Source: an uncultured Armatimonadota bacterium (GTDB lineage Bacteria; Armatimonadota; Fimbriimonadia; Fimbriimonadales; Fimbriimonadaceae). From it: a stretch of 64,000 nucleotides of DNA. Below are positions 1 through 64,000 of this stretch, piece after piece (the stretch's first letter is position 1; each line of letters starts with the position of its first letter). Under the pieces are notes generated by a model. That model was not told where the DNA came from and ran no database searches. It worked only from the letters and a program-made list of their open reading frames with translations. The DNA lies in contig CAIYLG010000021.1 of NCBI GenBank assembly GCA_903927025.1, positions 1 through 64,000 on the forward strand, given 5' to 3'. Made by a program: the position numbers and the translations under genes.

Positions 1-321
1 AGCTTTGCGGATTCCGAGGCTTCCGGAGCGTGCGCTGAAGCATCACGAAGCGAAGCTTCAGCTCGCGAGAAAGGCTTTGCAGATTCCGAGGCTCCCGGAG
101 CGTGCGCTGCAGCATCACGCAGCGAAGCTTCAGCTCGCGAGAAAGGCTTTGCAGATTCCGAGGCTTCCGGAGCGTGCGCTGAAGCATCACGCGGCGAAGC
201 TTCAGCTCGCGAGAAAGGCTTTGCGGATGCCGAGGCTTCCGGAGCGTGCGCTGAAGCATCACGCAGCGCGCCGGGTGAACCCAGCGTTCCAGTTTTGAGC
301 AGGTACGACAGCGCGAAGTAA
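1..321 (+). CDS. C-terminal end of a repetitive Ala/Ser/Glu-rich protein (partial at 5' edge, tentative)
   Basis: The frame starting at base 1 is open from the window edge to a TAA at 319-321 and reads through the tandem repeats as a 24-residue unit rich in Ala, Ser, Glu and Arg (core EASAREKGFADSEASGACAE). No start codon lies inside the window, so this would be the tail of an upstream gene. It ends only 9 bases before the next start codon, as expected for an upstream operon member. A second frame starting at base 5 is open to 298 and would give a Leu/Arg/His/Pro-rich repeat. I prefer the first frame because it carries through the non-repeat flank to a stop next to the downstream gene. No known family is recognised, and it may be non-coding. 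Confidence 0.35.
   Translation, partial: SFADSEASGACAEASRSEASAREKGFADSEAPGACAAASRSEASAREKGFADSEASGACAEASRGEASAREKGFADAEASGACAEASRSAPGEPSVPVLSRYDSAK
2..268. repeat. 72-bp tandem repeat array (3 full units and one partial)
   Basis: Three complete 72-bp units (2-73, 74-145, 146-217) and a partial fourth (218-268) are nearly identical, with only a few substitutions per unit. The array begins at the window edge, so its true length is unknown. The unit is a multiple of three and stays open in more than one frame on each strand, which makes the coding frame ambiguous. Unit length and lack of spacers rule out a CRISPR array. Confidence 0.9.
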
Positions 322-330
322 GATAGGGTC

Positions 331-1626
331 ATGGTGTGCCTGTCGGGAGCAACGAGGCGTGTGTGCGCGCATGTGGCTCTACTCCTATTTGGAGTGGTTC
401 CATTTGGGATTTGCAGCCTGGCCCAGATCAGTGGCTCAGAGGTTGACTCAAGGTATGCAACCGCCAAATCGACAGATGATGTGGCCATCCTTGCCGCCAA
501 AATCAACTCGGGCGAGTTTAAGTTAGCGTATGAACCCAACCAAGGGTACTTGCGATCGCTCCTCGACTTGCTTCATGTGTCCAAGTCTTCGCAGATCCTG
601 GTCTTCTCTAAAACCAGCATTCAGTCGGCCTACATCTCTCCTCAGTCGCCACGCGCCGTGTACTTCAACGACCGCACCTACGTCGGTTGGATCAGGGGTG
701 CGCCGAACCTTGAGTTCGCGTCAATCGACCCCAAGATAGGACCGATTTTTTATACTTTAGCGAATGAACCTGCACAGAAGCCGCGATTGGTGAGACAAAC
801 GGACGAATGCCTGCAGTGCCATAACTCCAGCCTTACAGGCAATGTTCCTGGCTTCCTCGCGAGATCAGTTTACGCAGGACCAGACGGAACCCCAAAATTG
901 GCGGGCGGATCCTACAACACCACGCCGGCGAGCCCGATAAAGGAAAGGTGGGGTGGCTGGTACGTCACGGGAGTTCATGGAGACCAGCGGCACATGGGGA
1001 ACGAGGTCGCGCGCGGAGATGATCAGAATCCCACCCTCGACACTGAAAAAGGCGCGAACGTCACTCGGCTAAACGGCTACTTCGACGTGGAGGCCTATCT
1101 CACTCCGCACTCGGATATCGTCGCCCTCATGGTGGCTGAGCAGCAAATGCGGATACAAAACCTCATCACGAAGGCATCCTACCAAACCGAAAAGGCGATC
1201 CAAGATGCCAAGGAACTCCGCAAGTTTGGATTCACGGAAGCGCATGTGGCGGAAAGCACGCGCGACAGAATCAAAAACGTCTGCGACCCCCTGGTGCTCG
1301 CCCTGACCGATGCCGATGAGGCACCCCTAACTTCGCCGATAAAAGGGACCAGCAAGTTCACCGAGACATTCTCTGCAAGCGCTCCTGCCGACCAGAAAGG
1401 ACGTCGACTGAGCGAATTGGACTTAACGAGTAGGCTGATGAAATACCCTTGCAGCCCGATGATCTACTCGCCGAGCTTCGCAGCACTTCCCAGCGAAGCA
1501 CGGGATTACGTCCTGCAGCATCTTAAGGAATTGCTCTCCGGAAGGGATCAATCTGCGCAGATTGCTCTTAAGATCTTGAGCGAGACGCTTCCTAGGTCCG
1601 CTTCCCATGAACTAGAAGGCCAATAA
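331..1626 (+). CDS. secreted cytochrome c-like protein with one CxxCH motif
   Basis: The 431-residue protein begins with a basic stretch and a hydrophobic segment (residues 10-31) that looks like a Sec signal peptide, so it probably acts outside the cytoplasm. A single heme-binding motif CLQCH lies at residues 160-164. About 50 residues later the segment WGGWYVTGVHGDQRHMGN (207-224) supplies His and Met residues that could be distal heme ligands. This pattern resembles uncharacterised cytochrome-c-domain proteins of soil bacteria, but I cannot name a family. A later conserved-looking stretch (YLTPHSDIVALMV) is followed by a helical C-terminal half. The upstream ribosome-binding sequence is weak. 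Heme binding and electron transfer are inferred from the motif; the substrate is unknown. Confidence 0.7.
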   Translation: MVCLSGATRRVCAHVALLLFGVVPFGICSLAQISGSEVDSRYATAKSTDDVAILAAKINSGEFKLAYEPNQGYLRSLLDLLHVSKSSQILVFSKTSIQSAYISPQSPRAVYFNDRTYVGWIRGAPNLEFASIDPKIGPIFYTLANEPAQKPRLVRQTDECLQCHNSSLTGNVPGFLARSVYAGPDGTPKLAGGSYNTTPASPIKERWGGWYVTGVHGDQRHMGNEVARGDDQNPTLDTEKGANVTRLNGYFDVEAYLTPHSDIVALMVAEQQMRIQNLITKASYQTEKAIQDAKELRKFGFTEAHVAESTRDRIKNVCDPLVLALTDADEAPLTSPIKGTSKFTETFSASAPADQKGRRLSELDLTSRLMKYPCSPMIYSPSFAALPSEARDYVLQHLKELLSGRDQSAQIALKILSETLPRSASHELEGQ

Positions 1627-1790
1627 GCCTGGTTGCCGGGTCTCAAGTTCTCTACAGTCACATTTGGGGTGATATCCATGCCGTGGAAGACCAAATTGGC
1701 CACCTCAGAAAATGGTCCCAGCACCTAGAATTGCCATGTCTTTTCATCCAAGTGCCGTGCTATCGTAGGGATGCCCTGCCAAGGATCTGA

Positions 1791-4631
1791 ATGTCTTACA
1801 AAATGCGCTTTGCGCCCATATTTGCTTTGTTATCTTTATCGGTTACAGTGTTGTGCCAACAAGCGGGAGCTCCTTGGCCAAAGCTGCGACAAAACGTTCT
1901 CAACACCGGTGTCGGTGTTGCCGGCGGTGTCAATGGCGCCCAGAAGTGGGTGTATCCAGCAGGCACCTACAACACCCTCGCGCCAGCGGTGATTGCGGCG
2001 GACGGCACCATCTACTTCGGTGCTGCTTCGAACCTCCTCGCGCTAAAGCCAGACGGGACTCTCAAGTGGAGCTTCTCGACTGGCTCGCAAATTTACAACG
2101 CACCCGGAATTGGAGCGGATGGAACGATCTACTTCGGATCAGATGATTTCAAAATCTACGCCGTTAACCCCGATGGCACCAAGAAGTGGAGCTACCCAAC
2201 CGGGAATTTGATCTCAAGTGCGCCTTCCTTTGCTACCGACGGAACTATCTACATCGGCTCCGCAGACAACTACCTGTACGCACTAAATACAGACGGAACT
2301 CTGAAATGGAAGTTCTTCGCGCAGAGCAGCGTGAGTTCCTCTCCCGCGGTTGGAAAGGACGGAACGATCTTCGTGGGAAATGGCTACGGTTCGATGTTTG
2401 CCATCAACCCTGACGGGACCCAGAAGTGGAGCTTTGACACTGGCTCTACCGCTGGGATCGTCTCTGCTCCCGCAATTTCGCCGAACGGAACTATCTACTT
2501 TGGGAGTTGGAGCCACAGTCTCTACGCCTTAAATGCAGACGGAACTCTTCAGTGGAGCTTTCCGACCGGAGGCCTGATTTGGACATCTCCTGCAATCGCC
2601 GTCGACGGAACGATCTACATCGGTTCAGACGACCACAATCTCTACGCGGTCAACCCCGACGGATCTCAGAAGTGGAAGTTCGCCGCAGGCAGAGCAATTG
2701 AAGCCTCTCCCGCGATCGGTTCAGATGGAACGATTTACTTTGGCTCTATGGACTGGAACGTATACGCACTGAATCCCGATGGAACTCAGCAATGGAGTTT
2801 CCCGACAGGCGGATTCGCAAACTATGACCCGGCGATAGGCAGCGATGGCACGATCTACGTCGGCTCTGGAGATTTTAAGTTCTACGCCATCGGTTCCAAG
2901 GTCTCAACTGTTCCCGTTCTCAGCGTTAGCCTCAAGCCCACGTCTGTAGTTGGGGGAGGAACCTCTAAGGCAACCGTGACCTTGGTGCAGGCCGCTCCCG
3001 CCGGTGGCGACTTGATTACTATGCAGAGTTCAAGTACGGCAGCTGCACCACCGGCATCGATGACCATTCCAGCCGGTCAGACGACAGCTCAGTTCACGAT
3101 CAGCACATCAACGGTAGAGGTGAACACGCCAGCGACAATTACCGTCACTTCCGGCCCTAGCTCTCAATCAGCGATTCTCACGGTTGAGGCACCGAGTGAG
3201 CTTTCTGGCCTTTCATTGTCGCCAAGCTCAGTGGTTGGAGGCAACTCTACCACCGGAACGGTTTCGATTAAAGCCGCAGCGCCGACAGGAGGCATCACGG
3301 TAACGCTAAATACAAGCGGGCCCAACGTCTCCGCACAATCATCGATCACCGTTCCAGAAGGAGCCACCAGTGCAACCTTCACGGCAACGACCCTTGGAGT
3401 GACAACCCAGGCGAACGAGTCCATCACGGCAAGCCTCAACAACGCGGCCAAGACCGCAACGCTTACCCTTCTTCCTGCTGGACTAGCCACATTTACCATC
3501 AGCCCGAATTCGGTCGTGGGAGGGGTTTCGGCGGTGGGTACCGTCGGGCTAAACGGCTCCGCACCAACTGCGGGAGTGGTCGTATCAATTGCTTCAAACA
3601 ACGTCAGCACGACGGCCCCGGGATCTGTAACCATTCCCGCAGGATCCACGTCTGCCCAGTTCCAGATAAAGACGACGGTCGTTATCGCGAACGCCACAGT
3701 GGTTCTGACCGCCACGCAGGGGACGTCAACGCTTAAGCAGAACTTGGTTGTCCAAACTCCGCAGCTGGTCGGAATATCGGTCGGCCCTACACAGACAATT
3801 GGGGGATCCATCACTGCCGTGACAGGCACTGTCAGCATTAGCGGTGCCGCGCCGAGTGGAGGAGAAACCATCAAGCTCACAAGTTCCAGCCCTGCAACCG
3901 TAAAAGTTCCCGCATACGTCAAGGTGCTCAGCGGAGCTACATCCGTTGCCTTCCCGGTAGTCCACAAATTGGTTGCTGCTTCAAAGTCGTTCTCGATAAC
4001 GGCAGCACTCGGGTCTCAGACGTCAGCCACGACTCTCGAACTTGACCCGTTCCAAATCGCTGCAATATCAGCGTCTCCGAACCTAGTCACTGGCGGACAA
4101 CCCACAATTGGTACGGTCACGCTGAATGCGACGCCTAGTTCCGCCAGCGGAGCCATCACGGTCAAACTTACTTCCAGTTCGGTTGCGGCTGGTGTACCTG
4201 CAACTGTTTCCGTCTCGACCGGTACTGCCAAAAAGACATTCACAGTCACAACAAAGGCTGTTTCGGCTTCTATGACTGCATCGATAGTCGGAAAGGTCGG
4301 TACATCGAGTCAGGCGACTGGAATCACGATCCAACAGCCGTTCCTCAGCGGCATTTCGGTTAAGCCGGGCACCGTAAAGGGATCTGCTGCAACGGCCGTT
4401 ACCGGCACACTGACTTTGTCAGGCATTGCACCCACCGGTGGACTGACTGTCACACTGACCAGCACTGCTGGATCCGTGGCAGGGGCACCCACATCGGTCA
4501 AGGTTCTAGCTGGAAAGAGCAACGCAACGTTCAAGGTGACGCACTTCAAAGTCCAATCGCAGGTGGTTGTTACGTTGACCGCCAATTTAGCAGGGGTGGT
4601 GAAGACGACCACCCTTACGGTGACTCCGTAA
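1791..4631 (+). CDS. secreted PQQ-like beta-propeller protein with six Ig-like repeats
   Basis: Start: ATG with AAGGA six bases upstream, followed by a signal peptide ending near LCQQAG (about residue 22). Residues 40-370 consist of about eight to ten repeats of the type DGTIYFGSDDFKIYAVNPDG, each ending in a Trp-containing strand (KWSY/QWSF), as in PQQ-binding propellers. These are structural repeats: no dehydrogenase active site is visible, so an enzymatic role is not claimed. Residues 375-946 hold six Ig-like beta-sandwich repeats of about 90 residues, each opening with a motif like LSPSSVVGG and containing a VPASVTIPAG-type strand. No C-terminal sorting signal or anchor is seen. The same module recurs in five other proteins of the window. 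A surface or extracellular binding role is inferred. Confidence 0.85.
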   Translation: MSYKMRFAPIFALLSLSVTVLCQQAGAPWPKLRQNVLNTGVGVAGGVNGAQKWVYPAGTYNTLAPAVIAADGTIYFGAASNLLALKPDGTLKWSFSTGSQIYNAPGIGADGTIYFGSDDFKIYAVNPDGTKKWSYPTGNLISSAPSFATDGTIYIGSADNYLYALNTDGTLKWKFFAQSSVSSSPAVGKDGTIFVGNGYGSMFAINPDGTQKWSFDTGSTAGIVSAPAISPNGTIYFGSWSHSLYALNADGTLQWSFPTGGLIWTSPAIAVDGTIYIGSDDHNLYAVNPDGSQKWKFAAGRAIEASPAIGSDGTIYFGSMDWNVYALNPDGTQQWSFPTGGFANYDPAIGSDGTIYVGSGDFKFYAIGSKVSTVPVLSVSLKPTSVVGGGTSKATVTLVQAAPAGGDLITMQSSSTAAAPPASMTIPAGQTTAQFTISTSTVEVNTPATITVTSGPSSQSAILTVEAPSELSGLSLSPSSVVGGNSTTGTVSIKAAAPTGGITVTLNTSGPNVSAQSSITVPEGATSATFTATTLGVTTQANESITASLNNAAKTATLTLLPAGLATFTISPNSVVGGVSAVGTVGLNGSAPTAGVVVSIASNNVSTTAPGSVTIPAGSTSAQFQIKTTVVIANATVVLTATQGTSTLKQNLVVQTPQLVGISVGPTQTIGGSITAVTGTVSISGAAPSGGETIKLTSSSPATVKVPAYVKVLSGATSVAFPVVHKLVAASKSFSITAALGSQTSATTLELDPFQIAAISASPNLVTGGQPTIGTVTLNATPSSASGAITVKLTSSSVAAGVPATVSVSTGTAKKTFTVTTKAVSASMTASIVGKVGTSSQATGITIQQPFLSGISVKPGTVKGSAATAVTGTLTLSGIAPTGGLTVTLTSTAGSVAGAPTSVKVLAGKSNATFKVTHFKVQSQVVVTLTANLAGVVKTTTLTVTP

Positions 4632-4643
4632 GCATAGGGACAG

Positions 4644-4708
4644 AGACCCAAAGGTTTATCATAGCCCGCCCCCCAAAAAGCGGCTGGCTATGATAAACCT
4701 TTGGGTCT
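4644..4708. repeat. perfect 23-bp inverted repeat, 19-base loop
   Basis: The arm at 4644-4666 (AGACCCAAAGGTTTATCATAGCC) can be written as AGACCC-AAAGGTTTATC-ATAGCC, and its exact reverse complement lies at 4686-4708, separated by a 19-base C- and A-rich loop. It starts 12 bases after the stop codon of the propeller/Ig gene, so it would form a strong RNA hairpin there. No run of T follows, so it is not a canonical Rho-independent terminator. It could be a processing or stability hairpin, or a small mobile inverted-repeat element. Confidence 0.8.
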
Positions 4709-4710
4709 GA

Positions 4711-4899
4711 CGATTTATTCTTGGCAAGCCTCTTCCCCAAGAGCATGGCCCGGCTTGGAAAGACAGCGATGCCGAAGCGGTCTTCGACTTTGTCGGACAC
4801 CTTGGGATTCCCCTTACACGCTACGAGCGCGAAGTGCGGTTCACCGTGTTCGAAGTAAAGTTGCCGAGGTCAGGACGCGCAAATTCACGTCCAAGATGA
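4711..4899 (+). pseudogene. gene remnant: 62-codon open frame without a start codon
   Basis: The frame directly after the 23-bp inverted repeat is open to TGA at 4897-4899 and reads as normal-looking protein (for example EAVFDFVGHLGIPLTRYE), with codon use like the neighbours. There is no ATG, GTG or TTG near its beginning; an in-frame TGA at 4708-4710 closes it upstream. This suggests the 3' end of a gene whose front was lost, perhaps when the adjoining inverted repeat arrived. I do not recognise the family. Chance openness over 62 codons cannot be excluded. Confidence 0.3.
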
Positions 4900-4917
4900 G
4901 TCAGATCCCAGACCGCA

Positions 4918-5559
4918 CTATTTGATGACCCGATACCGCAGGTGGGTGACGCCAGGGGCCTCCACCACTCGAGTCTGCTCAATCTTCACAGCAGAATTCA
5001 GCGGTTCATCAAACAGTCGCTCGCCGGCACCGAGAAAGACGGGGACAAGGCTAACGCTAAGCTCATCCAAAAGCCCCGCCGCGAGATACTGTTTCGCCAC
5101 GCTGGCCCCGCCATAGATCGCCACATCCTTTCCCTGAGCCGCCTCTCGCGCCATATCGAGCGCTGCTTGAAGACCGGTTGTGACGAACGTGAAGCTAGTT
5201 CCGCCTGCCATCACAATTGGGTCGCGAGGTTGGTGAGTCAGCACGATGACTGGAAGGTGAAAAGGGGGGTCTTCACCCCACCAGCCGCGCCACGGCTCGT
5301 CTCCCCAGGGGCCGTTGCCTCCAAACATTTTGCGGCCCATGATGATGGCGCCAGTGCTGACACCGCTTTGCTCGTAGAGTTCGGTACTGGCGTTCGTGAC
5401 GCCTCCCTCCAACCCCGCATCGCGTCGCCAAACCGCCAGTTCGCGCAGCCAGCCGTGAAGAAGCTCGCCTCTTTCACCCAGCGGATTCTCCACACTCTGG
5501 TTGATTCCAGCAACAAATCCGTCCAGTGATATCGAAGTTCCGTACCTCAGCTTGCCCAT
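4918..5559 (-). CDS. dihydrofolate-reductase-fold protein (RibD C-terminal domain family)
   Basis: The 213-residue cytoplasmic protein opens with KLRYGTSISLDGFVAG, the typical first strand and loop of RibD-C/DHFR-like reductases. It continues with the dinucleotide-binding signature IIMGRKMFG, a long loop with WWGEDPPFHLPVIVLTH, then DVAIYGGASVAKQYLAAGLLDEL and the closing SLVPVFLGAGERLF. These are hallmark segments of the family, which uses NAD(P)H. The substrate of these stand-alone homologues is usually unknown, so a role in riboflavin or folate synthesis is not claimed. I use the ATG at 5559; a TTG one codon upstream is also possible. It is divergent from the alpha-galactosidase gene and not in an operon. 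Confidence 0.85.
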   Translation of the reverse strand: MGKLRYGTSISLDGFVAGINQSVENPLGERGELLHGWLRELAVWRRDAGLEGGVTNASTELYEQSGVSTGAIIMGRKMFGGNGPWGDEPWRGWWGEDPPFHLPVIVLTHQPRDPIVMAGGTSFTFVTTGLQAALDMAREAAQGKDVAIYGGASVAKQYLAAGLLDELSVSLVPVFLGAGERLFDEPLNSAVKIEQTRVVEAPGVTHLRYRVIK

Positions 5560-5690
5560 CAATAAATTGCCCCCAACCTAGCTCGGCGAGAATCAACGTA
5601 ATCCTAACATCCCAAAGACAAATACCGGCATATCTTTAGCAGGTATTCGGTCCCTTGTTGGCAACGATTTAGGGCCAAACTGAGATTCTG

Positions 5691-8060
5691 ATGTTTACAG
5701 TCGCCGCTTTCATCCTCCTCCGCGTTTCGCAGACCGCACCATGCTGGTCTCTGAGAACGGAAGACACCAGAATCCAGGTGTCGGTCAGGGGCGGCCAACC
5801 TGTAATCATCCGTCTCGGAAACACTTCCGGCCCCGAGGACTGGTGCCAGGATACGCCGGTACCGTTGATCGATCATGCCTGGGTTCCTGCGGCAACTCCT
5901 GTGTCTTGGGAATTCGCCAGCGGGAGACTGAGCGAGCATGGTCAAAGGTTAACCCTGCAATTTCATAGCAAGGATGGCTTGCTGGGCCTGAATTCCGTTT
6001 GGAGGGCACGGCCTGGGCTCGGCCCCATTGAGCATTCGATATTCATCACGAATCATTCTAGGTCGCCTATCGCAATCCCCCAGCAGGACAGCCTGACCCT
6101 TTCCAAGATACAGACGGAACCCAAATCCCAAATTGTCTGGACCCGCCGGGGAGCATCCAATGCCCTTACGGAAGGAGGCGTATTCGAGTCGTCCGTCGAA
6201 AAGGGATTGAAACTAGACTTGCAGAGCGACAACCACGTACCCAACAGCCCAGTACCCTGGCTCGCAGTTCAAACCGGAGATCGCAGAGGGCTCTATGCAG
6301 GATGGGAATTTTCTGGGCGAGGCGGTATTAGGGCGAACGCCGCTGATGCCACATCGTTGGATATTCAGATCGGCCTTCCTGCGAACTTTAAGACGGACAT
6401 CAATCCTGGCGAGTCGCTGGAGATTCCCACCGCGTTCGTTGGCTGCTACCGGGGAGATCTGGATGACGGTTCCTACGCCCTTCATCAGTTCATTCAAAAG
6501 CACCTGAGAGCTCGGGTGCCAAAGGGATTCACCGACCCTGCCATGATCCTAGGCCTCTATCTGGACGCAGGTGCCGATCATGCCAAGGAAGCCGACGTCC
6601 TTCGGTGTGAGAAATTCGCCCAGAGCATCGGACTGGACGTGTTCATGCCAGATGCTATGTGGTTCCCTGCCTGTGGAGACTGGAGGTGGGACCCCAGCAG
6701 ATTCCCAAACGGCGCCAGCCCGATCGAACGCGCCGTTCATGGCGACGTGATGAAGTTTGGCCTCTGGTGCGCCTGGAACAATGGCGGGATATCCACCGAC
6801 CCCGGTGCACTCAGCGTGAGAGGACCGGTTGGGCATCCTGATTGGTTCCCCTACGACCTCAACTCTAATTGGAATCCGGGGCCATTCTATGGCGAATCCG
6901 CCTGCATGGGCAGCGATGAAGCCCGACGTTGGGCAATCAAGAAGACTCAATCAATGATCGGTGACTGGAAAGTCGACATTCTCAAGACAGACGTCCATCC
7001 GATCATCAACGACTGCTCCCGAACCGATCATCGCCACCACTTCGGCGTCGATGCAAGCTACTGGTCCACAAAGGGTGTGTATGAAGTTTGGGACAAGCTC
7101 CGGGCTCGCTACCCAAGCGTCGTTCTGGAGAACTGCTCAGGTGCCTCCCACATTAAGGATTTCGGCGTCATACAGCGCTGTGCCTACACGGCTGTCACCG
7201 ACACCCTGTCCAATCTCCCGGATCGATGCGGCGTCTATGACTCCACCTACGTGCTTCCACCATCGGCCCTGCTCACGTACACTTACGAAAATGGATACGG
7301 ATTCCCAGGCGATGATCCTGGGCCCTACCTAGTAAGGAGCGGAATGATGACCGCTTGGAATCTCGCTCCCACCAACAGCAAAGGTTGGACCCCGGAGTAC
7401 ACCGCCTCCGTGAAAGGCTGCGTACGCAGCTACAAGGAGTGGATTCGTCCAATTCTGCAGGACTGTAAAGTGCATCACATCCTGCCGAGACCCGATGGCA
7501 AGCGTTGGGACGGGATGTTCTTTTGGAGCAAGAAGCTGGGGGCAGGTGCATGCTTCGTCTTTCGCCCAGATAGCCTCGTTGAGTCACAAACCGTCAAGCT
7601 AGCCGGACTAGACCGAACGACTCGCTACCGAGTTTGGTGCGAAGACGGCTCACTCACTCCATTTGAGACTTCAGGTGCGGCCTTGATAGATGAGGGGCTC
7701 AAACTTGCGCTTCCCTCCCGATACTCCAGCGACCTTGTCCATATACAGGAAGCGCGGCATTCCCTTCCTGCTGGATGGAGTCTGCCCGTGCCTGTAGGCT
7801 CAGTGAACGCGGCAATTGGCAAGGATGGGACCGGAACCACTGCTAAGCTGGACTGGCAGGCAGTTCCAACCGCGCGATGCTATCGAGTCACCGTCGCCAC
7901 TCGGGCAGACATGTCGAACCCGAGAGCAATGACCATTGCCTATGCGAACCAAACTCTGATTCACTTTGCCCCATCCGATTCAGACCTCTATTGCCGAATC
8001 GACACGCTGGCTTGGGGCGGGAGCGCTTTGGGGACGGTCACACGAGTGCATCTACCGTAG
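5691..8060 (+). CDS. secreted GH36-type alpha-galactosidase
   Basis: The 789-residue protein has a hydrophobic N-terminus suggesting export. Residues 25-270 match the N-terminal beta-sandwich of GH36 enzymes (GPIEHSIFITNHS), followed by a TIM barrel with WFPACGDWRWDPSRFPNG and MKFGLWCAWNNGG. The proposed nucleophile is Asp434 in LKTDVHP and the acid/base Asp504 in AVTDTLSN. They are 70 residues apart, the same spacing as Asp478/Asp548 of characterised GH36 alpha-galactosidases. LENCSGAS lies between them, as expected. The C-terminus (about 700-789) resembles a fibronectin-III-like domain. The likely reaction is removal of alpha-linked galactose, or a related sugar, from oligo- or polysaccharides. 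Its 3' end overlaps the convergent next gene by 9 bases. Confidence 0.85.
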   Translation: MFTVAAFILLRVSQTAPCWSLRTEDTRIQVSVRGGQPVIIRLGNTSGPEDWCQDTPVPLIDHAWVPAATPVSWEFASGRLSEHGQRLTLQFHSKDGLLGLNSVWRARPGLGPIEHSIFITNHSRSPIAIPQQDSLTLSKIQTEPKSQIVWTRRGASNALTEGGVFESSVEKGLKLDLQSDNHVPNSPVPWLAVQTGDRRGLYAGWEFSGRGGIRANAADATSLDIQIGLPANFKTDINPGESLEIPTAFVGCYRGDLDDGSYALHQFIQKHLRARVPKGFTDPAMILGLYLDAGADHAKEADVLRCEKFAQSIGLDVFMPDAMWFPACGDWRWDPSRFPNGASPIERAVHGDVMKFGLWCAWNNGGISTDPGALSVRGPVGHPDWFPYDLNSNWNPGPFYGESACMGSDEARRWAIKKTQSMIGDWKVDILKTDVHPIINDCSRTDHRHHFGVDASYWSTKGVYEVWDKLRARYPSVVLENCSGASHIKDFGVIQRCAYTAVTDTLSNLPDRCGVYDSTYVLPPSALLTYTYENGYGFPGDDPGPYLVRSGMMTAWNLAPTNSKGWTPEYTASVKGCVRSYKEWIRPILQDCKVHHILPRPDGKRWDGMFFWSKKLGAGACFVFRPDSLVESQTVKLAGLDRTTRYRVWCEDGSLTPFETSGAALIDEGLKLALPSRYSSDLVHIQEARHSLPAGWSLPVPVGSVNAAIGKDGTGTTAKLDWQAVPTARCYRVTVATRADMSNPRAMTIAYANQTLIHFAPSDSDLYCRIDTLAWGGSALGTVTRVHLP

Positions 8061-10532
8061 ATCGGTTCGGGTCGGCACCAAAGTGAACTCCACCGTCTGC
8101 CCGGCTTTCACGGTATAGCCTGCCATCGGATGCGATGGCTTTACGAGCCCGAGGCTCTTACCAGACGCCAAAATCCGGTAGGTAGTGCCAGGCTCTAAGT
8201 CAATGAAGGTTTGTGTCAACTGAACGGTAGCGCCCGTTGCCTGAACCGACCATCGCCGTATTTTCGCCCATTCGTTGATTTGGGTTGTCCAGTTCCCACC
8301 CGATCCGACCAGGTTGAAAGCGGGCACATCTGAGCTTCCCGAGAAAAACTTGAACTGGCCAGGTCCAAATTCCACTCCAAACGCCGCGGATGACCGAACG
8401 CTCAGGTGCTCATGGGTCACTTCATAGTCGCCAACCGACAGGTTGATCCTGAGACGCTGTCCCCGAAGGTTATAGTCCACTCGCGTGCTGTTCAATTCAG
8501 GAACAAGGTGCGGCTCCAAGTAGAGCCGGTTGAACTTGGGCTGAATTCCGTAAATGTCGCGGTAGAGGCCGGTGATGACGCTACAGTTGTTGGCAAGGAT
8601 GTCATCCCCCGCGCCCTTTCCGCTTGCACGGAGGTATCGCTGAAAGGCGAGACCATCCGTCTTGTACTGATCCACAATACGGCGCACATATTTCAGCGCT
8701 GTTTTGGGGTCACTCTGAGAAAACGCACGCACCCCGTACTCAGCCCAAGCAAGGAAGATGTCCCCGTTCTCGTACGTCGGAAATTTGTCATCTGCACCTT
8801 CTCCCTGGGCAAACGACTCGAAGCAGGCTGGCCACGCAAGAAGCGACTCCGCCTGCATCTTGGACTCAATCGTTGCCAAAAGACGATGCTGGCGAACGGG
8901 GTCGTCGCAGATCCCTTCCGCAATCGCGGACAGGTTCACGGGAATGGTGAGATTGTTGCCGTGAACGGAGCCGTCGGCCTCCCTCCAGTAAACGTACCAA
9001 CCCTTCTCTGGATCCCAAAAGCCTCCCTCTGAGATCGGCTTATTGAAGCTTGACTTCAGCCTGGCCGCAAACTCGCTGTATCGACTCGCCTGCGTTGTGT
9101 CGCCAAGAAGCCGCTCCACAGCTGACCACTTCAACAGCGCCCCATACAGCTGGGCGTTGACCAGTGCGTTTTCGTATGAGGCCCACACGATGTCCAGCCA
9201 GTCGCTCGAGCGGCGCTGGCGGTAGGAACTGTTCTCCATTTCGACAAGGCTGTTGCCGTTTGAGTCCCGCTTCAAAAGGTAGTCCAAGGCGGACTCGCAG
9301 GCTTTCTTCTGCCCGCTGACCCAAACCTGGTCTCCGGTGAGATCAAACTGGTCTGCCACGTTGGTCACGTAGGAGGACTGAGTATCCATGAGCCTGCCCC
9401 ACTGCGCTTCGTAGAACCCAGATTCCGGATCATACGTGCCTGGCTGGGCATCACCGGCGGTGTAGCACCAACGCGACTTCACCATCCCTTCTTTTGAGAT
9501 CGCGTGGTCGCGAGCGTAGTCCAGCCATGCTCCATTGGAGCGCAGGTAGTTCGGATCGTCCAGGGTTGCACCGACACGTGCAAGCCATGGCTCATGAAGC
9601 ACCGCGTAGCCGCTGTACCAACCATTGCTGCCAACAATATTGTCGTCAATGACGCCGATGCGACCGATGGTGTTGACCAGCTCGGTGATCGCTCCGGTGT
9701 CCAGGCCCTTGAAGTCGCCACGGGCAAATGTGTCCTTGAAGCTCAGCGCCTTCAGTTCAACCGTGGCACTAATCTTCTCACCCTCTTTGACCGCAAACGG
9801 CGTCCAAACGTCCTCTCGATCTCGAAGAAAGCGAGCTTTGCCATGCTTTGGGATTCGACTATTCTGTGTAGCCGACACCGCCATCGAGAATTTGCCGTCG
9901 ATTGACCGGTGGAATCTTAATCCTGTCTGCGAGGATTTGTTGCCGCTTGCCTCAACACGGAGGCATCCATCAGTTGAAGAGTTCCACAAAGTCGCAGAGC
10001 CGGTGTGAACGCCATAGGTCGCGTTTGGCATGTCAAACAGCTTTCCCCAAGCAACGCCACCTGTCCCTAGAAGCGCTCCCGTCCACCAATTCATCGTTGG
10101 GAACGTTGCCTGCGGCATGGATGTGTCTTCCAAGACACCTGAATCAAGGTAGGTACGGTCAATCTTCCATCGGATCGAATCCTTGATGGGAGACAGTGTC
10201 CAAGTCTCAGCAACCCGAATGCCCCCGCCCCCGAACTCAATGCCGCGGATGAGAAGCTGATTTCCGACCTTAGAAACCTTGGGCCGATGCAGCGAGGAAA
10301 CCGACGTGTACCAACGGTTTCCAACCTTGATTCCACTCCACATCCCCGCATCCGCATCGACGGCTTGCCTTCTGTGCACCTGTACGCTTCCAATGCGACA
10401 GCCTCTCCCCGTGTTTACGGTGATCGATAGAGTTCCCGTACCGTCGGCAACTGTAGCCGCCTGCTCAGCAGGATTGAGCGTGATCTTCTTCAACGGGATG
10501 CTGGAATGGAGGAAAGGCGCGATAAAAAGCAT
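8052..10532 (-). CDS. secreted (alpha/alpha)6-barrel glycoside hydrolase (GH63/78/94-like)
   Basis: The N-terminus (MLFIAPFLHSSIP) is a short hydrophobic export-type segment. A beta-rich N-terminal half (to about residue 270) is followed by an alpha-helical domain with segments typical of six-hairpin glycosidases: DIVWASYENALVNAQLYGAL, GFWDPEKGWYVYW, SLLAWPACFESFAQ and GDIFLAWAEYGVRAF. It closes with LYLEPHLVPEL and a C-terminal beta domain, as in GH78, GH94 and related families. I cannot place it in one family or pick out the catalytic acids with confidence. I chose the ATG at 10532, because it places the hydrophobic segment at the N-terminus; a GTG at 10550 would add six residues. It sits tail-to-tail with the alpha-galactosidase, so the two may attack the same substrate. 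Confidence 0.7.
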   Translation of the reverse strand: MLFIAPFLHSSIPLKKITLNPAEQAATVADGTGTLSITVNTGRGCRIGSVQVHRRQAVDADAGMWSGIKVGNRWYTSVSSLHRPKVSKVGNQLLIRGIEFGGGGIRVAETWTLSPIKDSIRWKIDRTYLDSGVLEDTSMPQATFPTMNWWTGALLGTGGVAWGKLFDMPNATYGVHTGSATLWNSSTDGCLRVEASGNKSSQTGLRFHRSIDGKFSMAVSATQNSRIPKHGKARFLRDREDVWTPFAVKEGEKISATVELKALSFKDTFARGDFKGLDTGAITELVNTIGRIGVIDDNIVGSNGWYSGYAVLHEPWLARVGATLDDPNYLRSNGAWLDYARDHAISKEGMVKSRWCYTAGDAQPGTYDPESGFYEAQWGRLMDTQSSYVTNVADQFDLTGDQVWVSGQKKACESALDYLLKRDSNGNSLVEMENSSYRQRRSSDWLDIVWASYENALVNAQLYGALLKWSAVERLLGDTTQASRYSEFAARLKSSFNKPISEGGFWDPEKGWYVYWREADGSVHGNNLTIPVNLSAIAEGICDDPVRQHRLLATIESKMQAESLLAWPACFESFAQGEGADDKFPTYENGDIFLAWAEYGVRAFSQSDPKTALKYVRRIVDQYKTDGLAFQRYLRASGKGAGDDILANNCSVITGLYRDIYGIQPKFNRLYLEPHLVPELNSTRVDYNLRGQRLRINLSVGDYEVTHEHLSVRSSAAFGVEFGPGQFKFFSGSSDVPAFNLVGSGGNWTTQINEWAKIRRWSVQATGATVQLTQTFIDLEPGTTYRILASGKSLGLVKPSHPMAGYTVKAGQTVEFTLVPTRTDLR

Positions 10533-10632
10533 AAGGTGTCTGGCAACCACAACTCGGACGAGACCCGATCATAGAAAGATCATCAAAAATCGTGGAACCT
10601 TTTTGATTATTCAGACGCCAGCTAGAATTGTC

Positions 10633-10905
10633 ATGTTGAAATCTTTATTAACGGTTGCCACTTTGGCAAGCATGGTCTGCGCATTTGGCTTTGGCGGTCA
10701 GCAAAAGCAGGACGATAAGTCCACCCACCACGCGGCGATGCACGCCGAGCATACAGTGCACCACTCTGCAATGCATGCCGAGAAGTGGCTCGACCATCAT
10801 CTCAGCGCTCCCCACAAGAAGAAGCCGATCAAGCACAAGCCCGTGCACCACAAGAAGAGAAAGCCGGTTCATCACACAACCATGCAGCACTCTGGCGGCA
10901 ACTAA
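10633..10905 (+). CDS. small secreted His/Lys-rich protein
   Basis: This 90-residue protein has an N-terminal signal-like segment (MLKSLLTVATLASMVCAFGFG). The rest is dominated by His and Lys, with repeated HHAAMHAEH / HHSAMHAEK units, then KKKPIKHKPVHHKK and a C-terminal HHTTMQHSGG. About a quarter of the mature part is His, with Met interspersed, which suggests binding of a metal such as Cu, Ni or Zn outside the cytoplasm. That is inference from composition; no family is recognised. The longer upstream in-frame extension (from 10279) lies antisense to the glycosidase and lacks a signal peptide, so I use the internal ATG. A hairpin about 120 bases downstream may end the transcript. Confidence 0.65.
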   Translation: MLKSLLTVATLASMVCAFGFGGQQKQDDKSTHHAAMHAEHTVHHSAMHAEKWLDHHLSAPHKKKPIKHKPVHHKKRKPVHHTTMQHSGGN

Positions 10906-11024
10906 AGGTCAGCTCGTATAGGAATGGACGGGCTCACAGCGAGTCATGGCGGCAAAGGCAGGGCAGTTCAGTTGCCCTGTCGACAAGCCCTGACTTCTGA
11001 CTCAAGCGACGATTTCAATGAATC

Positions 11025-11060
11025 GAAGCCAGTGGCGTGTTTTCATCCGCCACTGGCTTC
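11025..11060 (+). terminator. 13-bp hairpin downstream of the His-rich gene
   Basis: GAAGCCAGTGGCG (11025-11037) pairs perfectly with CGCCACTGGCTTC (11048-11060) around a 10-base loop. It lies 120 bases after the His-rich gene. No T-run follows, so termination would be atypical. Confidence 0.45.
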
Positions 11061-11222
11061 TATGCACCCGAGCGATGGCTCAAGGGGGAGCCTCAGTTGG
11101 TTTTTGCCGGCACATTAATTTTGCCTACTCGCTTTGTGTCTTAGGCACGCACTTCAATGTATCCAAATCGACTCGACTGGTTCGAGCGATTTCAGGCATC
11201 ACTAACGCGTTATCCACCCAAT

Positions 11223-11260
11223 GAGGTCGCCTCAAATGGGACCTCGCACAATTGAGGACC
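11223..11260 (+). promoter_or_regulatory. leader with two mutually exclusive hairpins (tentative)
   Basis: GAGGTC (11223-11228) can pair with GACCTC (11240-11245). Alternatively GGT..CCTCAA (11225-11235) can pair with TTGAGG-ACC (11252-11260). The two pairings share bases, so only one can form at a time. They lie 55-90 bases before the ATG at 11315. This could be an attenuator-like switch, or chance. Confidence 0.25.
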
Positions 11261-11314
11261 TATTTCAAACCGCATGAAGTCAAACAGCTAGACAGTTCAG
11301 TTCTGGAGACGACA

Positions 11315-12094
11315 ATGCGAAAAACAATTCTAGGCACCACGCTATTCATCGCGGCATGCGCGCAGGCAAATGCCCAAGCGATCCGGGTTGTGAACCATAA
11401 CGGAGCGACCGACATTTGGGGCAAATACTACACTTCCGGAAACAAACTCACGTTTACCGGCAAGGTCACCGGCATCGTCAAAACTCTCCCAGATGGCGGT
11501 TACGATGACGAAGTCACCCTCCTTGTGCAGAACAAAGACGGCGGAGGAACCAGCGTTGTCGACCTTGGGCCGACATGGTATGTCGACCATCAGGTCGCCA
11601 AAATCAAGCTAAAGGACAAGGTCCGCGTCACCGGGTCCAAGGTTCTGGTCGATGGGCACGGGGTTGTGCTGGCATCCCAAATCTTGGTGAACGGTCGCGG
11701 GGGACTGGTTGTCTCGTTGCGCCGTCAAAGTGGCCGCGCCTTCTGGATGGGCACCGAAACGGACCCGAACATCACCGTTCCCGCCGGCCCCAACGTTCGA
11801 TCGGGCCAGCTGACGGGCTTTAGCACCTACACGATAAACAACGTGCCTTACACGGCCGGAGTCCTTCAGACCGATAACGGAACGCTCAATATTGACCTCG
11901 GTCCGCAGTGGTACTACAACCGACAAAACACGGTGTATCGAATCGGCGACAACCTCTCCGTCGTGTCAGGGCCAGTCCCATTTCAAATTGGACCCGGGAA
12001 TCAGATCTACCAGAGCTACTCCATCTACCGAGGCCAGCAGGTGTACAACATCCGTGATCAGAACGGAAATCCAATGTACTACTGGGGCCAATAA
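11315..12094 (+). CDS. secreted protein with two related OB-like domains (DLGPxWY repeats)
   Basis: The start at 11315 is chosen because GGAG lies six bases upstream and the protein then opens with a clean signal peptide (MRKTILGTTLFIAACAQANAQA). The 259-residue product appears to contain two copies of one domain. The first has FTGKVTGIVKT ... VDLGPTWYVDHQ ... KDKVRVTGSKV. The second has GQLTGFSTYTI ... IDLGPQWYYNRQ ... GDNLSVVSGPV. The pattern of strands, a DLGPxWY turn and a GDxVxVxG strand suggests small OB-fold-like beta barrels, as in periplasmic nucleic-acid- or metal-handling proteins. The function is unknown. It is tail-to-tail with the next gene. Confidence 0.7.
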   Translation: MRKTILGTTLFIAACAQANAQAIRVVNHNGATDIWGKYYTSGNKLTFTGKVTGIVKTLPDGGYDDEVTLLVQNKDGGGTSVVDLGPTWYVDHQVAKIKLKDKVRVTGSKVLVDGHGVVLASQILVNGRGGLVVSLRRQSGRAFWMGTETDPNITVPAGPNVRSGQLTGFSTYTINNVPYTAGVLQTDNGTLNIDLGPQWYYNRQNTVYRIGDNLSVVSGPVPFQIGPGNQIYQSYSIYRGQQVYNIRDQNGNPMYYWGQ

Positions 12095-12146
12095 GGGCAG
12101 TTCGGCGGCGGAATCAGGAAGCAAACCTTCGCTTACGCAAGCGCAA

Positions 12147-14435
12147 TTAAGGATCCTGTCTCCCCGCCCGAACCCTTGCCGTCACCGTCTTCCCAGACGG
12201 CACCTCAAACTTCGGCCACCCTAGGTACGCCACGTAATCCAAAGGCTTCTTCGCCGCCTGGCTGCTCTCCGCAAACACGGACACTCGCGCATCATAGGCG
12301 GTCCGATTCGTGAGCGCCAACGTCACCACCCCGTCCCTGCGCTCAACAATCCGTGCCTCGACATGATCAAAAACAAAGATCGAGTGACGATCCGTTTGAA
12401 CGTACACGCCCGGAAGCTCCGTCGCCATCATCAGGTTGTCCAGCTCCGTCCAGGCATTCTGAGTGGGATAGAAGTTTCCGATCGCTCCCTTCCCTTCGGC
12501 GTCGGTGGGCTGAATCCTTTCCATGCAGGCCCCGAAACCGGTGCCGGTAGTAGGATGACCGGGCATATCTACCGCTTCGACGGCGGCGTGTTGGATGTCA
12601 CGTATGAGCTCGGCGTAGCGAACCTCGCCGGTTGCTCTGTACAGCTTGAATAGGTCGTCTCCAGACGACGTGCAAATGCCGGGCGCGGCATGTTTATTCT
12701 GCGCGCTGGCGAAAACTGCTCCTGCCATATGGGAGCGCAGTTTCCCAATTTGGCTTTGGGGAGGAAATTCTGCATCGTACGAGAGGACCCACGTTGACGC
12801 CAAATTCGCTTCCGCTCTCGCCTTGGTCAGCCAGGATGAATCGCCAGTTACACCGTAGAGGGCGATCAAAGATTCAAGAAACCCAAACGCTGTTTCCGAA
12901 TCCGGATCTTGGGAGATATCTCCGCAAGCTCCATTCGTAAGCCCCAAACCCTCGACGTCTCGGTGAAAGTAAGACCTGGCCGCCGCAGAAGCAACTCGGA
13001 GATACCTAGGTTCGTGGAAATACTCCGACGCCAGCACCAAACCAGCGGGGGCAATCGCACCACCGGTCGTGTTGAATACGCAGATAGAACCGTCAGCCGG
13101 ATCGAGATATTGGCCAAATTGACCGTGATTAGCCCACGTGGTGCAGAACGCCTCCGCCAGTCTTCGAGCCGATTCCTTCCAGGTTGGTTTGATGAGGTCC
13201 CCGTACCCCTGCGCCCGCAAAATCTTGAAGAATTTGAAGAACATCAGAAGGGCGTCGCCATTCTTCCGCGTCAGCGCGAGGAGACGAGCTTTCGTGGTTC
13301 GATCTGCGCGCAGTCGTCCATCCGCCATGATCCCCGCATAAAAGTAGCCACTCTTTCCCTGAAGTTTCGAAGTCACAAAATCGAGCTGCTCGCAAATTCG
13401 GCCTCGTTCGACCGAGTCGTTTAGGGCGAGCATGGGCGTCTGCATGAAGCCGCTGACCCAACCCAGTTGGAAGTTGTTGTCGTTCTCGGGGGCATACCAG
13501 CCGCCCAGCGGCCCCTTCGTCCATCGGCGGCTGAAGCGCGGCACTACGACGTCGGACAGTTCACTCATCGGCACCAAATTCCGAGGATGGTTAGGTCCAG
13601 TCACTAACTTCCGCACCTGTGCGAACCGATCTAGAAAGTCGGGAATGGAGGCGGCGCTGAATCTGAGGATCTGGAACTTCAGCGTCACGGAATCCCCTGG
13701 TTTCCAAGTCGTCCCTTTATCGCCACTCTCGGCAAAGCCTCCAAATTGGGCCGCTTTATCCCGCACCCCTGGGGCGCTCACCACCAGGGTTGCCTGATCT
13801 TGAGAAGCGTTCTCCTCGATGAAGAGTCCGTGGTTGCCCAATCGGCTCTTCTGCTCTGTCAACAGCAGAAATCCGCTGTGGTCGGCGGGGTCAAAGAACC
13901 CCATTGCAGGAGTTGAGGCGTTGCCAGTTAGAAGTTCAATCTTTCCCGGCTCACCAGGTTCTACGGACAGTAGCGGATTATCGGACGTCGTCAGCGGCAG
14001 CTTCGGATTGAAGAACATGCTCGGTGGAAATTCCGGCATGTAGCCGCCCTTTAGCGTGTGGAACCGGTTGCCGTTGTAGACCACACCAGGAACCAGCACG
14101 TAGTTTTTGGGGCTCCACTTGGAGAAGTCAAATGCCACCGCGACGCCTGTCGAAGTCGCCTTCCCTTCGAGCAGTCGAAACGTAACGGTTAGCTCGGAAC
14201 CAAGCTGACCGGAGCTGCACGACCAGACTGCATCTCTTATCGAATGCTTCCCAATAGCAATGGGCTTTGCCTCTGTCAAGCGAGATCTGTCATAGCTGCA
14301 GACCAAGAAGCGAATTCCATCGCCCGGTTGGGTCGGAAGCCAACTAGCCGACGACGGTTCAACGCAATGCGCTCCTGCGAGAGCGCCGACGAAGATGCCA
14401 AGGGAACTGCAGAGCCGCCAAACCTGGTGAGACAT
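12147..14435 (-). CDS. secreted (alpha/alpha)6-toroid protein, putative glycosidase, under BlaI control
   Basis: I use the ATG at 14435 because it puts the signal peptide (MSHQVWRLCSSLGIFVGALAGAHC) at the N-terminus and because a TATACT -10 box lies just upstream. Residues up to about 270 are beta-rich. The middle (about 300-660) is alpha-helical, with GGWYAPENDNNFQLGWVSGF, GYFYAGIMADGR and TGFGACMERIQPTDAEG, typical of toroid glycosidases or lyases. The C-terminus is a small beta domain. I cannot assign a family or catalytic residues. The start region overlaps two BlaI-type operators shared with the divergent blaI-like gene, so it is probably repressed by that protein and may be the main target of the regulatory pair. 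Confidence 0.7.
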   Translation of the reverse strand: MSHQVWRLCSSLGIFVGALAGAHCVEPSSASWLPTQPGDGIRFLVCSYDRSRLTEAKPIAIGKHSIRDAVWSCSSGQLGSELTVTFRLLEGKATSTGVAVAFDFSKWSPKNYVLVPGVVYNGNRFHTLKGGYMPEFPPSMFFNPKLPLTTSDNPLLSVEPGEPGKIELLTGNASTPAMGFFDPADHSGFLLLTEQKSRLGNHGLFIEENASQDQATLVVSAPGVRDKAAQFGGFAESGDKGTTWKPGDSVTLKFQILRFSAASIPDFLDRFAQVRKLVTGPNHPRNLVPMSELSDVVVPRFSRRWTKGPLGGWYAPENDNNFQLGWVSGFMQTPMLALNDSVERGRICEQLDFVTSKLQGKSGYFYAGIMADGRLRADRTTKARLLALTRKNGDALLMFFKFFKILRAQGYGDLIKPTWKESARRLAEAFCTTWANHGQFGQYLDPADGSICVFNTTGGAIAPAGLVLASEYFHEPRYLRVASAAARSYFHRDVEGLGLTNGACGDISQDPDSETAFGFLESLIALYGVTGDSSWLTKARAEANLASTWVLSYDAEFPPQSQIGKLRSHMAGAVFASAQNKHAAPGICTSSGDDLFKLYRATGEVRYAELIRDIQHAAVEAVDMPGHPTTGTGFGACMERIQPTDAEGKGAIGNFYPTQNAWTELDNLMMATELPGVYVQTDRHSIFVFDHVEARIVERRDGVVTLALTNRTAYDARVSVFAESSQAAKKPLDYVAYLGWPKFEVPSGKTVTARVRAGRQDP

Positions 14436-14453
14436 CGCGGCCAGTATACAATT

Positions 14454-14469
14454 CACGAATTTTTTCGTA
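14454..14469. promoter_or_regulatory. BlaI-type operator 1
   Basis: ACGAA-TTTT-TTCGT (14455-14468) is an inverted repeat with the same half-site and 4-base spacer as operator 2. It lies just upstream of the minus-strand -10 box TATACT (complement of 14443-14448) of the toroid protein gene. Confidence 0.7.
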
Positions 14470-14485
14470 CTTTGTCGACGCATTC

Positions 14486-14501
14486 TACGAATCATTTCGT
14501 A
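14486..14501. promoter_or_regulatory. BlaI-type operator 2 overlapping the blaI-like promoter
   Basis: TACGAATCATTTCGTA is a perfect 16-base palindrome. Its end overlaps a consensus -10 box TATAAT at 14500-14505. The centres of the two operators are 32 bp apart, about three helical turns, which suits cooperative binding by a dimeric winged-helix repressor. Autoregulation plus control of the divergent gene is inferred from position. Confidence 0.8.
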
Positions 14502-14505
14502 TAAT
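14500..14505 (+). promoter_or_regulatory. -10 box of the blaI-blaR1-like operon (leaderless start)
   Basis: TATAAT lies 13 bases before the ATG at 14519, so transcription should begin within a few bases of the start codon. No ribosome-binding site precedes the ATG at a usable distance, in keeping with a leaderless mRNA. The -35 is not recognisable. Confidence 0.6.
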
Positions 14506-14518
14506 GCGAAGCAAGGCT

Positions 14519-14893
14519 ATGGAACAAAAACCCACCAACAGCGAAGTGGACATCCTCAGCGTGCTCTGGAGACTTGGTCCCAGTTCCGTTCGAGAGGTGT
14601 ACGAAGACATGAATCAGCGGCGAGAGATTGGCTACACCACCGTGCTCAAGCTGATGCAGATCATGTTTGAAAAGGGACTGGTGACACGCAACGAGGACAG
14701 TCGCGCACACATCTATTCCCCGCTTCAAGCCCAGGCAGACACTCAGCGCACCCTCATCGACGACCTCGTTGAGCGAGCGTTCGGAGGTTCCGCCCACAAG
14801 TTGGCCCTCAACGCCCTAAGCTCCAAGAAGGCAACCCCCGAGGAACTCGCCGAAATCCGATCCCTCCTGGATCACCTGGAGGAACAGAAGTGA
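14519..14893 (+). CDS. blaI: BlaI/MecI/CopY-family transcriptional repressor
   Basis: The protein of about 124 residues begins MEQKPTNSEVDILSVLWRLGPSSVREVYEDM, split here as the family's first helix (TNSEVDILSVLW) and the turn GPSSVREVYEDM. It continues with the recognition-helix region GYTTVLKLMQIMFEKGLV and the wing TRNEDSRAHIYSP. A C-terminal dimerisation helix follows. BlaI-family proteins bind palindromic operators and are cleaved after the membrane sensor BlaR1 is activated. The next gene is the matching sensor protease, overlapping by 4 bases. An in-frame ATG at 14504 lies inside the -10 box and is unlikely to be used. The effector signal is unknown and need not be a beta-lactam. Confidence 0.9.
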   Translation: MEQKPTNSEVDILSVLWRLGPSSVREVYEDMNQRREIGYTTVLKLMQIMFEKGLVTRNEDSRAHIYSPLQAQADTQRTLIDDLVERAFGGSAHKLALNALSSKKATPEELAEIRSLLDHLEEQK

Positions 14894-17769
14894 ACCTCGC
14901 TCACACCCTTGGCTGGACGCTCGTCCACTCCCTTTGGGAGATCGCACTCGTCGCCCTCGTCCTGTTCCTAGTCGGCCTCTTCCTGCCACGATCAAACGCA
15001 CGCCTGCGTTACGGGCTGGCCCTGGCAGCGCTGGTTCTTTGTCTTGCAGGACCGATCGCTACTTACTCTCTGCTAAGTCCTGCTACTCCCGCCCAGGCCC
15101 AACCGAATACCCATACAAGTGCGTCTCTATCGCCCACCTCTCCAAGGGGAGTGGTCGCCTCTCAACCTGTCAAATTGGCTGAGAGCGCACCGGTTAAGGT
15201 GACTTTGCGACAAAGGATTGACGAATTTCTTCCAAAGGCGGTACTCCTCTGGATCTTCGGAATGGCGCTGATGTGCGTTCGGCTCATCGGCGGACTGACG
15301 ACGATTCAAAGTTTGATAAAGCGGTCACCGCGGGTCTCCGATCCTCAATGGCTCGGTGTGCTTACTTCAATCTCGAATCGCCTCAAAGTGAAAGGATCGG
15401 TTGAGCTCAGGATGTCGGATCGGATCGAGACTCCGATCGTAGTCGGACTCCTCAAGTCGGTCGTCATCTTCCCTGCAAGCGCGCTCATGAAGCTGCCACC
15501 CAGCGACGTCGAAGCGCTGATGGCGCACGAACTTGCCCACATTCGCCGGTACGACTACCTCGTCAACTTATGCCAGTCGATCGTGGAGACTGTCCTCTTC
15601 TTTCAGCCTGCCGTTTGGTGGATCTCGTCGGTCGTTCGTTACGAGCGGGAGAACTGTTGCGACGACCTCGCCATCACCATACTGGGTAATCGAGAGCAGT
15701 ACGCGAGAGCCCTCCTCGGCCTGGAGCAGATGCGCCATCCCGTCCCACAACTGGCCCTGGCGGCAAACCAGGGATCTTTGGTCTCTCGAATCAAAAGGAT
15801 TGTCCTTCCCTCTTCGCGCCCACCAATCTCTTCCGCAGGCTGGCTTGCCGCCACAATCATTGCAATCGTGGCGATTGGCCTCACCCAGCGCCTTCATGCC
15901 GCTCCACAACACAGTTCCAAACATCCTGCCCGCAAGTTGTCTTTGAAGGGACGGGTGTTGGACAGCCAAGGGCATCCCGTTGCAGGTGCTTCCGTCTACT
16001 ACACCTTTAGGAACTTCGATACTGGGTCGTCTCAGGAGGTCCGAGTCACATCGGATGTTCATGGATATTACGGCGGGCCGATCCCAGCAGACGACTTCTA
16101 TTCGGTGGTTGCGGAACGAAAGGATCTCGGCATAGGATGGGAGCGATTTGACCGCGAGCTGGGCAAGATCGTAAGGCTACATAAGGTTGGCGATGCAATG
16201 GTCAGGGTTATTGACTCAGCTGGAAAACCGGTTTCGGGAATTCGTGTGGGTCCCAGCAACTATTACGATGGACCATGGGCGACGATTCTTCCAAAGAGCT
16301 TCTCGGTCAAGTTCGGAGGAACGACAACGGTTGCTGGTTTCGCTAAAGTCGGAGGCGTGATGTCAGATTGCTATACCGGGTTTGCAGCAGACGATGACCG
16401 CTATGCTCAAGAGCCTCAGATCTACAAAAACTCAACCGACGGTAAACCGCTTCGAGTCACCGTCTTTCCCGCATACCGAGTTAACGGCACGGTAATGCTG
16501 GACGGAAAAGCTATCCCTGGTGCCCAGATATTTGCTCGGACCAAGAACGGCGTCGCGGGAAATACACGAACAGACCAATCCGGGAGGTTTGAGCTCAAGC
16601 GGCTGGTTTCTGACAAATATCGGGTGACATGCCGGCTGCCGGATCCTCTTAGGGGAGACTGGACAACCCACTCGCTGGAAGCGAACGCTTCAACAAGTCA
16701 CATCCAATCATGTGAGTTCAAGTTGGAAAAGGGAGCACTTCTGCAGGGCAAGGTCGTTGACCAAACCGGTGCTCCGGCCTCAAAAGTTATGGTCAGCGTC
16801 TCCTTAGACGGAGAAGATTCAGATGGCTTGTTTGTCGGTCCAATCGGCCCAGATGGCGCATTCAAAGTAAGGGTGCCAGCTGGTACTCACAAGATCAACC
16901 AGTTCGACCGCTATCAAACTGCAAGCTCGACTATCACTGTCCGCAATGGAGAGACCAAACAAGTGACATTGACCACACCGGCGAAGGAGGATGTCGTCGA
17001 AATAGAGTGCAAAGTGCTCGACGCAGACAGCAAACCAATGGAAGAACACATTCTGAACTACGGGTTCACGGACTCGACAGGAAAGCCTCAAACTCTCACC
17101 GCGCAGACCGGATTTGACGGTACCGCCACCCTGCATCCACAAAAGTCAGAAGTAAGCAGCCTCTGGGTTCGAGCAGGTTCCGATACTCAAGACTCTGGCC
17201 GCGTAAAGGTTGGCCAGGCACACGAGCTCACACTACGCATGCACCGAATCACACCAGACACCGTGTTTGGCAAAGTCGTGGATTCCAGCGGCAAACCGCT
17301 CAAGGGGGTGGAAGTCTGCATCATGCGCTTCTTTGAACCAGGGCGAGCGATGACGACAGAGAACCAAACGACAAACTCACGAGGGGAGTACACATTTACC
17401 CACGTCTACAAGGAAGCAACGTACGTCGTGATGGCGCAGGGACACGGAGTTGCGGACAGCTTCAGCCCGACCTACCTTCTTGAGCCAAACGGACATAGGA
17501 CTCAGATTCGTTCGATCTCGATGCCACCCGGCCACCCCATCCATGGCCGAATCGTGGATCAGCTCGGCAAGCCAGTCCCTAACGCAAGCGTGTTGGCGCG
17601 GAACAACTCGATGCCATTTGGCTCACTGGCCACCACCGGGAAGGCGGGCACCTTCGCCATTGACCGCCTCGCCGCCGGGAAATACACCCTGACCATCATG
17701 CGAGATGGGAAGATGGCAAATGCCACGGCATCCACAGACAAGTTCGGTACCTACACACTGAACCTCTAA
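14890..17769 (+). CDS. BlaR1-like M56 metallopeptidase fused to about seven carboxypeptidase-regulatory-like domains
   Basis: The GTG start overlaps the blaI stop. The N-terminal third is an integral membrane M56 peptidase. It has TM helices near 15-32, 41-60, 115-133 and 317-331, the zinc motif HELAH at 213-217 and a second motif YERENCCDD with Glu254 as likely third zinc ligand. After the last helix (about 349 to 959) come about seven beta-sandwich modules of the type GRVLDSQGHPVAGASV and GKVVDSSGKPLKGVEV, as in CarboxypepD_reg domains. Classical BlaR1 instead has a penicillin-binding sensor domain there. I infer an extracytoplasmic sensor that responds to a polymer or sugar, cleaves or triggers cleavage of the BlaI-like repressor, and thereby induces the divergent gene. 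Confidence 0.85.
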   Translation: MNLAHTLGWTLVHSLWEIALVALVLFLVGLFLPRSNARLRYGLALAALVLCLAGPIATYSLLSPATPAQAQPNTHTSASLSPTSPRGVVASQPVKLAESAPVKVTLRQRIDEFLPKAVLLWIFGMALMCVRLIGGLTTIQSLIKRSPRVSDPQWLGVLTSISNRLKVKGSVELRMSDRIETPIVVGLLKSVVIFPASALMKLPPSDVEALMAHELAHIRRYDYLVNLCQSIVETVLFFQPAVWWISSVVRYERENCCDDLAITILGNREQYARALLGLEQMRHPVPQLALAANQGSLVSRIKRIVLPSSRPPISSAGWLAATIIAIVAIGLTQRLHAAPQHSSKHPARKLSLKGRVLDSQGHPVAGASVYYTFRNFDTGSSQEVRVTSDVHGYYGGPIPADDFYSVVAERKDLGIGWERFDRELGKIVRLHKVGDAMVRVIDSAGKPVSGIRVGPSNYYDGPWATILPKSFSVKFGGTTTVAGFAKVGGVMSDCYTGFAADDDRYAQEPQIYKNSTDGKPLRVTVFPAYRVNGTVMLDGKAIPGAQIFARTKNGVAGNTRTDQSGRFELKRLVSDKYRVTCRLPDPLRGDWTTHSLEANASTSHIQSCEFKLEKGALLQGKVVDQTGAPASKVMVSVSLDGEDSDGLFVGPIGPDGAFKVRVPAGTHKINQFDRYQTASSTITVRNGETKQVTLTTPAKEDVVEIECKVLDADSKPMEEHILNYGFTDSTGKPQTLTAQTGFDGTATLHPQKSEVSSLWVRAGSDTQDSGRVKVGQAHELTLRMHRITPDTVFGKVVDSSGKPLKGVEVCIMRFFEPGRAMTTENQTTNSRGEYTFTHVYKEATYVVMAQGHGVADSFSPTYLLEPNGHRTQIRSISMPPGHPIHGRIVDQLGKPVPNASVLARNNSMPFGSLATTGKAGTFAIDRLAAGKYTLTIMRDGKMANATASTDKFGTYTLNL

Positions 17770-17776
17770 GAAAACT

Positions 17777-17812
17777 CGCACTCCTCTATTCGGCACCCAT
17801 CCGGGGAGTGCG
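17777..17812 (+). terminator. hairpin after the blaI-blaR1-like operon
   Basis: CGCACTCC (17777-17784) pairs with GGAGTGCG (17805-17812) around a 20-base loop, starting 8 bases after the stop codon. No T-run follows, so termination strength is uncertain. Confidence 0.45.
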
Positions 17813-17901
17813 GGATTCATTAAGCTTGCCAACCGGCCAAAGCATGACCCCAAATCGCGATTGATCCATACTTCAGGGACGCCCAGTTACGCCGAAAGCC
17901 C

Positions 17902-20412
17902 ATGCTCTCCCTACCCATCAGCATCGCCGCCCTTTGGTTCCTTGTTCCGGGAACCACGACCTTCAAGACTCACGAAGCCCAGATCGAGATTGATGGCAAG
18001 GGGGTAATCGTCTCCCTTACTGATCGGAAGACAGGAAAGGAATATATCGCCAAGAGCCAACTGTCGCCATTGCTCAGCATCCACGAGAGCGGCACTCCAT
18101 ATCACGACCTGGTTCGGCCTTCATCAGCCAGTTTTGACAAGCACAAAGAGCTGTTCACCATCCAGTTTCCAACAGGTGCGACTGCCATTGTCAAAGCCGA
18201 GCCTAAACCCGCCTACGTCAAATTCAAGCTGATCACCTTGACCAACAGAGGCAAGGCTGATAACATCGTATGGGGACCAATAAAGACAAGTATCGGCCAA
18301 TATATTGGCGATATCATCGGCGTCGTCCGTGATGAGCACTGGGCGATCGGCCTGCTGGGCCTTGATGACAACACCATTTCCGGCCCACCTGTCGATGGAG
18401 ACTCGCACGGTCTCGGCTACTACGTTCACACCTTCGATCCAAAGAAGTGGCCGGTCCCGCCGGATCTGCACGAGGGGCAGTGGTTCAACCTTGGCGGCGA
18501 TGGCATCAGCGATGTGGCGTTCTCCTCCCACCCGGATGAGTTCTTTCAGAACATCGATGGGCTTGGCGCCAAGCTCGAGCCGGAATTCGGATCCAGTATC
18601 GCGTACCACTCGCGCGATCGACGCATCAGCTATACGCAGACGTGGTCGCTTCTCCCTGGTTTTCCTCGCTCGCGACCACGAACGCAAGTCAGCGATCCCA
18701 TCCCAGGCGTGGACTTCATCGGTTCATCGGTAGCCCTTTATGCTTGCGCCACCGACAAGGGGCTGGAAACCTTACACAAGATCGTTGAAGCAGAGCGACT
18801 TCCGCAGCCCAAGATCGACGGCAAGTGGGTCCATGACCCCGCCCTCCAGCGCCCCGATATCTCCTGGAACGGCGGGCCGCACGACAGGATGATCGAGTAC
18901 GCGGAGGCTCTCACGCTCAATGCTGTGCAGGATGAGGGACAGGGTGAGTACTACGCCAACCCTGTCGACCATTGGCAGGGCAAGCGCGTGGGCTTCTCCG
19001 GCGGTCGAAGTGAAACCTACAAAGATTTCACCGATGAATGCCGCAAGCACGGCATCAAGTATGGCCTGCACACCCTGTGCCTCTTCCTTCAGCCGGGCCG
19101 ATGCAGCGACGTGACGCCCGTTGCCAGCAGTCACCTTCAGACCGTCTGCAGGACCAACCTTGCCAAAAGCCTGAACGAGAGCGACACGGAGATTGTGGTC
19201 ACCGACCCATCGTTTCTTGCGGAGAAGGGCACTTGGCCAAATGGCGACGATTCCAACTTCCTTCAGATCGGCACTGAGATCCTTCAATACACCGCAATCA
19301 GCACCACCGCCCCATGGACCCTAACCGGAATCAAGCGCGGCGTGGATGGAACCAAAGCACAGGCTCATAAATCTGGCGATGTGCTCGCCAAGCTTCAGCA
19401 GAATTGCTACAACGGCTTCTGTCCAGACATGTCGATGACGGAAAAGTACGCCGATTACTATGCAAGCGTCATGACTGAAAACGGCATGGAATACATCGAC
19501 TTCGACGGTCTCGAGAGCACGCTCTACCTGAACCAGGGCTATTACGGGGTGCGTCGATTTATCCGTCGCTTCACGGAATCCTTCGCGAAGTTGAACCACG
19601 GTCACTCTCCCCGCGTGATGGGTGCCGGCATTCTTCCCGGCGAATGGGAGTATGTGGGGAACTGCAACATCGGCGGCGGCAACAACATGTTCGATCCTAT
19701 CGAAAACCGTTGGGGCACGGAGGGCAAAGATGTTCGGCACAGCTTCCAGAACTCATTCCTGCCTCCCACTTTTGGAATCCAGGATTGGCACAGTGACTGG
19801 TCACTTTACGATGCCGAGAACTTGGAGGCGAAGTCAGTCGGCTGGGACGCTACGTACATGCTGGGACTCACCCAGGATGCGGTGGAAAAGAGCGGAGAGA
19901 AAGACTCCATCTTCAAAGCCTTTCGAGCCTGGGAAAACGCCCGAACCGCCAATGCGTTCTCATCCGCGCAAAAGGACGAGCTCAAATCTCTCACCGCCAA
20001 ATATCATCTCGAGCAGGTTGGCCCCAAGTCGTTCTGGCTTACGCCTGTTTCGGAATTGCGATCCGAAGCCAATTCAGGGAATGAATCCATCACGATTCAG
20101 AACCCCAACGCGGCTCAACCTCTTCACTTCGCCCTCCACTATCACGGAGCACCTGGGATGATCCACCTGATCCTTCCCGATGGAAATCAGATGAACTCAG
20201 AGCGACTCATGAGGGAAGGTGATTTTCTTTGCGTCGACGAATCTGGCGTCTATCAAACAGACTCCAACCGCAAGGTGTTCGCTTCGAATCGTTCCAGTGC
20301 TCTTAAGACTCTGCCAGCAGGAAACGCCATTTTCAAGGTCAGCGCCCCGCATGGATCGAAGTTCCAGTTCGTCGTATGGTCCAACGGTCTGCGAGAGAAG
20401 GTGGGCCGGTAA
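17902..20412 (+). CDS. secreted probable TIM-barrel glycoside hydrolase
   Basis: The 836-residue protein starts with a signal peptide (MLSLPISIAALWFLVPG). Its N-terminal 270 residues are a beta-sandwich of the galactose-mutarotase type seen before the barrel in several retaining glycosidases (YVKFKLITLTNRG). The barrel region contains KHGIKYGLHTLCLF, NCYNGFCPDMSMTEKYADYY and MEYIDFDGLEST, where Asp533 or Asp535 at the end of a strand is a likely nucleophile. PRVMGAGILPGEWEY and FGIQDWHSDWSLYDAE follow. The C-terminus is a small beta domain. The layout resembles GH101 or clan GH-D enzymes, but I cannot name the family. It belongs to the secreted carbohydrate block and follows the BlaR1-like gene on the same strand after a hairpin. 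Confidence 0.6.
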   Translation: MLSLPISIAALWFLVPGTTTFKTHEAQIEIDGKGVIVSLTDRKTGKEYIAKSQLSPLLSIHESGTPYHDLVRPSSASFDKHKELFTIQFPTGATAIVKAEPKPAYVKFKLITLTNRGKADNIVWGPIKTSIGQYIGDIIGVVRDEHWAIGLLGLDDNTISGPPVDGDSHGLGYYVHTFDPKKWPVPPDLHEGQWFNLGGDGISDVAFSSHPDEFFQNIDGLGAKLEPEFGSSIAYHSRDRRISYTQTWSLLPGFPRSRPRTQVSDPIPGVDFIGSSVALYACATDKGLETLHKIVEAERLPQPKIDGKWVHDPALQRPDISWNGGPHDRMIEYAEALTLNAVQDEGQGEYYANPVDHWQGKRVGFSGGRSETYKDFTDECRKHGIKYGLHTLCLFLQPGRCSDVTPVASSHLQTVCRTNLAKSLNESDTEIVVTDPSFLAEKGTWPNGDDSNFLQIGTEILQYTAISTTAPWTLTGIKRGVDGTKAQAHKSGDVLAKLQQNCYNGFCPDMSMTEKYADYYASVMTENGMEYIDFDGLESTLYLNQGYYGVRRFIRRFTESFAKLNHGHSPRVMGAGILPGEWEYVGNCNIGGGNNMFDPIENRWGTEGKDVRHSFQNSFLPPTFGIQDWHSDWSLYDAENLEAKSVGWDATYMLGLTQDAVEKSGEKDSIFKAFRAWENARTANAFSSAQKDELKSLTAKYHLEQVGPKSFWLTPVSELRSEANSGNESITIQNPNAAQPLHFALHYHGAPGMIHLILPDGNQMNSERLMREGDFLCVDESGVYQTDSNRKVFASNRSSALKTLPAGNAIFKVSAPHGSKFQFVVWSNGLREKVGR

Positions 20413-20443
20413 CCAGCCTCCTTCTCTCTAAACTACTAGGCAA

Positions 20444-20935
20444 TCAAGGCTTCCAGTGCTTGAGGAAATCGGTCAATGCGCTTGATTCCAGCGACCGCAT
20501 CGATTCGAACTCACCCTGCTTCTGGCTGAAGAGAGGCTTCCCCTTTGAATCTAGGACCGCAAGCGCTGGAACTCCCTTATCGAGAGGCACGCCGTAAGTC
20601 TTGGCGATGTCCTTGTTCTTGTCAAATTTGCCGATGTTGACGTCGACGAGGATGAAGCTCTCTTTGAGCAGAGCGGCGTTGGGCGCATCATGGAAGTACT
20701 TGTCCAGCACGCGGCAGTCTCCGCACCAGTTGCCGCCAAAGTCCAGGATGATTCGCTTGTTTGTCTTCTTGGCCAAGGCGATTGCCGCCTTGATCTCTTT
20801 TGGTGCGACATCTGGCTCTGGATAGATATCCTTCGCCGCTTTGCCTTGAGAAGCGGATGCGGCCTGCGACAGCAGCAGACCCAAGATCGGAATAACCGCC
20901 GTGAAATGTCGTCGAGAAGCGCTCAGATTCTTCAT
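20444..20935 (-). CDS. secreted thioredoxin-fold protein (CGDC)
   Basis: A signal peptide (SRRHFTAVIPILGLLLSQAASA) precedes a thioredoxin fold. The redox motif WCGDC (Cys71 and Cys74) follows KRIILDFGGNW, and the cis-proline region is KGVPALAVLDSKGKPL. The 163-residue size fits a single-domain periplasmic thiol-disulfide protein of the thioredoxin_7/DsbD-gamma type. It would reduce or shuffle disulfides of exported proteins; its partner is not evident. It stands alone, convergent with the TIM-barrel gene. Confidence 0.85.
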   Translation of the reverse strand: MKNLSASRRHFTAVIPILGLLLSQAASASQGKAAKDIYPEPDVAPKEIKAAIALAKKTNKRIILDFGGNWCGDCRVLDKYFHDAPNAALLKESFILVDVNIGKFDKNKDIAKTYGVPLDKGVPALAVLDSKGKPLFSQKQGEFESMRSLESSALTDFLKHWKP

Positions 20936-21386
20936 GCAACCATTCTAACGGTTCGTAACCGTGGTCGCAATCGATCTGAAGGGCGGTGCACCAACACAGC
21001 GACACAAGCGACGATCATTTGGCGCCGATAGACACAGACTGGGCAATTGTTAGGTTCGATTGCTCCCGATCGAACCAGATCTCGAACGCCGAGGGATGAT
21101 TCAAATTCCCTTCCGCGCAAGGGATGACCATCAAATCATGAAACAGCGCGAAAGACTAAACCGCAAGAATATCAAACCAGAGCGCCTCCAAATTCAAAAA
21201 CACAGACCGTTACCCGCGCAGTGGAGCCGAAAGCACAAGCAAATGTAAATTGCTCCGAAAACCACGGTATACTACTGGTGTTACGATCAATTGGTACATT
21301 CTTCGATGGGCTCCCGATTTCGACCGGTCTCAGTATTCGATTTATTGCTTCTGGACCGAAACATCTGAAACAAGGAGACCATTCAA
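20936..21386 (+). other. 451-base intergenic region with the RRM gene promoter
   Basis: I see no convincing gene here. A TATACT -10-like box at 21268-21273 suggests transcription of the RRM gene from about 21280, giving a leader of roughly 105 bases. A 36-codon basic frame (21138-21248) ends just before it but has only a distant ribosome-binding sequence, and I do not call it. Confidence 0.4.
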
Positions 21387-21722
21387 ATGGCTAATAAAAC
21401 ACTTTACGTCGGCAACTTGCCGTATTCCGCGACCGAGTCGCAGCTCACTTCCCACTTCAGCGCCTACGGTGCCAGCAATGCTCGCATCGTTGAGGGCCGA
21501 GGTTTTGGCTTCGTCGACATCGACGGAGACAAGATGGAAGCAGCAATTGCTGACAAGCACAATGGACAGATGGACGGCCGAACTCTGACCGTCAACGAAG
21601 CCAAGCCACGTGAGCCACGCAGCAACAGCGGCGGCGGCGGTGGTGGTTATGGTGGCGGCGGTGGCGGCGGCCGATCGAGCGGCGGCGGCGGCGGTCGATC
21701 CGGCGGCGGCAATCGCTGGTAA
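21387..21722 (+). CDS. glycine-rich RRM RNA-binding protein
   Basis: AAGGAG lies nine bases before the ATG, a strong ribosome-binding site. The first 80 residues form one RNA recognition motif with RNP2 LYVGNLPY and RNP1 GRGFGFVDI. The tail (about 81-111) is almost pure Gly with Arg and Ser (repeated GGGGG and RSSGGGG). This architecture is that of bacterial Rbp/GRP-type single-stranded RNA-binding proteins, often cold-inducible chaperones. It is transcribed alone: it has its own promoter-like box and a clear downstream terminator. Confidence 0.93.
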   Translation: MANKTLYVGNLPYSATESQLTSHFSAYGASNARIVEGRGFGFVDIDGDKMEAAIADKHNGQMDGRTLTVNEAKPREPRSNSGGGGGGYGGGGGGGRSSGGGGGRSGGGNRW

Positions 21723-21745
21723 GAGCGGCTAAACGCTAAAATTGA

Positions 21746-21785
21746 AAAGTGTCACGAGTTAAAGCTCGTGGCACTTTTTTTATTT
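21746..21785 (+). terminator. Rho-independent terminator of the RRM gene
   Basis: AAAAGTGTCACGAG (21746-21759), loop TTAAAG, CTCGTGGCACTTTT form a 13-bp stem with one mismatch, followed by a long T-rich tract. This is the clearest intrinsic terminator in the window. Confidence 0.92.
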
Positions 21786-21848
21786 TTCTCAGCCATCTGG
21801 AGAAACTGGTGGTCTAGTTCAGGAGCGGTAGGATGACGTTACTTCGCT

Positions 21849-22343
21849 ATGAGAAGCCAAAATCATGTCCCCAGACTCTCATTGGCAATGAGGAGAATCG
21901 ATAAGGCAGTCGGCGGCTTGGTTGTCATCTGCGCAATCTGCATGACCATCAGCTATGCGGACGCTCTCAGCGTGAGTGGACTTGTCCTAGATCAGATTCG
22001 TCACCATGTCACACCAACCTACACCTACTCACAGATATGGCTCTTCCCATCAACTTTGAACATCAAACTCCCTCCAAACTGGGAGCTGCTTCGGGTCATC
22101 CAGTGGAGTCACATGGCTTTCTGGATTATTTTCGCCCTGGCTGGGTTCGGCGTGTATAGAAACTCACACATCGGGTTTGCGGCGACCATGATGCTGGGTT
22201 TACTACTTTGGGCTGACGGGCCACAAGCGGGTGTCATCGGAACGGGAATATCGGTCCTATCCGCATTCAGGCTGATCGTGGAGCGCACACGGCGTCGTAA
22301 CTCGGCAAGCAGCTTTGACCAGACATGTCCCCCGGAAATGTGA
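21849..22343 (+). CDS. small integral membrane protein, unknown function
   Basis: The 164-residue protein has about four hydrophobic segments: GGLVVICAICMTISYA, AFWIIFALAGFGVY, GFAATMMLGLLLWA and GVIGTGISVLSAF. Between the first two is an extracytoplasmic loop with several aromatic residues. An internal ATG at 21888 (MRRIDKAVGG) gives a more usual basic N-terminus and may be the true start. No family is recognised. It precedes the MoxR operon by 36 bases on the same strand and may be its first gene. Confidence 0.55.
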   Translation: MRSQNHVPRLSLAMRRIDKAVGGLVVICAICMTISYADALSVSGLVLDQIRHHVTPTYTYSQIWLFPSTLNIKLPPNWELLRVIQWSHMAFWIIFALAGFGVYRNSHIGFAATMMLGLLLWADGPQAGVIGTGISVLSAFRLIVERTRRRNSASSFDQTCPPEM

Positions 22344-22379
22344 CCGACACGGAGTCAATTCCGGGAGTAGGCTGGATAA

Positions 22380-23177
22380 ATGCGTGCCGGGCGATTCATA
22401 GGGCTGGCCTTGCTGGCGCTTGGCGGCATGAATCAGCTGTGCGCGGCACAGGGATTGACCTCCAGTAAGCTCCCGGTTAACTCGGCCATCAATCAACTTC
22501 AAATAGAGCAGCTCCCGGACACATTCCGGATGAAGATGCTGGTTTGGATTGGAGCCATCTCCTTCATGAGTTCACTGGCTGCTTTCCTCACCCGTCGATT
22601 TGATTGGCAGCACCGCCGCTCCGACCAAACCTGTAGCCACTGCCGAAATCTCCACGTCCGAACCGGCTCAATCGCCCTCATGGCAGACACCGCCGCCACC
22701 GCGGCCTTCTTCTATCTCATCGCCCTGCCTTTCGCGGCTGCCCTTCGAGAGGAAGGACTTGGCCTTCTGGCGCTCGCCACCACCATACTTATGTTCCTCG
22801 CCCTTGCCCTCCTTATCACCGCTGCCGGCACCGTGCTTGGCATGATGAACCTCAATCCCAATCGTAGCCGAGACAGCTTTCTTGTCGGTCTGAGACTGGT
22901 CGGGTTCACCGCCGGTGCAGTTGTACTTTTAGGCGGCTTCACGACTGAAGCCGTCGCCTCAAACCTCAGCGGTCTCCTCGGTTCGGCACTTGGGGAAAGG
23001 CTCTTATCGGACATCGGCGCCGAACCAGTGCGGGAAACTGCCTTTGTCCTGACTGGCGGAATTGCCGCATCGGTCCTCCTCCGCTGGGTGATTCCGTTTC
23101 TGCTCGGCAGCCGCCCGCTGGCCCTCGTTCGCAGCGGTGCGCCGCTGCACCGAGGGCTCCAGGGAGCCAAGGCATGA
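22380..23177 (+). CDS. multi-pass membrane protein at the head of the MoxR operon
   Basis: The 265-residue protein has a signal or anchor at the N-terminus, a TM helix near 52-68, a cytoplasmic-looking segment with CSHC (one possible metal-binding pair), and at least four further TM helices between 100 and 250. No known domain is recognised. Its stop overlaps the moxR start by 4 bases (ATGA), which ties it translationally to MoxR and suggests it is a membrane partner of that ATPase system. Confidence 0.7.
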   Translation: MRAGRFIGLALLALGGMNQLCAAQGLTSSKLPVNSAINQLQIEQLPDTFRMKMLVWIGAISFMSSLAAFLTRRFDWQHRRSDQTCSHCRNLHVRTGSIALMADTAATAAFFYLIALPFAAALREEGLGLLALATTILMFLALALLITAAGTVLGMMNLNPNRSRDSFLVGLRLVGFTAGAVVLLGGFTTEAVASNLSGLLGSALGERLLSDIGAEPVRETAFVLTGGIAASVLLRWVIPFLLGSRPLALVRSGAPLHRGLQGAKA

Positions 23178-24109
23178 GAGAGCAGCTCTCCAGCATTCAG
23201 TCTCTCGTTGACAATGTCTCCAAGGTTGTCGTCGGAAAGGACGAGACCATCCGCCTTATCATCGCCAGCCTCCTGTCTCGCGGTCACGTTCTTCTGGAGG
23301 ACAAGCCCGGCGTCGGCAAGACGATGCTCGCTCGAGCCCTTGCCCGAAGCGTCGACTGTGGCTTCAAGCGAATTCAGTGCACGCCGGACCTTCTGCCCGC
23401 CGATGTCACTGGCTATTTCGACCCCCGATCCCGCGAGTTTCGAGCCGGTCCAGTCTTCACCAACATCCTCCTCGCAGATGAACTCAACCGAGCCACCCCG
23501 CGGACCCAAAGCGCGCTCTTGGAAGCGATGGGAGAGGGGCAGGTGAGCATCGAAGGTGAAACTTACCTCCTGCCCGATCCGTTCATCGTCATCGCCACCC
23601 AGAACCCCGTCGAGCATCGAGGCGTAAACGATCTGCCCGAAGCGCAGCTCGACCGGTTCCAAGTTCTACTCACCCCTGGCTACCCTAGCGAAGCCGACGA
23701 GAAGAAGATCCTTATGAACCGCCAGGTCCGCGATCCGCTGCTTGATCTCTCGCCGGTGATGGATATCAATCAGCTGCGCGACTTGATCGCCCTGGTTCCC
23801 AAGGTCGTGATGAGCGAGTCATTGGTTGACTACGTGATTCATCTCGTTCGTGCCACCCGGACTTCGCCGCTCCTTTACGTCGGCGCGAGTCCCCGCTGTG
23901 CCATCCAGCTCATGCAGCTCAGCCGAGCCCATGCCCTGGTCGAAAACCGCTCATACGTGGTTCCAGATGATGTGAAGCGCCTCGCCGCCCACGTCCTTCC
24001 CCACCGCGTTCTGCCGAACACAACTTCCAGCGAAACCATGAACACCACCGAGTGGAAGCAGGAGATCGTGAAGCGACTCATCGACGAGACTCGCCCGCCC
24101 ATGTCCTAA
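23174..24109 (+). CDS. moxR: MoxR-family AAA+ ATPase
   Basis: The 311-residue protein has the complete MoxR core: Walker A GVGKT within residues 41-50, Walker B ILLADE ending with Asp102-Glu103, sensor 1 VIATQNP (139-145) with Asn144, and the MoxR-typical GPVFTNILLADELNRA and EAQLDRF. A C-terminal lid domain follows. MoxR ATPases act as chaperones for assembly or activation of envelope or metal-containing complexes, usually with VWA-domain partners. Here the next gene is the usual DUF58 partner, but I see no VWA gene in the operon. Confidence 0.95.
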   Translation: MREQLSSIQSLVDNVSKVVVGKDETIRLIIASLLSRGHVLLEDKPGVGKTMLARALARSVDCGFKRIQCTPDLLPADVTGYFDPRSREFRAGPVFTNILLADELNRATPRTQSALLEAMGEGQVSIEGETYLLPDPFIVIATQNPVEHRGVNDLPEAQLDRFQVLLTPGYPSEADEKKILMNRQVRDPLLDLSPVMDINQLRDLIALVPKVVMSESLVDYVIHLVRATRTSPLLYVGASPRCAIQLMQLSRAHALVENRSYVVPDDVKRLAAHVLPHRVLPNTTSSETMNTTEWKQEIVKRLIDETRPPMS

Positions 24110-24129
24110 CGCCTCGGTGAGCTAGCGCG

Positions 24130-25311
24130 ATGGATCTGATTTCACCGACCCGGACAACGACAACCCTTCAGCGAGGCAATTGCATCGCCTTCCTTGTGTC
24201 GTTTGCGATTGTTCTAGCCGGGCTCACCTCGTCGGTTCGAACTCCGATTTGGGTCGTGGTGATGTCAATGGCGTGTCTTGCATTCGGATGGCTCCTTACT
24301 GCCACCCTGATCACCCACATCACCAGCGACCTCGGTCCCATTTGCGAACCACCCGACATACAGGCTGAGTTTCGTGCAATGTCTCAAATTCCGCTCACCC
24401 TTCGGTTGCTCAATCCGAGTGATCGATCTTCCCTGCTCTTTCTCACTGCGGAAGTGCTTGTGGAATGCGAAGGGCACCTGCTCCAATCGCCTCCCAAGTT
24501 CATCGGCCAGCTTCCCCAACAGAACGCGGCAGAATTCAACTGGCGTCTCACCCCCCGGCAGCGAGGAGAATACGCGCTCCGCGGGATGTTGGTCAGAACC
24601 GCGTTCCCTGGCAGCATCCTCACCCGGGAGTTCGCCTTCACCTTTGACCGAACCTTACTTGCCCTCCCTGTTAGGCTTCAGTTAACGCCTCAGGCAAGTC
24701 GAATGCTCTCCGGTCGGAAACGGGCAAGTGGACGTCAACCGCTGCACCCAGCTGGAATGGAAGAGTTCGTTGGGGTGCGTCAGTACCGCGCGGGCGATAA
24801 CCCACGCCATGTCTCGCTCGCGCTATCCCTCCGCATGCCGGACTACCCGATGCAGCTAGCGGTGCGCGAGTTCGAGGACCCTTCTGACGACGAGATCTGC
24901 GTGGTTCTCGACACCGCCGTGCCTCCCCCTGACGCCGATGACTGGGCCTTGATAGCCTATCGCTACGAAAAGTCGATCTGCTTTGCCATCGCGCTCTGCC
25001 GACAGCTTTGCGAGCTCAAACACCAAGTTCGGTTTGTCGCATGTCAAGAGGGAGAGCATCCGTTTCAGCTGAGGATCAACCACGCGGCAAGGGATATCCC
25101 GATACTCGAACGAAAACTTTCGCGGCTCAAGCCAACTCCGGATCCTGAGCGCGTCCGCCGACTGCTTGAATGGCAGGCGCGACGCTCAGATGCCATCCTT
25201 CTGTATGTGAGCCTTCAGGATTCTCCCGAACCTCAGCTTCGAGCTAGCGAAAAACCCCTCTGCTTAAACCCTGAATGGCAGCAATCTCTTGTCGCGGAGG
25301 CAGCCAGTTGA
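24130..25311 (+). CDS. DUF58-domain protein, MoxR partner
   Basis: Two TM helices near the N-terminus (about 18-35 and 42-60) are followed by a beta-rich extracellular-type region (70-190). The DUF58 signature FVGVRQYRAGDNPRHVSLAL sits near residue 213, then a VWA-like fold with EICVVLDTAVP and a C-terminal helical part. DUF58 proteins are almost always encoded next to MoxR and are thought to be its membrane-linked partners. The gene starts 20 bases after moxR. Confidence 0.9.
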   Translation: MDLISPTRTTTTLQRGNCIAFLVSFAIVLAGLTSSVRTPIWVVVMSMACLAFGWLLTATLITHITSDLGPICEPPDIQAEFRAMSQIPLTLRLLNPSDRSSLLFLTAEVLVECEGHLLQSPPKFIGQLPQQNAAEFNWRLTPRQRGEYALRGMLVRTAFPGSILTREFAFTFDRTLLALPVRLQLTPQASRMLSGRKRASGRQPLHPAGMEEFVGVRQYRAGDNPRHVSLALSLRMPDYPMQLAVREFEDPSDDEICVVLDTAVPPPDADDWALIAYRYEKSICFAIALCRQLCELKHQVRFVACQEGEHPFQLRINHAARDIPILERKLSRLKPTPDPERVRRLLEWQARRSDAILLYVSLQDSPEPQLRASEKPLCLNPEWQQSLVAEAAS

Positions 25312-26321
25312 AGCGCAGGCTGGAGCCCGATTTCGCTGTCCGAGAGCGCAAATTGGTGGCAACACAAAAGCCCCTTTTGCCTGTCCATTCTGGCGAAGCC
25401 AGGTACCAGGCTGCGCTGGATAGCGACTCCCGGTACCGTGACCTCATCCTAAGCGGTTTTGCGTTGGCGCTCTTTGCCACATCTGGGCTTGGAGAAGCCT
25501 CACAGTCAGCAGGGCCAGTCCGGGCTTCGTTCCTCTGCCTCGCGGCAGCTGGGCTCGCCCTTCGGGCCACGGCCGCGCGCAATGCTAATGGTGCATCCAA
25601 CCCTCGACTGGTCCTGCTCGTGATCGCTGGATTTGCGGGTATCGGATGCGTTCTTGGTGGCGCGCAGGGAATGCTCGCGATTGGGATCGCAGTGGCCGTC
25701 GCTGGAATTGGCATGCTTTGTGTCGCCGCAGAGCCAATCAAGACATTGCTGATCGGCTTGGGAGGCGCGGCTCTCATCGGGAACACCGTTTGGTCGCTTA
25801 CCAACGGTGACCTTGCGAGCCACCCGCTTGGCGTTGTAGCCGGTGTCCTCCTCGGGGTCACGTTCGGAGCCCGTTCACTTGTAGCAGCAGGCAGTCTCTC
25901 CGCGGATCTGCGCCCAACTCTCATTCTCACGTCATTCGCTGCGTATGCCTGGATCGTGCCTTCGATGCAAACGCTGCTACCGTGGAACTGGGCAGTTCCC
26001 GCCGCGTTAGGAGCATGTGCATTATTCGCCGTGGCAGAGGGTGCTGTCACGGTTCGATCTTCGTTCGCACCCGTCATCGCCGCGATGATGATCATCCAAC
26101 TCGCTGGCTTCGTTGAATCCGCTCCCAACCAACCGAAACTGATTCCAATTCACTTGGCCATCATGCTGGTTCAATTCGGCCTTCTCGGCATGGCAGGCTA
26201 TCGCTATACGTTCGCGGCCCTATCTCGGCTCCCCATCGCCACTTATCGAAGTACACCCCAGTGCCTGGTGCCTAGCAGCGACCATGCGTGGGACCATCCC
26301 CTGAGGATCGATGCCGTCTAA
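25308..26321 (+). CDS. multi-pass membrane protein of the MoxR operon
   Basis: Start: TTG at 25308, preceded by GGAGG seven bases upstream and overlapping the DUF58 stop by 4 bases. This is better supported than a longer frame from 25275. The 337-residue product has a basic N-terminal region of about 50 residues and then eight or more hydrophobic helices. In many MoxR operons this position is taken by a transglutaminase-like (DUF3488/DUF4129) membrane protein. The membrane part is similar in layout, but no transglutaminase Cys-His-Asp core is visible. Function unknown. Confidence 0.75.
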   Translation: MKRRLEPDFAVRERKLVATQKPLLPVHSGEARYQAALDSDSRYRDLILSGFALALFATSGLGEASQSAGPVRASFLCLAAAGLALRATAARNANGASNPRLVLLVIAGFAGIGCVLGGAQGMLAIGIAVAVAGIGMLCVAAEPIKTLLIGLGGAALIGNTVWSLTNGDLASHPLGVVAGVLLGVTFGARSLVAAGSLSADLRPTLILTSFAAYAWIVPSMQTLLPWNWAVPAALGACALFAVAEGAVTVRSSFAPVIAAMMIIQLAGFVESAPNQPKLIPIHLAIMLVQFGLLGMAGYRYTFAALSRLPIATYRSTPQCLVPSSDHAWDHPLRIDAV

Positions 26322-26835
26322 ACTGCCGCCTTTGCCTGTCAAGTGGTACCTCGCGTCCGTCGCCGGGGCACTCGTGTTGGCACTTGCGCTCATGGGGGTA
26401 TTCACGGCGCTTGGCGGTCACCAGCGGACTCTGGCGATGACGCACGCCCTGGTTCCGACTGAGGAAGATCAGGATCGTCAGGTCCAAAGCGTAAGCCCAA
26501 CGTCTGGCAACCCCTCGTCCGCGCACGATGCTGCGTCTCAGACTTCAACATCGAAGCAGCCAGAAGCATCCCAGGCGAATCCGGCAAACTTGGCACAGCA
26601 GCCGTCTCCACCCGATCCGTCAATGCAGCCAAAGCAGACGAAACCCGATCCTCAGCCCGCGAAGACCGATCCGGCAGATCCGCAAAATCCTGATCAGCCA
26701 GCCCCGTCTCAGCGTCCTTCGCTTTGGTCCCTTCTTGTATCACCCGAGATGGTGATAGGTGCGCTCAGCCTTGTCACCATCGGTACCATCCTCCAGATTC
26801 GGCGAACCGTTCTCGGCAGGAGGGACAGCACATGA
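26311..26835 (+). CDS. two-TM protein with a Pro/Gln-rich linker
   Basis: TM helix 1 (WYLASVAGALVLALALMGVF, residues 12-31) and TM helix 2 (about 146-163) flank a hydrophilic linker of about 110 residues rich in Pro, Gln, Ser, Asp and Lys (KQTKPDPQPAKTDPADPQ). The linker probably spans the periplasm as an extended chain, rather like TonB or DUF4129-type linkers. The gene overlaps the preceding one by 11 bases and the next by 4. No family is recognised. Confidence 0.75.
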   Translation: MPSKLPPLPVKWYLASVAGALVLALALMGVFTALGGHQRTLAMTHALVPTEEDQDRQVQSVSPTSGNPSSAHDAASQTSTSKQPEASQANPANLAQQPSPPDPSMQPKQTKPDPQPAKTDPADPQNPDQPAPSQRPSLWSLLVSPEMVIGALSLVTIGTILQIRRTVLGRRDST

Positions 26836-27188
26836 CCCGAGCTGAAAATCTCTGGCACCAGCTGTTGCGCAAGCTTGAATCGGCCAGCCTACTCACCCTC
26901 ACTTTGATGACGGAGACCCCTGCCGAGATCGCTCGCTTGGTGCAGTTAAAGACGGATGACTCGCGGTTGCACAGGTTCGTGTGGAACTACTACTATCCTT
27001 GTGTCTTCGGAGAAGAGGCGGGATCGATGACCGAGGCGGAGGCAGAAGCGCTCGTTCAGTCCTTTCACGGTTACCGACGACCTGAGCAGGTCGCCACCTC
27101 AGCCCACTTCGTGGCGTCCAACACGCCCCGACCAAAGGCTTGCGAAGTTTGCGGCAGGCGAAAAACGATCTCGGAGGTCGTTCGGTGA
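26832..27188 (+). CDS. small soluble protein with a C-terminal CxxC
   Basis: The 118-residue product is mostly helical and hydrophilic, with an aromatic stretch (RFVWNYYYPCVFGEE) and a C-terminal CEVCGRRK that looks like half of a zinc ribbon. No family is recognised. Overlapping start and stop codons on both sides (ATGA at 26832 and at 27186-27188) mark it as a true operon member. Confidence 0.7.
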   Translation: MTRAENLWHQLLRKLESASLLTLTLMTETPAEIARLVQLKTDDSRLHRFVWNYYYPCVFGEEAGSMTEAEAEALVQSFHGYRRPEQVATSAHFVASNTPRPKACEVCGRRKTISEVVR

Positions 27189-28156
27189 TGATGGAGGAAA
27201 CGGAGGCGCTTGCCGTCGGTCTTGAAGAATCTCCGGCTGGAGAGATCCTACGGATGCGTCGCCGTAAAGAGCGAAGGGCAACCTTAGATTCCAATCCACT
27301 CCCCATCGAACTTCCCAATCCTCCCCGCCACCAGTCAGACCAGATCGACCAGCCGCTTGGATGGGAAGGACACTGGCAGCGTCACTTTGAAAGAGCCAAG
27401 CTGTGCATCGACCAGCACCAACATCAACTCGCCATTGCCCTGCTCCGGCGCGTCATTCGGCAGAATGAAGACCACATTGAGGCCTGGTATCTGCTGGGCT
27501 TTGCCTTTAGTGAGCTCAAGCGCCGCCCCCAGGCAATTGAATGCTTTGACCGCGTTGTGCAGTTGGCACCGCAGTGGAGCGAAGGTTGGGCGAACCGAGG
27601 CTGGAATAAGTTGTGGATGCGTGACCCACGCGGAGCAGTCAAGGATCTCGTCCGAGCAGTGGAGATTCAGCCCCATTCGGCAGTCGCGTTTTCGAATCTT
27701 GGACTCGCCTATCTGCGGCTCAAGCAGATCGACAAGGCCGCGGAAGCGTTTGAGCAGGCAGCCAAATCCGACCCAAACAGCGAACTGTATGCTTACCGTT
27801 TGGCACGATGCCTCGCCAAAGCGGGCGATCGAGAAGGTTCCGTCCGATGGCTTCGCCGAACATGCGAGATCAGCCCGACCTACCTTCGAGCCTGGATCGC
27901 CCTTGCCATTCGCGCGAGACGTCTAAGCGAATGGCCATCCTCGTCCGCTTCAATAGCTTCTTCAGTCCTGCACGAAAATTCAGAGAACTCGCCAAACTTC
28001 GCGAAACTCTTAAAGCGAGAACAGCAGCCCTCCGTCACAAGAACCCAAGCAGCACCAGGCATCGCCGGACGACTCAGGCCGCTCCTCCAAAACCCGTTGG
28101 CCTGGATCGGTTTTATGGTGTTAGCGGCCCTTGTCTGGGCGTTACTGGGCAACTGA
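27188..28156 (+). CDS. tail-anchored TPR protein closing the MoxR operon
   Basis: The start at 27188 overlaps the previous stop by one base; upstream in-frame codons lie within the preceding gene. Residues 60-230 contain about four to five tetratricopeptide repeats (HIEAWYLLGFAFSELKRRPQ, AVAFSNLGLAYLRLKQIDKA). The extreme C-terminus is a single TM helix (WIGFMVLAALVWALLG), so the TPR domain faces the cytoplasm as a tail-anchored scaffold. TPR proteins are common companions of MoxR-DUF58 genes, which supports a multi-protein membrane assembly. Confidence 0.85.
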   Translation: MMEETEALAVGLEESPAGEILRMRRRKERRATLDSNPLPIELPNPPRHQSDQIDQPLGWEGHWQRHFERAKLCIDQHQHQLAIALLRRVIRQNEDHIEAWYLLGFAFSELKRRPQAIECFDRVVQLAPQWSEGWANRGWNKLWMRDPRGAVKDLVRAVEIQPHSAVAFSNLGLAYLRLKQIDKAAEAFEQAAKSDPNSELYAYRLARCLAKAGDREGSVRWLRRTCEISPTYLRAWIALAIRARRLSEWPSSSASIASSVLHENSENSPNFAKLLKREQQPSVTRTQAAPGIAGRLRPLLQNPLAWIGFMVLAALVWALLGN

Positions 28157-28239
28157 CTCAACCTTCACGTAAATGTGCCTTACCTATTTTGTTGGGGCAC
28201 GGAATCCTCCACGAAGCGCAGAACTTCAGTCTGCCCAAC

Positions 28240-28261
28240 GGCCAGGGCTTGAACCCTGGCC
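28240..28261 (+). terminator. 8-bp GC-rich hairpin after the MoxR operon
   Basis: GGCCAGGG, loop CTTGAA, CCCTGGCC lies 84 bases after the TPR gene and 54 bases before the GH5 gene. No T-run follows. Confidence 0.45.
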
Positions 28262-28314
28262 GGGGATAGAATGATCGCCCACCAGATAGCGTAAGATCGG
28301 TCTCAGAACAACTC

Positions 28315-29361
28315 ATGATCTCGATGACCGGTCTTCTCGCTCTCGCCTTAGCCTCCACAGTTGCCGTCCACTCGGACATTCACCCTCGGTGGACCGAGAA
28401 GAAGGCGACCGACTGGTACTCCAAACAGCCCTGGCTGGTAGGTTGCAACTTCATTCCCAGCACCGCCATCAATCAGTTGGAGATGTGGCAGGCCGACACA
28501 TTCGACCTTCCAACCATCGATCGCGAACTTGGCTTTGCTGAGCACACTGGAATGAACACGGCTCGTGTGTTTCTCCACAGCCTCGCCTGGAAGCAGGACC
28601 CTAAGGGTTTTAAGCATCGAGTCGACCAGTTCTTGACGACTGCCGAGAAGCACCACATCAAGCCGATGCTGGTTCTATTCGACAGTTGCTGGAACCCGGA
28701 GCCCAAAATTGGTCCCCAACCTAAGACCCGGCCGGGCGTTCACAACTGCGGCTGGCTCCAATGCCCGGGGCCCAAAGCCGAAAAGGACTCTAGCGAGTGG
28801 CCAGAGCTAAAGGAGTACGCGCAGGATGTCGTACGGAGCTTTAAGCGAGACCGGCGCATCCTTCTTTGGGATATCTACAATGAGCCAAGGAAAGAAGCTC
28901 TCCCGCTGCTTACGGAGGTTTATCGCTGGGTTCAGGAAGTCAATCCTAGCCAGCCAATCTCATCCGGAGCATTTGGCGGCGATGCAGGGATTACTGAACT
29001 TCAGCTTCATGCATCGGACGTGACCACGTGCCACCACTATGGCGTGGCCACCGATTTGGCCAAGTACCTCGAAGGCCTCGCCAAACTGAACCGCCCGATC
29101 ATCTGCACCGAGTGGATGGCGAGACCGATTGGCTCAAGGGTGGAGACCAACCTGCCCGTCTTCCATGACAAACATGTGGGATGCATCATTTGGGGCCTGG
29201 TCTACGGCAAAACTCAGACGATCTACCCCTGGGGCTCCGAACCAGGGACTCCCGAGCCAAAGCTCTGGTTCCACGACCTCTACCGGCCGGACGGCACACC
29301 ATTCAATCCGGATGAGATCAAGCTGTTTCAAAACCTCACGGAGCGACCCAAGACCCAGTAG
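28315..29361 (+). CDS. secreted GH5-type (cellulase/mannanase-fold) glycoside hydrolase
   Basis: The 348-residue protein has a signal peptide (MISMTGLLALALASTVAVHS) and a TIM barrel with the clan GH-A catalytic pair. Glu190 in LWDIYNEP is the acid/base and Glu266 in ICTEWMAR is the nucleophile. NTARVFLHSLAW, with the conserved Arg, and the final IIWGLVYGKTQT fit family 5. Family members cleave beta-linked glucans, mannans or related glycans; the exact substrate is not clear. A second ATG nine bases downstream could also serve. It is a single-gene unit between two hairpins or gaps. Confidence 0.85.
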   Translation: MISMTGLLALALASTVAVHSDIHPRWTEKKATDWYSKQPWLVGCNFIPSTAINQLEMWQADTFDLPTIDRELGFAEHTGMNTARVFLHSLAWKQDPKGFKHRVDQFLTTAEKHHIKPMLVLFDSCWNPEPKIGPQPKTRPGVHNCGWLQCPGPKAEKDSSEWPELKEYAQDVVRSFKRDRRILLWDIYNEPRKEALPLLTEVYRWVQEVNPSQPISSGAFGGDAGITELQLHASDVTTCHHYGVATDLAKYLEGLAKLNRPIICTEWMARPIGSRVETNLPVFHDKHVGCIIWGLVYGKTQTIYPWGSEPGTPEPKLWFHDLYRPDGTPFNPDEIKLFQNLTERPKTQ

Positions 29362-29431
29362 TCAGCCCCAAAGCGTTGACCAAAACCAACCCCGCAGAAT
29401 CACAATGATGCAGCTTCAGAATCGCTAGAAA

Positions 29432-29962
29432 ATGGGAGAACAGTCGAAATTCGCAGGCATTCGACGGGCGACCCACGAGGATGCTTTCGAGATCTCACTG
29501 ATCGGGTGGATGGCTTGGCGAATCAATTTCACTGAGTTCCTTCCCGAGGAGTTCGTGGAGCGCATTTGGGATCTGCGTGGGCGGGAAGCTTCGATCAAAC
29601 GCGACCTGAAGGCTGGTAAATTCATCCTCGTCGCTATCGGAGAGGAAGGAAAGATCCTCGGGTTCGCAAGCCAAACCGCGCCTGCATCCCTGGAAGGATT
29701 TGACGCCGAGATTGGGGCGCTTTACGTGCATCCGCTTGAAGCCCGCTCCGGCATCGGAACCTCCCTAGTATTCGCAATGATTGCCCACTTCCGAGAGGAA
29801 GGTGCTAGGAATATGGCGATCCATACCCTTGCCCAAAATGCCCCCGGGTGCCAGTTCTATGAAAAGCTAAGAGGATGCAGACATCAGGAGACCATGTGGG
29901 AAGGCTATCCAGGCGTCTGGTTTGCATGGAACAATATCCAGTCAATGATCCCGCTTAAATAG
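29432..29962 (+). CDS. GNAT-family N-acetyltransferase
   Basis: The 176-residue protein has the GNAT acetyl-CoA-binding signature. IGALYVHPLEARSGIGTSLV carries the R-x-x-G-x-G/T loop at the start of motif A, preceded by strand 4 and followed by a helix. A later QFYEKLRGCR matches motif B. The substrate is unknown. It is convergent with the DUF2891 gene and cytoplasmic. Confidence 0.85.
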   Translation: MGEQSKFAGIRRATHEDAFEISLIGWMAWRINFTEFLPEEFVERIWDLRGREASIKRDLKAGKFILVAIGEEGKILGFASQTAPASLEGFDAEIGALYVHPLEARSGIGTSLVFAMIAHFREEGARNMAIHTLAQNAPGCQFYEKLRGCRHQETMWEGYPGVWFAWNNIQSMIPLK

Positions 29963-29978
29963 CGGGAATCTATTCGCC

Positions 29979-30962
29979 TCATTCTGCGGAGTCCAAATAC
30001 ACCGCAAAGCTCGGCAGCCAGTGGTCCCCCAAAAATCTCCCGCTAGGCACATGCGCCAGTCCTGCTTTAGCATGCACGTTTCCAGATTCAAGCATCGAAA
30101 CCTTAAGCGGATGGCTTTCTGGAAGCGCGGCCGCGATTCGGTTGAAGGACCACGCCTTGCTCAGGCATAGCCCATCCAGATGGATGACAGAAGGATCCGT
30201 GCGGTCAGCGACTCTAGGCACATCCACGAGTCGACCCAGCGAAGGCAGAAATCTGTCAAACCAGCCAACAAACTCTTTATTGGGCAGAACTGCGCTCATG
30301 AGGTCAGCTTCGGTGAGGGCTGGAGACAGGAAGTCGCCGCCGCAAGGCTCCATCCAATCCGGATAGCGCTGATCTGCCAAGTAGTAGTCAGCCGCTCGAA
30401 CGCGGATCCTAGATGTCAATTCTATCTGTTCGCAGACGGTAGCGTACTCGAGAGCGAGCCGAAGCGCGAAAGCAGTATTGGCATGAGTCCCTACGCGCAC
30501 CGGGTAGTCAAACACCTCCAAGTACCTCATCATTCGGTCTTCAACCACCGAGGCGATCGGAGCCAGGTTGACTCGCCAAGTATTTGCCTCTGGGTGATTG
30601 CACTCAGCGAGCTCTGCCGCCAGCTTTAACAACCATGCCAGGCCGTACGGTCGTTCGAAGCTCGCGTGTCCAGAGGTGTGCAAATAGTCAAGTTCGCCTG
30701 CGAGATTCTTTGCTCCGAGAACTTCACACAGGGTCACCTCGACCTTTTGACCAAGCTCAAACTCTTTGAGCAGACGCACCAGTGACCAAGTGCAGTGGAC
30801 GGCCGAATGCCAGTCATAGCTTCCATAAAACGACGGGTGCAGCTCCCGAGGCGACTTGGCACTCGCTGACTCCACCATCAGGTGATCCAGCTTGTGCGGA
30901 TACTCCTGCACAAGGCATGAACTGACAACCTCGGCAATCGCCATCGCAGATTCTCGAGTCAT
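29979..30962 (-). CDS. DUF2891-family protein
   Basis: The 327-residue protein has the family's strongly conserved segments: ELHPSFYGSYDWHSAVHCTWSLVRLL near residue 40-65, RPYGLAWLLKL near 105, YPDWMEPCGGDFLSP and HLDGLCLSKAW, which I list as separate short motifs. DUF2891 proteins are predicted alpha-helical toroids with clustered His, Asp and Trp residues suggesting an enzymatic function, but none is established. It has no signal peptide. It is divergent from the TauE/SafE gene. Confidence 0.88.
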   Translation of the reverse strand: MTRESAMAIAEVVSSCLVQEYPHKLDHLMVESASAKSPRELHPSFYGSYDWHSAVHCTWSLVRLLKEFELGQKVEVTLCEVLGAKNLAGELDYLHTSGHASFERPYGLAWLLKLAAELAECNHPEANTWRVNLAPIASVVEDRMMRYLEVFDYPVRVGTHANTAFALRLALEYATVCEQIELTSRIRVRAADYYLADQRYPDWMEPCGGDFLSPALTEADLMSAVLPNKEFVGWFDRFLPSLGRLVDVPRVADRTDPSVIHLDGLCLSKAWSFNRIAAALPESHPLKVSMLESGNVHAKAGLAHVPSGRFLGDHWLPSFAVYLDSAE

Positions 30963-31175
30963 TCATCAAAGTCTGCCCGAAATCCCAACTTCCGAAGACA
31001 TCCGACTCTAAAATGAATGGACGCGCCGCTGTGCGAGAAAGACCCTAATCGTAGAATCTGAATATTTGCCACACTCGCACAAATACGAGTGATATACTCA
31101 GCCCCAACCGTCTCACTTTTGGGGCTGGCTGGCAACCTTTATTTCCCGATCAGGTGCCCGGAGTCATGTTTCGCC

Positions 31176-32189
31176 ATGTTTAAAAGCAAAGTTTTTACGG
31201 GTTGGTACTTCTCTGCGCTTCTTCTCTGGGTCGTCCTCTTCAGCCAGTTCAACAGCATCGCATTCTTCATTGCGCACTGGTACTACGCGGCGATGATGAT
31301 CGGAGGAGCTTTCGTCGCAGGGTTCACTCCAGAGGGGGGTGGAGCGGTAGCGTTCCCCGTCCTCAGCGTATTCTTGAAGGTGGATCGAGTGCTCGCACGC
31401 GATTTCAGCATGATGATTCAGAGCGTTGGAATGACCAGCGCAAGCATCTTTATTCTCAGCCACGCCCAAACCAGGATCAAGGAGTACAAACCGCTCCTCG
31501 TTTTCGTGCCGGTCTGCGCAGTCGGAACTCTGATTGGCTTTTTGTTACTCCAGAAGATTCCCGTTTACATCATTCAGGCCATGTTCTTGTCGCTAAGTGC
31601 GACCTTCGTGATCACCTATTACCTAAGCGATCATCGAGGAACACAGGAAACCGTCAACATCCATTCTCGACTAGACATTTTCTACCTCGGGCTGATCCTC
31701 ATTATTGGCGGGATGATTTCCAGCCTGTTCGGCACAGGCGGAGACGTTGTCCTCTACTTATTGCTGATCACGCACTTCAACATGACTGCAAAGAAGGCGA
31801 CGCGGATCAGCATCGTTCTTCAGGCAGCGATCAGCATCCTTGGGTACTGCTACCGAGCATTCGTCGACCATGGCCTTACCAATTATCAGATTCGCACCTG
31901 GCTGTGCGCCTTTCCGGTCGTGCTGTTTATGGCACCGTTCGGCGTCTACGTTTTGGCACGCCTTCATGTCAATTGGATGTTGCGGGCAATCATCGTGCTG
32001 AATCTGTTCCAGCTTGCCTACTTCAATTTCAAGGATCCCAGCCTTCCTAAATTGGAGGCGTCCGTCCTTTTCTGCGCGATACTTGCCTGCATCTTTTATT
32101 TCATGCTGAAGAAGATGGCTGCGAAGCACAGGGAAACCAATATTCAGCATCACGCTGAACTCGCTACCCAAAACAGCGGAACAGGCTAA
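31176..32189 (+). CDS. TauE/SafE-family membrane transporter
   Basis: The protein of about 337 residues has eight or more TM helices and the two repeated family motifs. GGAFVAGFTPEGGGAVAFPVL lies in the first half and GGMISSLFGTGGDVVLYLLL in the second, each a Gly-rich half-helix pair. TauE/SafE proteins export or import sulfur-containing anions or organic acids. I chose the ATG at 31176 (MFKSKVFTGW); a GTG at 31089 would add 29 residues without the usual signal features. It overlaps the convergent next gene by 4 bases. Confidence 0.85.
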   Translation: MFKSKVFTGWYFSALLLWVVLFSQFNSIAFFIAHWYYAAMMIGGAFVAGFTPEGGGAVAFPVLSVFLKVDRVLARDFSMMIQSVGMTSASIFILSHAQTRIKEYKPLLVFVPVCAVGTLIGFLLLQKIPVYIIQAMFLSLSATFVITYYLSDHRGTQETVNIHSRLDIFYLGLILIIGGMISSLFGTGGDVVLYLLLITHFNMTAKKATRISIVLQAAISILGYCYRAFVDHGLTNYQIRTWLCAFPVVLFMAPFGVYVLARLHVNWMLRAIIVLNLFQLAYFNFKDPSLPKLEASVLFCAILACIFYFMLKKMAAKHRETNIQHHAELATQNSGTG

Positions 32190-33133
32190 CTCCCGTTTGA
32201 TGGCCGCTTGGAGAATAGCCATTGATGGCTGAAGAACCAAACACTGAGCGAACAGGTCCCTGCCGCCACTGAAACTGGGTAGAGCTCCGATGGAGCTCGC
32301 ATCACAAATGGAATAAGCCCGATGGCAAAGGCTGGTGGCAGTCGAAGCTTGGTGAGTCGAAGGATGATGCTTACAAGCACAAGAACAACTGCCGCCGCAA
32401 GGGTAGGGCTCTGCAAACTTCTGATCGCCCAAATACCTACGGCCGCTGAAACGGTGGAGACGAGAGGGAATGTCACCAGCTTGTTCGCCCATGGACATGT
32501 CTCCGGATTCCCCAACATCTCGTAGGCCATCACAATGAGAGGCGGAAAGAGAATAAACCGAAGACCCGTTGCCTGCGCCACAAATCCGATCGCGACCACA
32601 AAGCACAGCACAGAACCGACCCAAACCGATTGATTGGCAGGTAGGGTGCCAGATGTCGGACCCGCTCCCAGAAGTAGACGCGAAATCGGCATCCGCTTCC
32701 ACGCGAGCAGCATCAGCGTTAGTCCGCACAAAGTGCCCAATACGCACACGGGGTAGCGCCAGCTGGTCACACCCAAGACGATAGGGAGAACCCCAGCTGA
32801 TATTGCCGGCGCAACTGGAGACCGAAGAACGCGAATAACTGCAATGGCCGCGCAGACCGCCAAAGTAACTGTGAAAACTCCATACGGTCTCCAGTTTCCG
32901 ATAAGGGTTCCTGCCACTGCCGTACAGGTAGGGGTGACGACCAACTTCCAAGGCTGGCTCGCCCATTTACCGTTAGGTCTCTGAAGAACCTCATGGGTGA
33001 GCGCCGCAAGCTCAGGAAAAAGGAGATAGGAAATTCCTGTAAAGCCAGCGAGCCACACCACGACGGTCATGAATCCAATTGCTGCAGTCTCCCCGACGAA
33101 TCTGGGCTTAGTCGCAACAGCTGGATCGTTCAC
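32186..33133 (-). CDS. HPP-family-like membrane protein with internal duplication
   Basis: The 315-residue protein has about eight TM helices in two similar halves. The first contains LFPELAALTHEVL and, after KWASQPWKLVVTPTCTAVAG, a Gly-containing helix. The second contains LFPPLIVMAYEML and CPWANKLVTFPLVSTVSAAVG. The F-P-x-L-x-x-x-x-x-E-x-L plus Pro/Trp pattern is close to HPP-domain proteins, some of which move nitrite across membranes. The family call is tentative. A hairpin lies upstream of its start. Confidence 0.55.
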   Translation of the reverse strand: MNDPAVATKPRFVGETAAIGFMTVVVWLAGFTGISYLLFPELAALTHEVLQRPNGKWASQPWKLVVTPTCTAVAGTLIGNWRPYGVFTVTLAVCAAIAVIRVLRSPVAPAISAGVLPIVLGVTSWRYPVCVLGTLCGLTLMLLAWKRMPISRLLLGAGPTSGTLPANQSVWVGSVLCFVVAIGFVAQATGLRFILFPPLIVMAYEMLGNPETCPWANKLVTFPLVSTVSAAVGIWAIRSLQSPTLAAAVVLVLVSIILRLTKLRLPPAFAIGLIPFVMRAPSELYPVSVAAGTCSLSVWFFSHQWLFSKRPSNGS

Positions 33134-33164
33134 AGCTGAAGTGATACCCTGACGCGCGAAGGAA

Positions 33165-33199
33165 GTCAGGAATCATTGCCCCGAGCAAAGATTCCTGAC
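33165..33199 (-). terminator. 10-bp hairpin after the small Ig-repeat gene
   Basis: GTCAGGAATC (33165-33174) and GATTCCTGAC (33190-33199) pair perfectly around a 15-base loop. The hairpin lies 18 bases beyond the stop of the small Ig-repeat gene and 32 bases before the HPP-like gene on the same strand. The T-run is absent. Confidence 0.5.
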
Positions 33200-33216
33200 C
33201 GAATCGAAGCAACAGA

Positions 33217-33909
33217 CTACGGCGTAATCGTCAGAATCGCCGACTTGTGGCTGTGACCGATCGCGGCGGTGAACTTGACCGCTGTAGTCTTGGGGACCGA
33301 GTTTGCGATCAGTGAAAAATTCACGGAAGTCGAACCGGCAGGAATCGTGACTGAGTTCTTGGCACTGGTTCCAGCGGTGTCGGAGGTGAGCTGGACAACG
33401 ACTCCGGCAGCACCAGCCGGCGCGTTGATCGTAATCGTTCCCACCGAAGGTTGAAATCCAGTGAAGATGGAACCGCCCTTAATTGTCGAAGGATTAAATG
33501 AGAAGTCCTTCACTTCGAAAGGTCGAACTTCGAGCTCTTCACAGCGGTGCTTGGTGCCAAGCGTAGCCGTGATCTTGATCTCGCTCTCTTTGGATACCTG
33601 CAAAGTTGAAATCGCAAAGTCAGCGGACTTGGCTCCAGCCGCAATCGTCACAGATGAAGGAACAGTCACAACGGTGGTATCCGAGCTGCCTAGGGTGATC
33701 GTAACCCCTCCTGTCGGGGCTGCATCTTCTAGCTTGACCGTGCCAGTCACCGCCGTGGGCGACCCGCCAACAACGGCATGAGGAGCAATCTTGACCTCAT
33801 CCAGTTCAGGTCCGTGAGATTTCGCCGCGGCAAAAGCTCCTTGGGCAAGAAGGCTACAGGCAGCCAATACAGCGAGGCAAACAAATTTTGGGCGCAATCG
33901 AATCATCAT
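33217..33909 (-). CDS. small secreted protein with two Ig-like repeats
   Basis: I use the second of several in-frame starts (MMIRLRPKF at 33909) because AAGGTG sits just upstream and a signal peptide (CLAVLAACSLLAQGAFA) follows. The 230-residue product holds two Ig-like modules of the same type as in the giant proteins of this window: HAVVGGSPTAVTGTVKL ... VPSSVTIAAG and NPSTIKGGSIF ... KNSVTIPAG. It ends at the last beta strand (ILTITP). No extra domain is present, so it may represent the minimal form of the module. Function unknown. Confidence 0.8.
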   Translation of the reverse strand: MMIRLRPKFVCLAVLAACSLLAQGAFAAAKSHGPELDEVKIAPHAVVGGSPTAVTGTVKLEDAAPTGGVTITLGSSDTTVVTVPSSVTIAAGAKSADFAISTLQVSKESEIKITATLGTKHRCEELEVRPFEVKDFSFNPSTIKGGSIFTGFQPSVGTITINAPAGAAGVVVQLTSDTAGTSAKNSVTIPAGSTSVNFSLIANSVPKTTAVKFTAAIGHSHKSAILTITP

Positions 33910-34078
33910 TTTCACCTTATCTGGCGATATCTCAACCATGATTGATGATCCAGAGACCCTTGGGAAGGGTTTTGATACATTCCGTAAAAGATAACGACCT
34001 TAGTCCCAAAACAATTCGCACATCATAATTCGATCGACGATCTAATCAAATTCAACTTGAGCATGTAATATTACGTGC

Positions 34079-34444
34079 ATGGGCGCAATGACCAAATCAA
34101 CGACAGCGACTAGCGTTGAGGAGTACCTCCAGGCAGTTGCCTCGCAAGAGATGCGAGAGGCGCTTAAGAAGCTTAGGGCGATCATCCTAGAGGAGTTGCC
34201 ACAAGCGAAAGAAGTGATTGCCTACGGTATTCCGTGCTACAAGCAAAACGGATATGTTGCGGGATACGCCGCTTTCAAGAACCATTGCTCCTTCTTTCCA
34301 GGACATACCGTGGCTGATTTTGCCGAAGCACTTCAGGGATTCAAGGTCTCCAAGGGAACAGTTCAGTTCAAACCGAGCCAGCCAATTCCAGACGATTTAG
34401 TGAGAGCAATGCTTCGCCACCGAGCAGACGAGAACAGTTCTTAG
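34079..34444 (+). CDS. DUF1801-family protein (YdhG-like)
   Basis: The 121-residue cytoplasmic protein matches DUF1801. TSVEEYLQAVASQEMREAL at the N-terminus is followed by the family's AYGIPCYKQNG and GYAAFKNHCSFFPG, then KGTVQFKPSQPIPDDLV. Members include an iron-chaperone-type protein and many uncharacterised ones. The role here is unknown. The 3' end overlaps the convergent flavoprotein gene by 4 bases. Confidence 0.88.
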   Translation: MGAMTKSTTATSVEEYLQAVASQEMREALKKLRAIILEELPQAKEVIAYGIPCYKQNGYVAGYAAFKNHCSFFPGHTVADFAEALQGFKVSKGTVQFKPSQPIPDDLVRAMLRHRADENSS

Positions 34445-35775
34445 GCAAGCAACAGTTCAGCGGCTCGATCCGCCTGAACACGAATTTCTGGCATTGCCGT
34501 TGTTTCCAGCCTGCATCCGCGACAGATTGGCCCGATTGCAAGGATTTCTCCAGTTGGGTCAGTTCTCCCCTCTTCATCAACCAGCACCCCTTGACCAAGT
34601 GGATCAAGTTCCGCTAATCCGTTGAGAACAGCAGACTCAACAAGGGGTACCTTTGCCTGCTTCCAGTTGCACGATGGCCCTGTGGCATTGATGAAGTGCT
34701 TTACGCGCACGGGTCCTGAGTTGAACTGCACCCAAATCCACCCGTTAGTTTCTGTTGCAGAAATAACGGTGCCCGCTCCAAGGTCTAGCGTCCCACGCTC
34801 AACAAGCCCCTCTATTGCGTCGGCAACCTCCGGCGGCATCCGGTGCCGCGCGACATTCCAATACGGCATCAATCGCCAGAGCAGCCGCTGACGCTCCTTC
34901 CATGAGAGTTCGCCCCACAAGTGCGGAGTTGAAGCGCGAATCGAGTCGATCACCGCTCTCCATCCCTGACCAGCTTCACGACAGCCATCAATAAGTTCCT
35001 TCACTGTTTTCGGTGGCTCGACAGGAGAGGCTCCCGCAGGAGCATGGCGCTGAGGCATCAGCCCGTGACGGGACCGAGCATAGATGCGACCTCGATGCCC
35101 TTGACTGCGCAGAGACAGAACCAGATCCACCATTGTGAGACCTGTCCCCAGAATGAGGACATCGTCTGTCTCCTCCACTCGGTCCAGCGCGCCGTCTGCC
35201 CATGGGATCGGTACCCAGCCATCACTTCCAAGAAGTCCCTGGCACTCGCGAGGTGCGTATGGCGCTAAATTGCCAAGGGCAAGCACGACCTTTTTGGCAA
35301 CTATGGAGTCTCCGTTGGCCAGTTCAATCCGGATACCATCTTCCCCTCGTGAAATGCCAACTGCCTCACCATGTATCGGTGTGAATCTACATGCGCTAGT
35401 GTGCATCGCCTGCTCCAATCGGTCACGGACATATCTTCCGTAAACCGCCCGCGGCTGGAAGGTCTGAGCCAGACCTTCAACTTCACAGCCCGAGGCAGTC
35501 AGCCAATCTACGAAGTCCGTCGGAGTGTCAGCAAAGGCGGACATGTTAGATGCACGAACATTGAGCAAGTGGCACATCTCACGGGTGCCATAAGCAATTC
35601 CTTGACCAACCGCAGACTCCCGGGAAACAATGGCGAGCCCTCCCAAGAAGCCTTTTCTCATCAGATTCGCGGCAGTAACCGCACCGGATGCTCCGCCACC
35701 TAGAATCGCAATATCAGCCAGTGTTTCCGCCATCGGTCTATCCATTCGTTGGGCGAACGCATCGCCTTTGATCAT
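34441..35775 (-). CDS. FAD/NAD(P)-binding oxidoreductase-like protein
   Basis: The 444-residue protein starts with a Rossmann dinucleotide-binding fold, ADIAILGGGASGAVTAANL (GxGxxG at about residues 26-31). A second nucleotide-binding stretch, DDVLILGTGLTMVDLVLSL, lies near residue 200. RASNMSAFADTPTDFVDWL is typical of the FAD-NAD(P)-binding (PF13454-like) family, whose members include hydroxylases and uncharacterised flavoproteins. The late segment ILAIGPICRG fits the FAD-binding end. An internal ATG (MAETLADIAILGGG, at 35733) may be the true start. Substrate unknown. Confidence 0.82.
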   Translation of the reverse strand: MIKGDAFAQRMDRPMAETLADIAILGGGASGAVTAANLMRKGFLGGLAIVSRESAVGQGIAYGTREMCHLLNVRASNMSAFADTPTDFVDWLTASGCEVEGLAQTFQPRAVYGRYVRDRLEQAMHTSACRFTPIHGEAVGISRGEDGIRIELANGDSIVAKKVVLALGNLAPYAPRECQGLLGSDGWVPIPWADGALDRVEETDDVLILGTGLTMVDLVLSLRSQGHRGRIYARSRHGLMPQRHAPAGASPVEPPKTVKELIDGCREAGQGWRAVIDSIRASTPHLWGELSWKERQRLLWRLMPYWNVARHRMPPEVADAIEGLVERGTLDLGAGTVISATETNGWIWVQFNSGPVRVKHFINATGPSCNWKQAKVPLVESAVLNGLAELDPLGQGVLVDEEGRTDPTGEILAIGPICRGCRLETTAMPEIRVQADRAAELLLA

Positions 35776-36032
35776 TCTGCAACTAGACTCAAAATCTTTG
35801 CTTCGCCTAACTTTACAGATATTAGTCTATAAAAACGATCATATACATATTCTTTTATGGAATCATCTTCATCGTCAACCAAGACTAAAGGCTGCGTATC
35901 AATTCATGCCGATAGGCGGTGAGCATTGGAAGGTGATCAGGGTCCTGCGATCAACGCAGAGTCGGAATCAATCTCAATTGGGAGAGTGAAGCCTGACCTA
36001 GATCGACCTCATGCGAGCCGCCACCTTTTCCG
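35776..36032. other. 257-base intergenic region before tRNA-Cys
   Basis: AT-rich on the flavoprotein side, probably carrying its promoter. No gene or strong hairpin is seen. Confidence 0.4.
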
Positions 36033-36108
36033 GGCGTCGTACCCAAGTGGCTAAGGGGACGGTCTGCAAAATCGTTATCCGGCGGTTCGAATCCGTCCGA
36101 CGCCTCCA
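36033..36108 (+). tRNA. tRNA-Cys (GCA)
   Basis: The acceptor stem GGCGUCG pairs with CGACGCC and is followed by U and an encoded CCA (36106-36108). The anticodon stem ACGGU/AUCGU encloses the loop CUGCAAA with anticodon GCA. The T stem GGCGG/CCGUC (one G-U pair) encloses UUCGAAU. The D stem is CCC/GGG. All four arms fold normally, so the gene appears functional. Confidence 0.97.
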
Positions 36109-36190
36109 TATTGGGATTGTTGCAGCTGCTCCTTTCGAATCCGCAGAACCTGCTGCATAATGGCGACTAGTCCAGATAGGAAGTCCCACC

Positions 36191-39100
36191 GTGCCCAAGA
36201 ACTACCCCGCAATTGTCCGCCCCATTGCTGTAACCACAATAGGGTTCCTCGCACTATTCCCTGGAGCCGCATACGCTCAGAGCCTCTTGCCTCTAAACTG
36301 GCTCTACGGAGCGATTCGGACACCTCGCTGCGTTTCGTATTCTACAGACGGATCACTAGCGGCTGTCGGTGGGGTCGGGGGAGTTCAGGTTTACAACGTG
36401 CAGACAGGGGCAATGGCATTCCCTATCTCCACCACCGAGGCAACCGTTTATGCGGCCGCATTCACTCCAGACAAGAAGCAGCTCCTGATCGCGGGGACTC
36501 AAAAGGGGATCTTTCAGGTCGTTTGTGAGAGGTGGAACCTGGCGACGAACACACTGGTCGACAGTTTCAATTTGGGAATCGCGCAGAATACCAATCCATC
36601 AGTCTGGTATTCCCCAGACACCACCCAACTTCTGATCGGCGGAATGGCTCAGAACCCATTCCTGCAGACATGGAGCACCACTTCTGACAAGCTTCTCCAG
36701 TCGATGACTCCGACGATTACGGTTACTGGGGTTGCATGGTCCTGGGATGCAAGCTTGGCGGCTGCTTACGGGCCGCAGTATAACTCCGGCGCGGGGACAT
36801 ACAAAGCGGTGGCCCAGATATGGAACGCCAATACTGGGGCGCAATCAGAAGTTTTGAGCACACCCAGCACACAGACTGGCATGCTAAGCGCCGCATTCAG
36901 CAAGGATGGAAAATCATTCGTTGGAGTCGTTCAGACAGCTGTCGCAAACTCCATCGGAACAAACGTGCTTGACGTTTGGACATTGGGTACCGGCCAAATC
37001 TCCAAGACCCTTTCATGCACCCCCAACAAGCAGTCCATGGGGATTCAGTTCACCACGGATGGGACGAAGCTGATCGACTACGGTCAATTCTACGATTCAG
37101 GGATGTCGGCAACCTATGGTGAAACCGACGTTTGGAACTTCCCCGCCCTGACGTCTGCTGGCACGTTCTCCAGCTCGAACGTGCCTCGCTGCTCGACGGT
37201 GTCGCCAGATTCCAATGTTCTGGCGACCTTGAGCACCGGAGGGCCATTCCCGAACCTTGACAATGCATACCTTCAGCAATGGAACCTGGCAGCACAAACT
37301 CTGACCAGCACAATCAGCCTCGGTGCCTTCGAATATCCTGCGTCAACCGGCTTTGGCTACAACAGCCTCTCCTTTTCTCCGGATGGGGGAACGCTGGCGT
37401 TCGGTGGATATTCCGTCGATTCTGTATTGAGTAAGCACGGAGGCACGATCGGCCTCTGGAATGTGAACTCTGGTCACTTCAACAAGGCCCTCACAACATC
37501 GGCGACGGGAGGCGTGGCGGCGACAGCATTTTCGCCGGATGGCTCCGCCCTTGCGGCTGGAGGCACCACTGACCCCAGCGGCACCGCCATGGGAGTGGCC
37601 GAGATCTGGAATCCGATCTCAGGAGCGCTGGTGTCATCCCTTGCGACTGCAGCCCTAAGTGTCAACTCCATCTCCTACTCTCCGGCAGGATCCCAATTGG
37701 CAGTGGCCGGACAGAGACTAAACCCTTGGAACAACCAACTCGGAGGAATCCTCGAAGTTTGGAATCCCTCAACAGCGAGCCTGACAATTTCCGCACCCAC
37801 GGCGACCAACACAATCGGTTCGATCGCTTACTCTCCGGATGGCTCGATTCTGGCGAGCTGTGGCGAATCCGGCGCCGCCGCCGCCCCCACCGGAATTATC
37901 GAATTGTGGAACCCTACGACTGGATTGTTGATCACAACCCTCAACAGTGCGGCAAACGTTGCGTTGACCACCATCGCATTTTCACCCGATGGCACGACTC
38001 TAGCGGTGGGCGGTTCGATCCAGGGCACCCAAGGCTCTTCAGTTGCCATTGTCGAGGTTTGGAATGTTTCATCCCACAAGAAGCTGGCGACGATGCCCAT
38101 CCCGACAGGCCCCACCGTGGCCAATTCCGTAGCGTATTCCAAAGACGGATCCGAAATCTTTGCGGCAACGGATTGCGGTCTCGAAGTGTTCAGCTCCGCT
38201 AACAGCGCTCTGCTGAGCACCCACGCAGTGGTCGGCAGCACGGTGTCGGTCTCTGGCCAATCCAGCATTGGGGCCTTTAGCCTTTCCCCAACCGGAAGCG
38301 TTTTCGCCCTCAACGCGGGCGGAACCGCTCCCTATGAGTGGGTCGCCATTTCGCAGAATCCTTACTTCACCATCCCGGTTTTGTCGCTAATTTTGAATCC
38401 GACCGTCGTCCAGGGAGGCACCGTTAGCACGGCAACGTTAACTCTCACCCTCCCGGCTCCCGCAGGCGGTCAAAACGTTCCGGTCACGTCAAGCTCCACT
38501 TCCGCCTCGGTTCCGGGGAGCGTCTTCATTCCTGCCGGCTCCACTACAGCAACTTTCAATGTCACGACTTCGGCCGTCAACTCCCAAACTACAGCAAACC
38601 TATCGGCGGGAACTGGGCTAGGCGCGAAGTCCACCAACCTATCGATCAACCCAGCCAAACTTAGCGCGCTGTCGGTAGCTCCATCGCTCGTTATTGGCGG
38701 CAGCACAGCAACGGGCACGGTAACCCTGTCTGGTCCTGCAGGGCCCGGGGGCACAACTGTCAGTATTTTCACAAGCAGTTCGGCAGCAGCCGTGTACGGG
38801 ACTGCTGTTGTGCCGGCGAACCAGACCTCCACGACATTTACAATCACGACGACAGGGGTTACCCAGCAGTCGGATGTAACCATCACCGCGATGTTGGGCG
38901 GTCAACAGATGACGGCAACGATCACGGTGGCGCCGGCAAACATCACGACGCTGACAGTGAGTCCGATCTCCGTCTCCGGTGGGAACGTCGCTCTTGGAAC
39001 AATCAGTTTGAATGGAGTCGCTCCATCGGGCGGAATCTTCTGCCAGCTGACCAGTTCGAACAGCGTCGCAACGGTCCCGCAGGGAGTCAGTGTTCCACAG

Positions 39101-40060
39101 GGAGCTTCGTCGGCTAAGTTCCAGATCGCGACTTCTACCGTGACCGCCGCCAAGTCCGTGGTGATCACGGCCACTTACGGCACCACGTCCAAGACGGCAT
39201 CGCTTACGATTGGGCTGACCACAGTAAGCGCCATCACCTTCAGCCCCGCTTCGGTGGCAGGTGGCACCAATTCCACTGGGACCGTCACGCTAACAGGCCC
39301 CACGCCGAAAGGTGGTGCGATCGTCAAGCTAATCAGCGCCAGCACATCCGTGCAAGTTCCCGCCAGCGTTACCATCGCCGCGGGCGGCACGTCCGCATCT
39401 TTCACCGCCAAGACCACCTCCGTTTCCGCAACGAAGGGAGTGTCAGTAAGCGGAACCTTAAACGGCACCTCTCAAAGCGGAACTCTAAACCTGCTTCCGC
39501 CCGCGCTGACTTCTGTGACGATTAAGCCATCCACTGCGGTCGGGGGAATCGGGGCGACGGGGACGGTGACCCTAAGCGGACCTGCTCCAGCTTCCACAAA
39601 GATTGCTCTCTCAAGTTCTTCCTCCAGCGTGTCTGTGCCTGCGACCGTAACCTTTGCAAGTGGGAAATCGAGTGCGACGTTCGCGATCAAAACCGTTGCG
39701 GTCGCAAATGACAAGAGCGTTTCGCTCACAGCAAGCTTCAATGGAGGCAATCAGTCAGCCGTACTTACGGTCACTGCCCCGACGATTAAGACAATCACTC
39801 TGAGTCCGGCGACGGTTAAAGGCGGAAAATCCAGCACAGTTACGGTCACGCTTTCCTCCGCCGCGCCAAGCGGCGGCCTGACGATTGCTGTCTCCAGCAG
39901 TTCGTCAAGCGCAACGACAGCCACTTCCCTGGTCATAGCGGCCGGAAAAACAAGCGGCACATTCACGATCAAGACAACGGCAGTGACTGCAAAGACAGTC
40001 GCCACGCTCTCTGTAACCTTGAATTCTCATGTCAAGAGTGCACAGCTCACGATTAACTAG
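36191..40060 (+). CDS. giant secreted WD40-like propeller protein with six Ig-like repeats
   Basis: The GTG start has AGGAAG seven bases upstream, and a signal peptide ends at AAYAQS (about residue 30). Residues 35-720 are built from WD40-like repeats of the type SIAYSPDGSILASCGE...GIIELWNPTTG, probably two propellers. Residues 730-1289 contain six Ig-like modules (LNPTVVQGG, VAPSLVIGG, VSPISVSGG, FSPASVAGG, IKPSTAVGG, LSPATVKGG). It ends at the final beta strand, with no sorting signal or anchor. Same architecture as the proteins at 56340-59780 and 59932-63120. A surface or matrix role in binding is inferred; no enzyme motif is seen. Confidence 0.88.
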   Translation: MPKNYPAIVRPIAVTTIGFLALFPGAAYAQSLLPLNWLYGAIRTPRCVSYSTDGSLAAVGGVGGVQVYNVQTGAMAFPISTTEATVYAAAFTPDKKQLLIAGTQKGIFQVVCERWNLATNTLVDSFNLGIAQNTNPSVWYSPDTTQLLIGGMAQNPFLQTWSTTSDKLLQSMTPTITVTGVAWSWDASLAAAYGPQYNSGAGTYKAVAQIWNANTGAQSEVLSTPSTQTGMLSAAFSKDGKSFVGVVQTAVANSIGTNVLDVWTLGTGQISKTLSCTPNKQSMGIQFTTDGTKLIDYGQFYDSGMSATYGETDVWNFPALTSAGTFSSSNVPRCSTVSPDSNVLATLSTGGPFPNLDNAYLQQWNLAAQTLTSTISLGAFEYPASTGFGYNSLSFSPDGGTLAFGGYSVDSVLSKHGGTIGLWNVNSGHFNKALTTSATGGVAATAFSPDGSALAAGGTTDPSGTAMGVAEIWNPISGALVSSLATAALSVNSISYSPAGSQLAVAGQRLNPWNNQLGGILEVWNPSTASLTISAPTATNTIGSIAYSPDGSILASCGESGAAAAPTGIIELWNPTTGLLITTLNSAANVALTTIAFSPDGTTLAVGGSIQGTQGSSVAIVEVWNVSSHKKLATMPIPTGPTVANSVAYSKDGSEIFAATDCGLEVFSSANSALLSTHAVVGSTVSVSGQSSIGAFSLSPTGSVFALNAGGTAPYEWVAISQNPYFTIPVLSLILNPTVVQGGTVSTATLTLTLPAPAGGQNVPVTSSSTSASVPGSVFIPAGSTTATFNVTTSAVNSQTTANLSAGTGLGAKSTNLSINPAKLSALSVAPSLVIGGSTATGTVTLSGPAGPGGTTVSIFTSSSAAAVYGTAVVPANQTSTTFTITTTGVTQQSDVTITAMLGGQQMTATITVAPANITTLTVSPISVSGGNVALGTISLNGVAPSGGIFCQLTSSNSVATVPQGVSVPQGASSAKFQIATSTVTAAKSVVITATYGTTSKTASLTIGLTTVSAITFSPASVAGGTNSTGTVTLTGPTPKGGAIVKLISASTSVQVPASVTIAAGGTSASFTAKTTSVSATKGVSVSGTLNGTSQSGTLNLLPPALTSVTIKPSTAVGGIGATGTVTLSGPAPASTKIALSSSSSSVSVPATVTFASGKSSATFAIKTVAVANDKSVSLTASFNGGNQSAVLTVTAPTIKTITLSPATVKGGKSSTVTVTLSSAAPSGGLTIAVSSSSSSATTATSLVIAAGKTSGTFTIKTTAVTAKTVATLSVTLNSHVKSAQLTIN

Positions 40061-40063
40061 GCT

Positions 40064-41191
40064 TCAAGGCTTGATATAGCCGTCGGTCAATGTCTGCATA
40101 AAGCTCACCAGGTCTGCGCTTTCTTGGTCAGTTAGCTTCAGGTTGCCGACTGTACTCGTCTCCATGTTTGCCGAGACTTCTGGAGGGCCGAAGGCGCCTG
40201 AATCTCGTGTGTTGTAGAACCGAACAACGTCCGCCAGGTTTAAAAAGAGACCATTGTGGAAATAGGGCCCGGTCACAGCAATGTTCCGCAGGGTCGGGGT
40301 TTTGAATTTGCCCGTGTCAGTGAGCCGACCCGTGGTCGTTTGAAGGCCAATATCAATGAAGCTGGCTCCCAACGGGTTGAACTTTGCGGGAAGCGAATAG
40401 TAGGGGTTCAGAGGATTCTTTGGCAGTCCAAGGTTACTGTACGTAAAGTCGGTAAAGAGGGGCGGCGTACCATCGGGAGCAGTTGTACTCGGATGGCACG
40501 AGAAGCAGAGTCCCTTTCCGTTGAAGATGGCCAAGCCGGACTGCTCTCCAGCCGTGAGGGTGGCCGTGCCCGCAAGGTAGGCATCGTACTTGGAGGAAAA
40601 GGGAGAAACGGCGGGCGTTTTCTCGAACTCGGCAATCGCGTCTGCTATCGCACTGTAGGCGGTGGGAACGTCGTGGAAAATTGTCGCACCATAAAACTTT
40701 CTTAGGGCACCCGCAAACGGACCCTTCTCAACCGCCGCCACAACGGACGCTGCACTCGGATTCGCCATTTCAATCGGGTTCAACAGCGGGAGCTTCGCCT
40801 GAGCCGCCAAATCTGCCGCCCGTCCATCCCAAAACTGTCCTCCGATCGCTCCGGTGCCGGCGAGCTGCTGGAAAACTGGCGTATAAGCGGCATAGGCGGC
40901 GGTGGGTGCGTTCCGAAAGCCAAAGAGGCCCTTTACGACGCCCTGCGATGTTGGAAAGCCAGGTCGCGGGTCGGTAAATCCTTGATTGGGGGAGTGGCAT
41001 GTTGCACATGACATTCCTGTTGGAGCAGAAAGACTCTTGTCAAAAAAGAGGGCTTTGCCAAGGGCTGCCTTGGACTGCAGAGTTGGTTGGGCGACGCTTA
41101 CCCCAGACCCTCCGCATCCCCACAGACCGAGGCCAAAGATGGCTGCTGAGGTGACCCCGAGAACGATTGAAGGAGACTGACGTGATTCCAT
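40064..41191 (-). CDS. di-heme cytochrome c peroxidase (CcpA/MauG family) lipoprotein
   Basis: The 375-residue protein has a lipoprotein-type signal (GLGLWGC, lipid Cys26). It also has two heme c motifs, CATCH at 62-66 and CFSCH at 229-233, in the arrangement of bacterial di-heme peroxidases: GKALFFDKSLS before the first, RNAPTAAYAAYTPVF and FWDGRAADL between, and FKTPTLRNIAVTGPYFHNG after. The last segment carries the usual Met/His ligand region. The reaction expected is H2O2 reduction, or a MauG-like oxidation, at the outer face of the membrane. It lies 9 bases downstream of a cupredoxin-bearing gene, a natural electron donor. Confidence 0.92.
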   Translation of the reverse strand: MESRQSPSIVLGVTSAAIFGLGLWGCGGSGVSVAQPTLQSKAALGKALFFDKSLSAPTGMSCATCHSPNQGFTDPRPGFPTSQGVVKGLFGFRNAPTAAYAAYTPVFQQLAGTGAIGGQFWDGRAADLAAQAKLPLLNPIEMANPSAASVVAAVEKGPFAGALRKFYGATIFHDVPTAYSAIADAIAEFEKTPAVSPFSSKYDAYLAGTATLTAGEQSGLAIFNGKGLCFSCHPSTTAPDGTPPLFTDFTYSNLGLPKNPLNPYYSLPAKFNPLGASFIDIGLQTTTGRLTDTGKFKTPTLRNIAVTGPYFHNGLFLNLADVVRFYNTRDSGAFGPPEVSANMETSTVGNLKLTDQESADLVSFMQTLTDGYIKP

Positions 41192-41200
41192 TCTTAACTG

Positions 41201-42739
41201 CTACTTAACAACGACGGCACCAACCATTCCCTGGCCGAGTTGAGACCCGTTGCCTCCAAATCCATGATAAACACAGTGATAGTAGTAGACCGCTCCAGAC
41301 TTTGCCGATGCCGGAACGATCCAGCAAAATGACTGTCCAACCCCGATCACTCCTGAGTTGATCCCCTGAGAAAGTACGTCCGAAGTGACGGTATGGGTCA
41401 TCGAAGACGGGTTCGTCCACGTAATCACGGAACCGGCTGGAACCGAAATTGTGGTGGGCAGGAATTGGTGGCCATCCGTCGCTTGGACCACATAGGTGGT
41501 CTGCTTGGGGCTCACCTGAAGCGTGCCGGTTGAGGAGTAGCCGTTCTTGTCCACGGCAGTTACGGTTGCCGATGAAGTCGCCGCGACGGTGCCAGCCGTG
41601 AGGCTGACTTGGGCGGAGCTTGTACCAGCCGGAACCGTCACCGTCATCGGTACAGACAGGAAGATCTGCATCGTCGAAAGCGTGACTGCCATCCCACCCG
41701 ATGGAGCCGGACCGGAAAGCTGAATGTAACAGGTTGCCTGGCTGCCACTCGGTATCGCGCTTGGACCAATCGTGATTCCGGTGAGAAAGGATGCTGGCGG
41801 ATTTACGGTGACCGATGCGGAGCCGCTGTAGCCAGCCGTGTCCTCGGCGGTAAGCGTCTCTGGAACAGATGTCCGGACCGACTGGGCTACACCGGTGAAG
41901 GTCCCGGTTTTGGCACCCTGCTTGATGGTGATTGAGGTCGGGAGCGTCAGCGAACTCGGCTGTGCCGAAAGATTAACGGTGAACCCGCCTTTGAGTGCTG
42001 GCTCGGATAAGGTCACGGTTCCGGTCACGGAGCCTGAAGCGACAACGCTAGAAGGTGTCACCGTCAGCTTCGTGACTCGAACCGGCGGCAGCTCCACGGT
42101 GAGAGGCTCGGTAACCGTATAGCCGTTGGCGTCAGTCGCTGTGATGGAATCAGCAGTTGTCGCAGTCACTTTGGATGTCTTGACCAAAAACGTAGCATTC
42201 GAGGCACCTGCAGGCAAAAACAGAACCACAGGAACGGAGGCAATTGCCAACTTGCTGGATAGGTTCACGGAAAAGCCGCCAGAGGGCGCAACTTCTGTTA
42301 GCTTAACTGTCCCCGTGGTCGCACCACCGGCCTGCACCAGGGCAGGTTTGAGAGTCAGCTTCGACAATCGGATCGTAGGAGGCTCTATCGTGAGGGCAAC
42401 TTCAACAAGGTGTCCGGCCGGGTCTCGAGCCTCGATTTCAACTCGTTCCGCCACGGCGACGTGTTCAGTCGTCACCACGAACGTGACATTCGTCGCTCCA
42501 GCGGCGAGCGTCAAGGAGGCCGGAACCACCGCGAACTTGGGTGCGGATGACATAAGCGTCACTTTGAAGCCGGCTGAGGGCGCTGGCTTTGAAAGCGTGA
42601 CCACGCCGGTCGCTGAGCTATTGCCGCTGACTGGGTTAGGCGTCACAAGAACTTTTGAAACGCTCTGAGCCATCGCCGCGGCAGGAAGCAACACCAAGGT
42701 AGTAACTGATGGAAGCAGAATTCGGGTCAAAAAGCGCAT
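41201..42739 (-). CDS. secreted Ig-repeat protein with a C-terminal cupredoxin (blue copper) domain
   Basis: A signal peptide (MRFLTRILLPSVTTLVLLPAAAMA) is followed by four Ig-like repeats (residues 27 to about 410; for example LTPSSVVASGSVTG-type openings). The last 100 residues form a plastocyanin-like domain: HQFLPTTISVPAGSVITWTN, ligand His449 in MTHTV, then YYYHCVYHG with Cys489 and His492, and Met505 in GQGMVG. This His-Cys-His-Met set is the complete type 1 copper site. It is the first gene of an operon with the di-heme peroxidase, so it probably passes electrons to it. The Ig repeats may hold it in the cell envelope. Confidence 0.9.
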   Translation of the reverse strand: MRFLTRILLPSVTTLVLLPAAAMAQSVSKVLVTPNPVSGNSSATGVVTLSKPAPSAGFKVTLMSSAPKFAVVPASLTLAAGATNVTFVVTTEHVAVAERVEIEARDPAGHLVEVALTIEPPTIRLSKLTLKPALVQAGGATTGTVKLTEVAPSGGFSVNLSSKLAIASVPVVLFLPAGASNATFLVKTSKVTATTADSITATDANGYTVTEPLTVELPPVRVTKLTVTPSSVVASGSVTGTVTLSEPALKGGFTVNLSAQPSSLTLPTSITIKQGAKTGTFTGVAQSVRTSVPETLTAEDTAGYSGSASVTVNPPASFLTGITIGPSAIPSGSQATCYIQLSGPAPSGGMAVTLSTMQIFLSVPMTVTVPAGTSSAQVSLTAGTVAATSSATVTAVDKNGYSSTGTLQVSPKQTTYVVQATDGHQFLPTTISVPAGSVITWTNPSSMTHTVTSDVLSQGINSGVIGVGQSFCWIVPASAKSGAVYYYHCVYHGFGGNGSQLGQGMVGAVVVK

Positions 42740-42969
42740 TGAAACCTCAAGCTAGATTTACCCAGACATTTTGACACGGAGCAGCATCGCTCGTGACAGG
42801 GAGAAAAAGCTCCTCAGTCGGCGACACATTCTTTTCCCTCCCTCAAGACCATGAATCGCCCCAATATGTTCGTGGTGCTGCCAATAAATTTCACCTGATT
42901 CTCTAAATGGATACAGTTGGGCCCAACTCACCCGTTTTAGATTCAATTCCCGAGAACCTCGGCTTGTCT

Positions 42970-43863
42970 TCAGCGAGGCAATTGCCTGCTGAGCTGCAGC
43001 TTCGTCTTGAAAACAAGCGATCCCCCAGGTGGAACCGAAGTCAACGGGCCAGTGATCTCGATCTCAGCATATTTCGCGGGATCCTGGCTGATGTACACCT
43101 GCTGTGCTTTACCGCCGTCCACATATTCTCCTTTCGGATGATCTGCGCTCAGAACGAGAACATCATCCTCGAAGAAAGCCGATACAAACCCAGCTGAAGA
43201 TGTCGATCCAAATTTGGCCGAACGCTTTCTATCTCGATGAATTTGTATGACAGATCCGACCTGCTGAGTGATATCCGAAACATCAATGGGCTCGTACGTA
43301 GACCAACCTTTGCCTCCTGAATCCGTGAGATCTCTCGGCAGAATGCACATCGTAGGATCGGCGACCTGACAGATCTGCCAACCGGCGAAGCGCTGGGTTG
43401 TCTGAGACGCGTTTGTATAGCGGTTCTCAACAACAATTTCGGTCTGACTTGTCGCTAAGTGGATGCTGCGTTCCAGCAGCAAACCGGTGATGGAACCCGG
43501 CTGAGTCGTCCACATACGAAGTCCATCCTTCGTCGGCTCGACTCGCCAAGGCTGTACGTCGTATTGAGGCTCTGGTGGCCACTTCCAAACGCTCTGGGGA
43601 GCGGGCCAAATCTTATCCCCTCCGAAGTTCTGCCAAAGGCCCCCAAATTCCGCTTTGCCATCAGCCTTCAGTGGGCTTTCAAAAAGCAGGTTTGGCCCGT
43701 TAGCTCGCCCAAGTCTCATGATTCGCCCAATCTGAGGCACGACCACTACATCAATAAGGCCGTTCGAAATTCGATAGCTATTCGGCCAGATGCGGTACGT
43801 CTCTTTCGACACATGGACTGCACCACGAGAACAAAGCCCAAGAGCGAACGCAAGCAAGACCAT
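42970..43863 (-). CDS. secreted DUF4380-family protein
   Basis: The 297-residue protein has a short signal peptide and the DUF4380 hallmarks: YRISNGLIDVVVVPQIGRIMRL, written here as NGLIDVVVVPQIGRIM; NLLFESP; LWQNFGGDKIWPAPQSVWKWPP; and a C-terminal beta domain. The fold is probably a galactose-mutarotase-like beta sandwich, as found in sugar epimerases and glycosidases. This fits the carbohydrate theme, but the activity is not established. Confidence 0.85.
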   Translation of the reverse strand: MVLLAFALGLCSRGAVHVSKETYRIWPNSYRISNGLIDVVVVPQIGRIMRLGRANGPNLLFESPLKADGKAEFGGLWQNFGGDKIWPAPQSVWKWPPEPQYDVQPWRVEPTKDGLRMWTTQPGSITGLLLERSIHLATSQTEIVVENRYTNASQTTQRFAGWQICQVADPTMCILPRDLTDSGGKGWSTYEPIDVSDITQQVGSVIQIHRDRKRSAKFGSTSSAGFVSAFFEDDVLVLSADHPKGEYVDGGKAQQVYISQDPAKYAEIEITGPLTSVPPGGSLVFKTKLQLSRQLPR

Positions 43864-43884
43864 GCCCCATTGAACCCTGCGAAA

Positions 43885-44289
43885 CTAAAACTTGCCGACT
43901 AGCGCGATGCTGCCGCCGATGTAAATCGCGGCATAGGCAATAAACCCGAACCGCATCGCGAAGGACACCAGCTTGGGTCGATGAGAGCGAATGACTTCCA
44001 GTACGATAACGGGAACAAGAAACGTGCTTCCCTTTAGGATCAAGAACTCAACATTGGAATGGGCGAGGCTGTCCTTCAGAGCCGGGTTTGCCTCTTGAGC
44101 TAGGCCAGCTCGCACGCAGTAAAGCGTATAGAGCATGTCCCAAGTGCAAAGCGCCACCATCAACGTGGTCTCTGGAAGCACGAAGCGCCGCATGGCAGCC
44201 CTCAATGATTCCTGGAGGCGCTTCCGCATTTCGATCATTTTGAGGGTTTGCCTAGCTTCAGTCGCGTCATCGTTTTCGGTTAAGGGCAA
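43885..44289 (-). CDS. small membrane protein, DUF5658-like
   Basis: The product (134 residues from a TTG, or 117 from the ATG at 44238) has a hydrophilic N-terminus and three hydrophobic helices. It contains MVALCTWDMLYTLYCVRAG and QEANPALK, the D-x-x-x-T and N-P pattern of DUF5658 proteins. A role is unknown. The TTG start has GAG upstream, and I cannot decide between the two starts. It sits 21 bases upstream of the DUF4380 gene on the same strand and 12 bases downstream of the sulfotransferase gene. Confidence 0.65.
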   Translation of the reverse strand: MPLTENDDATEARQTLKMIEMRKRLQESLRAAMRRFVLPETTLMVALCTWDMLYTLYCVRAGLAQEANPALKDSLAHSNVEFLILKGSTFLVPVIVLEVIRSHRPKLVSFAMRFGFIAYAAIYIGGSIALVGKF

Positions 44290-44301
44290 AGCGACTCAAA
44301 A

Positions 44302-46134
44302 TCAATCGAACGATTCGGGAAGAGTTGACAATACAGGTGCATACGCCGCATATCTGGCCCTTTTCCCAATCGACGAAAAGTAGATAGGCTGGCGTGCCTG
44401 CCATCGGCTCGGAGTGGGAATGGATAAGTTCTTCTTTTCATGACTTAGGCACTCGGAGGCCCATTCCAACTCAACAAACTCGATTACACGCCGCATCACT
44501 CCCTCTGGGTCGGCCAAAAGGTGTTCGTAGTCCAGCTCGAATAAGACGGAACTCGGCAAGATGCTTCTCCAGTGCCGCATCGTCGCAAGGTAGCCAAGGT
44601 AGAAGGCCCGAATGTGCTCGGGGTCATAGGCAAAACTGGGGCCGCCCGCAAAAAACGTTGTGTAGACGGAAAGGCAAGTATCGAACGGATCCCTACGAAT
44701 ATGGACAAACTTCGCCTCCGGGAAGACCGCTCGAATCAGCCCGATATGCCGATAGTTCAGAGGCATCTTGTCTGTAAACCTCGGCAGATGCTTTGTCCAG
44801 GCAATCGAGGCCAGATACCCATCTGCCAGTCGATCAATCTGTTCTTGAGTTAGCGGAGCCTTCTTTAGGCTAACGTGAACCGGATCCGCCTCCGCTCCCC
44901 AAAATGGGCATTCGCCAATCGAAGATATGTCCGGATGAGAGCCGAGGAACTGATCCAATAGAGTCGTGCCTGATCGAATCATCCCCACAATGAAGATCGG
45001 TCGCACTCCCTTTCGCCCTTCTGCTTGGAGGGCGCGAAAGAACTCGTCCGAGTAGATTGTCGCCGTCGCACGAACCTCACGATCGATGCTGCTTGGGTCA
45101 AATCCCTGACACGCGGGATAGGATTCCAAAGCCCGGCTATTGGCCAGATCAAACCAACTCATCGCCATCGAGGCATCACCTCCCTTATCCAGAATCTTCC
45201 CAAGGGCGTAACCCAAGTGCATTTTGGATCGATCATCGAGGGCTGGATTCTCAGTAAGTTCAACAACCCGCTCAGTCAGCGGTGTCCCGTCCAACTCACT
45301 GATTCCAGCTTCAACGAGGAGCCGATAGGCTTCCCCTTGAAGCGGCTGAAGGTTAAGCGAGTCCTTCAACACCGAGATGGACTCCTCAAACCTGCCCTCC
45401 TCCTGGAGATAGATCGCATAGTTGTTGGCAGAGGCGGCATTTAACCGGAAGATTCGTTCAAAGATGCGCTCAGCCGCTTTGTTCCTCCCAAGCCTTCCGT
45501 AGGTAGACGCAAGCAGATCCGCAAGTCCAACGGAGGCAGGATGCTGCAGAACGCTCGCTTCCAGTTGAACGGCGGCTTCGCGGAGTCGCCCCAGCAGCAC
45601 GAGTTGACGACCAACCTGAATGTGGTGCTGAGCACGAGAAGGTTCGGCAAGCATTGCCGCCTGAAATAGCTCCAGCGCCATTTGTCCCTCGTTTAAAAGC
45701 CTGTACGCCATCGCCAAGTTTGAAAGGGTCGCGACATCCTTTGGCCGAAGCGTATACGCCCGCAAAAGAGCCTTCTTTGCGTCCTCTGCCAATCCCTTTG
45801 CCAACAGGCAAACCCCGAGCACGTTGAACGCCTCGAAGCGACTTGAATCCAGGGAAATGGCTTGGAAGGAGTATTCAATCGCCTCGTCCAGACGCCCCAC
45901 CAGGCGATGTCCAAGCGCCAGCCACGTTAGCGCCTCAGTATCTTCCTCTGCAAGCGCCACCGCCCGAGACAGGCTTTGGTTTCCTTCTGACACCCTTCCC
46001 TGCTTGATCAAAGAAATCCCCTGCAGCTTGAGACCTTCAACCGAGTCGGGCTCGCGAACAAGCAGTGCCCGCAACTCAGAGTCAACCTTATCAAATTGGT
46101 CTTTATCCAGCCAATCTCGACAGCGATCCAGCAT
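44302..46134 (-). CDS. TPR-sulfotransferase 1
   Basis: The 610-residue protein has eight to nine TPR units (residues 1-310) followed by a sulfotransferase domain. The PAPS 5'-phosphosulfate loop is IFIVGMIRSGTTLLDQFLGSHP, written as IVGMIRSGTTLLDQF. The 3'-phosphate motif is KFVHIRRDPFDTCLSVY. DKMPLNYRHIGLI and a C-terminal RWQARQPIYFSS are typical of bacterial TPR-sulfotransferases. It would transfer sulfate from PAPS to a sugar, peptide or lipid. The start ATG overlaps the stop of the second sulfotransferase by one base, so the pair is translationally coupled. No signal peptide is present. Confidence 0.92.
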   Translation of the reverse strand: MLDRCRDWLDKDQFDKVDSELRALLVREPDSVEGLKLQGISLIKQGRVSEGNQSLSRAVALAEEDTEALTWLALGHRLVGRLDEAIEYSFQAISLDSSRFEAFNVLGVCLLAKGLAEDAKKALLRAYTLRPKDVATLSNLAMAYRLLNEGQMALELFQAAMLAEPSRAQHHIQVGRQLVLLGRLREAAVQLEASVLQHPASVGLADLLASTYGRLGRNKAAERIFERIFRLNAASANNYAIYLQEEGRFEESISVLKDSLNLQPLQGEAYRLLVEAGISELDGTPLTERVVELTENPALDDRSKMHLGYALGKILDKGGDASMAMSWFDLANSRALESYPACQGFDPSSIDREVRATATIYSDEFFRALQAEGRKGVRPIFIVGMIRSGTTLLDQFLGSHPDISSIGECPFWGAEADPVHVSLKKAPLTQEQIDRLADGYLASIAWTKHLPRFTDKMPLNYRHIGLIRAVFPEAKFVHIRRDPFDTCLSVYTTFFAGGPSFAYDPEHIRAFYLGYLATMRHWRSILPSSVLFELDYEHLLADPEGVMRRVIEFVELEWASECLSHEKKNLSIPTPSRWQARQPIYFSSIGKRARYAAYAPVLSTLPESFD

Positions 46135-48032
46135 TACGAATGCGCCAGCCTGTGTCCAGGTCGAGTAGTGGCAGGAGGGTGAACGACGCTCCCCAGTTCA
46201 AGAAGCTCCCCCAGCCACGGCTCATACCGACGCCAACGCTCAACCGACGATGTGTTAACTGGTTGCCTTGCTGTCCAAAGGCTCGGCGTGCTAACTTGCC
46301 CAATATTTTGATCATGCCTTAATACAGATTCATTCCATGTCAAGTCCAGAAACTGCAACAGATCCCTCAAGACTTCAGGCTCATTTGCGACTAAGTCTTC
46401 ATAGTCGATCTCAATCATCTGCCCTTCTGGAAGCACTTGACGCCAATGCTCCATAGTTCGCAGATACTCTCGGTAGTACGCAACGATATTCGACTTTGAA
46501 TAGGCGAATTGCGTCCCGCTTCCCAGAAAAGTTGTGTAGATCGACGTGCATGTGTCAAGTGGGCTTCTTCGGATATGGATGAACTTCGCTTTGGGAAAGA
46601 CGACACTCATGAGTCCCACGTGGATGAAATTCGTCGGCATTTTGTCGGTGACTCGAGGAGTGGAAGGACTAACCTGCTTTAGAATCGCGAGGTACTCATC
46701 CGCAAGCCGATGGATCTCATCAGAGGCAGCTCCAGATTCCAACCATTGGCGGTTGACCCTTCCTGCACTTACTTGCCAGTAAGGCTGTTCTCCCGCCGAG
46801 CCAACATCTGGGTGTGCGGCAAGAATCTGATCTAGAAGAGTCGTTCCAGTCCTGATCATCCCCACTATAAAGATAGGCATGGAAGACTGGCTCCCATTGT
46901 TTTGTTGGTCGGATATCGTCGCGCTTGAATACAGCTTCAGGAGTACGGCGTGCTCGACATCAGCCGCAAATGAGTCGTGATCAAATTTGGAGTTATACAG
47001 GTGATAGGCCAATTCATTCGCTGCGTCGAAATGCTGATAAGCCACTGAGTAGTCCTTCCGCGAGTCTGCCCAATTGGCCAGTGCATAGTGCAGAAACATC
47101 CTTCCCTCTTGCCCAATTGCGGCCTCCTCCAAAAGCGGTGGAATGATCTCGGCAAATCCTCGTCCACCAATCTCAAAACACTTCGCCGTTGAAAGATTGT
47201 AGTAAGCCTGCCCCTGAATCGGTCGTGACCTCACATCATCCTTAAACACAGGAATAGAATCCTCGAAGCGCCCCTCCTCCTGAAGCCAGTGCGCGTAGGT
47301 AAGGTTGACGCCAGGATCCAATGCGCGTGCTTTGAGAAACATTGCCTCAGCTTCTGCTTTTCGCCCAACTTTGCCGTAAGTGGAAGCAAGCAGTGCCATC
47401 AATCGTGTGGACTGAGGATTTCGGATGTGCCCTTGCTCGATCAGGCCGATACCGTCGTTCCAGTTCAACAGTTGGCGCATCTGCTGCCAAATCTGCTCGT
47501 ACGTATCTAAGGAGTCTGGGTTCAGTTCAGCCGAACGTCGAAATGTCATGTACGTCTCGTAACTGCGCCCAACACTCTTCAGAGCTAAACCAAGGTTGTA
47601 GTAACTTTGAGCGTCGGTGCGGTCTAGTTCGATTGCCTGTTTAAAGGCTGCTCCTGCCGCTACAGGGTCATCAAGCTCTAGTAGGCAAGAACCAATTTGA
47701 TTGTAAATGTCAGGAGTCCGTTGGCCCAGACTTATAGCCCGCTCAAAGAGGTGCAGCGCGCCAGCTACTTGTCCGGTCGATCTCTTGACAACGGCAAGCA
47801 TCCCCACCGCATCTAGGTAATTGGGATGTGCGGAGACAAGTTCATTAAGGATCCGTTCTGACAAAGGCAATTTGCCAGCCCTGAACTCAAGGACCGCCAA
47901 CAAGAAACGAGCTGTAACGTTTCCAGGATCCCGCGTCAGAACCCCGTTCAATTCAACTTCGGCCTGCGCGAGTTGACCACGACGCAAGTGGTCTGCAGCA
48001 AGTGAGATTCGAGCGGCGACAGTGGAGCTCAT
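46134..48032 (-). CDS. TPR-sulfotransferase 2
   Basis: A paralogue of the adjacent gene, with TPR units over residues 1-320. The sulfotransferase domain has IFIVGMIRTGTTLLDQIL (PAPS 5' loop), KFIHIRRSPLDTCTSIY (3' motif), DKMPTNFIHVGL and LWTARQPVNTSS. I use the ATG at 48032 (MSSTVAARISLAADHL); the upstream TTG at 48080 would add 16 residues. The two proteins align over their full length and probably arose by tandem duplication. Sulfated surface glycans are a plausible product, but the acceptor is unknown. Confidence 0.92.
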   Translation of the reverse strand: MSSTVAARISLAADHLRRGQLAQAEVELNGVLTRDPGNVTARFLLAVLEFRAGKLPLSERILNELVSAHPNYLDAVGMLAVVKRSTGQVAGALHLFERAISLGQRTPDIYNQIGSCLLELDDPVAAGAAFKQAIELDRTDAQSYYNLGLALKSVGRSYETYMTFRRSAELNPDSLDTYEQIWQQMRQLLNWNDGIGLIEQGHIRNPQSTRLMALLASTYGKVGRKAEAEAMFLKARALDPGVNLTYAHWLQEEGRFEDSIPVFKDDVRSRPIQGQAYYNLSTAKCFEIGGRGFAEIIPPLLEEAAIGQEGRMFLHYALANWADSRKDYSVAYQHFDAANELAYHLYNSKFDHDSFAADVEHAVLLKLYSSATISDQQNNGSQSSMPIFIVGMIRTGTTLLDQILAAHPDVGSAGEQPYWQVSAGRVNRQWLESGAASDEIHRLADEYLAILKQVSPSTPRVTDKMPTNFIHVGLMSVVFPKAKFIHIRRSPLDTCTSIYTTFLGSGTQFAYSKSNIVAYYREYLRTMEHWRQVLPEGQMIEIDYEDLVANEPEVLRDLLQFLDLTWNESVLRHDQNIGQVSTPSLWTARQPVNTSSVERWRRYEPWLGELLELGSVVHPPATTRPGHRLAHS

Positions 48033-48147
48033 GGAAGAAGGACCTGAATGATGGGACGGAATGAAGAGGAATGAATGCAAGAAGAAGGGGCCAACGCGTC
48101 CGCCGAAGCAGATCGCGCTGACCCCTCATAACAGAAGGACGGTCGAG

Positions 48148-48354
48148 CTATTGGGTTGGCTGGCCGCCATGAGGCAACCGCCCCTTGGCTCTCGCCGCTC
48201 CGATCTTGTCAGCCTCAGTGTTTCCGGCACTCATATATTGGCTGTTTTTGGTATTGGTCGCTGCAGAGTCATCAGACCCTTTGCAACCGGAAACCAAACA
48301 TCCGATCGTTAGTGCGAATATTCCAAACAATGCTTGAAGTGTTCTTCTCTGCAT
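48148..48354 (-). CDS. small lipoprotein next to the pseudopilin gene
   Basis: The 68-residue product has a lipoprotein signal ending in LVSGC (Cys24), followed by a short, Asp/Ser/Lys-rich tail. Its ATG follows the pseudopilin stop directly (TAAATG). A small lipoprotein immediately behind a DUF1559-like pseudopilin gene is a recurring arrangement in planctomycetes and armatimonads. Function unknown. Confidence 0.75.
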   Translation of the reverse strand: MQRRTLQALFGIFALTIGCLVSGCKGSDDSAATNTKNSQYMSAGNTEADKIGAARAKGRLPHGGQPTQ

Positions 48355-49305
48355 TTACTCGCTCATTGTGAAGTACGACATGATGTAGTAATTACCAGCA
48401 GTGCTCAGCTGAACATAGTTCAGCGGATTTTTGGCAATCCTCTTTGAGTGACCATCGGCAAACGCGTAGTTGCCGCCACCGTTGTGGACTGCGTCGCCGC
48501 CACCGGGCCAGCAATACAGCACAAAGTCAGGAACTCCACCCGCTGTAGCTTGGTGGACAATCGTGACTCCATCGTCCGCGATCACTGTTTCTGCCGGCCG
48601 GCTGATGCTAGTCGTGGAAACGTTGGTTGCGAATCCTTGGGGGAATGTGTGCGAAACTTGGCTCTGATAGGTTCCTGGAACGCCAAATCCGTTGCCAGGA
48701 GGCTGCATACACGGCGTTGTCGCTGTACCGCCTCCGTTCCCTGGGCAAGCTCCGGCGTTTCCATAGGCTCCGCCGTCATACAGCCAACCACCATAAGTGT
48801 GGAGGGCACCAAAGCCGGTAATGGCGTAAGCGTAATCTGAGAGAACTGTGTAGCCTGGACGACCTGCGTAGTCGTAATTCGGATAAACCGAACTGGCGTT
48901 GAACGCAGCCGTGCTTCCGCCTGGATCGTGCATCACTCCTGGAGGAGTCGTCTGCCCAAAGTTCGCGGGAGTGGTTGAACCACTCTTGATGTAGGGTTGA
49001 ACCAAATCACACCAAAAGCTAACGGGAGCCGTCGCGTTTGCAGCGGGGCTTTCCCAGCTAGAGGGGCTGAGCGTGTAGGACGGCATGACCTGGTCATCCA
49101 CGTCGTTGGAGTACATCAGACCGCCCATGGCGATCTGCTTAGTGTTACTGAGACAAGCCGTCTGCTTGGCGGCAGCCTTAGCCTGAGCGAACACTGGGAA
49201 AAGAATGGCAGCCAGAATCGCAATGATTGCGATGACCACCAAAAGCTCAATGAGCGTAAAGGCGTTTCTTTTTTGCGCTTTCATACCGTTAATCGGGGGC
49301 AACAT
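48355..49305 (-). CDS. type II pseudopilin-like protein (prepilin signal, H-x9-DG motif)
   Basis: The N-terminus carries a class III prepilin signal: basic KAQKRNA followed by [18 protein letters not shown] and PVFAQAK. The residue before the expected cleavage is Ala rather than Gly, and Glu at +5 is present. The body is a DUF1559-like globular head ending in [16 protein letters not shown], the H-x9-DG motif. Such proteins are processed by prepilin peptidase and exposed at the surface or used in type II secretion-like systems. GGAG lies 10 bases before the ATG at 49305; the ATG at 49284 (MKAQKR) is also possible. It is probably expressed with the following lipoprotein. Confidence 0.92.
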
Positions 49306-49411
49306 TGCCCACTTTCTCCAATAAATTCCAATAGAGAACTAAATGATTCACTCAACAAGGAGAGATCAACCTAGTTGTTGGGATGAGATCCTTCGCATCC
49401 ACATGTCGATT

Positions 49412-49431
49412 GTTTGGGGCTACCCCCAAAC
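49412..49431 (-). terminator. hairpin between the glycosidase operon and the pseudopilin gene
   Basis: GTTTGGGG pairs perfectly with CCCCAAAC around CTAC. It lies 154 bases beyond the end of the 49585-50574 gene and 107 bases upstream of the pseudopilin gene, so it may end the former transcript. The 279-base gap it lies in holds no gene. Confidence 0.4.
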
Positions 49432-49584
49432 TCCGCAACTTGCTTACAGTCAAGCAATCCGCGGTCACGTAATGGTCTTACATTTCGGAGTATAAACCAA
49501 ACCGAACCAAAACGCGGAACTGCGTCACCGATTGTAGGACGCAGCTTTAGAATCCGACGGTTCTGCAGAATGCACTAGAGTTGT

Positions 49585-50574
49585 TTAACCTGATTCGTTC
49601 TTCTCGGCATTCATTGAAGCGCTACAGATCGCAGAGCTGAGATCCCAGCCGTATTTGCCTCGACTTCCTTCAAACAGCATCACAAAGGCATTGGGCGTCT
49701 CGGCCAATGCGGGAAACCACATCGCTCCTCCGTCTGGCGCACCTTTCGCGCCGCACCCAAAAATTGGATTCCCTGGGTGAAACTCCCAGTCGATGAGATT
49801 CTTGGTTCGGGCGAGGCCGAAGTACTCCGGTTCGTCAGCGAGATAAGAGCTTCCGCCGTACAGGGCATAGATCCACTCGCCGTCTTTGCTCAAGCGAACG
49901 GTCGCAACCGAAAGGGAATCCCAACTCCCTTCCCCTCGCACAAAGATAGGATCCGGTCGAACTTCGGTCCAGACGTATCCGTCCTGACTCGTCGCCAAAT
50001 AAAGTCGATAGTTCTTATTCTCGTCTTCCTTCTGATAGACCATGTAGAGTGAGCCATTCAGCTCAACTAAATCGGGTGCGCGACCGATGAGCACCTGGCC
50101 GAACTTCTCGAAAGTGATGCCGTCTTGGCTCACGGCAAGGCCAACGCTGTCTGGCCCTTCACCGATCGCGGAGTAGTAAAGCAGAACCTGGTCGTTGAAA
50201 ACCACCGTCGCTGGGTCCAAAACATCTTGCCCGTCAAAGGCACCTTCCGGCCCCACGTCCACCACAAACTGTCCATTCCCAAGGGGATTCAGTTCAAGCA
50301 CTCCCGGGCCAATCTTCAGGACTTCGGAGACGCCGATGCGGTCGTGTTCCGTCTCTCTTCCGGCGGCGAGACCATTCCCTCGGTAGAAGAGAAGGAGCCT
50401 TCCATCGAACTCCAAAAGGTCCGGGTTCGCAGTCCAGGTTTTCTGCCAGCCTTCGCCAGATGGAGGGAGAATCGGCTGAGCCTCATGCTTCCAAGCAAGG
50501 CAGTTGCGGGTGTAGTCGTCAGAGAACAGGTTCCAAAAGGCGGTATTCAACTCGCTCGCCAGATTACACGACAA
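49585..50574 (-). CDS. five-bladed beta-propeller glycosidase-like protein (GH43/GH130-like)
   Basis: The start is TTG, with GAGG about six bases upstream. The 329-residue product lacks a signal peptide and shows the repeat pattern of five-bladed propeller glycosidases: ANPDLLEFDGRLLLFYRGNG, DPATVVFNDQVLLYYSAIG, APDLVELNGSLYMVYQKED and SVATVRLSKDGEWIYALYGG. Each is a D-(P/L)-x-(V/L) strand followed by LYY. The acidic residues in these blades (for example the Asp in NPDLLEF) are candidates for catalysis. The family is GH43, GH32/68 or GH130; I cannot decide. It is the third gene of an operon with a sulfatase-maturase-like gene. Confidence 0.75.
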   Translation of the reverse strand: MSCNLASELNTAFWNLFSDDYTRNCLAWKHEAQPILPPSGEGWQKTWTANPDLLEFDGRLLLFYRGNGLAAGRETEHDRIGVSEVLKIGPGVLELNPLGNGQFVVDVGPEGAFDGQDVLDPATVVFNDQVLLYYSAIGEGPDSVGLAVSQDGITFEKFGQVLIGRAPDLVELNGSLYMVYQKEDENKNYRLYLATSQDGYVWTEVRPDPIFVRGEGSWDSLSVATVRLSKDGEWIYALYGGSSYLADEPEYFGLARTKNLIDWEFHPGNPIFGCGAKGAPDGGAMWFPALAETPNAFVMLFEGSRGKYGWDLSSAICSASMNAEKNESG

Positions 50575-50595
50575 GCACCCTCGTCAGTCAGGAAG

Positions 50596-51417
50596 CTAAT
50601 TCTTGGGAACCTGCGCCGTAGAAATTCGGACGACTCTAAATCCTTGGTTACTGAACGAAGCATGCGGATTTACGGTGCCAACATCGGCGGAATTGAAAAA
50701 GCAACAGGAGTGGGTGCTGCACCACCACGAGCCCCCGCGAGCGTGGGCGACACCGCTGGATCGGTCTCCGGGCAAGTGTCCATTGCAGAACTGGAACACA
50801 TTCCCATAGATGTCGTAAAGCCCCCACGGGTTTGGAAGAAACTTCCCAACCGGTGACGTGTACATATAGCCGTCTGAGTAGTCCGCCTTGAGGTGGTCGC
50901 GGCCGTGCCAAATATTGGCAAACTTCCCAATCTCAGCCACACTGTTGCCAAAAAAGTAGTCGCTGCGGGTCCCAGCGCGAGCCGCCGCTTCCCACTCATC
51001 CAAAGTTGGCAATCGAACGTGTGCCCATCGGCAATACGCCTCCGCATCGCGGAAGCTGATGCTTGTGACCGGGTGGTCCCACTTCCCTTCCAGCCCACCT
51101 CTCGATTTTCCGTTCGGAAACCGCCATTGACCCGAGTGGTCTTGGATCCATCGAAACTCAGGTAAGCCAGGCTTGAACACCATGGCATCGTGATGCCTTT
51201 CGGCATCGGTTACATAGTGCGATGCGGAGACAAAGTTGGCGAACTCACGGTTGGTCACGTCAAATCTGGAGATTTCAAATCCCTCCAAGTGGACGTTTCG
51301 AGGCAAGTTGTCCAACATGCCAGCTTTGCCAAGATGGTAGGTGCCAGCAGGAACATGGACGAATCCGTCCTCGGCCACTTGGGAAGCCAATGCCGCGAAT
51401 GCAAGGCAGAGGACCAC
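50596..51417 (-). CDS. formylglycine-generating-enzyme-like (SUMF1/FGE-sulfatase family) protein
   Basis: Start: GTG with GGAG seven bases upstream, only 3 bases after the previous stop. A short hydrophobic N-terminus suggests export. The body is a full FGE domain: HVPAGTYHLG, DVTNREFANFV, HPVTSISFRDAEAYCRWA, RLPTLDEWEAAAR, PNPWGLYDIYGNVFQFC and GGSWWCSTHSC. Cys233 and Cys238 sit at the C-x4-C spacing of the catalytic pair of true FGE (human Cys336/Cys341), which most family members lack. It may therefore oxidise a cysteine to formylglycine in a sulfatase-type substrate, though no sulfatase is encoded in the window. Confidence 0.85.
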   Translation of the reverse strand: MVLCLAFAALASQVAEDGFVHVPAGTYHLGKAGMLDNLPRNVHLEGFEISRFDVTNREFANFVSASHYVTDAERHHDAMVFKPGLPEFRWIQDHSGQWRFPNGKSRGGLEGKWDHPVTSISFRDAEAYCRWAHVRLPTLDEWEAAARAGTRSDYFFGNSVAEIGKFANIWHGRDHLKADYSDGYMYTSPVGKFLPNPWGLYDIYGNVFQFCNGHLPGDRSSGVAHARGGSWWCSTHSCCFFNSADVGTVNPHASFSNQGFRVVRISTAQVPKN

Positions 51418-51420
51418 TCG

Positions 51421-52179
51421 TTAGCTCCGGTGAAGTCGGTAAAGGGCCATCGCATCCGATTGAATTCTCTTGGATGCTTCAACCGTCAGAGGAATTGACG
51501 ACTTGTAGTTCGTCTCCCCTGAGTACAGCTTGAAATACTGATCCGACCGCGTATATCTCCGGAAGTTCAAGTTCTTCATCAGCACGCTCATCACGGTCAG
51601 CAGGTCTCGATCCTTCGACGAGTGCCGATACATCTGTACGAGGTCTGGGATCAGTTCGATCGCACCCAGTTCAATGATCGCCTTCTTCAGGTTAACGCCT
51701 ACCCGCCCCTGCTGGTGCACCGTCTCCCGGATCAGCGAAATCACGGTTCCGCGATGGCTGTGGAGGAACGCCCGCTGGATATCGCTCCAATCGGCCTCTT
51801 CTCCGAACGGCCCTGGAGGAAACGCGAAGATCTTGTTCTCCTCATTCAGAACAGCAGGCATGCCGTCGCAGTTCTGTCCGGATATCTCCCCATGAATCAT
51901 GCAGTAGGTGAATTTCGCGCCGTTGCTCAACCGCATGAACACCTTGGGGTCCAGCGCACTTGTTTCGCTTTCATCCCCGGCACCATCTGATTTCAGCTTG
52001 ATCTTGCTGATAAGTGCAGTGATCTTTTTCAGCTCAAACGGGGGCTTGTTCTCATAAAGTCTGTAGTGGTGATAAGCCGCGCTTTTTCGTGTGAGACCCT
52101 TCTCATCGTACTGGCTGGACTGCGCGGCACACAGCGAAATGGACAAAGCAAAAACAGATGCACTCAAGCAAGTTTTCAT
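51421..52179 (-). CDS. secreted protein of unknown function
   Basis: AAAGG lies six bases before the ATG, and a signal peptide (MKTCLSASVFALSISLCAAQ) follows. The 252-residue product is mixed alpha/beta, with Cys in KFTYCMIHGEISGQNC (possibly a disulfide) and a helical C-terminal half (AIIELGAIELIPDLVQMYRH) that may form HEAT-like repeats. No family is recognised. It is the first gene of a three-gene operon with the FGE-like protein and the propeller glycosidase. Confidence 0.7.
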   Translation of the reverse strand: MKTCLSASVFALSISLCAAQSSQYDEKGLTRKSAAYHHYRLYENKPPFELKKITALISKIKLKSDGAGDESETSALDPKVFMRLSNGAKFTYCMIHGEISGQNCDGMPAVLNEENKIFAFPPGPFGEEADWSDIQRAFLHSHRGTVISLIRETVHQQGRVGVNLKKAIIELGAIELIPDLVQMYRHSSKDRDLLTVMSVLMKNLNFRRYTRSDQYFKLYSGETNYKSSIPLTVEASKRIQSDAMALYRLHRS

Positions 52180-52323
52180 ACAAAACCTTTCAAATCAGGA
52201 AACAATTTTTCAAGAAATCCGACGCGCAATTCGTATTGCCGCTTCGCCGTATTTCGACAACTTTGCTGTACTCTAGCACCAGAAAATTGCCGGCCCACTT
52301 ATCCCAGACTATATAGGTTCGAA

Positions 52324-52623
52324 ATGCCCGAGTTCATCTACTTTGTTCGCCCCACCCGACCCACATTTCCGGGCGATGGGACCCCCGAGGAGTTTGCTGT
52401 CATCCAAGAACACATGGCATTCCTGCACGAAAAACTCGCCGAGGGCTCCCTCATCCTGGTGGGTCGAACCCAGGATGAATCTCCAGTCGGCATCTGCATC
52501 TTCGAAGCGGATGACTTAGACAGGGCAACTGCATTCGCACAGTCCGATCCCGCCGTCGCCAACGGAATCTTTGTTCCTGAGGTGCGACCCTACGGCGTCT
52601 TTTTGATGCGGGGGCGAAACTAG
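52324..52623 (+). CDS. YCII-domain protein
   Basis: The 99-residue protein matches YCII-related proteins: MPEFIYFVRPTRPTF, then EHMAFLHEKLAEGSLILVGRT, written as EHMAFLHEKLAEG and LILVGRT, and AFAQSDPAVANGIF. The His of the H-x-x-F-L motif and the later Asp are the usual active-site pair. YCII proteins are small ferredoxin-like folds found alone or fused to enzymes, with poorly known activity. The longer in-frame extension upstream overlaps the divergent gene and is not used. Confidence 0.88.
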   Translation: MPEFIYFVRPTRPTFPGDGTPEEFAVIQEHMAFLHEKLAEGSLILVGRTQDESPVGICIFEADDLDRATAFAQSDPAVANGIFVPEVRPYGVFLMRGRN

Positions 52624-52670
52624 CCCCATCTTCCAGCCGGGAAGACTTCGGATCAAGCACAATCCTTCCC

Positions 52671-53795
52671 ATGGCCGAGCAGGCACCCAGAGCAATTCCC
52701 TCCACTGGCCGATTGATGTCGATTGACGCCCTGAGGGGATTCGACATGTTTTGGATTATCGGTGGAGATGCCATTGCCGGCAACTTGGGACTGATGTTCC
52801 ACATTCCCTTGCTGGAAGCCACGATGGCTCAGCTTTCAAACCATGTCGAGTGGGCCGGTTTCCGGTTCTACGACATGATCTTCCCCCTGTTTCTGTTCAT
52901 CATCGGCGCGACGCTGCCGTTCTCACTGGGGAAACACATGGAGCAGGGCGTCCCGAAAGGCGAGCTCATCAAGAAGAGCATGTCGAGAACGGCCATTCTC
53001 TTCTTTTTCGGACTCTTGTACAACGGTGCACTCGACTTTAAGGGCTGGGACCACCTGCGCATCTTCGGCGTCCTTCAGCGGCAGGCACTCGGCTACGGAA
53101 TTGCAGCGATCCTCTTTCTGACGACTAGCCGGCGAACTCAGGTGATTCTGTTCTTCTCAATCCTCATCGGGTATTGGGCGCTGATGGCGCTGGTGCACGT
53201 CCCTGGTGCCCACGGCGGCATTTACTCCGAGTGGGGCAATATGGCCAATGCCGTGGACCGGCTCATCTTGCGGCCGGGCCAGATGTATGAGAAATATGGT
53301 GACCCCGAGGGTCCAGTCTCCTTGATTCCGGCGATCAGCACGGCGTTACTGGGCATCTTTGCCGGAACATGGCTGAAGTCGAGTCGGACTGAGGGCCACA
53401 AGGTTCTTGGTCTCTTCGTCGCGGGACTCATCTGCATCGCTGTAGGTTTGGCTTGGTCTCCGTTCTTCCCAATTATCAAGAAGATCTGGACCAGTTCCTA
53501 CATGCTTGTTGCTGGCGGCTGCAGCCTTGAGCTTTTGGCGCTGTTCTACTTCGTTGTCGATGTCAAAGGATTCAAGAAGCTGGCCTTCCCGTTCGTTGTC
53601 ATCGGTGTCAACTCGATTACCATCTACATGGTCTCGCGAATCGTCCGGTTTGACGACGTGGCCAAGTTCTTTGTAAGCGGACTCGCAGGCCTGTATCCCC
53701 ACTCAAAAGACATCATTCTCGCTACCGGTGTGGTCGTTGCAGAATGGCTCTTCCTCTATCTCCTTTACCGAAAGAAAATGTTCCTGAAGGTCTAA
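52671..53795 (+). CDS. DUF5009/HGSNAT-like membrane acyltransferase
   Basis: The 374-residue protein has the signature RLMSIDALRGFDMFWI at the first helix and then about ten TM helices, including FYDMIFPLFLFIIGATLPFS and FGVLQRQALGYGIAAIL. This matches DUF5009 and eukaryotic heparan-alpha-glucosaminide N-acetyltransferase. Members are predicted to acetylate amino sugars using cytoplasmic acetyl-CoA across the membrane. A sugar-modifying role fits the surrounding carbohydrate genes, but the substrate is unknown. Confidence 0.88.
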   Translation: MAEQAPRAIPSTGRLMSIDALRGFDMFWIIGGDAIAGNLGLMFHIPLLEATMAQLSNHVEWAGFRFYDMIFPLFLFIIGATLPFSLGKHMEQGVPKGELIKKSMSRTAILFFFGLLYNGALDFKGWDHLRIFGVLQRQALGYGIAAILFLTTSRRTQVILFFSILIGYWALMALVHVPGAHGGIYSEWGNMANAVDRLILRPGQMYEKYGDPEGPVSLIPAISTALLGIFAGTWLKSSRTEGHKVLGLFVAGLICIAVGLAWSPFFPIIKKIWTSSYMLVAGGCSLELLALFYFVVDVKGFKKLAFPFVVIGVNSITIYMVSRIVRFDDVAKFFVSGLAGLYPHSKDIILATGVVVAEWLFLYLLYRKKMFLKV

Positions 53796-53862
53796 GGGTC
53801 CAGGTAAATATTCTCGGACTGCTTCACGATTCGACTACCGTTCAAATCCATCCAGCCTTACA

Positions 53863-54747
53863 ATGGTGAGAATGGTTGGCAAGTTGAGTAGGAAGTCTTC
53901 GATTGAATTTATCGGACTGTGCGGGGTACCCGTCGGCAGCATCGCTCTATTGATAGCCGGATGCGCCGGCAACTCCACCATCGCTCCGCAGTACCTGTTG
54001 TCGATTAATCGACTCAAAGCAGTCAACAGCGCCATGCTCATCTACGCCAATGACAACGATGGCACTCTGCCACAGCCGGACGTTTGGATGGACAGTATGA
54101 TCCCCTACACCAAAGACGATCAGCTCTACCACTCGCCGTCCGTGGGCAGCCGCGGATACGGTTACGCCCTCAACAGCCTGCTCTCTGGGAAATCGGTAAC
54201 AAGCTTCGCCTCGCCTACCACGACCGTGGACCTATTTGACTCCACCAACCTCAGCCGAAACGCCACCGTTTCCACGACGACCCTGCCTAGACCACCACGT
54301 TACGGGACCCACAACACCATAGCCTTCCTCGATGGTCATGTTCAGGACGAGCAGATCACCGTTACCAAACCTGACCTCTACGCCGAATCACAAACTCACC
54401 TACGGTCCGTCACGCTCGGAATGCTGATGTACGCGAACGACTACGATGGCGGCCTTCCCCTCAAGGATCAATACGTCGACGAACTGTTGCCGTACGCAAA
54501 GAACCTCTCACTCTTCCGATCTCCGGCAATTGAGAACAGGAACCAAAACGCGTTCGGATACGCGTTTAGCATCGACCTCGTGGGTATCAATCAGGCCAAC
54601 ATCGCTACTCCCGCCACGACAATAGCGCTCTTCGATTCAACAGTGCTCAAGCGAAACGCAACGGAACCGCTAACCACGCTTCCAAAGCCACCTCGCTACG
54701 GCAAGCTAAACACCATCGCCTACGCAGATGGTCACCTCGCGAAGTAG
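53863..54747 (+). CDS. lipoprotein made of two pseudopilin-head (DUF1559-like) repeats
   Basis: The N-terminus has a lipoprotein signal (GSIALLIAGC) instead of a prepilin helix. The body contains two copies of one domain. Copy 1 (about 40-160) has SAMLIYANDNDGTLP, YGYALNSL, DLFDST and HNTIAFLDGHV. Copy 2 (about 175-294) has LGMLMYANDYDGGLP, FGYAFSIDL, ALFDSTVL and LNTIAYADGHL. These match the head domain and DGH ending of H-x9-DG pseudopilins such as the one at 48355-49305. The protein therefore looks like a pilin head domain that lost its assembly helix, duplicated, and became lipid-anchored. Function unknown. Confidence 0.8.
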   Translation: MVRMVGKLSRKSSIEFIGLCGVPVGSIALLIAGCAGNSTIAPQYLLSINRLKAVNSAMLIYANDNDGTLPQPDVWMDSMIPYTKDDQLYHSPSVGSRGYGYALNSLLSGKSVTSFASPTTTVDLFDSTNLSRNATVSTTTLPRPPRYGTHNTIAFLDGHVQDEQITVTKPDLYAESQTHLRSVTLGMLMYANDYDGGLPLKDQYVDELLPYAKNLSLFRSPAIENRNQNAFGYAFSIDLVGINQANIATPATTIALFDSTVLKRNATEPLTTLPKPPRYGKLNTIAYADGHLAK

Positions 54748-54957
54748 CGGAACGGAACTGGGCGCAGGTTCCAAAACTAGCCAACAGATGGGAGCGCGGG
54801 CATTCAGCCTATTGCCATCCAGTTTGAGAATCGAGGGATCCGGTAAGCACTCGAATTGCTTTCAATCGACAAAATTCGATCTCCAAATCCCCCCATGGAG
54901 GGGAATTCCAGCCCATCCGCACGGCTAACCCTCAAACGGGTCGGTAACGGCTCCCCT

Positions 54958-56301
54958 TCACGAAATGGAAGAAATTGCCTCGTCCAGCAGCTGGACAAAC
55001 ATGTCAATATCCTCAGCCGTCACGCTCAGATTTGGACGGGTCCGAATCGATCGCTTCCCTGCACCCAGCAACAACAGCCCAAACTGATCTCTCGCCGTTT
55101 GGATCAGCGCGGCCTTTCGCTTGGGACTGTCCAGGGAAAAGCCCTGATACAGCCCAAGTCCCCTCACGTTGGTGACGATGTGCCGATACTTGTCGACCAA
55201 CGTCCGCAAGCCAGCCGCCAGTCTCTCCCCATTTTCGGCGGCACGGGCGACTAGGCCTTCTTCCTCGACAATCTCCATCTCGCGAACCACCCGCACCATA
55301 TCGGCAAGGTTGCCTCCCCAAGTGGAATCGAGGACTCCAATATCCTTCAACGGCTCAAGCATGTAAACCACACCGTTGCCAAACTTCTTACCTGTTGCCA
55401 CGGCTTGGGGCGGATACGGGAGGTCGAAGTGGTCGATCGCCCACATCTTGCCGGTTGCTCCAAGCCCCGTCTGAACCTCATCGAACCCGAGGTAGACCTC
55501 GTATTCCTCACACAACCGTGATAGGCCCTGGAAAAACTCCGGCATCGCGGCTCGATGTCCGCCAGCGCCTTGGATCGGCTCCACGATGATTCCGACAATC
55601 TCATCCGACATGAACCGAAGCAGACTCTCGACCCCTTCAAGGGCCTTCTCGACGGCCGCAAGATTCTTTTCCCTCGACTGGTCGTTGTTGAGCGCCGGGA
55701 ACGGAAGCTTAAGATTTCCGCCGCTGGTTAGCCCGTGAAAGTCCTTAGTCGCTACTGGGTCCACCGTTTGAGTCACGCCAAGCGCATATACCGTGCGGCC
55801 ATGAAATGCATGGTCAAAGTAGATGAACCTTCGACTGGCAGCCGGGGTTGCTAGGCCGTGGCGCTTCTGATTGAACTTGGCGACCATGTATTTCATCATG
55901 TTTTCAACCGCCTCAGCGCCCGAGTTCACGGAATACACCTCGAGTTCTTCATTGCGCATACACTCAGGCGCAAGGCTGTAGAGCAGTCGGTAATAGTCGA
56001 GACACTCCTGGGTGAGGAAATCCGGATTGGCGACCTTGTTGTTGGCGGCCAAAACGAGTCTCTGAACATATCCCGGCTCGTAGAGGCCCGGATGGTTGTG
56101 TCCAACCAACTTGGATCCGTAGTAGCCCACCCAGTCAAACAGCTTCTGGCCGTCTACTGTAGTCATCCACATCCCCTTGCATTGCTCAAGGTCCAGTGCG
56201 AATGGGTACGGCGTCGCAATCACGTATTTGCCGAGTTCGGCAAGCATGGCAGCACTCATCGGGCCGGGAAACGCAGAAGGGTTTGAGCGAGTCGGAATCA
56301 C
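54958..56301 (-). CDS. lat: class III aminotransferase, probably L-lysine 6-transaminase
   Basis: The 447-residue PLP enzyme has the class III hallmarks: SVNSGAEAVENMMKY, IYFDHAFHGRTVYAL, IVGIIVEPIQGAGG, YLGFDEVQTGLGATGKMWA, the PLP-binding Lys305 in ATGKKFGNG, and LDSTWGGNLADMVR. The last two, with FDEVQTGxGxTG, are close to M. tuberculosis lysine epsilon-aminotransferase, whose catalytic Lys is also near residue 300. The reaction would convert L-lysine to 2-aminoadipate semialdehyde with 2-oxoglutarate. The gene symbol is by similarity; ornithine-type substrates cannot be excluded. No neighbouring lysine-catabolism gene is present. Confidence 0.85.
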   Translation of the reverse strand: MIPTRSNPSAFPGPMSAAMLAELGKYVIATPYPFALDLEQCKGMWMTTVDGQKLFDWVGYYGSKLVGHNHPGLYEPGYVQRLVLAANNKVANPDFLTQECLDYYRLLYSLAPECMRNEELEVYSVNSGAEAVENMMKYMVAKFNQKRHGLATPAASRRFIYFDHAFHGRTVYALGVTQTVDPVATKDFHGLTSGGNLKLPFPALNNDQSREKNLAAVEKALEGVESLLRFMSDEIVGIIVEPIQGAGGHRAAMPEFFQGLSRLCEEYEVYLGFDEVQTGLGATGKMWAIDHFDLPYPPQAVATGKKFGNGVVYMLEPLKDIGVLDSTWGGNLADMVRVVREMEIVEEEGLVARAAENGERLAAGLRTLVDKYRHIVTNVRGLGLYQGFSLDSPKRKAALIQTARDQFGLLLLGAGKRSIRTRPNLSVTAEDIDMFVQLLDEAISSIS

Positions 56302-56339
56302 CTCAATAGTATGGCGTTCCGACTCGCTGTGTTCCGGGA

Positions 56340-59300
56340 TCAGTGGACGGTGACGGATCCCGATACAGTGGTTCCATTTGCCGAACCGGACACGGAAACC
56401 GTCTTGGATGCAGTGACTTTGGAGGTCTTTACCGTGAAAGCGACACTCGTTCTTCCAGCAGGAATCATCGCGCTTGCCGGAACCAATACGGTAGAAGAAC
56501 TGCTGGAAAGCACAACCTTGAAACCGCCTACGGGAGCAATAGAGCCTAATGTCACTGTCCCGGTCGCAGACAGACCACCTTTGACGGTAGCTGGATTCAC
56601 CGCGAGCGACTTGAGTACCGGTGGGTTAATGGTCAACACTGAACTCTTCGAGACCCCATTCAAGGTGGAGGTGATGGTCACCGTCGTCACCTTGCCAACC
56701 GCCAGCACGTGAATGGCAAACGTCCCAGTCGTCTTGCCGGATGGGATTATGGCTGTGGCGGGCACCGTTGCCGATGCTGAATTGCTGACAACCTTGATCG
56801 CAAGCCCTCCAACGGGTGCAGGCGAACTGATCGACAGCGTTCCCGTTGCGGACGACCCTCCCAGCAGGGAGGACGGGCTGATCGAGAGCGTCGCAAGATC
56901 TGGTGGGGTGACAATGAGGTCTGCCGTCTTCACCGTCGCTCCAGTAATCGCTTTGACCTGCACTACCTTGTTGCTTGGGACGGCCTTAGTGATGATATTG
57001 AAGGCCGCCTGGCTCGCACCAGCCGGAATGACTACCGTATGGGGAACGATCACCGCAGCCGAGTTGGACAGGATGATGACCGACTCACCCGAATGCCCCG
57101 CAAGCCCGGTCAGGGTGACCGTGCCAGTAGTGTTCGTGCCTCCAAGGACGCTAGCTGGGTCGACAGTCACAGAATCCACCGTGGCAGGGAGAACGGTAAT
57201 CGCCACGATCTTAGACAAAGCACCTTGGCCAACGGTGAGCTTAACGACCTTGCTTGCAGACACCGCCCCAGCCGTAAGCACAAGCGTTGTGGAGGACTTC
57301 GCACCGCCGATCAAAACGGTGCTCGGCGCGCTAATTACGGCGTCCGAAGAGGCCAGCGCAAGTGAAATGCCCGAGGGACCCGCAAGTCCGGTCAGCGTGA
57401 CCGTCAGCTTGAACGTGCCGCCTCCAACCACAGACGTCGGAGTTGCCGCCGCAGATTGCAGCGATGCAGGGCCAACATTGAGACTCGCAGACACCGTGTT
57501 GCTCCCGTCACCGGCGGATATGGTTGCCACAGTATTGCTGTCAACACCGGAGGTCTGCACGGAAAAAGTTGCGGACGTTGAGCCAGCAGGGACGGTGACG
57601 GTCGCCGGGACGAGAGCGGAAGCATTTGAAGCCGACAGGTTCACCACCGAACCACCCACTGGCGCCGATTGAGCCAGCGTAACTGTTGCCACCACTGAAC
57701 TGCCTCCAATGACAGACTTCGGCGAAACGGAAATACTGCTCACCGGCACGAAGCCTGCGAGCGGATTGTCCGCTAGAACAAGACCGCCAACTGCCGTCCC
57801 AAAAACCAACGTGTTCCCCACCGGTGGCACAAAGATGGACAATTGGTTATTGGTGAATGTCTCCAACAGAGAAGCGCTTGAGATCGCAAACGCTTGCAGA
57901 TTCGCGCCGGTCGAAAAAAGCAGCACGCGGCCCGAAGCGGTGAAGGCTAGGCCCACCACACTATAAGTGTTGGCAGCCAGAGGAAGGTTCTCCAGAAGTT
58001 TTCCTGTTGAAGCAAGCCATACTTCGCAGGTTCCCGCGAGCTCTCCAGCTCCTCCAACTGCCAAATTCTTCCCGTCGGGCGAATAGGCCAATGTGGACAC
58101 TTGAACTGCCGTTGTGGCGATGTTTTGTGCCAGCTTCTTCGTGGCAACATTCCAAACTTCGACGACGCCAGCGGAACCAGTCCAGCCACCAGCTGCCAGT
58201 TGCGTCCCATCCGGAGAAAAGGCGACGGCAAAAACTCCACCCGTGGAACTGGTGGTTAAGGATGCAAGGAGCGTGCCGGTAGACACGCTCCAAATCTCAA
58301 GAAGGCCTCCACTGGAACTTGTTCCTCCCACCGCCAAAGTCCTTCCGTCCGGCGAGAATGCGATGCTGTTCACGCCCAAGTCCGCGCCGGAAGACAGGGA
58401 CTTCGACAGTGTGTTTTTCGAAGTATTCCACAGCTCCACGACGCTTCCGTAGGTGCCTGTCAAATCCTGAGACACACCTGCATCTGCCAAAAGCGAACCA
58501 TCGGGTGAATACGCAACCGTGTTGACCGTGTAACTTGCGGCTGTCGGAAGCAGTGTCACCACCCCGGTTAGGGTGTTCCACAGTTCCAGGAGGCCGCCGA
58601 GATTGCCGGAACCGCCTGCCGCGACTGTTTTGCCATCTTTGCTCAGAGCAACGGCGGTCGCCGCGCCATAAGAGTCATCGGATGAAATCGCCTGAAGCTG
58701 GGACTGATTGGATACTGTCCAACGCTCGACCAAGCCGTAGAGCACTGAAGATGAGTTCTGAGCCTCCCCGCCATCTAGGAGGGTGCGGCCATCTGCCGAG
58801 AAGCACAGCGAGTGAATCGCCGGACCTGCCAGGCTGGGCAAACTGCCGAAAGCCATCCACCCAGAGACATTCCAAAGCTCAATCGTGCCGCCCGTGTTGC
58901 TGATCCCGCCATCAGAAAGTAGCGTCCCAGATGGATTGAAGGCAACAGAGGTGACTGTATTTGCCAAATAGGTCGGCAAAACCGACACCGATGCACCGGT
59001 GGAGACGCTTCGGACCTCCACGACGGCGGATCCATTTGCAGTTTGCCCACCGATTGCGGCGAGAGTGCCATCTGGAGAGACCGCGACCGCGAACACGCCC
59101 GCGGAGCAGTAGTTGGGAATCGTCCCCAGTCTTAATTTGCTTGATGTGCTCCAAATCTCAACCACTCCAGTGGAGTCCTTGGCGGTGCCTCCCGCGATGA
59201 TCTCAGAGGAGTCTGCGGCGAAGGCTACGCTGTTCACGCTAGCCGCGCTCGCTGTGGCGAGAAGCGCAGGGGACTTGGCGCCAAACTTCCAAATCTCCAA

Positions 59301-59780
59301 CTCACCTAACCCGAGGCTCGTTGTTCCCCCTGCGGCTACAAATTGGCCGTCCGGCGAGAAAGCCGCCGAATTCACGCCGCCAGTTGCACCGGTTGTCAGC
59401 CTGGAGATCATCGTGCCGGTCTGGGAATTCCAGATCTCAAGCACGCCTACAGAGTTCCCCGATCCATCGAGCAGAGATCCACCCACAAGAAGCTCGGAGC
59501 CGTCAGGGCTAAACGAAACAGCGCTCACACCATTTGTAGCGGCCGTACTCAAAGACAGCGTCGCCCCAGAGCCAATCGAAACCACCTGCACGGCACCCTG
59601 TCCATTCCCAGATCCCACCGCGAAATGAGTCGAATCGGGTGAGTAGGCTACTGCGCTTGGAACTGAGATGGGTGTGTAGAGTGCTTGAATCTGTTCGCTT
59701 CCCTGGGACTGCGCCTTGAGGGCACTGATCGTGAGGATAGCGAAGAGGGCAGACACGGTGATTCGAACAGCAATTGACAT
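56340..59780 (-). CDS. giant secreted WD40-like propeller protein with five Ig-like repeats
   Basis: The signal peptide ends near ALKAQS. Residues 35-690 are WD40-like repeats (SIAFSPDGRTLAVGGTSS...LLEIWSVSTGTLLASL), about 14 units. Residues 695-1146 form five Ig-like modules (VSPKSVIGG, ATPTSVVGG, VDPASVLGG, ISPSSLLGG, VNPATVKGG). It has no anchor and ends in a beta strand (VSGSVTVH). Its paralogue lies 151 bases upstream on the same strand, and both resemble the protein at 36191-40060. Long antisense frames across its Ig part are artefacts of biased codon use. Confidence 0.88.
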   Translation of the reverse strand: MSIAVRITVSALFAILTISALKAQSQGSEQIQALYTPISVPSAVAYSPDSTHFAVGSGNGQGAVQVVSIGSGATLSLSTAATNGVSAVSFSPDGSELLVGGSLLDGSGNSVGVLEIWNSQTGTMISRLTTGATGGVNSAAFSPDGQFVAAGGTTSLGLGELEIWKFGAKSPALLATASAASVNSVAFAADSSEIIAGGTAKDSTGVVEIWSTSSKLRLGTIPNYCSAGVFAVAVSPDGTLAAIGGQTANGSAVVEVRSVSTGASVSVLPTYLANTVTSVAFNPSGTLLSDGGISNTGGTIELWNVSGWMAFGSLPSLAGPAIHSLCFSADGRTLLDGGEAQNSSSVLYGLVERWTVSNQSQLQAISSDDSYGAATAVALSKDGKTVAAGGSGNLGGLLELWNTLTGVVTLLPTAASYTVNTVAYSPDGSLLADAGVSQDLTGTYGSVVELWNTSKNTLSKSLSSGADLGVNSIAFSPDGRTLAVGGTSSSGGLLEIWSVSTGTLLASLTTSSTGGVFAVAFSPDGTQLAAGGWTGSAGVVEVWNVATKKLAQNIATTAVQVSTLAYSPDGKNLAVGGAGELAGTCEVWLASTGKLLENLPLAANTYSVVGLAFTASGRVLLFSTGANLQAFAISSASLLETFTNNQLSIFVPPVGNTLVFGTAVGGLVLADNPLAGFVPVSSISVSPKSVIGGSSVVATVTLAQSAPVGGSVVNLSASNASALVPATVTVPAGSTSATFSVQTSGVDSNTVATISAGDGSNTVSASLNVGPASLQSAAATPTSVVGGGTFKLTVTLTGLAGPSGISLALASSDAVISAPSTVLIGGAKSSTTLVLTAGAVSASKVVKLTVGQGALSKIVAITVLPATVDSVTVDPASVLGGTNTTGTVTLTGLAGHSGESVIILSNSAAVIVPHTVVIPAGASQAAFNIITKAVPSNKVVQVKAITGATVKTADLIVTPPDLATLSISPSSLLGGSSATGTLSISSPAPVGGLAIKVVSNSASATVPATAIIPSGKTTGTFAIHVLAVGKVTTVTITSTLNGVSKSSVLTINPPVLKSLAVNPATVKGGLSATGTVTLGSIAPVGGFKVVLSSSSSTVLVPASAMIPAGRTSVAFTVKTSKVTASKTVSVSGSANGTTVSGSVTVH

Positions 59781-59931
59781 TTGGTTGAGACCGATCGCGG
59801 AACTACATTAAAGTGGACGGTGCCAGCAGAAAAAGTGTCAAGGCGATAATCCCAAAAGGAGTTGAACCTTACAGCCTTTTTGCCTGCACCGACTCATCAC
59901 TGAGTCCACGCGAGAGTTTGCGAAATCGTCG

Positions 59932-62900
59932 CTAGTTTACAGTTACCGTCGTCGATGCAGTTTGGGACCCAAGCGATGCCTTGATCGTTGACGTCACCTT
60001 CGCCGTTACCTTGACTGTCTTCAGCGTGAAGGTCACAAATGTCTTGTTGGCAGGTATCAAAACGGATACGGGAACGCTGGCGGCAGACTGGCTGCTGGTC
60101 AGCCCAATTTTGAGACCCCCAGCGGGTGCCGGAGAGGTCAGACTCACCGTTCCTACACTCGTTTTTCCTCCTGTCACGCTACTAGGCGAAAAGCTCAACG
60201 CACTGAGCGCGGGTGCCAACACCAAAATGCTTGCCGTCTGATTTGTGGTGCCGAAGGTTGCCGTCACCGTGGCAGTGGTCTGGCTTGGGGTCGGAACAGT
60301 TTTCACCGTAAACGCGGCGGCAGTCTTTCCTGCTGCAACCACGACGGCTGCAGGAACCACTAGATACTTGCTTCCGCTCTTCAGCTTGATCGTAATCCCG
60401 CCAACCGGAGCAGGACTTCCTATCGTCACAGATCCTGTCGTGCCAGTTCCACCGGAGACCGACACCGCATCCAGAGCAACCGACAAGAATGCCGGTGGCT
60501 GAATGGTCAGGCTCGCAGACTTTGAGGCAGTTCCCACCTTTGCCGTGATCAGGACGGCCTTAAGAAGCGCCACCGGAACCGTGGTTACCGTGAAGGTGGC
60601 TTGACCAAAATTTGCTGGCAGAGAAACGGTCTTGGGAACCACTGCGCTTACGGAGGCGCTGCTGAGGGCAACGACAATTCCTGCTGGCCCCGCTTTTCCG
60701 TTTAGGACAACCGTCCCCAGCGAAGTAGCGCCTCCAAGCACGGTCACTGGATTAAGAGTCACCGACGCGACGCTTGCCTTGGTCACAGAGAGCGCGATCG
60801 ACTTCGAGGCCGAGGAACTACCTGCCGTTATCGTTGCCGTTACGGTGGCATCAACGCCCTTTGTCGTTATCGTAAAGCTCGCAGACGAAGCTCCGCCGGG
60901 GACGTTGAGTGTCGCAGGTACCAACGCGCTTGTGGAGTTGCTGGTCAGGCTCACAAAGACGCCGCCAGCCGGTGCCGCCTGGGCGAGGGTCACGGTACCC
61001 GTTACGGTATTTCCTCCCACCACACTGGCTCCACTGAGTGAAATCTTCGTGACGGAAACTGTGGAGTAGGACGGAATGCCGGACAGGGTCAACTGGCCAT
61101 TCTCCGTGCCATAGGCAAAGAGTCCGCCAACCGCAGAACAGACCACCGAACTGACCTGGCCAACGTTATATTGCTCAAGCAAACTGTGCCCAGCGACATT
61201 GAAGGCCTGCATATTCCCGCTTGTCCCAGCGAATAGAATGCTGCTGTCTGCGGAAAACGCGACGGAAAGAATGGCCTCTTCTGCGGCTGTGTTCAAGGTG
61301 GTAATCCGCTGGCCAGTGCTCACGCTCCAGAGTTCCAGCACGCCGTCGTATTCTCCAGAGGTGTTATAACCTCCAACGGAAAGCATCTTTCCATCCGGCG
61401 AAAAGGCAAGGCACGTCACCCCATTGTTGGCACTTGTTGCCAAGGATGTAGAAAGCTGGCCGGTTGTGGTATTCCAAATTTCAACGACACCACCCTTTGC
61501 ACCGGTCCCACCTACCGCAAGCAACTTCCCATCAAGGGAATAGGCAACCGCATAGGCGCCGCCCTTTGCGGATGTCGTCAACTCAGACACAAGCGCACCG
61601 GTCTTGACGTTCCAGATTTCGAGGACACCGCTAAAGGTTGCAGTTGTATGGTTAAAGCTCAGTCCGCCGGCAGCCAAACGAGTCCCGTCAGGAGAAAAAG
61701 CAACGGACGAAATCACTTTCGTTGAAGATGTCGGAAGGGAAACGCTTAGCGTGTGAGCCGATGAGCTCCAGATCTCGATCACTCCCTTTCCTGCTGCAGC
61801 TCCACCCAGGGCGATCAGCGTTCCGTCGGGCGAGTACGCCGCAGATTGAACTCCCAAGGTCGCGGCCGATTCCAAAGATGCCACCAGTTGACCGGTAGAC
61901 GCTGACCACAAGCCAAGTAGGCCACCTAGCTTGTTCAGTCCGCCCTCAAGCACGGTCTTCGCATCTGGAGAAAACGCCACGACAGATATGCTTGTTGGAA
62001 GGCCCGTCGCAACGGATGTAATCAAGTTACTGTTCGAAAACTTCCACGTTTCGGCCTGGCCATAGAGCCCCGTACCGATTGGAACCTGGCCGCCTGCGGT
62101 CAGGAATTTTCCATCAGGGGTGAATGAAACTGGGATGACACCGCCAGAGGATGTCGTGACCAGTTTCGAAAGAAGGGCGCCGGACGCTGCGTTCCAGGTC
62201 TCCACCACGCCGTCGGTTTGGGATGCACCTCCAGCGGCCAAAGTTTTACCGTCCGGAGAAAACGATACTCCGTTCACCGAGTAGTTCGCCGCTGTATTCA
62301 GTGTTTTCAACAGGGTGCCGCTTGAGCTCCACGTTTCAAGAACCCCTGAACCTCCAGCAGAAAATCCACCTGCCGCGATGGTGGAATTGTCAGGAGAGCA
62401 TGAAACTGCGTTGACTCCCCCTGTGCTTGCTGTGTTGAATGTCTTCGACAAAGTGCCGGACGCCACTGACCAGCTTTCCAGAACACCGGCAGCAAGGCTC
62501 TCTCCGCCATCTACAAGCGTCTTCCCATCAGCGCTGAAGCTCAGGCCGAAGACCGCATAATTTGCCGCCGTATTGAGGCCAAAGGTCTTCTTGAGGGAAG
62601 CTACATTCCATAGTTCGAGAACTCCGGTCTTGGTACCGATATCTCCCTTCGATTGGCCGCCCACAGCAAGAGTCTTGCCATCCGGCGAGAAGGCAACAGC
62701 ATACACTTTGAACGTTGCCGAGGTCGCGAGGGTGCCCAGAAGCTGCTTCGTCACTGGATTCCAAAGCTCGAGCACTCCGGAACTGGTCGATGAAGACCCG
62801 CCCACTGCGAGCGTTCCACCGCCCGGGGCATAGGCCACCGAGTAAACACTGAAATTTGCCGCGGTCGGCAGGCATGCCAACGATCCCGAGGATAGGGTTC

Positions 62901-63120
62901 GCAGCTGAACTCCTCCAGCGCTTCCTCCGCCACCAACCACGAGCGTCGAACCATCTTGCGAGTAAGCAAGCGCGTTCGGCTGTGTGATCGGAGTGTTCAT
63001 CCATTGGATTGGCAGCGAAGCCTGCGCCGCCGCTCGCTCGGCTGAACCTCCGAATACCGCTACTGTGCCAAGCAGACACAGGACGGAATTCAACGAAAAT
63101 CGATTTTGGAATACGCTCAT
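59932..63120 (-). CDS. giant secreted WD40-like propeller protein with four Ig-like repeats
   Basis: The signal peptide ends near SAERAAAQAS. Residues 35-690 are WD40-like repeats (AVAFSPDGKTLAVGGQS...VLELWNVAS). Residues 695-1062 are four Ig-like modules (LSGASVVGG, LNPVTVLGG, LDAVSVSGG, FSPSSVTGG), ending at the final beta strand (STTVTVN). It is the closest relative of the 56340-59780 protein and lies directly upstream of it, which points to tandem duplication. One Ig module fewer than its neighbour shows that repeat number varies. No catalytic motif is visible. Confidence 0.88.
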   Translation of the reverse strand: MSVFQNRFSLNSVLCLLGTVAVFGGSAERAAAQASLPIQWMNTPITQPNALAYSQDGSTLVVGGGGSAGGVQLRTLSSGSLACLPTAANFSVYSVAYAPGGGTLAVGGSSSTSSGVLELWNPVTKQLLGTLATSATFKVYAVAFSPDGKTLAVGGQSKGDIGTKTGVLELWNVASLKKTFGLNTAANYAVFGLSFSADGKTLVDGGESLAAGVLESWSVASGTLSKTFNTASTGGVNAVSCSPDNSTIAAGGFSAGGSGVLETWSSSGTLLKTLNTAANYSVNGVSFSPDGKTLAAGGASQTDGVVETWNAASGALLSKLVTTSSGGVIPVSFTPDGKFLTAGGQVPIGTGLYGQAETWKFSNSNLITSVATGLPTSISVVAFSPDAKTVLEGGLNKLGGLLGLWSASTGQLVASLESAATLGVQSAAYSPDGTLIALGGAAAGKGVIEIWSSSAHTLSVSLPTSSTKVISSVAFSPDGTRLAAGGLSFNHTTATFSGVLEIWNVKTGALVSELTTSAKGGAYAVAYSLDGKLLAVGGTGAKGGVVEIWNTTTGQLSTSLATSANNGVTCLAFSPDGKMLSVGGYNTSGEYDGVLELWSVSTGQRITTLNTAAEEAILSVAFSADSSILFAGTSGNMQAFNVAGHSLLEQYNVGQVSSVVCSAVGGLFAYGTENGQLTLSGIPSYSTVSVTKISLSGASVVGGNTVTGTVTLAQAAPAGGVFVSLTSNSTSALVPATLNVPGGASSASFTITTKGVDATVTATITAGSSSASKSIALSVTKASVASVTLNPVTVLGGATSLGTVVLNGKAGPAGIVVALSSASVSAVVPKTVSLPANFGQATFTVTTVPVALLKAVLITAKVGTASKSASLTIQPPAFLSVALDAVSVSGGTGTTGSVTIGSPAPVGGITIKLKSGSKYLVVPAAVVVAAGKTAAAFTVKTVPTPSQTTATVTATFGTTNQTASILVLAPALSALSFSPSSVTGGKTSVGTVSLTSPAPAGGLKIGLTSSQSAASVPVSVLIPANKTFVTFTLKTVKVTAKVTSTIKASLGSQTASTTVTVN

Positions 63121-63257
63121 TTAGCCTTTTGGAAGGGTCGCCGCTTAAAGGTCCGAGGGCCCATCCTTAACTATGACTCCAACTTATTCTGTAGCGAACC
63201 CCTCAAACGCGTTGTGCATGAGATTGCCGGATTTGGGTGACGTCCCCAGACGATCGC

Positions 63258-64000
63258 TCACTTGGCAACTTGGGGCTTAAGCACCAAGCAATCCAACCCG
63301 AAGTAGGCCTTCGCACCCCTCGCGAGAGCATTTGCCCCCACCACTTCAACTTTCAGGACGAAAGATCCGCTTGGCAGCTGAATCAGACCCAAGTCAATTG
63401 GCCCCGTCGCAACCGGCACATCGCTCCATAGGTCAACGTCCTTCGATACCCCGCCTGGAAAGGTGAGCCTTACGATTCCATAGTCGAAGCTCTTCGTCGC
63501 GTAGAGAAAGACATGTGCGGGCCCCCGCTTTGGCGTTGGAATCTTGATCTCCACGCTGTCTCCAGGATGGAGAGCCTGAACAAACAGCTGCGAACCCTTG
63601 CTCCATGCCCCTTTTGTCAACCCTGCAGACTGAACGCTTACCTGAACACCGTTCGATTTCCGGATCACCCCGAGCTGCTCAAACTCTATTGCCCCATCGA
63701 TTTCGTTGTCGAGTTGAGGCAATCTGCGAGCCGCCTCTATCGGGGAGGGCACTCGATTGGATCGCGCCTGTGGTCGCGCATACCAAAAGCTGGTTGCTGA
63801 ATAAGCCAGGGTGCAATCCGCCCAGTCCCAGATTTCGATGTCGAATTTCAGAAAGTTCGTAAACGGGATTCCGTCCAAGCCTCTGACCCGAGAGGTCGTC
63901 GTGTATCCCATCCAGTTCTCACGTCCGGGAAGGTCTCTTTCCGGCATTGAGATAAAGGCCGAACTGAACTTGCCTGCCATGCCCCAGGCATAACCGTAAT
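63258..64000 (-). CDS. DUF2961-family protein, C-terminal part (cut by window edge)
   Basis: The frame is open to the right edge of the window and reads YGYAWGMAGKFSSAF before the apparent first Met, so the gene begins outside the window. The visible part contains GLDGIPFTNFLKFDIEIWDW followed by LAYSATSFWYARP, the D-x-I-x-F...E-I...S-x-x-x-W-Y pattern of DUF2961 proteins. A C-terminal beta-sandwich (about the last 110 residues) follows. DUF2961 proteins are secreted beta-rich proteins linked to polysaccharide utilisation, some with difructose-forming or arabinofuranosidase activity. Confidence 0.75.
   Translation of the reverse strand, partial: YGYAWGMAGKFSSAFISMPERDLPGRENWMGYTTTSRVRGLDGIPFTNFLKFDIEIWDWADCTLAYSATSFWYARPQARSNRVPSPIEAARRLPQLDNEIDGAIEFEQLGVIRKSNGVQVSVQSAGLTKGAWSKGSQLFVQALHPGDSVEIKIPTPKRGPAHVFLYATKSFDYGIVRLTFPGGVSKDVDLWSDVPVATGPIDLGLIQLPSGSFVLKVEVVGANALARGAKAYFGLDCLVLKPQVAK

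Follow-up and report, generated by a model that had tools for sequence, protein, structure and literature searches.

Type 1 copper proteins are established electron donors to di-heme peroxidases and are standard donors of BCCPs (PMC10301912). In Neisseria gonorrhoeae, the lipid-modified azurin (LAz) donates electrons to a lipid-anchored BCCP (PMC10094543). A first-pass annotation of the locus described here had taken a copper protein held in the envelope as donor to a di-heme peroxidase to be an arrangement not previously described, a view that is overturned by these two reports. As a general arrangement, a copper donor with a di-heme peroxidase is already known, and the difference in the present case is that the enzyme is of the Tyr type. 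The Tyr-ligated di-heme enzyme BthA of Burkholderia thailandensis is reported to be a very good peroxidase when an artificial donor is supplied; horse heart cytochrome c supported no activity, and ascorbate cannot semi-reduce the enzyme (PMC6405878).

The gene pair considered here is located on the minus strand of a 64,000-nucleotide stretch of contig DNA (the window) from an uncultured Armatimonadota genome of 5.25 Mb in 66 contigs whose same-genus relatives include a Fimbriimonas MAG. The two genes and the gap between them are as follows.

41201..42739, minus strand: P0001, predicted secreted protein with four Ig modules and a C-terminal cupredoxin domain, 512 residues (ORF, AlphaFold2, Foldseek)
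41192..41200, minus strand: intergenic gap of 9 bases from the P0001 stop to the P0002 start (ORF coordinates)
40064..41191, minus strand: P0002, predicted MauG-type (His/Tyr) di-heme enzyme and probable lipoprotein, 375 residues (ORF, profiles, alignment, tree)

The pair with its nine-base spacing was present just as first annotated, in reading frames running from 42739 to 41201 and from 41191 to 40064. Since the minus strand between the co-directional genes contained no terminator-like or promoter-like site, P0001 and P0002 are likely co-transcribed, and the short gap itself suggests selection for joint expression. On the downstream side, a WD40/Ig gene (36191-40060) is convergent with P0002 and ends 3 bases from its stop; the upstream neighbour of P0001, a DUF4380/mutarotase-like protein, is separated by a 230-base gap. 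At the window edge (1-321), an open frame is built of a short peptide repeat (FADSEASGACAEASRSEASAREKG).

P0001 was divided into the following parts, all read from the minus strand.

42665..42739, minus strand: predicted Sec-type signal peptide, residues 1-25, ending in PAAAMAQ, without a lipobox (sequence)
42383..42661, minus strand: Ig-like module 1, residues 27-119 (AlphaFold2 model)
42092..42367, minus strand: Ig-like module 2, residues 125-216 (AlphaFold2 model)
41801..42076, minus strand: Ig-like module 3, residues 222-313 (AlphaFold2 model)
41510..41785, minus strand: Ig-like module 4, residues 319-410 (AlphaFold2 model)
41204..41509, minus strand: predicted cupredoxin domain, residues 411-512, with a long C-x2-H-x12-M ligand loop (Pfam, alignment, AlphaFold2, Foldseek)
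41393..41395, minus strand: His449, predicted copper ligand (sequence, alignment)
41273..41275, minus strand: Cys489, predicted copper ligand (sequence, alignment)
41264..41266, minus strand: His492, predicted copper ligand (sequence, alignment)
41225..41227, minus strand: Met505, predicted copper ligand (sequence, alignment)

Against PF00127, the cupredoxin domain scored 19.5 bits (E 0.0014), slightly under the Pfam cut-off of 21.2, which is a detection threshold and no structural criterion; the orthologous Ig-cupredoxin of genus member G028 cleared the same cut-off with 22.1 bits. Because the full-length model was uninformative on this part of the protein (pLDDT about 47), the domain was modelled separately with AlphaFold2, giving a pLDDT of 80.6 and a pTM of 0.74, and the resulting model matched plastocyanins, amicyanins, and other cupredoxins in Foldseek at E values of about 1e-6. 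The His/Cys/His/Met set did not vary across an alignment that included very divergent cupredoxins. The first-pass assignment of a complete type 1 copper site to His449, Cys489, His492, and Met505 thus held exactly, and by alignment and fold model the C-terminal domain of P0001 is a type 1 copper cupredoxin with a complete predicted ligand set. In plastocyanin and amicyanin, the spacing from His to Met is shorter than the x12 loop of P0001, which is a shared trait of the small subfamily to which this cupredoxin belongs. Members of this long-loop subfamily at other loci have replaced ligands, with Gln for His in one (L017), Leu for Met in another (L176), and Asp, Asn, and Leu in place of Cys, His, and Met in two more (L177 and L178); copper binding of P0001 is therefore not to be taken for granted.

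The four Ig modules ahead of the cupredoxin were also borne out, as four beta-sandwiches modelled with a pLDDT of about 90 and matched by Foldseek to multi-Ig proteins and S-layer proteins, although none of the Pfam Ig families was reached; a PHROGs search with P0001 gave no match. With P0001 as the query, the Ig repeat had at least 63 matches in the source genome, 67 each in G026 and G028, 48 in G029, and 18 in G015, and zero to four in each of the remaining genomes of the genus. Within the window, it also occurs in secreted proteins encoded at 1791-4631, 33217-33939, 36191-40060, 56340-59780, and 59932-63120, three of the five having WD40-like propellers. The repeat is a lineage-specific expansion in the source genome, G026, G028, and G029, few or no copies being found in most genomes of the genus. 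Since the repeat is generic and present in many copies in the source genome, the Ig part of P0001 is uninformative on the pairing with P0002, and a role for the modules as a specific tether was ruled out. The proposal that they retain P0001 in the envelope is unsupported, given a plain Sec signal, no visible lipobox or anchor, and a repeat shared with dozens of unrelated proteins.

P0002 matched PF03150 (CCP_MauG) with an E value of 1e-40 and carries the following features.

41114..41116, minus strand: Cys26, probable lipidated cysteine (LWGC, atypical -2 residue) (sequence, genus orthologues)
40994..41008, minus strand: first CxxCH, residues 62-66, peroxidatic five-coordinate heme by homology (sequence, alignment)
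40493..40507, minus strand: second CxxCH, residues 229-233, six-coordinate heme by homology (sequence, alignment)
40214..40216, minus strand: Tyr326, aligning with Tyr294 of MauG, which is axial ligand to the six-coordinate heme (alignment)

In genus orthologues, the signal likewise ends with a Cys, and P0002 is probably a lipoprotein. In the alignment, classical sequences have Met at the position of Tyr326, and the equivalents of MauG Gln103, Pro107, and Glu113 are Gln131, Pro135, and Glu141; MauG Trp93 is conserved as Trp121, the Trp between the hemes. The place of MauG Trp199, a surface residue on the hole path to the MauG substrate, is occupied by Gly227. Among solved relatives, MauG was the best (E 4e-64), followed by BthA (6nx0) and 6e1c. 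The nearest NCBIfam models were those of MbnH (TIGR04039; 154 bits against a cut-off of 363) and MauG (114 bits against a cut-off of 444), and P0002 passed none of the curated subfamily cut-offs. In a phylogenetic tree, P0002 grouped with relatives from its own genus (100/100); MauG lay outside this group, and the Met-type enzymes were distant. These alignments indicated that P0002 is a MauG/BthA-type (His/Tyr) di-heme enzyme. Two narrower assignments were rejected: a classical BCCP by the Tyr at the axial place, where classical enzymes have Met; and MauG proper because it has no counterpart of Trp199 and scored low against the NCBIfam model. P0002 also stays under the MbnH cut-off (TIGR04039), and the adjacent P0001 is a cupredoxin. 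Of the lipid-anchored di-heme peroxidase that had been annotated at first, the two CxxCH motifs, the CCP_MauG domain, and the probable lipidation stand, but the electron-entry heme lacks the Met ligand of classical peroxidases, Tyr326 taking its place. The only other CCP_MauG match in the source genome lies on contig C9 (G000:C9 22943-23380, L001) and is again a Tyr-type di-heme gene, though from a different clade.

We tentatively favour an electron-transfer pair, a reading whose chance we place just short of even, in which Cu(I) of P0001 would reduce peroxide-oxidised, Tyr-type P0002. P0001 would be a secreted copper shuttle, its predicted type 1 copper domain being carried on a stalk of four generic Ig modules. 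Oxidation of the open first heme by H2O2 or another peroxide would take P0002 to a ferryl or bis-Fe(IV) state, the respiratory chain would reduce the cupredoxin to Cu(I), and two Cu(I) cupredoxin molecules would bring the enzyme back to its ferric state, the outcome being peroxide removal outside the inner membrane. Reductive activation should be unnecessary for an enzyme of the Tyr type, so that the copper protein would come into play once peroxide has reacted, unlike in classical BCCPs, where it acts beforehand. A more demanding proposal, in which P0001 is the dedicated type 1 copper donor to a Tyr/His di-heme enzyme that forms a bis-Fe(IV) state and the two constitute a peroxidase module without reductive activation, seems to us rather unlikely. 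To our knowledge, most Tyr-type (MauG/BthA-like) di-heme enzymes have no known donor; the cupredoxin gene tightly linked to P0002 offers a concrete candidate donor for such an orphan enzyme, and a dedicated donor, if true, would give the Tyr-type branch of the superfamily, so far an orphan, a named physiological donor. Dedicated donation had already been suggested in the first-pass annotation; an electron-donor role is chemically sensible and has precedent (PMC10301912, PMC10094543), but the pair is not conserved elsewhere. The two genes, their domain folds and ligand residues, the Tyr-type site, and the close co-directional spacing are observed, whereas co-transcription, loading with copper, lipidation, the flow of electrons, activity as a peroxidase, and the physiological role are inferred; P0001 and P0002 probably constitute a small electron-donor/peroxide-enzyme unit of a kind known from other bacteria.

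The conservation of the pair bears most directly on a competing explanation that we consider possible though doubtful, namely, that P0001 and P0002 are chance neighbours, brought together in the source genome only and co-transcribed by position while working separately. The cupredoxin would then be a general envelope electron carrier, and the di-heme enzyme would use another donor or target. In a survey of 113 genomes of the class, the long-loop cupredoxin or a weaker relative was found in 14 genomes and P0002 homologues were found in 23, and the two types were adjacent only in the source window. The long-loop subfamily was present in 14 of 291 Armatimonadota genomes, and a search of these from the cupredoxin side found no second genome with such a gene beside a di-heme gene. 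The gene-pair survey that had been proposed as a check on the original reading therefore went largely against it, the pair being found nowhere else in either genome set.

Across the 20 genomes of the genus, close P0002 orthologues were found in five, the cupredoxin in four, and both in two, a co-occurrence that was not significant (Fisher P = 0.25; 0.53 without the source genome) and that is consistent with chance neighbours. Each type also stands alone in relatives, in unrelated contexts: orthologous Ig-cupredoxins in G028 and G029 are both away from di-heme genes, P0002 orthologues in G019, G020, G026, and G029 all have other surroundings, and G029 carries both orthologues on different contigs, its Ig-cupredoxin in an unrelated context. 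In G028, the Ig-cupredoxin gene is placed immediately downstream of a Rieske/cytochrome b/eight-heme cytochrome cluster (L122 8206-17999), a cytochrome bc/multiheme neighbourhood of the kind expected for an electron carrier. The source genome has a Rieske/cytochrome b/eight-heme cluster of its own on contig C30 (L150), without an Ig-cupredoxin. In G029 and G026, the P0002 orthologue instead adjoins a different, shared gene, convergent with it and encoding a secreted lipoprotein-like protein of no Pfam family (L131 8675-9490 and L132 8202-9077), which is a possible partner of this enzyme clade in those two genomes and again fits chance neighbours in the source genome.

Two observations stand against chance neighbours. 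One is the 9-base gap, with the joint expression that it suggests; the other is that unrelated cupredoxin/CCP_MauG neighbourhoods appear enriched. In the flanks of 50 CCP_MauG loci, chosen solely by similarity to P0002, three PF00127 cupredoxins from two lineages were found versus 0.08 expected from the density of PF00127 genes in the same genomes, a count that is small and includes related loci. Cupredoxins are apparently commoner near CCP_MauG genes than expected by chance. The three cases were one in Fimbriimonas (L019), with the cupredoxin about 1 kb from the di-heme gene on the opposite strand, and two in Pasteurellaceae (L040 5950-10594 and L041 5890-10539), where a CCP_MauG di-heme gene, a trio of genes for an ABC transporter, and a cupredoxin gene of the plastocyanin/azurin family (PF00127) are consecutive on one strand; the di-heme proteins of the latter two have Leu or Lys at the axial position in the alignment. 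A more sensitive profile added cupredoxin-like neighbours at two loci, one in Bryobacterales (L060 5650-7631), where the gene overlaps a Tyr-type di-heme gene by 4 bases, and one in a deltaproteobacterial MAG (L091 3581-7210), where Tyr-type di-heme, porin-like, and cupredoxin-like genes overlap serially. Because the cupredoxins at all five loci belong to families other than the P0001 type, the cupredoxin/di-heme neighbourhood seems to have arisen several times.

It is improbable, in our estimation, that P0002 modifies proteins in the manner of MauG or MbnH, using peroxide-driven Trp or Tyr oxidation to mature P0001 or another envelope protein. Such a function would be in keeping with the His/Tyr type, as used by MauG, with MauG as the best solved relative, and with MbnH and MauG as the nearest NCBIfam models, both far under cut-off; MauG-family genes are also known beside those of copper enzymes, as in mtoX-SCO1-mauG (PMC5739008). 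However, Gly replaces MauG Trp199, and the source genome gave no match to the methylamine dehydrogenase small subunit (PF02975), in a search that lacked a positive control, the control genomes giving none either. Moreover, the conserved Trp of the cupredoxin occurs equally in family members without an adjacent di-heme gene, so that no pair-specific target residue was seen. Least probable, and in our view very unlikely, is that the copper protein is an acceptor or copper carrier serving an envelope enzyme elsewhere while P0002 merely shields it from peroxide. The unusual ligand loop of the subfamily and the ligands lost in some relatives would allow roles other than electron transfer, but the full His2-Cys-Met set of P0001 favours electron transfer over copper delivery.

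The favoured electron-transfer pair can be placed among the described systems as follows. BthA resembles P0002 in belonging to the CCP_MauG superfamily, in its Tyr-His six-coordinate heme, and in having no mau operon; it differs in that Ser257 takes the place of the Trp between the hemes that P0002 retains as Trp121, and in that the excerpted text of its report mentions no cupredoxin neighbour, which P0002 has (PMC6405878). MauG of Paracoccus denitrificans, the best solved relative, shares Trp93, Gln103, Pro107, Glu113, and Tyr294 with P0002 but is set apart by Trp199, a Gly in P0002, and by a separate clade in the tree. The mtoX-SCO1/senC-mauG operons likewise combine a MauG-family gene with copper-protein genes, those of a methanethiol oxidase and a chaperone rather than of a cupredoxin (PMC5739008). 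The LAz/BCCP system likewise has an envelope-held type 1 copper donor and a lipid-anchored di-heme peroxidase (PMC10094543). There, however, both proteins are lipidated, whereas P0001 has an Ig stalk and shows no lipid anchor, and the E heme of the gonococcal BCCP is ligated classically by Met280/His204, whereas P0002 has a Tyr at the Met position.
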